The notes under the pieces: generated by a model
Told to the model about the DNA's origin: nothing
Database searches by the model: none
What the model saw: only the letters and a program-made list of their open reading frames with translations
Shown here: in pieces, positions 1-25,192 of the stretch
How positions within the stretch are numbered: position 1 is the stretch's first letter
Layout: each line of letters opens with the position of its first letter
Made by a program: the position numbers and the translations under genes
DNA from: Spirogloea muscicola
Taxonomy: Eukaryota; Streptophyta; Zygnematophyceae; Spirogloeales; Spirogloeaceae
Assembly (NCBI GenBank): GCA_009602725.1
Contig: WELB01000066.1
Coordinates: 614,186 to 639,377 of the forward strand
Length of the DNA stretch: 25,192 nt
Direction of reading: 5' to 3'

Positions 1-68
1 GCCGCCGCTGCCGCCTGGCGCTCGTCCGCCGGCTCCCGCCGCTCCGCGCGGCGACGGGGAGGGTGGCG
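1..68 (+). other. GC-rich 5' leader of the cupredoxin gene
   Basis: This is CG- and GCC-rich sequence up to the proposed ATG at 69. It is probably 5' untranslated region. No TATA box is visible in the few bases available before the window edge. Confidence 0.35.
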
Positions 69-1753
69 ATGACACGGCCCCGCCGCAGCCTGCCCCTCTG
101 GCTGCTCCTCACCACCGCGCTCCTCCACGCCAGCGCCGCCCGTGAGCCCCCCTCGCCCTCCCTATGCGCCGCTGCCGCCGCCACCGCCGCCGCCGCGCCT
201 CGTTGCCGGCGCGCTTGGCCACAGCCCCACGGCTGCTTGCTGCGGCTGCTGGCTCGGGCAAGGGCTGGCCAGCCGGCGAGGCGCACTCGCTGCGAGTGTC
301 GCCGTTGTCCTCCCAGGCGCCGCACCGGCAGCGCCAGTCTCTGACGGCGCGAAGCGGCGGCTCGTGCGCGCTGCGCTGCAGTGGTGGACTCGGTGGAGGT
401 CTCGTCGGAGAAGGTCGTGCAGTGGTCGCTGCCGATGGTGAGCAACGTGTCCATCTGGGCGGGCGGCTCCGTGACGTGGATCTGGGCGGACGAGCTCTCC
501 CACTCGCTGACGCGTAGGCCCCCTCGCCTGCGCTGCTGCTCGGGCCTCAGCCTCTTCCTTGCTGCCGCTGCCGCTGCCGCTGCCGCTGCCAGCCCTGATT
601 GCTGCATATGCATGCCTTCGAGGAGCAAAGATGGTTTTTCGTGCCTCGGAAGCCATGGCTGCCAAGCAGCGGTCTTTGATCACTGGCCTTTGACCAGAGA
701 ACAGGTCCTCGATGATAGAGTTGATAGCTCTGCTTGATGCTGTGGTTGGCAGTCGGAGCTGCTCGCAATGGCCTGAGTCGCAGCGCAGTCCTGCCTTGCT
801 AATGTTCTCGACACTAGAGTTCAGCTGTTGTCCCAGGGGCCTGGTTTGCCCCAGCGTGTCCTGGTCGCATGGCCTCGCTTGCCTTTGGGCGTCCGTTGTA
901 TCGCACAGTGTGCTAGCTCAAGCCTTTTGAGCTGCGTAGCTGCAACGTAGGCCACATCGAGCCCAAGCCCAGGCCGCTTCAATTAAGCAGATGAGGCCAC
1001 TGCCGTGCACACCATGTGATGACGCTGTCAGTGTGGGATGCGGGTGGTGTGCTGCAGCCGCGGACAGCGCGCCGGACGACGCAGCGACCATCTTCACGGG
1101 CCCCGGCACAAAGGACAGCCTCGGCATCTCGCTCACGCGTAGCCTCACCTTCCCCGCGCAAGGCGTCTACCGCTACTACTGCTCCAACCATCCGGACGAG
1201 ATGGTGGGGACTGTGAACGTCCTCGCTCCCGCCGGTAAAGGACCGCCTCCCAGAAAGCGTGCTAAGAAGAAGAGAAGCCCGGGTACACAGCTTGCCTTCT
1301 CTTCGCTCCGTCGCACGCTTGGAAGCAGCACGGGGCATCATGCATGCGGCTGAGCCTTAGGACGGAATGCCTGCGTGACGAGTGCCAGAGCGTCATGGCC
1401 GCGCGGGAGGTTTGGCCCCTAGCTCCCGGCAGCGGCCGAGGAGGATGCATGTTCTCCGGTTTAGTAGGCTGGTCTGCACTGGGGCAGGATGATGCGTGCA
1501 GTGGCAAGGTGTGCCACTGAGGTTTGTTTCTCTCCGCTTCTGTGGGTTACCCCCTCGGCTTGCCGACTTGATGGCAGACGGCCCAGGTTTGCATGCCGAT
1601 ATCTGAATGCAGTGCTGCTCTCGCTCTCGCCATCGTGCAGTGGCGAAGAAGAAGGGAAGTAAGAAGGTGACGCCCAGGCCGCCACCTCCGCCACCGCCCA
1701 AGTTGAAGCTCCACCCATCACTTCGAGGGAAGAGGCCGGTTCGGCAGCCGTGA
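69..1753 (+). CDS. Secreted plastocyanin-like cupredoxin (4 exons)
   Basis: Predicted exons are 69–141, 382–513, 1058–1234 and 1641–1753, giving 164 residues. All three introns are phase 1 and the joins keep one open frame, which supports the model. Residues 1–24 form a signal peptide (basic start, Leu-rich core, HASAA end), so the protein should be exported. The core is a cupredoxin fold with a Trp-rich strand, WAGGSVTWIWADELSHSLT, carrying the first copper ligand His65. The C-terminal copper loop YYCSNHPDEMVGTV gives Cys110, His113 and Met117, so all four type-I copper ligands are present. The tail is Lys/Pro-rich, with no clear GPI signal. Such proteins carry single electrons or bind copper at the cell surface; the partner is unknown. 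The last exon is the least certain: the acceptor at 1640 is the only one I found that reaches a stop in a compatible frame. The ATG at 69 is chosen because the signal peptide starts there. Confidence 0.78.
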
Positions 1754-3774
1754 ATGGCGGCGATGCAGCCTCTGACGCGCTCACTTCTGTGAGTCTCTAT
1801 TGGAACCAATCTGGCTATAGTGGCTGCATTCTGTCTCTAATACTGCTCTTATAGTTGGTCACTGGCTAGTGCACTTTTGTGTTCGCTGCAAGTTGTGTCC
1901 AACCGAATTAGCATTGTAGATTGAAGGTGGTGCCAGTCCATGTTGCTTGAGCAGTGTAGCAATTGGTTGTCTAGCTGCGCATAGCACAGTCATCGCCTGT
2001 GGCACCAAGTCTGACTGGTCAATGGAAGCGGCAGTTGTGTATGTGTTGCCTTAGCTCTGAACAATGCTACCGACTGAAGGACACCTACCAGCTCATGCAA
2101 GTTCTTGTGTTCTCTCCACTGGCTTCTCTCCACCATCCAACTCTCACTCAGAGTTGGATGGTGGAGACCAGCTTCTCTGTCCAGTGATGGGCGAAGTACG
2201 CGCAAGTGGAGGGGAGTGGCTCTTGGCATTAGCTTTTTCAGCCCGACATGGGATTCTGCTCCAAGTCCTTCCCAATCACTTTTTGCGCCTTTAGTCTGTT
2301 TCATTCTTTTTAGTCTACTTAGGCCGCAGACATCCTCTGTTGAGGTCCTTGAGGTTCACGATTTGTTCCTACTCCTCTCTTGACACTCACCCCGGATCTT
2401 CTTGACAGTAGAGCAATCTCTGCTCGGGTTTGACATTTCTGCTCAACCAGATGTGGACATTATGGGAGTTTGAGCACTTAGCTTTGATGCCAAAGTTGGC
2501 ATGGTTGTACATTGCTGGCCGGGACGTTTTGTGAAATAGTCGAGACCGAGGCTTCTTCTAATATGAGCAGAGTACTCCAGTTGCTCTCCTGAATTACTGC
2601 TCGACTTTGTTGTGGAGTCGGCAATTGTGATGTTATGGCTGGTGCATTGCAACACCTGCACGCTTAATCAGTAGAATAAGATTCCAAAATCAGGGGTTTT
2701 GGGGATGGACTGGCATGGGATGAGGCGATGACGCCCAAAACTCGAGCTTTCCGTTCACTGATTCAACTCGCAAGGGAAGACACAACTTGGCCAAGCTATG
2801 TATGTTAACACGGTAGGTGGACAAAGTGCGACATGGAAGTTTTCAAGCTTTCAATGGATTCCACAGCGAAAGCCAGCACTTGCTACACTAGGCTAAAAAT
2901 TCAGGCTGTTTTATCATCACCAGAGTAGTTGTTGTAGTGTCCATGGTCACTCTAGATATCTCTGTTGTCATGAGTCCTCTTTCTGGCACCGCTGTTACTC
3001 GTTTAATCTGTATAAACGTTGAGTTGAAGGCGCTTTTGGGCCCACCATGCTTCTGCTGCGTTATTTGGTGTAGTGGTTTTGTCAATGACTAGTTTTTCAG
3101 CTACATTGCTGTGAGAACAGAATACGCCCAGAAATGATCGATGAGATTTGCCACACATATCATGAAGCATCGTGCACTGTTATCCATGGTTCCATTTTCA
3201 CCTCTCAGCAACTCCACTCTGTTGAGAGGTGTATAGAGACTCTTCGCGTGTCGAATGCTGCTTTCTTTAAGGAGACATTTGAAATCGAGAGGACTTTACT
3301 CACCTTTACTATCCCTGTGCGTGATGTTCTGATCATCTTCTCAGTGGAGAGTTTCAAACAATCTAGATCAAATCATCTCTTCCGAAGAGATAGTGGACTA
3401 CCAAGCCTAGGACTAGCATCAAAGGCCATGAGGGCGGCCCTTCTTTTGACCTGCATTGGTCTCCCCGGCCTGCCAGCGACTCTCAGAGCCCGGTCCTACT
3501 TTCTGTGCGCAAGTGCTTGTAATGTCATCCGCCTTCAGCTTCTGCAAGCTTGTCTATTGCTCATCATATCTAGCTCATCCAGGCACCCCAGTATGAATCA
3601 GACCATTGAGGCACGTGACAAAGCGCCCCCACTCATGTGTCTTATAGAGGAGCAGTGCAGCTGTACTTGTTGATTGCAGCAACCCATGTCAGGTTTCTCA
3701 GTCAGGGCACTAAAGTTCCTCGAACTTGAGCTTGGCATTCTGAGAAGGCCAGAAATAAATGTTGGTACGTAATA
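1754..3774. other. Intergenic region between two convergent genes; no gene recognised
   Basis: The cupredoxin stop is at 1753 and the minus-strand glycosyltransferase stop is at 3775–3777, so this stretch holds the two 3' ends. Open frames here are short or unlike any family I know. The longest plus-strand one, 3134–3673, has no recognisable domain. Base composition is more AT-rich than in the exons. Visible structures are the hairpin at 2117–2186 and a weaker stem at 3199–3207 with 3223–3231. A downstream terminal exon of the cupredoxin gene cannot be excluded, because a good-looking GTGAGT donor sits at 1789–1794. Confidence 0.5.
2117..2186. repeat. Perfect 18-bp hairpin with 5-nt loop and outer arms
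   Basis: Positions 2127–2144 pair perfectly with 2150–2167 around the loop CACTC. Outer arms CACTGG (2117–2122) and CCAGTG (2181–2186) pair again. GCTTCTCT occurs as a direct repeat at 2122–2129 and 2171–2178. It may be a foldback element remnant, a template-switch palindrome or a structured 3' end. The very short loop argues against a microRNA precursor. Confidence 0.75.
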
Positions 3775-6700
3775 TTAATAGCAGCCAGCAGGGAGGTACG
3801 TCTGGGTTGCTCGTTGCTGCTTGGCCGCCACCTCGTGACGCCACTTGTCATTATGCAACTTGTAATGTAAAATCTGCATACTCAAGTGCAAGTCAGAGTA
3901 CCTTCCATGGTAACACAAGGGAGATATGGAAAGGATGTCCAATCAGTGTTGAACCCGACACAGTTCTGGGGGTTTGTCATTCCATTATCTTCCAATCCAG
4001 TAGCTCTCAGTGCTCACCCAAGGCGTGAGGCACATCCATGATGGCAGCAGAGTAATTGACAAGCGGGCTTACCTGGATGAGCGTCGTAAGTGCATCTTCC
4101 TCAGCAAGAGCAGATAGCTGCTCTGCCCAGAGAGGACTATGTCCATAGAGCTCCCGCTGCCTGTCCGCTTCCAAGCGTATGACTGAGTGCCAACTAAATC
4201 GCTGCCAATTTGCGCGCACAAAAGCGAGCATGGCTGCCACCTCCTCATCTGACTTTGACCTTAGAATATCTGCCATGCGTGGTATGTCTGCCTCTCCAAT
4301 ACGCACGGTGAAGCTGTTGAAATCCAGGACATTCTCAAATGGCAGCTGTATCCCATCCTGCATAGCCACTCACTAGCTGCATCAATCTTCCTGAAGCTGC
4401 TGCCCAATCTCCCTTCTAGCTGGCCGACACACAGCCAGCCAGAATAGCATGGTCTGCTAATGACGTACTTGACGAAGGTGCTCATATACAGCAACTTCGA
4501 ACCAGATGGCATCAGCATATATAGAACTTCATAGCAGTCATACTTGAATGATGACTGGTATACATCCGTGGAGGATGGCGTCCTCCATGCGGGCGCTGAA
4601 GCCGTCTCCTGGGAAGACACCGCAAAACTTTGAAGATGATATCTCGCGCCCGTACTCAGGATGTCGCTCGTGCGTCACAACAATGTCATCCTGATGTGAA
4701 GTCCCCATCACACCTTCCTGGAGAGCATTAAGCATACCCCTTCGTAAGGGTGAGCAATCTCTACATGCAGTCTTAGCAAGTTCAGATTCATCTAAGCCCA
4801 CAGAGTATGTCCATTTTGAATGTAAGAGATCTTCCCACCGTGGAGCCACGTCTGGTCACTTCTATCTTCCTGGCTGCATATTCACAACCTGCTATCTCTT
4901 TTGTGACTTGATAGGCTGCTGACAGACCAGAGGACAGGCACAAGGTAAGGCGAGAACTGAGTGTTGGTCGATTACAAGCAACACTAATGAGGGCCTTCTT
5001 TACATCAAGACTTGAGGCTTGAGAGGAGTTGGTCTTCAAGGTGATGACTGAAGCAGAATGGGGAGCTGCTGACATTGTTAACGATTGATGCAAAGTGCTC
5101 AGCCACGGCCTGGCGAATGCCCGTGGAGTACTCAGGCTCCACTCGACCAGGCGTAAATTTGCTGCCAAGGTTGCCATTAAAGTAGAAGAGCTTCGTCCTC
5201 TCCTCCAGGGGCCTATTTGCACAAGCAGTCAGGCCAGGATTGGCAGTGCAGTCTCGAGCAAGTGCTCAGCAGTTGCGCTTAAGACAGTAACTTGTTAGTG
5301 ATCGAGCATGACATGAGAATGTCACAGAGCTTCCACATTGAGAATCTAAGGATGCATGTTTATTATCTTCCCACAAAGGCTGCATGGCTGGACCTCCATG
5401 CAGACGTGAACTATTAAGTGCATGAGTAGAGGTAAGATCTTCTAGGTGCATGGAAGGGAGGGAAATCGGGATGACGTTGACACTGGGACCCATCCACGTA
5501 GAGCTCACACTACAAACATGAGACTAGGAATCTGTAGGCCTAATCTTAATCTCGGTCTGGTTGTGGATGGCTGCTCTGCTTCGTTTAATTGCTGATTGCT
5601 AGCTCTTGAGACTCTCACCTTGCCCAATAGCGACTCCGTATGTTGTTAACATCTGGCCCTTTCCAAGCCGGCAAAATAATGTCCTTCTCCGGATCAAAGC
5701 ATGGATGATCTCCTCTGAAACTGTTATTGATAAGCCCCCACTTGTCAGAAGGATATGCAGTTGTGTGGGTTTTGTGCACAGTGTTGGTATTGCCCCAATG
5801 GGATAGCAGGATGGATGGCCAGATGCTCCGTGGAGCCATGCAGGCTCCTTCATCCCATGGAAAGACCTGTGCACATCATGGTAACGTCAAGAAAGCAGGT
5901 GAGCCTTGACGTATCCTATCTGACATTGCACCAGAGAAGAATATGTCCAAGGAGCGGAGGTCTGTGGAGGTTAAGCACAGTGACTTTCTACAAGTAGTGC
6001 ACATTCGTCTGTTCCCTCCTAAACCCCGAACCCTAAACCCTAAACCCTAAAATCAATATTTGGACCCCTGTTCCTCAGACACCCCCTCCATCCTCACCTC
6101 GCCCCCTGTCTCCCCTTATGCCCCCCGCCCCCTTGCCTCGCTCGCTCGCTCGTTCAATGGCTCCCACCCTCCCTCCCTCCCTCCCTCCGTCTACCCGTTC
6201 ATCCGTCCATCCGCCCATCCTTCCCATGGGTGCGTGCGCACGCCCGCATGCATGCACACAGACAACTATGTCTGCCCTGTGCTTCTGGTGAGGATGCTGA
6301 CCCATATATGATCTTTGCCTCCATGCTTGTCCCAGTATGTGTAGTTGCTTCGGATGTGCTCCAAAGCCTCCTGGTAAAGCTCTGCTGCAGCCCACACTCG
6401 TAGATGCTTTTGCTCGTCCTGTTTCAGAGCAGATCAGGAAAGTGGGACAATCATATTCTTATGTTAATCAAGGTGGCACTCCATCGCCTGTACACAGACA
6501 TGGGCAGCAACCTGATCTATGCCCAGGTCCCCCAGTAATAGCTGATGCCTGTTTGCAGCTGACTTGAGTATGAGATGCAGGCAACCCTATGATGATATTG
6601 CTAGACTACTAGGCACGTGAGATACTGATGGCTTGCCACCTTGCTAACCTTGACTGCCTGCCTTGGAGAGTCAAAACCCCTGATCACAGCGCAGCCACCT

Positions 6701-9700
6701 AGAATGGGAACAAAGAAGTAGTCTGCTTCGTCCGCATTGGTTGTTCGATGCTTGGATGCCAGGAAACCCTCTGTTACAGCAGTCTGCAAAAATCAAACGA
6801 GGACGCTGAGTCATCAGCGTCCTCATCTTCATACAAGTGCATAGTTCCTGTATTGCCTTACTGCCTGCTTTATATCATGCTCGAGTGAAACTCCAGTACG
6901 AAACAGTATTGCCGGCTTGTGAAACTGGGCATGCTGTTGACATGCTGCCCATCTATTCTCAGGTGATCCACAGAACGAGATATTCGACGGAAACTAATCA
7001 TATTACAAGCCGAGTGTTTTCTCTTTTCATCCAGAGCCAATTTGCAAGCAGGTAGCATAGGTAAACTACTTCTTGAACTGTCATGAGAGGCAGTAGATCA
7101 CCCAAGCCGGGGTATGATGTAGTTGCAGCCAGTGGCTGAAATGTGCTGGTAGCTTACCTCTATCCCATGGAGAAGATAGGTGTTGAATGCAGTATGATTG
7201 TCCTCATTGTACTGCCTGGATGCACAGTAGAATCGCCATTGCCTTCCCTATCACAAGCCATCCCGGTGATCCAGTCAAAGCCGTCAATACCTAGGTATAA
7301 GCAATGGATCTTCTGACAAGAAGATGAGGCAGAAGCTACACTCTGGTTGCCTTTCAATTGCACAGTGCTGAGCAGCAACATGGGAAGCCCACAAGCAGAA
7401 GATAAAGTGTCAGCTTGACGTTGAGGAGACTGCATGCAATCTGAAGCACCCCCGCCAAGCACCCAAGTGCACTGACTACCTATACTTTCTGGGACAGTCC
7501 AGACCCACCTGCAGAAGGTGGGCATTGAATTTGGGAGGCAGATTGTAAATGTATATCAAGGGTCTTTGCCGCTTGATCTTCCTAGCTTTTGGGTCTTCCC
7601 TCAGAAGTCTACCTTCAATGCTTTCTGCATCTGGCGAATGCCCTCCAGTTTGTGTAGTGGATGCTTGGGGGTCCTGTGGTTGCACTACTGCTTCGGTTGA
7701 CTTGATCTGACTTAGTAATTTCCTCTGACTAGAGCGCTGCTCCACTTTGCCACTGGCAGTTGGTAAGTCATCTGGCCCTTTTGGGCTACTGGATGCTATA
7801 AGCCAGGGCGGGATGAAAGGTGCAACAGCTTTCGGCGGATTTGACATTGGTAGGCTGCAGTCAACCCCGTACCACCCTTCCTCACACTGCACATAGTGTG
7901 AAGATAATTTTATCAGGCTTGAACTTCAGGTCGCCGTCGCCTCCAGCAAGCAAGGAGGAGGCTTGATTTCACTAGCAATATTGAGCCTCTTTCAGGGGAA
8001 ATGAAGCAACTAGAAAGCTGGACAGGCTCTAAGCCTTCAACATTCTAACAACAGACATATAGAATAATGACATTGAATCCTACTCACTAGGACATACATG
8101 ACAGTAGCCATGATTGCAGAATCCATTTCCTGAGCACTGATTCAAACAGAAACTTTGCTGAACACGCTCGCAGAAGGCCCCCCCTTGCCCGTCGTAAGTA
8201 CAGGCGCACTCCAAGGGAGACTGCTGTTGCCCAGTGGCAACTTCTCCCGGATCAGCATTACACCAGCCAGGAGTTTTGGTAGTATTGCCAAATAAGTCAT
8301 CACGAGGGGCCATCTCTTTCCAGAGATAGATTCCATCCCTGGTCAACAAGCAAGCAAGGCTTACCTAAGGTTTCAAGTGGCCTTGACTAATATTCGACTG
8401 CAACCTGAGCACAAGCTATGCTGTGAAGAATTGGCTGCACTTATCACAGGTGCTTGCAAATACAAGGCCCTCCTCTGCTAAGCTAAGCTATACTATAACA
8501 TCCTTTTTGCTCAGCTGCATGCATCAGCAATGCCAAAGACTTGATGAGCAAAGCAAGGGAAAGCCTTGGCAGACGACTAGCTATCTGAAGAGAGTCGCTT
8601 ACTCACTTGCCCTTGAGAAATCCACAAGGAGAAACAACAGGCCTGTCTGGGTACTTGGTCCCCTCACCACAGAAGCAGTGTGCTGTCCTTGTGTCGCAGC
8701 TTGCTGGACATATGGATACGATCCATCTACCAAACGGATACTCCTCGATGGGAGGCATGTTGCAAGGAAACTCCTCAAGCTCCCCACAATTAGGGCCTGC
8801 AAACAGAAGTGCATCCAATGGCCAGTTGCAAGATTTGAAACCAATGCACTGCAGGTACTGCCACTTCTACCTTCATCATAGGCTGCTGCCACAAAGTAAG
8901 TACAATAGCACACTACATATGTCAAGCCTGGTCCCTAGTCCAGCAAGTCCGTCTTAGGCCACACATTGCACCTGCATAGCCAGATGGGCATGAGCATGCT
9001 CCACTGTCGGGATTGCAGTGACCTCCATTGCCGCACGCCTTCAAGCACCGCTTGCTGGGCACTGGCTGCTAACAGCACGTGCAGGCTCTCAGTATATTTT
9101 TGCTACTAGTTGCTCGAAGACCTGGCCAAGCTCAGTTCCTATTCCACAGTGCGTATCCACTACATGCTCATCTTCGACATGGGGCGGCCAGGTATTCGTA
9201 CTGAGCTAGACGATATAGAAAGGCTTGAGGAGACTGTTTGAGCTCTCACCTCCTTGACCTCCACGAGCTTGGCCAGCTCATGGCAGGAGCTGAGCCAATT
9301 GCCCACAGGAGCAATCCACGGAGCACCTCTGTAAAGCACGACCTCCTGCCTCACATTGCTGGGGCTTGCTTGGGTAGACTGTGAAGGAGTGCCTACGCCA
9401 ATATTGCTTTCAGTGTTCCTGCTCTCACCGACTGCATCTTGTTGCACAAGCAGGTCCGAGACTTCCGTGGATGGTGCGAGTACCAGTGCCGTCTCATATG
9501 ACCTCTTGAATATACTCAACTCAAACGTGTCGATTCCAACTATGACTGCCACTGGGGTATATACGGATGGTGAGTCAGCACTCGAGATGTCTATGGATAA
9601 TCACTGGTGGTACTTGGACCTCCCTACAAGAGGCCTTTGGCTAAGTCAGGCTATCATAGTGGTACATTCAGATGCCTGGAGGCAGTACGGACCTAGACGG

Positions 9701-10030
9701 ACCCAATTGAGGCTAAATAAGCACAAACTTCACAGCTCCGGCAACAATACCTGCAAGGACTATGGAAATGGCTCCAAGGCGGATCCAGTTAGCGTGTCCA
9801 GGCCTGCACCAAGCGACGTCGAGCACAAGTGAGGCTAATCGTCCTGCCTGCAGATGAGCTTACAGGAGCAAGGAGAGTGAGAGCCAGAGGAGCTGGACAG
9901 GAGGCGAGTGCGATGCCTCCTCAGCTACGGCTCGTTCGGCAGCACACCTCCTGGGAGGAGCGGCGTCGGGCCCGGCCAGCGGCGGCTCGCCGTGGCCCTT
10001 TCCCGCGGGGCCTCTGGCCTGCGGGCCCAT
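3775..10030 (-). CDS. ExAD: ExAD-like GT47 arabinosyltransferase with EGF-like modules (15 exons)
   Basis: Exons in transcript order: 10030–9864 (tentative), 9803–9751, 9551–9250, 9065–8972, 8796–8607, 8338–8098, 7886–7480, 7215–7158, 6783–6649, 6418–6302, 5866–5619, 5212–5074, 4717–4544, 4357–4073 and 3873–3775. All joins agree in phase, giving about 902 residues. Order: short cytosolic part, one membrane anchor (about 63–79), EGF-like Cys cluster, a second Cys-rich block ending GYCHCEEGWYGVDCS, then an exostosin/GT47 domain (about 457–870). Family signatures include RPLIYIYNLPPKF, DEADYFFVP, HWGNTN, RGDHPCFDP, LFYFNGNLG and GDGFSARMEDAILHGCIPV. The whole layout matches Arabidopsis At3g57630 (ExAD), which adds the fourth arabinose to extensin hydroxyproline glycans in the Golgi; function here is inferred from that match. 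Arabidopsis ExAD is about 800 residues, so this one is longer, mainly before the GT domain. The family assignment is firm. The first exon and its ATG are weak. Confidence 0.88.
5867..6301 (-). other. Intron 10 of the ExAD-like gene, rich in simple sequence
   Basis: This 435-nt intron separates GGKDHIW from VFPWDEGAC, which are adjacent in the protein family. It holds CCCTAAA-type repeats at about 6029–6052, runs of CTCG and CCCT tetranucleotides at about 6137–6188, and a series of CATCC-like units at about 6199–6222. The donor (GTCAGC at 6301–6296) is weaker than most others in the gene. Confidence 0.7.
6025..6052. repeat. Interstitial telomere-like repeat (CCCTAAA type)
   Basis: About three CCCTAAA units in plus-strand orientation, preceded by a degenerate unit (CCCCGAA). 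They lie inside intron 10 of the minus-strand glycosyltransferase, so they read TTTAGGG in the transcript. Confidence 0.85.
8098..9065 (-). other. EGF-like cysteine modules of the ExAD-like enzyme
   Basis: Exon 4 plus the start of exon 5 encode a complete EGF-like unit (CLKACGNGGHC … CSCPSGYAGPNC). The rest of exon 5 has the family block ICPASCDTRTAHCFCGEGTKY. Exon 6 holds CACTYDGQGGAFC and CLNQCSGNGFCNHGYCH, and the final CEEGWYGVDC is completed by exon 7. Using the GTATGT donor at 8097 rather than the GTGAGT at 8087 restores the CxC spacing of the EGF unit, so I prefer it. These modules lie in the Golgi lumen before the catalytic domain. Confidence 0.8.
9250..9803 (-). other. Membrane anchor and stem region of the ExAD-like enzyme
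   Basis: Exon 2 (9803–9751) and exon 3 (9551–9250) join in phase 1 and create the hydrophobic run WIRLGAISIVLAVAVIVG, a typical type II signal anchor for a Golgi enzyme. Exon 3 continues with a polar stem and the segment GAPWIAPVGNWLSSCHELAK, which resembles the conserved stretch before the EGF block in plant relatives. No ATG lies in frame in exon 2 after the upstream stop, so the start codon must be in an earlier exon. Confidence 0.75.
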
Positions 10031-10497
10031 CTCATCGTGCTCCAGCCGCGCCGGCGGCGCGACGGCGGCGGCGGTCCAGCGGCGCGGGACCTTGTCTCGG
10101 CGGCGCACCCCAGCGCCGTGTCAGCTGAGGGGCGCCGCTGTGCCAGCAGTCTTCCGAGGCGGTGCTCCTGGAGAAGCGGCGCACGACCGCGGAAACGCCG
10201 CCGCGACGCTGGGAGACGGCGCCGCGCTTCGGGTGACGGCGGCGGCGGCGGCGGCGGGAGTGGCCGCTGGTCCGTGTGCCGCCAGCAGCTCCCTGCCTAC
10301 TTTCCCGTGCAGGCGCCGGCGAGGCCGCGCTCTACTTCTGGGTCACATCGGGGTCTCTTAAACGGTGGCTGGACTTTTCAGCAGCCGCATTCATCAGGCA
10401 TTACCGTGGCTACACCTTCTGCAGCGGCTTGCACTGCACCGGCAGGGCCATCGATCGTCGCCAGGGAGGGAAGGCGCGCGGTGCGCATGACTTGAAA

Positions 10498-10559
10498 GAA
10501 GAAAGTGCTCGCCCATTGAGAATAGGGGCTGGAACAACCAGCCCGAAAAAGAATGAACA
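10498..10559 (+). repeat. Dispersed short repeat, copy A
   Basis: This segment, starting GAAGAAAGTGC and ending near GAATGAACA, aligns along its whole length with 17999–18060, roughly four in five bases identical by eye with one gap. It contains a small hairpin, GGGCTGG–AACAA–CCAGCCC. No open frame is shared by the two copies. Confidence 0.65.
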
Positions 10560-10643
10560 GAGTACGAGAAGGGGGCCAGGGGAAGCGCTAAGTAACTTGA
10601 AAGGCAGGCCAAGTCAAGCCAGTGCATTGTCCAGGCAGGCAGA

Positions 10644-10746
<103 letters not shown>

Positions 10747-11655
10747 CAGGGCCATGGCCAACTTCTTCGACAGCTTGTGACATGGTTGCCGGCTGAAGTA
10801 CGCTAATATGCCGCATGCAGTGTACTTGGCAGGATGGACATTACCTCCAACATTGTCGTGCTGCTGTGCCTAATTGGAAGTGTCAAACTGCACTGAATAT
10901 CATGGTCAGGCCTGTTAGCAATCTCTTTGGTGCGGCCCAGCTAAACAGCAGCTGTAAAGACCGGAGTCAGACTCTCAATAGATAAGTTCTCCGAGTGCTC
11001 TTTATGGGATGCTACGCTCTGACACCACATTCCTGCTTCAAGAAGATCGAGCAAGTGCAGCTGATTTGCAGTAAGGGCCAGCGCTCGTGCATGTTGCCAT
11101 GGACTACGAGGGTGGCTATATATGGACAGATTGAGAGCCACAGGTATGCAAGGCTACCTTGCGAAAGCCTGTCCATAGCAGACATACGCTGGGTGCGCTT
11201 CACTGGCAGCATACACTTGCATGCGGCTTGAGCTATGTCGAGACTGCTGGATATCATGCATGGCAGCAGAAAGATGCAGTAGTTGACAGGCCAGCTGCAG
11301 GCGCGGTCGTGCAGCCTCACATGCCATCAGGGAGCGAGCTGCACGTCGAGGCCGCAAAGTCTGAGCTCATTGGAGGAGGCTCTTCCTGTAGAGGGCGATG
11401 GCTGTGCTTGGCCAGCCCAGAAGAAGAACGAACGATGTTTCGAAGGCGCCACAGAAGCGGTAGGAACACAGCGACTCAAGTGTGGCCACCGGGTGCTCAA
11501 TGCTGAGCTCATTTGCCTGCACTCGTGCGACCACAGTTGTGGGCAGAATCTGACGCCCGCATTGGGTTGTGGACACCTACAAGTACCTCCGTCTGCAGTG
11601 CGAGTTGGGCTCTTAAGCCCAGAACCCTAACACCCGACCACAAACCCTGCACCCA

Positions 11656-11684
11656 GCCGCCGCCGCCGCCGCCGCCGCCGCCGC
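11656..11684. repeat. CCG trinucleotide tract in the MOM1-like 5' region
   Basis: A run of GCC/CCG units lies about 45 bases before the proposed start codon, most likely in the 5' untranslated leader. Degenerate telomere-like words (AACCCTAA, AAACCCT) lie just upstream at 11620–11648. Confidence 0.8.
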
Positions 11685-11729
11685 TGCGCTTCGACAAGGC
11701 GGCGCCGCCGGGCCCGCGGGAGGGGCGGC

Positions 11730-14700
11730 ATGGTCGGCGGCTGGCTGGACCCCGACGTGGACGAGGGCTCGGAGGACGATGACGAGGAGGATTACGCCCT
11801 CGACGAGGGCGGCGGCGGCTGGCTCTGGCTGGCGAGCTCCAGCCCGCACGTCGGGGGGAAAGCAGCGGCGATCTCGTCCAAGGACTTGCTTGCGAGCAGC
11901 TCGCCTCAGAGCGCCGGTGCTCCGCTCCCGCTGGCCAATGCCTCAGGGCTGCCAGATGGCAGCTCTGCGCAGCAGCGTCAGGAGTCCAATGGCAACGAGG
12001 TTACTGTCTCGTGCAAAGCCTTTCCTCAAGATCGCAGCGGCGACGACCATGCGCCGATGCTTCTGGAGGTGGAGGTGACGCAGAGCCTCGAGTCGAGGAA
12101 GAAGCGGAAGCGGGTCAACCCTAAATCCTAAAACCTAAACCCTAAAACCCTCAAGCAACGCGGAGGAGGCGACGGCCACCTGGTCCGACAGCCTAGCTCA
12201 GCTTGCGCCTGGAGTCTGGCAGTAAATTGAGTGTGCCGTTTCATCAGAAGCCGACCTGGTTGTTCTTGGGCAGGCAATGTCTGCCCAATGCCGAAGTACT
12301 GGAGATTTGAATTTGGCAAGCTATTTGTCCTCTAAAAGTAGGGCTTTGTGGCACGGGAGTCATGCTGATGTTGTACATAGTGTTGCTTGTGCACAGGTGG
12401 GTGATGGTATTGAAGCTGTTGGCTCAAGAAGCACTATTGGTGAAGAGGTGCAGGTCAACGATCATGGTCGTACCGCCAGTACGGAGGTGGTGGATGTTGT
12501 AGCACAAGTTGGAGGAGCTTCACCAGCCACAGTCAATAGTGGACAGTTGCCAAACACCGACTTGGAGCTAAGAGATGCACAAAGGGAGGAAAAGGCACCT
12601 CAACATCCGAAAAGCATGCAGGCAGATAAATTGTCACTTGAACACGCCCTGGTGGCCTCCCAGGTGAACGAGCAAGAAGTAGTAAAAAGCAGTGATGCAG
12701 AGGCCGGTGAGAGGCGCTCGCATGACGAGGTCAGCGGAGGCGATGAGGGACAAATGGATGACTCCGAGCTGCGGAGGAGGAAGAGCAAGATGCTGTGGCA
12801 AGTGCTGCTCCGGCAGGTGGACCTGACCAGGCTGCAGAAAAAGATTGAGGTGCTCATCCTAGTCAAGCAGGCTGTTCATGTGCCTCTGGAGAAACATCCA
12901 GATTGCATAGACACCTCACTTCTTTTCGTGGAGTAGGGAAAGGAAGTTATGCTGGAGAAGTGAGATGTACAAAGGGTTTCGGAAACAGTCAACTCAGCAA
13001 TCGTAGTTCTGCAAGATGATGCATCTATTTGATAGGCACCAGGCTGTGCTCATTGGTCAGGATCAACAGGAATACTGGCTTAAGCTGATACCCATTGTTC
13101 CTAATCCAGGAGCTCCCAACAGTACTTGAGGATACGCCTCCTGGGCTGATTCACATGGCCAGTCCATCCAAGGAGGAGGAAGGCGAGGACGAACTACTAG
13201 ATACAGAAGAGGAGGCCGAAGACCTCTCATACCCACCAACTTTCGTCCACAATGAACGCTGTGAAGCATGCTCAACCAGGGGGGAGCTCTTGTAAGTCGC
13301 ATACTGCCCTTTTGTTTGTTGTTGTTGCCAATCTCTACTTACGACGGGAGGGTAGTGGCAGCATCACATGCCAAAAAGACCTATCCTGTATGCATGCCCT
13401 TCCCGCCCTCGATGGCTTGCTTGCAGACCATAGCTGGCCCCAATCACCAATTACCAATCACCAACATTGGGCAAATAGCAGGAGTGAAGATGAGACAGGG
13501 AGGAGGTTGTACGATTGGGATTGTCAATTTAATTGGTGTTGGTGAGATTGTTGCTAACTATGGATTGTGGCACATTCTGGCAGACTGTGTGATGGAGCAG
13601 GCTGCACAACCACATACCACCTAGCGTGCTGTACTCCTCCTTTGGAGGAAATCCCCTTTGGCAACTGGTATTGTCCAGAGTGCGCTTACAAGAGGATAAA
13701 GGAGGGCGTGGATGTTGTTGCCTCTACAGTTGAGTCTATTTGGGGCATGAGAAGCAATAGCCGTGGCCTGCCCTTCACACTGCTGCCTAGTCCCAGCAAG
13801 CCAAAAGACACCTCACTCCTGATTGAGATGGAGGACTTACTGCTCTTTCACTTCAGCATGCTACCGGGAGCACTTTCAGACGAGGTGAGGACAGGACCAA
13901 GTAACTCGGACCCAACATGGGTTGGTGAAGGCATCTCCAATGGCCAAGCTGAAGCAGAATACTTTGTGAAGTGGGCGGGTGCCTCTCACTGCCACAATTC
14001 ATGGCTGAAGGAGAGTGAGGTGCTGTCTGCCCCTCAAGGTGCCCAGGTGCTTGCAGCCTATAAGAAGCTCTGGGCATGCGGCAAGGTGAACCAGGAAGAC
14101 CTTCCACTAATTTTTTTTCTGTATCACAGTTTGTATTAGGTGCTTCCTGCATTAAACGCATCATGTCACGCCTCCTCTCCGTTTGTAGCTCGCTGTCATC
14201 CAAATCCATAGTAAGCGTTTGTGATTCGACCATTCAACGATCAACAGTACGGGAGCAATATTTGACATTGTGCAGAGGCCCTGCAGCATTCAGCTTCACA
14301 TGCGCCAAACTGTTGGGTGCACGACAGGTGAGAAAGTGGAAGGATCTGTGGACCAAGCCCCAGAGATTATTAAGCAGCAAGGAGATAATGCCCCCAGTGT
14401 TTTCCCCATCGAGACGGCTGAGCAGTGGTAGTATAAGGTGGCAGGCTACCTCATCTACAATCGGCAAGGAGTGGTGAGGTGCCTACATACTGCAAAACCG
14501 GTTTGCACTCTACAGATACAGTCATGTATTATTGGTCTCCAGGGCTACTTTTCATACCACCGAAGCAGCACTCAGCTCTGCAGCTGCTGCTCACTTAGCA
14601 GACAGGGTTCTTGACTACTCGGGCTTCACATGGCTTGCGCATCTAAGATTGCTCGCAGCTTGGTCTGGTATTTGTGCATATTGTCAAGAAGGCACTCTTC

Positions 14701-17700
14701 ACTAGAGCACTACACGTCGTGGCGTGCAGTCTCTTGCAAGGGCCTGTGTGATTATCCCTCACGGGGTGCAGTCTGTCAAGAAACACACTGATAATAAGGG
14801 TTAGCAGCAGGTGCTTTGTAAGTCAAGGTACTGATTGTGATTTTGAGAGAGCGCGCCTTATGATAGACCAAGCCAAGCTTGCTTCCACTGCAGGCTTGTC
14901 AAGTGGAGGACCTTGCCTTACTCTTGCTGCACATGGGAGCCTTCAAACGAGGAAACATTGGCAACTGCTGAAGCTATCACCCTGCAAAGCCACCTTCAGA
15001 GTCGCCACCTGATATGTCAGAGAAGACTTGATCCAAGCAAGGCTGCCGAGGTGCGACTCAGACGACCATGAAGGTTGCCTTCAATTGTGCCACATATATA
15101 TGTTATCATCTATTTAAGACATTTAGCCTGCCCCAAAGTATCTCAAGCACAACTTGCAGCCTCTGTTGCTCAGGTTGAGGCCAAGCGAAAGGGTGAGCCC
15201 AGCGTGAGCGTGCAACTCCCTAAAGGACTGCAGAGTTTGGGAGCAAAAAGCATGTCTTATCAGGTGGACTGCCTTAATTGGCTCATATCTCGGTGGAAGT
15301 CAGCAGACGACCACGCTCTCACTTCCTTCTCTCGTGGCCTGGTGCGTGTCCCATGGCCAAGCACTTCTGTTGATGTATGGAGCTTGGCATTAGTAGTAGG
15401 AGATTAGCCTTAGGGACAACGCCATCCTTCTTCCTGCACTTTGGTAGCTGCTGTGTATCAAAACAGACATGCCAGTAAGACCCTGGTGCCTAACATATCA
15501 GGCACCTTCGCAGGTTGCAGAGTGAATAATGTTCAAGATTGCTTGTTGTTTGCTAGGGGAGGAGATTTGCCACAATTTTGTTTTTAGAAGTTGTTCTTCA
15601 GCAATACCAGATGCCTCGCGCTGTCCTCATCATCGGTGAAGCCTCATGCCTCTTTAGATGGGAGGCACAATTAGAACACTTTCTCCCTGATGTAAACACT
15701 GTACATCTCAAAGGGGGCAAGGCAAGCAGAAACTTAATACTCAAGGAAGAGCTTGGGCCCAATCCCACTATTGCTCAGTGCGTTCTAGCTTCACCAGAAG
15801 TCATCAACGAGGTGTGCGTTACTTGCTGAGGTTGAGCATTAGGAGCGCCCATTCATGCATAAATTTTGGCACAGCTCACCTTATGGGGTGATTTCAATTG
15901 CGTTAGCATTGAGATGCTTGCTTTCGTAGGTCCTTTCCTGCAGTTCGAGATATAGAGCATGTGCAGGCAGTGACGTGCTGTGATGAAGTGCTTCAGAGAG
16001 GGCTGCCTTTGACCTGCAAGTAATGCTTATGTGCTTTGCAGGAGTTAGAATTTTTTGTAACGGAGAAGTGGGGCATCATTGTGTTAGAAAGTCCTGGTTG
16101 GGCTTCTGTGCCAGTAAAGCCCTTGGGTTCACTCTCGCAGCTACATGCAGATTTTCGACTTGCGCTGTCAGAAAAACCACTTGCAGTAAGCTTTTCACAC
16201 ACTGGCCAGCTGTGATATAAAATAAAGTTCAAGAGCAAAGCTTGGGTATTGATACTTAGAATACAGTAGAATGCAAATCTACATTTGAATCTCACAGATG
16301 CTTCAGCATGGACGTGTTGTTGAGTCCAAAGTACAAGGTGCCATTCACACTCGAAGTTCTAATAGTCAGTAGCCCTTTTTTCCAGATATCAGTGCTTGTC
16401 CATTTTTGCTGATGCTCTTAAAAGATGATGTGCCGTGCATCCTGCAAGTGGTACAATCACATTGATAGCCATTGTCCTTACATAACACAGGATCAGCCAC
16501 AGGCCAGTGCCAGATTTCTCCTCCACTTCATGAACCCCAGCAAATATAGTTTGGAGGAGCAGGCAGAGGGCTGGAGCCCAGCAGAGACGAGCTTGAAGAA
16601 AGTGACTGCCCGAGTGGAGAAGAGAGAGCACAAGGCGGTCAAGGTAGTGGAGATGTGGTTGCCTGTGGACATGCGCAGGATTCAGAAGGAGTACTACAGG
16701 TAGTACACTGCAGTCATGGCACTTGCCCGAGCTGCCCATCTGAGAGTCAGAATGTCGTTCTGCAAGCCAGATGAGACCTGAGCTTGCAAGCTGTGCTCCT
16801 TGCTCTGGCACGTTGAGAGCTCTTCTTCGGGCTTAGTGAGACGTGTGATGTATAGCTGACCTGAGTTGGCCTCTAGAACCATTTCACATGAGCACAGTAC
16901 ATGCTCCCACTCTTGGTGCTGTTGCATAGGGCAATCTTGCGGAGTCAAGCAGGCCTTCTGATGTCTGGCAAGCAGCAATTAGAGAGTGGAGGAGTTACTT
17001 TGCAAGACGTTATTGCTCAACTTCGTATGGTTAGGACAGGGCATTGTATTCTCCCTTGACTAGGTGCAATCTGCGAAGGCCACGCAGCGAGTATGCCTTA
17101 AGCTGCAAGTTAGCCATGTGTTGTCTGACAGTGTTGCGACCACGCATCCTTGGTGGCGGGAACAACCAGGATGCAGTGGGCCCTGCAGCTGGCAGATGAG
17201 TCCAGTGGCAAGCTGCAGGTGCTTCAGCACCTCCTCAACCACTTCCGTCAGTTGGAGGAAAAGGTTGTCCTTCTTTACCAGGTACCTCCCTTTCCACCCA
17301 ACTTGTACTCAGGGTTGTCATTGCATCATTAGAGAAGATACTCTGCTTTATTTCAGCTGCTAAAATCTGGATTAATGTTTGAAAATGTATTTTGAGTATA
17401 CTCTCTTTGCACCTTATGGTAGTCATTGGAGGGCTTGTGATGCTATTCGAATGTATCGTACCATGCGTGCTGTCAGCACAAACTACTCATATGCCGGCTT
17501 ATTGTCACTTGACTGTCTTGGTGCTACCTTGTTGGGCTTTGCAAGGTGCATGCTATGGGAGCCATTCTTGAAGACGTATTCCTGAGGCGGGCAAACTTTA
17601 ACTACACCTTCATTGATAGTGCAAATACCATCGGAGTCAAATTGGCACAGGTTGCGGAGTTTAGCACCTGGACTTCAGGCGTGATAGTGATGACCCCACA

Positions 17701-20700
17701 AGATTTAGATATCTCAATAGACATTGCCACCATTAGTGTTGTCATATTTTACGACCACAACTGGGACCCTCTGCTTGACCTGCAGGTCAGCCACTCGCCT
17801 GGTCTTTCCGTTGCTCTTAGACAAGGCTTCAGCTTTGGATTTCCAACTGCACTCAGTCAAGAGTCTTGGCTAAGTCTGCAAGCACAGCAGGTTTCATGTC
17901 CTCCAGCTTACTTCCATTGTTGGTGTCCATTGTATCTTGCAAACGTCAAAGTTTCGTCAGATGGCTGTCAACGGGAGTTGCTGATGTCTCCTCACAAAGA
18001 AGAAAGTGCGCGCCCATAAGGAAGAGGTGCTGGCAGAGGCCAGCCCGAAAAGAATCGACAAAGCCCTCTGAGGATGGACAATCCTCACTGTTGTCTTATC
18101 TTACTAGTGGCACATGTAGGCCTCACAAGATCCTTGTTGCCTGGTCATCACACAGGCGCTTGAAAGACCAGCGAGATTTGGCATGGCTGGTCAGCCCCTG
18201 CAAGTTTACCGCCTGTTCACCAGACACTCTGTGGAGCAGCAGTTTTTCCAGCGCTACCATGCAGCAGCTAGGGATGGCAGCACGAACAATCTTGGCAAAC
18301 TTGTAGCCCTTGCTGGCCTCCCACATGACATGGAGGAGGCCCCACAGCCATGCGAAAAGGTCAGAGAGTGCCAGGAAATACTTACAGTAGGGGCTGCAGA
18401 GCAATTTAAAGATAACAGGTTGGCGGAAAGTCCGCAAAAGGGAGAAGCCAAGCTGGTGGAGGGAATGGTGATGCATTTGCATGCGAAGATGGTCGAAGCT
18501 TGTTGCCAGTCCCCAAGCCAGAGTGGGAGAGAAGTACTACTCTTCAACAGTGACAACAACGTGGAGGACGTCGAAACCTCAGGCCAACAGAGCAAGGAAA
18601 CCAGGTCCTCTGGCGATGACATGGATGACCAGGATGACACTCAAAGCCCCTGGAAGTGGGTCTGGATGGACATTCTAAGTGGACCTAAGAGGCAGGAGGA
18701 GAGAGAGGAGAGCAGGGATGCTGGACCTGCAGAAGCTCGCACTCAGGAGACTACGCAGGAGGAAATAGTTAGTCTCTTAGATCATGTTCAGCATACTTTG
18801 GAGGTAACGAATGTCCCGACTACCATCTCAGCCTCTGATGATGCTGCACAATTGTCAGAGAGGCCTAGTTCTTGCGAGCAGGTCAGCGCCACCGGAGAGC
18901 TCGAGGTGCCACAGCCTGCAGAAGAGGCTGTCAACATAGCAGAACCTGCAGGCGGTTTCGGCCCCAGTCAGAAGGTCACGGAGCCAGGGCAGCCCAGACA
19001 AGCAGAAACTGTGAGCGGTGGTGCGGAGGACTTGGAAGGATCTGAGAGCCATCACCAGGTGACTCAAAGCCCAGAGCCGGAAGCTCAACAACTTGCACTA
19101 GATGCACAGGATGAAGTCTCACAGCAGGACAAGGTTCTGGAGAATGGTAACAAGGTGATGCTCCCCCCAGAGCCTGAGCAGCCACAGCTTGTTGGCGATG
19201 AAAGCGCTAGGAGCGCTGCCCCACCTGTGGCAGAGCACTCTTTGGAAATGCATCTCGCAAGTCCAGGGGCTGCTGCTGTTGCCACAGGGGATGAAGTTGA
19301 GGGCGAAGCACATGCAGGACGAGAGGGCGGCCACAATGCACATCAAGTGTCGTCGAACCAGGGGGGTGAGGGGAGTCAAGTTGGTGTTGATACTGTGCAG
19401 GAAGCTTCTCGAGAAGCTGAGCCTCGAGAACAAGTAGCACTTGACGTAGCTGGAAGTCAAGTAGAAGCAGATGACATCGTCCGCATCGTGAGGAGCGAAT
19501 TGAAGCAGGCTTGCCGATTACTCGAATTATCTGTAAGCTCCTGCTTTTTTCAGCCCTTCTGTCTCTGTCAGGTCACTGTTGCCAAGTTGCAGGGCATAAC
19601 ACGAGTGAGGGAGAAGAGGATTGTAAGGGGGCTGCTGAGAACAGTAGGTATTGTGTTACTTGCAGGACAAGGTAGAGAAAGGGGCTTTGGAGACGTTTGT
19701 GATCTTGACCAGCAGATACCGGCTAAAGAAGCGGACTATGGTGGCCATGATTAGCACCGTTTTGACCCTGGTAGGACCCTGGTACATTCTCTCTTATGCC
19801 AATGTTATGTTGTAACAGTCAATCAAGAATGTCTTCAAAGTGCGTGCAGTATGTGCTTTGAAATTATGCTTTGGCGAAAGGCTCCGATTTCATTCTCAAA
19901 GGTTGCAGGACATTCACCTGCACCATCTTCACTCTGCCTCTGTGATACCCTCTGGCAGTGTCGCATCGCAGCAGAGCGCGAGCTGGTAGTCTTTGATTTC
20001 CAGGACTGGCTAGACCGTGTTACAAAGCACAAGGATGTACGCGTGCCGCGCCATAAATTGGATGCTATTTACCAGCGGCTCGTCCGCACGCTGAGTTCAC
20101 TCACGAATAACTCGGTTGACTCAACTCCATCACCCACTCCGCCAGAATCAGCTACTACTGGCCGAACACAATCTGATCATGCCCAAGTGGATCAGCTATC
20201 CGAGCCACCATTGGCAGGACCTAGCGGACCGCTTCTTCAGGAGCACTTTGGGGTCAACGACTTCGGTACTGCGGCGGCCGACGACCCAAATGCCGTGTTG
20301 GCCAGTGGCGCTCATGACCCCGACCTTCCTCCAGCGCCCAGCCTCTTCAGGCTCTCGGTGCCTTCTGTCTCAAATGACTCACTGGACCAGATTGCAACGA
20401 CTGCGAACCAGGGTGCTGCAAGCGAGCCTGTGCAGTCACTACAGCCAGCACAAGAGATGCTGGATCACTTGACAGATGCCAGTCTCACCAGGGGGCTGCA
20501 AAGTACTCAAGCGCCAGCCAATGAAAGCCAGCCAGACCGGCCACCTGGCTTTTCCGCCTGGAGCTCCGCCTGGATCTCAGCAATTGACCTGCAAGAATGG
20601 CAGGCAACTGACACACGGTTGCTTATGCAGAGGCAGCAGCAGGAGTCGCAAAGTCTGCAGCTCCGGCTTGAGAATGCGTTTAATGTGCTGGACCGGCAGC

Positions 20701-22368
20701 TGGCGATAGAGGTCGTGCAGCAGGTGGCAGCGGGCTACCCGGCAGACAAGCAGGAGGCAGAACAGCGACAGCGCACGGCAGCCCGACTACTGCTGGTGCA
20801 GCAACATGCAGTGATCAGAAAGCAGCAAGCATTCTCGATGCAGGAGGCCCGGGAGGCGCTGCGCCGGCAGCACCGCGACCAGCAGCGGCAGCTGGCGTTG
20901 CAGCAACGGCGATCATCTGGCGGTGCAGCTGCCGAGGCGGCCACGGAGCCGTGCGCTGCCCTGCCAGCGTCTGTAGCAGCCGCCGCGCCTGGGCACGAGC
21001 CCACCTCCCAGCAGCGGCAGGACGACATGCCGGGCCGCATCCAGGCAACTGGGCCTCAGCCGCAGGAGCTTGCCGAGGCGCCAGACCCTGCTCCGGCGCC
21101 GGCACTGAGGGAAGCCGCGACGGCAGCGGCCAAGCGCTCTCTGCGGCCTCTGATCCCTGCCAGGCCACTGCCGTCAGCTGGGCTGCCAGAAGTGCTAGAG
21201 CGCTTAACCTCTGGGCAGGCCCAGCAGGCTGCAACATCACAGCAGCCGGCGCAGTTGCAGCGGAGCGCCAGCCATGGCTATGTCGGTGACCAGGTGCTGC
21301 TGAGGGAGGCTGCTGCGCTTGGCAGGGGCTTGCAGCAGCAGATATCACGCCATCAGCTGACATCGTTGCCGCCTGGCCAGCCATCACAGCAGCAGCCGCC
21401 TGTCGCCAGCCAGGCCGGCCAGCCCCGCCAGCCGGTGGCAATGGCAACGCCATCGGGCCAGCCTGTGGTCGTTCCGCAAGCGCAGGCAGCGGTGGTGCCC
21501 CAAGAACCGCCGGCGGAGCAGCCGTCAGCACAAACTTTTGGGCCGCAGGGACTGCCGGGAGTGCAGGCATCAGCTACGCCTCAAGCCCTCCCAGCTGCCA
21601 CGCCTTCGGCTGTGCCGCAAGGCAGCGACCAGCAGGCGAGCGACTTGCCCATGCTTCCATTGCTGGAGGCTCAGGGCGGTGCTGAGATGTATCCGCAGCC
21701 GGCGATGGCCTCGCTGCTTCAGCAAGTCACGGCGGCCGAGCAAGCCGAGGATGGGGAGCGAGTGTTGCCGGCGCCCACCATGGCGGCAGTGCCGCAAGCT
21801 CCTACTATAGAGTCGGGGAGCGCGGTCAATCAGATGATTGATCCGGTCTTCCTCCAGCCAGCTGACTTGCTCTCTGCTCAGATCACGAGCCCGTTTGCTG
21901 CCGAGGAGTTGCGGCTCAAGATCAAGCTCAACTCCATTAACAACAAGTATAAGGTTACGGTGAGTACCTGACCCCACACTTCTGATGTATTTATTCAAGA
22001 GCAGCAAGAGGTGTTCCTTTGCTTTAGTTCCAACTACTGACCCACCCATACTAAGATTAGATTAGTAGAAGCACTGAAGCCACTGCTTGGCAAATGGAGG
22101 CAGCAGCTGTTTGGCATTTCCTGACTGCTGGCCCAATTATCTCTGAGTGCAGTCCGCAAATACCATCGCGGAGTACGAGCAAGAAGCCAGCAGGTTACGG
22201 CAGCTATATCGAACCAAGCTGCACGACCTTAACAATGCGAGGCTGGGGCAGACACAGCTGGTCCTCAACATGCGGCATATCTTGATGTCCAACCAACATC
22301 TTGCGGAAGCAATGAAGAGCAAGTCTTCTTGGGACCAAGCAGGAGCTGAGAGCTTGCCAAGAATATAG
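11730..22368 (+). CDS. MOM1-like CHD3-derived chromatin protein with degenerate SNF2 ATPase (17 exons)
   Basis: Exons: 11730–12113, 12397–about 12927 (ends uncertain), 13110–13291, 13584–14085, 14328–14473, 14894–15050, 15174–15341, 15557–15811, 16042–16185, 16491–16699, 16930–17029, 17132–17281, 17546–17785, 18156–19532, 19666–19770, 19959–21959 and 22153–22368. From exon 3 onward all joins agree in phase; about 2,300 residues in total. Order: acidic N-terminus with a KKRKR nuclear-type signal, PHD finger, chromodomain 1, chromodomain 2, SNF2 N and C halves, acidic linker, helical block, long Q/A/P-rich region, C-terminal coiled coil. The family is CHD3; the replaced ATPase motifs, the split second chromodomain (WTKPQRLL … EWLVKW) and the long tail point to the MOM1 branch, which acts in transcriptional silencing without remodeling activity. 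An active PICKLE-type remodeler is unlikely because the Walker motifs are absent. The start codon and exons 1–2 are the least certain. Confidence 0.85.
12117..12152. repeat. Telomere-like repeat at the first splice donor of the MOM1-like gene
   Basis: Degenerate CCCTAAA units (CCCTAAA, TCCTAAA, ACCTAAA, CCCTAAA) start three bases after the proposed donor at 12114. Translation would reach a stop within the repeat, so the repeat is best placed in the intron. It is in the C-rich orientation of the transcript. Confidence 0.8.
13260..13683 (+). other. PHD finger of the MOM1-like protein (split by an intron)
   Basis: A C4-H-C3 zinc finger: CEAC in exon 3, then LCDGAGC, YHLAC and WYCPEC in exon 4. 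The intron (13292–13583, GTAAGT donor) falls between the two Leu-rich halves in phase 2, as GELL joins LCDG. The linker TPPLEEIPFGNW is the usual CHD3-type sequence. PHD fingers of this kind bind histone H3 tails. Confidence 0.92.
13951..15000 (+). other. Tandem chromodomains of the MOM1-like protein
   Basis: Chromodomain 1 in exon 4 reads AEYFVKWAGASHCHNSWLKESEV. Chromodomain 2 starts in exon 5 at LWTKPQRLL and resumes in exon 6 as LVKWRTLPYSCCTWEPSNEE, joined in phase 2 through a Trp codon. Between the two parts lies a loop of roughly 30 residues where PICKLE-type CHD3 proteins have about ten. As I recall, MOM1-related plant proteins have a similarly long loop ending in EWLVKW. An alternative frame in exon 5 is interrupted by TAG. 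Confidence 0.82.
15174..18290 (+). other. Catalytically altered SNF2 region of the MOM1-like protein
   Basis: Alignable from exon 7 (PKGLQSLGAKSMSYQVDCLNWL) through exon 14 (QVYRLFTRHSVEQQFFQRYH). Walker A GLGKT reads GLGRR across the exon 7/8 junction; motif Ia survives partly (PRAVLIIGEASCLFRWEAQ); the DEGH box reads IVLESPGW (16078–16101); motif III TGTPLQN reads SEKPLAD; motif V reads TPQDLDISIDI (about 17693–17725); motif VI reads ERPARFGMAGQ (18156–18194). Structural pieces remain, such as SGKLQVLQHLL and VIFYDHNWDPLLDLQ. The fold is kept and ATP hydrolysis is very likely lost. Confidence 0.85.
17999..18060 (+). repeat. Dispersed short repeat, copy B (intron 13 of the MOM1-like gene)
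   Basis: Matches 10498–10559. The internal hairpin is kept as GCTGGC–AGAG–GCCAGC although its bases differ from copy A. It lies in the intron 17786–18155, in the same orientation as the gene. Confidence 0.65.
18156..21959 (+). other. Acidic linker, helical block and Q/A/P-rich tail of the MOM1-like protein
   Basis: Exon 14 (459 codons) leaves the SNF2 fold after about 45 codons and becomes an acidic Glu/Gln/Ser-rich linker. Its end with exon 15 (DKVEKGALETFVILTSRYRLKKR) and the start of exon 16 (CRIAAERELVVFDFQDWL … HKLDAIYQRLVRTL) forms a helical block. This resembles in position and character the CMM2 region of Arabidopsis MOM1; that match is from memory and is inference. The rest of the 667-codon exon 16 is Gln-, Ala- and Pro-rich, with a basic Gln-rich helix around 20620–20920. 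Confidence 0.65.
22153..22368 (+). other. C-terminal coiled-coil exon of the MOM1-like protein
   Basis: 72 codons including the stop: ANTIAEYEQEASRLRQLYRT and following, with heptad-like Leu/Ile spacing, then a short polar end at TAG (22366–22368). It joins the preceding GTGAGT donor (21960) in phase 0. It is probably a dimerisation helix. Confidence 0.75.
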
Positions 22369-23595
22369 CGCAAGAATGGGTTTATACCCTTATCAAATGC
22401 TGCTAGGTGCCTCCACCGGACACCCATCTTGAAATCCTTCCATATGCTCTCCTTGCAATCAAAGTGTTGGCTGTGTTTGGCTGTCTGGCAAGCACTTAAA
22501 CACCTCAGCCATTGCATGAAGGGTGTTTATTGCATGTTCCCACCAGCAAGTATGGATGCTTCACTTTCACATATATTACAGCTCAAACTTGGTTTTGTCA
22601 TGTACAAAGGCTGCCAGCATTGAAGGCTGCGGTAGGATTCTGATTGAGCGCCGCTGACAATGACCAACTACATCTGGCTCCGTCGTTGTCAGTAACTGGC
22701 AAGCATAGCAACTGATCATGCCAGGTAAGGTTCAGAGCGCAACACGATGGTCCTCTCCAGCATTCCTGGTTCACCTTGACTTTACTCCTGTTGTGGCATG
22801 ACTGCAGCTTGGTATCTGGAGCACTTCAGGCTGAGAATGTCTTCAAGTGGCTCTGTGCTGCAGCTGCTGCAGACAAGGCTCATTGGCGGGCAGTCGCAAT
22901 GCTTTGGCCGTAAGAGCACGAGGAATGGTGCTCAGGCAAAGTGCTTGATTCGAGCCCTACACGACCAGCATTCCTGAAGGGCTGCTTGCAGTAGTAGGCA
23001 AGGTAGCCCGCTTGTTCTAAAATCTCCTGTTGAAAGTCAATCTGCCCGGGTCTGCACTATCACATAGACAGTGTTGTGATAGTGCTAACAAAATTCATGT
23101 TGTCGTCCTATTAGGCAACACATAAATGTGCGCAAGCATTTGCATTGTCGTGCTTAGCCAGTGAGGCTCATACTGATAGTGGTAACAGAAGCTCTTTCAA
23201 GGAGGCAATGGCTCTGAAATGGCCAGCCTATACACTGTGAAGAGTACAAGGGAAGCCATGTTGCTCAAAGCCAGTATGCCGAGTGGCTGAATGTGCATAC
23301 GATCTCTAGCAAGGTGATGTCCATTACCCTTGCCTGGATACCTAGTACATTACTTTGGTTCACACTTGTTCTAAGAACATCTGACACGCTTGTCATGGCC
23401 TTTAATCACCGGGGCATGACAACACAAGTTGAGCTACAGCTAGCACTTCAATATTAACACCTCTGCTCAGACTGCTAAACTATCATGTCTCAATGACTTC
23501 GCGCTCTCAAAGCAAGGGGGATGTACATGCTGATGTCAGCGTCACACTTGAAAGCTGTAGTGAGCAGGTTGACAACACTACTGAAGTATGGAGTC
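22369..23595. other. Intergenic region between two convergent genes; no gene recognised
   Basis: This lies between the stop of the MOM1-like gene and the stop of the minus-strand UBL–SAYSvFN gene. Open frames are short and show no family features. It contains the hairpin at 23054–23085. It presumably holds both 3' untranslated regions. Confidence 0.55.
23054..23085. repeat. Perfect 11-bp inverted repeat
   Basis: GCACTATCACA (23054–23064) and TGTGATAGTGC (23075–23085) pair perfectly around a 10-nt loop. No U-run follows and no gene end is close, so a role is not evident. Confidence 0.7.
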
Positions 23596-25192
23596 TCAGA
23601 ATTGGCCGGCACGTATGTCCTGATCCAGTCGATCTGCATTTAACGTGCCTGGAAGCTCCTGAAAATTCTCATTGAATATGGAGTAGGCACTGCTGTGCAG
23701 CACACGAAGTAGACTGTTAGCACAGACACTGATTTCTGACTACTACGCTATCTCAATTTCTAAGCACGTACAAGTCTGAGTGCTGTGACCCATCGAAAAG
23801 AGAGAATGCATAATAAAAATCACTCATGTCAAACAGAAATAACAGCCAGGGTGCAAGAGAATTAACAATCTGGAAGCAGCAAGACAACTCGACAATCATT
23901 CTGGAAGCAGCAACACAGGGACGTGCCTCATGTCCCCAGCCTGCCGATTTCCGAGGTTGATGAATATGATGGCAAAGCAAGTGGCGAGAATCTACATGCA
24001 ATCTTGCAGTAAGAAACTACATACTGCTGGTGAGACAATGACAGCCTCCTGCCACTCGGGCTCTCTCAGCCAGTAACAAACCACAGATCTAGTCTGTATC
24101 ACTTGAGGCGTATGACCCGGCATTGCTAGAATACATGAAATGCAGGTGCATGAGACTCACAAAGGCATCTTAAAAAAGTTGCAGTGCGGGCATTGTTGAG
24201 AGGGGCTGCTCACATAAACAGGGCCAAGCTGATAGTGGTGCATGACAGGGGCTGCAACGAACCACAGGATGATGCAGATCCATGTCCGGAGCTGCAGCCA
24301 GAAGAAGACGACAAGAACATAGTCTGCAGGAAGACCAGCAGGGGCATTTTGTTAGGTAACCCTCATGTCAATCCAGGTGCCCAAAGTCAAATGACCTTCA
24401 AAAGCAAGTGGTACAATGTCTGAATGGTTGCGCAGTGAAGGAAAATACAGGATCTGGCCACTGATCTGCTCGCGGCTTCTGGTACCTGGGAGCTTCAGCC
24501 AGCGTCTCATGAAGCTCGCCGCTCTTCGCTGGAAGGGCGTCGCCGTAGGCGGGAGCCCAAAATGCTGTGCAAGGAGAAGGGTGTGCCGCAATCAGCAGTC
24601 ACTATGCTGAGTGGCTCAGACCCCGCAGAACTTCTTGGTGGGCGATTCACCTCATTGAGAAGACTCCAGCACTGACGGTGGGCGGCTTGTAAGCGGGCCC
24701 TTGTGGCTAGGATGGCGGCCAAGATATGGCTCGAGGTTTAGGAAAAATCATGAGAGGGTTTATGATTTAGGGGTTCAGGGTTTGGGGTGCAGGGTTTAGG
24801 TCTAGAATATAGGGTTCAGGGGTTCAGGGATTTAGGGGTTTGAGGTTTAGGATGCTCACAATGACGTCGTCTCCGTCCTCATCGTCAGCGTCACCAGCCT
24901 CCACCAAGGAGGCGTGGTGCGACGGCGGCGGCGGCGGCGGAGCCACGACGGCGATGAGGGCTTCTGCAGGAGGAGGAGGCAATGTGGGGGGTTTGGGATT
25001 CGAACCCTGGACCCCAAACGCCGACGCTCCAGCTTCAAACGGCGGCGGCGCCGGCGCTGACCTCCGTCGGAGAAGCTGAGGGGCCGGCCGTCGGGCAGGA
25101 CGCCTCCTTGGCGCACGAGCTTGAGGCGCTCCGGCGGGAGGCCGGCGGCCGCACCCACCAGCGCGCGAGCGGCGGCCGCCTACGCGGCGGCG
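23596..25192 (-). CDS. UBL–SAYSvFN membrane protein, 5' end beyond the window
   Basis: Exons: 25179–25062, 24963–24860, 24564–24486, 24323–24214, 23991–23927 and 23692–23596. All joins keep frame. Exon 25179–25062 is the second half of a ubiquitin-like domain (GLPPERLKLVRQGGVLPDGR), completed by EALIAVVAPPPPPP; the β1–β2 half must lie to the right of the window. After an acidic linker comes HFGLPPTATPFQRRAASFMR, then two membrane segments (YVLVVFFWLQLRTWICIILW; then QLGPVY joined to ILATCFAIIFINLG) and the hallmark SAYSIFNENFQELPGTLNAD, ending AGQF and stop at 23598–23596. Animal SAYSD1 is an ER membrane protein linked to UFMylated ribosomes and translocon quality control. A related ER role is likely here but not shown by the sequence. 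No ubiquitin tail Gly-Gly is seen, so the UBL is an integral domain. Confidence 0.85.
23925..23927 (-). other. Probable GC-type splice donor in the UBL–SAYSvFN gene
   Basis: To join LGNRQAGDM to SAYSIFN in frame, the exon must end at AG (23927) followed by GCACGT instead of GT. The downstream acceptor (CACAG before 23692) needs phase 2, and this donor supplies it. No in-phase GT donor is visible before the stop that follows. Confidence 0.55.
24738..24852. repeat. Degenerate telomere-like repeat block in an intron of the UBL–SAYSvFN gene
   Basis: About 115 bases of TTTAGGG-type units with variants (GGTTTAGG, TTCAGGG, TTTGGGG, TTTAGGGG) on the plus strand. In the minus-strand gene they read CCCTAAA and begin a few bases after the GTGAGC donor at 24859. 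They fill the first part of the intron 24859–24565. Confidence 0.85.

Follow-up and report, generated by a model that had tools for sequence, protein, structure and literature searches.

The window, a 25,192-nt stretch of Spirogloea muscicola DNA, carries on its + strand exons 2 to 17 of a gene, preceded by a putative exon 1 (Table 1). The gene exists in three copies, namely that of the window and two homeologs, C46 (loci L034 and L035) and C47 (L036 and L037), and the splice sites are common to all of them, as are the changes in the SNF2 region described below, with minor variants. In each copy, 14 of 14 donors are GT and 13 of 13 acceptors AG; the acceptors of exons 2, 5 and 15 and the donor of exon 15 also read AG or GT in all three. 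Across all 15 joins of exons 2-17, the frame is open in both homeologs. A longer exon 5 beginning at 14276 was rejected, since each copy has its own in-frame stop after that position, at differing places, and most of that stretch is therefore taken as intron. The putative exon 1 is open in all three copies (dN/dS 0.40-0.75) and has no match in Pfam; evidence that it is coding is weak. Neither Rfam nor tRNA scans gave a hit in the window.

Table 1. Exons and domains of the gene (positions in the window of Spirogloea muscicola DNA)
Feature	Positions	Strand	Content
Putative exon 1	11730-12118	+	Begins with ATG at 11730; acidic N-terminus, then basic KKRKR cluster; provisional donor
Exon 2	12397-12849	+	N-terminal region, conservation low, dN/dS 0.37-0.38
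Exon 3	13110-13291	+	Acidic stretch; PHD finger begins (CEAC from 13260)
Exon 4	13584-14085	+	Remainder of PHD finger (C4HC3 ligands present), chromodomain 1
Exon 5	14426-14478	+	Chromodomain 2 begins
Exon 6	14894-15050	+	Chromodomain 2
Exon 7	15174-15341	+	Q-motif region, GL of motif I
Exon 8	15557-15811	+	GRR of motif I (GLGRR for GLGKT), motif Ia region, SPE
Exon 9	16042-16185	+	IVLESPGW (16078-16101) for IVDEGHR; SEKPLA (16168-16185) for TGTPLQ
Exon 10	16491-16699	+	LLHFMNPSKY framework, linker to lobe 2
Exon 11	16930-17029	+	Lobe 2
Exon 12	17132-17281	+	CCDHASLV at CNHPYL position
Exon 13	17546-17785	+	TPQDLDISIDI (17693-17725) for motif V STRAGGLGINL
Exon 14	18156-19532	+	Motif VI ERPARFGMAGQ (18162-18194), SNF2 end, long acidic linker, MOM1-like domain begins
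Exon 15	19666-19770	+	Within MOM1-like domain
Exon 16	19959-21959	+	MOM1-like domain remainder, Q/P/A-rich region, CMM2-like coiled coil begins
Exon 17	22153-22368	+	Last exon, ends TAG
MOM1-like domain (PF25029)	19482-20114	+	Exon 14 end, exon 15, exon 16 start
CMM2-like segment	21882-22323	+	Exon 16 end and exon 17

The PHD finger matches PF00628 (1.1e-08), and the two chromodomain stretches of the C47 copy match PF00385 (2.3e-12), with chromodomain 2, encoded by exons 5-6 of that copy, reaching 6.2e-07 (29.7 bits). Chromodomain 1 of the window copy, taken alone, scores 7.3e-05 and 23.1 bits, under the cut-off of 25.1, and the matches of both chromodomains cover the PF00385 profile in part only. 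Among PDB sequences, the PHD-chromodomain part of C47 is nearest to CHD5, followed by CHD4.

Downstream lies a full-length SNF2 region (15174-18290), open in frame over eight exons (7-14) in all three copies. The spliced window sequence matches PF00176 (7.6e-14) and PF00271 (5.1e-07), and the gene is found with PF00176 by the spliced protein alone; an exon-by-exon search with the same profile scored 96 of 161 candidates and returned 139 matches, all outside the window. The gene combines the PHD finger, double chromodomain and SNF2 region of a CHD3 remodeler with a Walker A, DEGH box and motif V that are not intact. The Walker A lysine and threonine, the aspartate of DEGH, the TGT and motif V are lost in all three copies, with GLGRR standing for GLGKT, LESPG for DEGH, SEKPLAD for TGTPLQN and TPQDLDISIDI for motif V, and no GK[ST] is readable in any frame of the exon 7/8 intron of any copy. 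The SPE in place of SYE, and CCDH, may be resemblances to the SNF2 part of vascular MOM1.

The five motifs quoted in a preliminary description of this DNA are present where it placed them, and its exon edges hold as well, 15174 being the exact start of exon 7 and 15341/15557 the edges of exons 7 and 8. Its statement that every catalytic motif is replaced is accurate for Walker A, DEGH, TGTPLQN and motif V, but goes too far elsewhere: motif VI (RPARFG) retains the two arginines and the glycine present in RAHRLG (RxxRxG) and the Q-motif still has its Q, each in all three copies, and one E is alignable with that of DEGH. These retained residues would be expected if the SNF2 region still bound nucleotide or remodeled chromatin by some unusual chemistry, a reading that we regard as highly improbable given the loss of the Walker A lysine and threonine, the DEGH aspartate and motif V, and given a dN/dS that exceeds the value of the intact CHD3 paralogs about three- to sevenfold.

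These paralogs form two sets of CHD3-type genes in the same genome (set 1, C3/C107/C56; set 2, C212/C78/C19), which we take to be PICKLE-like. They likewise encode chromodomains followed by SNF2, but differ from the present gene in their motifs: GLGKT, DEGHR, TGTPLQN and RAHRYGQ are intact in all three copies of set 1, as are DEGHR, TGTPLQ, GGLG and RAHRLGQ in those of set 2, whose GLG/KT is split by an intron (verified in L056 only). Against PDB, the spliced SNF2 region of the window copy matches ISW1 best (1.3e-34), then CHD1 (7.4e-33) and CHD4 (1.9e-27), with identities of 28% to yeast ISW1 and 25-28% to CHD3. Because the SNF2 region by itself is equally near ISW1 and CHD3, the case for descent from CHD3 is built on architecture and introns. 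A distance of 1 nt separates the exon 7/8 junction from the GLG/KT intron of an intact paralog, the end of exon 9 has the same intron position as TGTPLQ/N in set 2, and exon 13 ends in DLQ, as in set 1. Overall, three of the seven SNF2 introns fall within 1 nt of a paralog intron (16 compared; P 0.0012) and two match exactly (P 0.014). A CHD3-derived SNF2 region with mutated essential residues, as in the MOM1 family, is present.

The SNF2 region is kept by purifying selection on the protein, as the preliminary description had argued. Among the three copies its dN/dS is 0.12-0.21, and in a neutral simulation about 4.2 stops were expected per lineage where none is observed. The CMM2-like segment behaves similarly (0.10-0.31), the exon-14 and exon-16 linkers give 0.53-1.07, and the intact CHD3 paralogs, over the pieces compared, 0.03-0.04.

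The window copy has defects of its own. Exon 5 contains an in-frame TAG at 14429-14431 (TGG TAG TAT), as against TGG TCG TAT in both homeologs, and a 42-bp telomere-like insertion at 12119-12160, after the putative exon 1, brings an in-frame TAA; neither homeolog has the insertion. With these two stops, the N-terminus of the window copy may be impaired. Two earlier claims stand in part. A frame open over more than ten joins is found in exons 6-17 of the window copy (11 joins), downstream of the exon 5 stop; likewise, the argument from motif loss with a preserved frame to selection holds for the SNF2 region of all three copies, though with a stop codon upstream in this one. It is conceivable, if somewhat less than an even bet, that the window copy is a decaying homeolog in which the full protein is abolished and that the other two copies carry the function. 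Besides the two stops, the PHD/chromodomain branch dN/dS of the window copy (0.55, versus 0.17 and 0.26 in the homeologs) points in this direction, but the difference falls short of significance (Fisher p 0.084), and the same copy's branch values for the SNF2 region (0.12) and CMM2-like segment (0.09) are low. In addition, the TAG contains an AG 6 nt past the conserved CAG acceptor and could itself serve as acceptor, so that splicing there would skip the stop, and the exon 1 donor is provisional. Decay of this one copy would be compatible with the MOM1-family identity of the gene.

That identity draws on the region beyond SNF2. A MOM1-like domain, PF25029, lies C-terminal to the SNF2 region and exceeds the curated cut-off of 27 bits in the window copy (5e-07, 30.0 bits), C46 (2e-06, 28.0 bits) and C47 (9.4e-08, 32.4 bits); from its position, it is probably CMM1. 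As a protein query against the genome, the domain found the three loci only (9 matches, 3 per locus). The PF25029 profile run against the whole genome gave no match, as one would expect for a domain spread across three exons, and no positive control responded. For the CMM2-like segment at the C-terminus, a search of 177635 PDB sequences with an E limit of 10 gave a single match, 3vem_A, the CMM2 of MOM1 (weak, E 0.86; p 0.009 against class-preserving shuffles). A three-sequence C-terminal profile retrieved no MOM1 from PDB, only ribosomal protein L3 chains (E 0.72-0.89); against Pfam, the segment matched MCM_N alone, under its cut-off (0.033), and the exon 16-17 protein of C47 matched nothing. 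CMM3, sought as the SUMO-binding VVCLS, is missing from the C-terminus, SSWDQAGAESLPRI. In Arabidopsis, CMM3 is dispensable for silencing, and the published CMM3 alignment names angiosperms only (PMC6084981).

An unlikely alternative is that a CHD3 copy degenerated independently in this algal lineage, yielding a convergently dead SNF2 region not orthologous to MOM1. The equally low SNF2 identity to CHD3 and ISWI and the weak CMM2 match would fit such a history, as would the description of Chlamydomonas and Physcomitrella as seemingly without MOM1 homologs (PMC2507757), owing to which a patchy distribution of MOM1 must be assumed. Against convergence, PF25029 is above its cut-off in every copy and comes after SNF2, the place that CMM1 has in MOM1, and CHD3-type genes with intact motifs exist alongside.

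The MOM1-specific domain and weak CMM2-like C-terminus therefore make this gene best named a MOM1-family protein, and leave no support for an intermediate form distinct from MOM1, as had been proposed. The preliminary description was correct that the CHD3 order of PHD, chromodomains and SNF2 is kept while ATPase residues are lost, and with selection on the protein its chromatin-bound scaffold remains the natural reading. Judged from sequence, the gene's plan is best explained as a PHD finger, two chromodomains, a full-length SNF2 region predicted to be ATP-incompetent, the MOM1-like domain and a CMM2-like coiled coil. Taken as a whole, it very probably encodes a CHD3-derived pseudo-remodeler of the MOM1 family that serves as an ATP-independent, dimeric scaffold on chromatin. 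The PHD finger and chromodomains would position the protein on chromatin, the inactive SNF2 fold would offer a platform for binding, and dimerisation and the recruitment of PIAL-type silencing partners would fall to the C-terminal part, so that selected repeats may be kept silent. Arabidopsis MOM1 can do without its SNF2 part, and CMM2 plus an NLS is almost sufficient (PMC2507757); the CMM2-NLS mini-protein pulls down MOM2, PIAL1 and PIAL2 (PMC10338684), and a PIAL has been reported in Spirogloea (PMC11371177).

The novelty lies in the organism; the architecture had been described before. Poplar PtMOM1 is described as having a PHD finger, double chromodomain and mutated SNF2, with Selaginella SmMOM1 likewise in structural features (PMC2507757), and by published description both resemble the present gene in these parts, in the full length of the mutated SNF2 and in downstream MOM1 motifs; the algal gene differs in its streptophyte algal host, missing CMM3 and weakly recognisable CMM2. 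Arabidopsis MOM1 shares the MOM1-like domain after SNF2 and the C-terminal coiled-coil region (3VEM), but has lost the PHD finger, chromodomains and first SNF2 lobe.

The family-defining paper places the origin of MOM1 with vascular plants (PMC2507757), and among the matches listed in open-licence PMC papers (titles, term counts and abstract starts), none reported an algal MOM1. The gene described here points to an origin of the family before vascular plants. On balance, we lean slightly towards a history in which MOM1 diverged from CHD3 and gave up its ATPase before land plants arose, in the ancestor shared with Zygnematophyceae, and disappeared from mosses. Such a split would make it older than Pol IV/V-dependent RNA-directed DNA methylation, its working partner in Arabidopsis; NRPD1/E1 are reported missing among streptophyte algae (PMC7994812). 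A DUF3223 profile matched neither this genome nor any control genome, so absence is not shown, and a Radial spoke protein 3 profile, likewise with no positive control, gave one match under cut-off (E 0.78). DUF3223 is a domain of the Pol IV/V largest subunits. If true, this history would push the origin of MOM1 earlier and decouple it from RNA-directed DNA methylation, with the dead SNF2 region holding its own selected, ATP-independent role in this alga. Dispensable in Arabidopsis MOM1, the pseudo-SNF2 is under purifying selection in the algal gene, and its job is thereby directly open to study in this system.

The assembly that contains the window (G000:C66:614186-639377) comprises 153.1 Mb in 471 contigs, and the protein encoded by exon 8 of the MOM1-like gene was found at three places within it, namely the window and contigs C46 (99% identical) and C47 (94% identical). 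Approximately 20 kb around each homeolog was compared with the window, and both regions are colinear with it, at 86-88% identity across most of 12.2-24.7 kb and 90-93% across 11.66-12.12 kb. Exons 2-17 were modelled from exon-like conservation blocks in the three-way alignment together with splice sites. From exon 2 onwards, both homeologs read through all 16 exons without interruption to a common terminal TAG, giving 2100 codons in C46 and 2101 in C47 with the stop counted, and the frame of the window copy is interrupted by a single TAG codon in exon 5. Splicing at this TAG would excise the stop codon, since it ends in an AG that lies 6 nt past the conserved CAG acceptor with phase unchanged; TAG acceptors are used elsewhere in the model for exon 8 (all three copies) and exon 11 (two of three). 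The genes examined in the assembly occur in threes, and among streptophyte algae a genome triplication is described for Spirogloea muscicola, a zygnematophyte (PMC11712027, PMC7994812). Together with the GRAS and radial spoke results given below, this points to S. muscicola or a close relative as the probable source, and the evolutionary reading hinges on that assignment.

An alignment set the SNF2 region beside yeast ISW1 and two CHD3-type genes from this genome. Every catalytic motif had been described as replaced, and this holds for Walker A (GLGKT to GLGRR), DEGH (LESPG), TGTPLQN (SEKPLAD), and motif V (STRAGGLGINL to TPQDLDISIDI), with SYE or TYE also changed to SPE; however, motif VI keeps both arginines (RAHRLG to RPARFG), and the Q-motif glutamine is retained. 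The homeologs vary slightly (SERPLA in C46, DISM in both, TPHD in C47). Identity of the region to each canonical protein is 25-28%, versus 45-52% among the canonical proteins themselves, and its top PDB match is ISW1, above CHD1 and CHD4.

The chief doubt of the preliminary description concerned the exon 7/8 junction, from which GLGRR is read; GLGRR withstood a search of every frame of that intron in all three copies, in which no GK[ST] was obtainable. In L056, a CHD3 set 2 paralog, an intron interrupts Walker A (GLG/KT, slash marking the intron) at a position 1 nt away from this junction, and exon-wise motif scans miss that Walker A because of the split. The ends of exons 9 and 13 coincide exactly with CHD3 introns, at TGTPLQ/N (set 2) and DLQ/A (set 1), respectively. 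Three of the seven SNF2 introns are no more than 1 nt away from one of 16 CHD3 introns, for which random placement gives P = 0.0012, and two match exactly (P = 0.014); some CHD3 junctions are approximate.

Pairwise dN/dS (Nei-Gojobori). Bootstrap intervals are broad for short segments, with C46-C47 upper ends of 1.07 (CMM2-like) and 1.00 (MOM1-like).
Segment	Window-C46	Window-C47	C46-C47
PHD/chromodomain 1	0.42	0.58	0.28
SNF2	0.12	0.19	0.21
Exon-14 linker	0.64	1.07	0.77
MOM1-like	0.24	0.22	0.34
Exon-16 middle	0.72	0.53	0.55
CMM2-like	0.17	0.10	0.31
Whole frame	0.43	0.43	0.43

Selection on the protein, proposed earlier from the open frame, is borne out in the SNF2 region by these low ratios and by pooled branch counts that differ from those of all sequence outside named domains (p = 9e-07). 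The corresponding pieces of intact CHD3 genes gave 0.032-0.043 (set 1; 371 codons, one of six segments dropped) and 0.027-0.035 (set 2; 244 codons, three of nine dropped). Since its ratios lie above these and below those of the linkers, the dead SNF2 domain is under looser constraint than the live one, yet far from neutral. In simulations of neutral drift, each lineage acquired approximately 4.2 stops within the SNF2 region and 18.6 across the complete frame. By branch, the window copy is low in SNF2 (0.12) and the CMM2-like segment (0.09), the loosest SNF2 being that of C47 (0.33); the PHD/chromodomain value of the window copy is raised (0.55 versus 0.17 and 0.26), but not significantly so (p = 0.084). 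The protein has lost catalytic residues and is under selection.

Most likely, it would act as an ATP-independent dimeric scaffold that holds silencing partners on marked chromatin, with dimerisation, partners, and silencing role carried over by analogy from Arabidopsis (PMC10338684, PMC3276543). Three homeologous SP-RING genes (contigs C2, C15, and C86; loci L047-L052) have PF02891 exon matches that each fall below the family cut-off. These genes nevertheless resemble PIAL genes. They are candidate partners of a MOM1 complex, and a partner may be present in this alga because PIAL is reported for Spirogloea (PMC11371177).

PMC2507757 derives MOM1 from CHD3, reports it from vascular plants, including Selaginella, and describes it as seemingly missing in Chlamydomonas and Physcomitrella; Arabidopsis MOM1 can do without its SNF2 part, and CMM2 plus an NLS comes close to sufficing. 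The same paper gives PtMOM1 a PHD, a double chromodomain, and an SNF2 domain with essential residues mutated, which by description is the architecture of the window gene and is therefore already known. Its occurrence in an alga would be the new part. Literature searches returned no report of an algal MOM1 among the matches listed.

Elsewhere in the assembly, a search without a positive control gave no radial spoke protein 3 match above cut-off, and GRAS domains are plentiful (92 exon-level matches). The short dispersed repeat tabulated below also has copies upstream in both homeologous regions (C46 and C47).

Coordinates of features (window positions unless a contig or locus is named).
Feature	Position	Strand	Remark
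Plastocyanin-like fragment	~1060-1240	+	Adjoins KR-rich tail; PF00127 9.5e-05
Exostosin GT47-type gene, in pieces	~4000-9200	-	PF03016 3.8e-11 for one piece
Further telomere-like tracts	near 6020-6050, 11617-11640, 24770-24850		
Short dispersed repeat	10494-10595		
Short dispersed repeat	17997-18055		Insertion in intron 13, missing from both homeologs
ATG of putative exon 1	11730		Starts upstream frame in all three copies
Telomere-like (CCCTAAA-type) insertion	12119-12160		42 bp, in putative exon 1; in-frame TAA; missing from both homeologs
Interrupting TAG, exon 5	14429-14431		Residue 381 of model; TCG in both homeologs
Intron-split Walker A	L056 3582-3810		CHD3 paralog
SP-RING gene	G000:C2:651391-651737		
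SP-RING gene	C15:373771-374105		
SP-RING gene	C86:216282-216627
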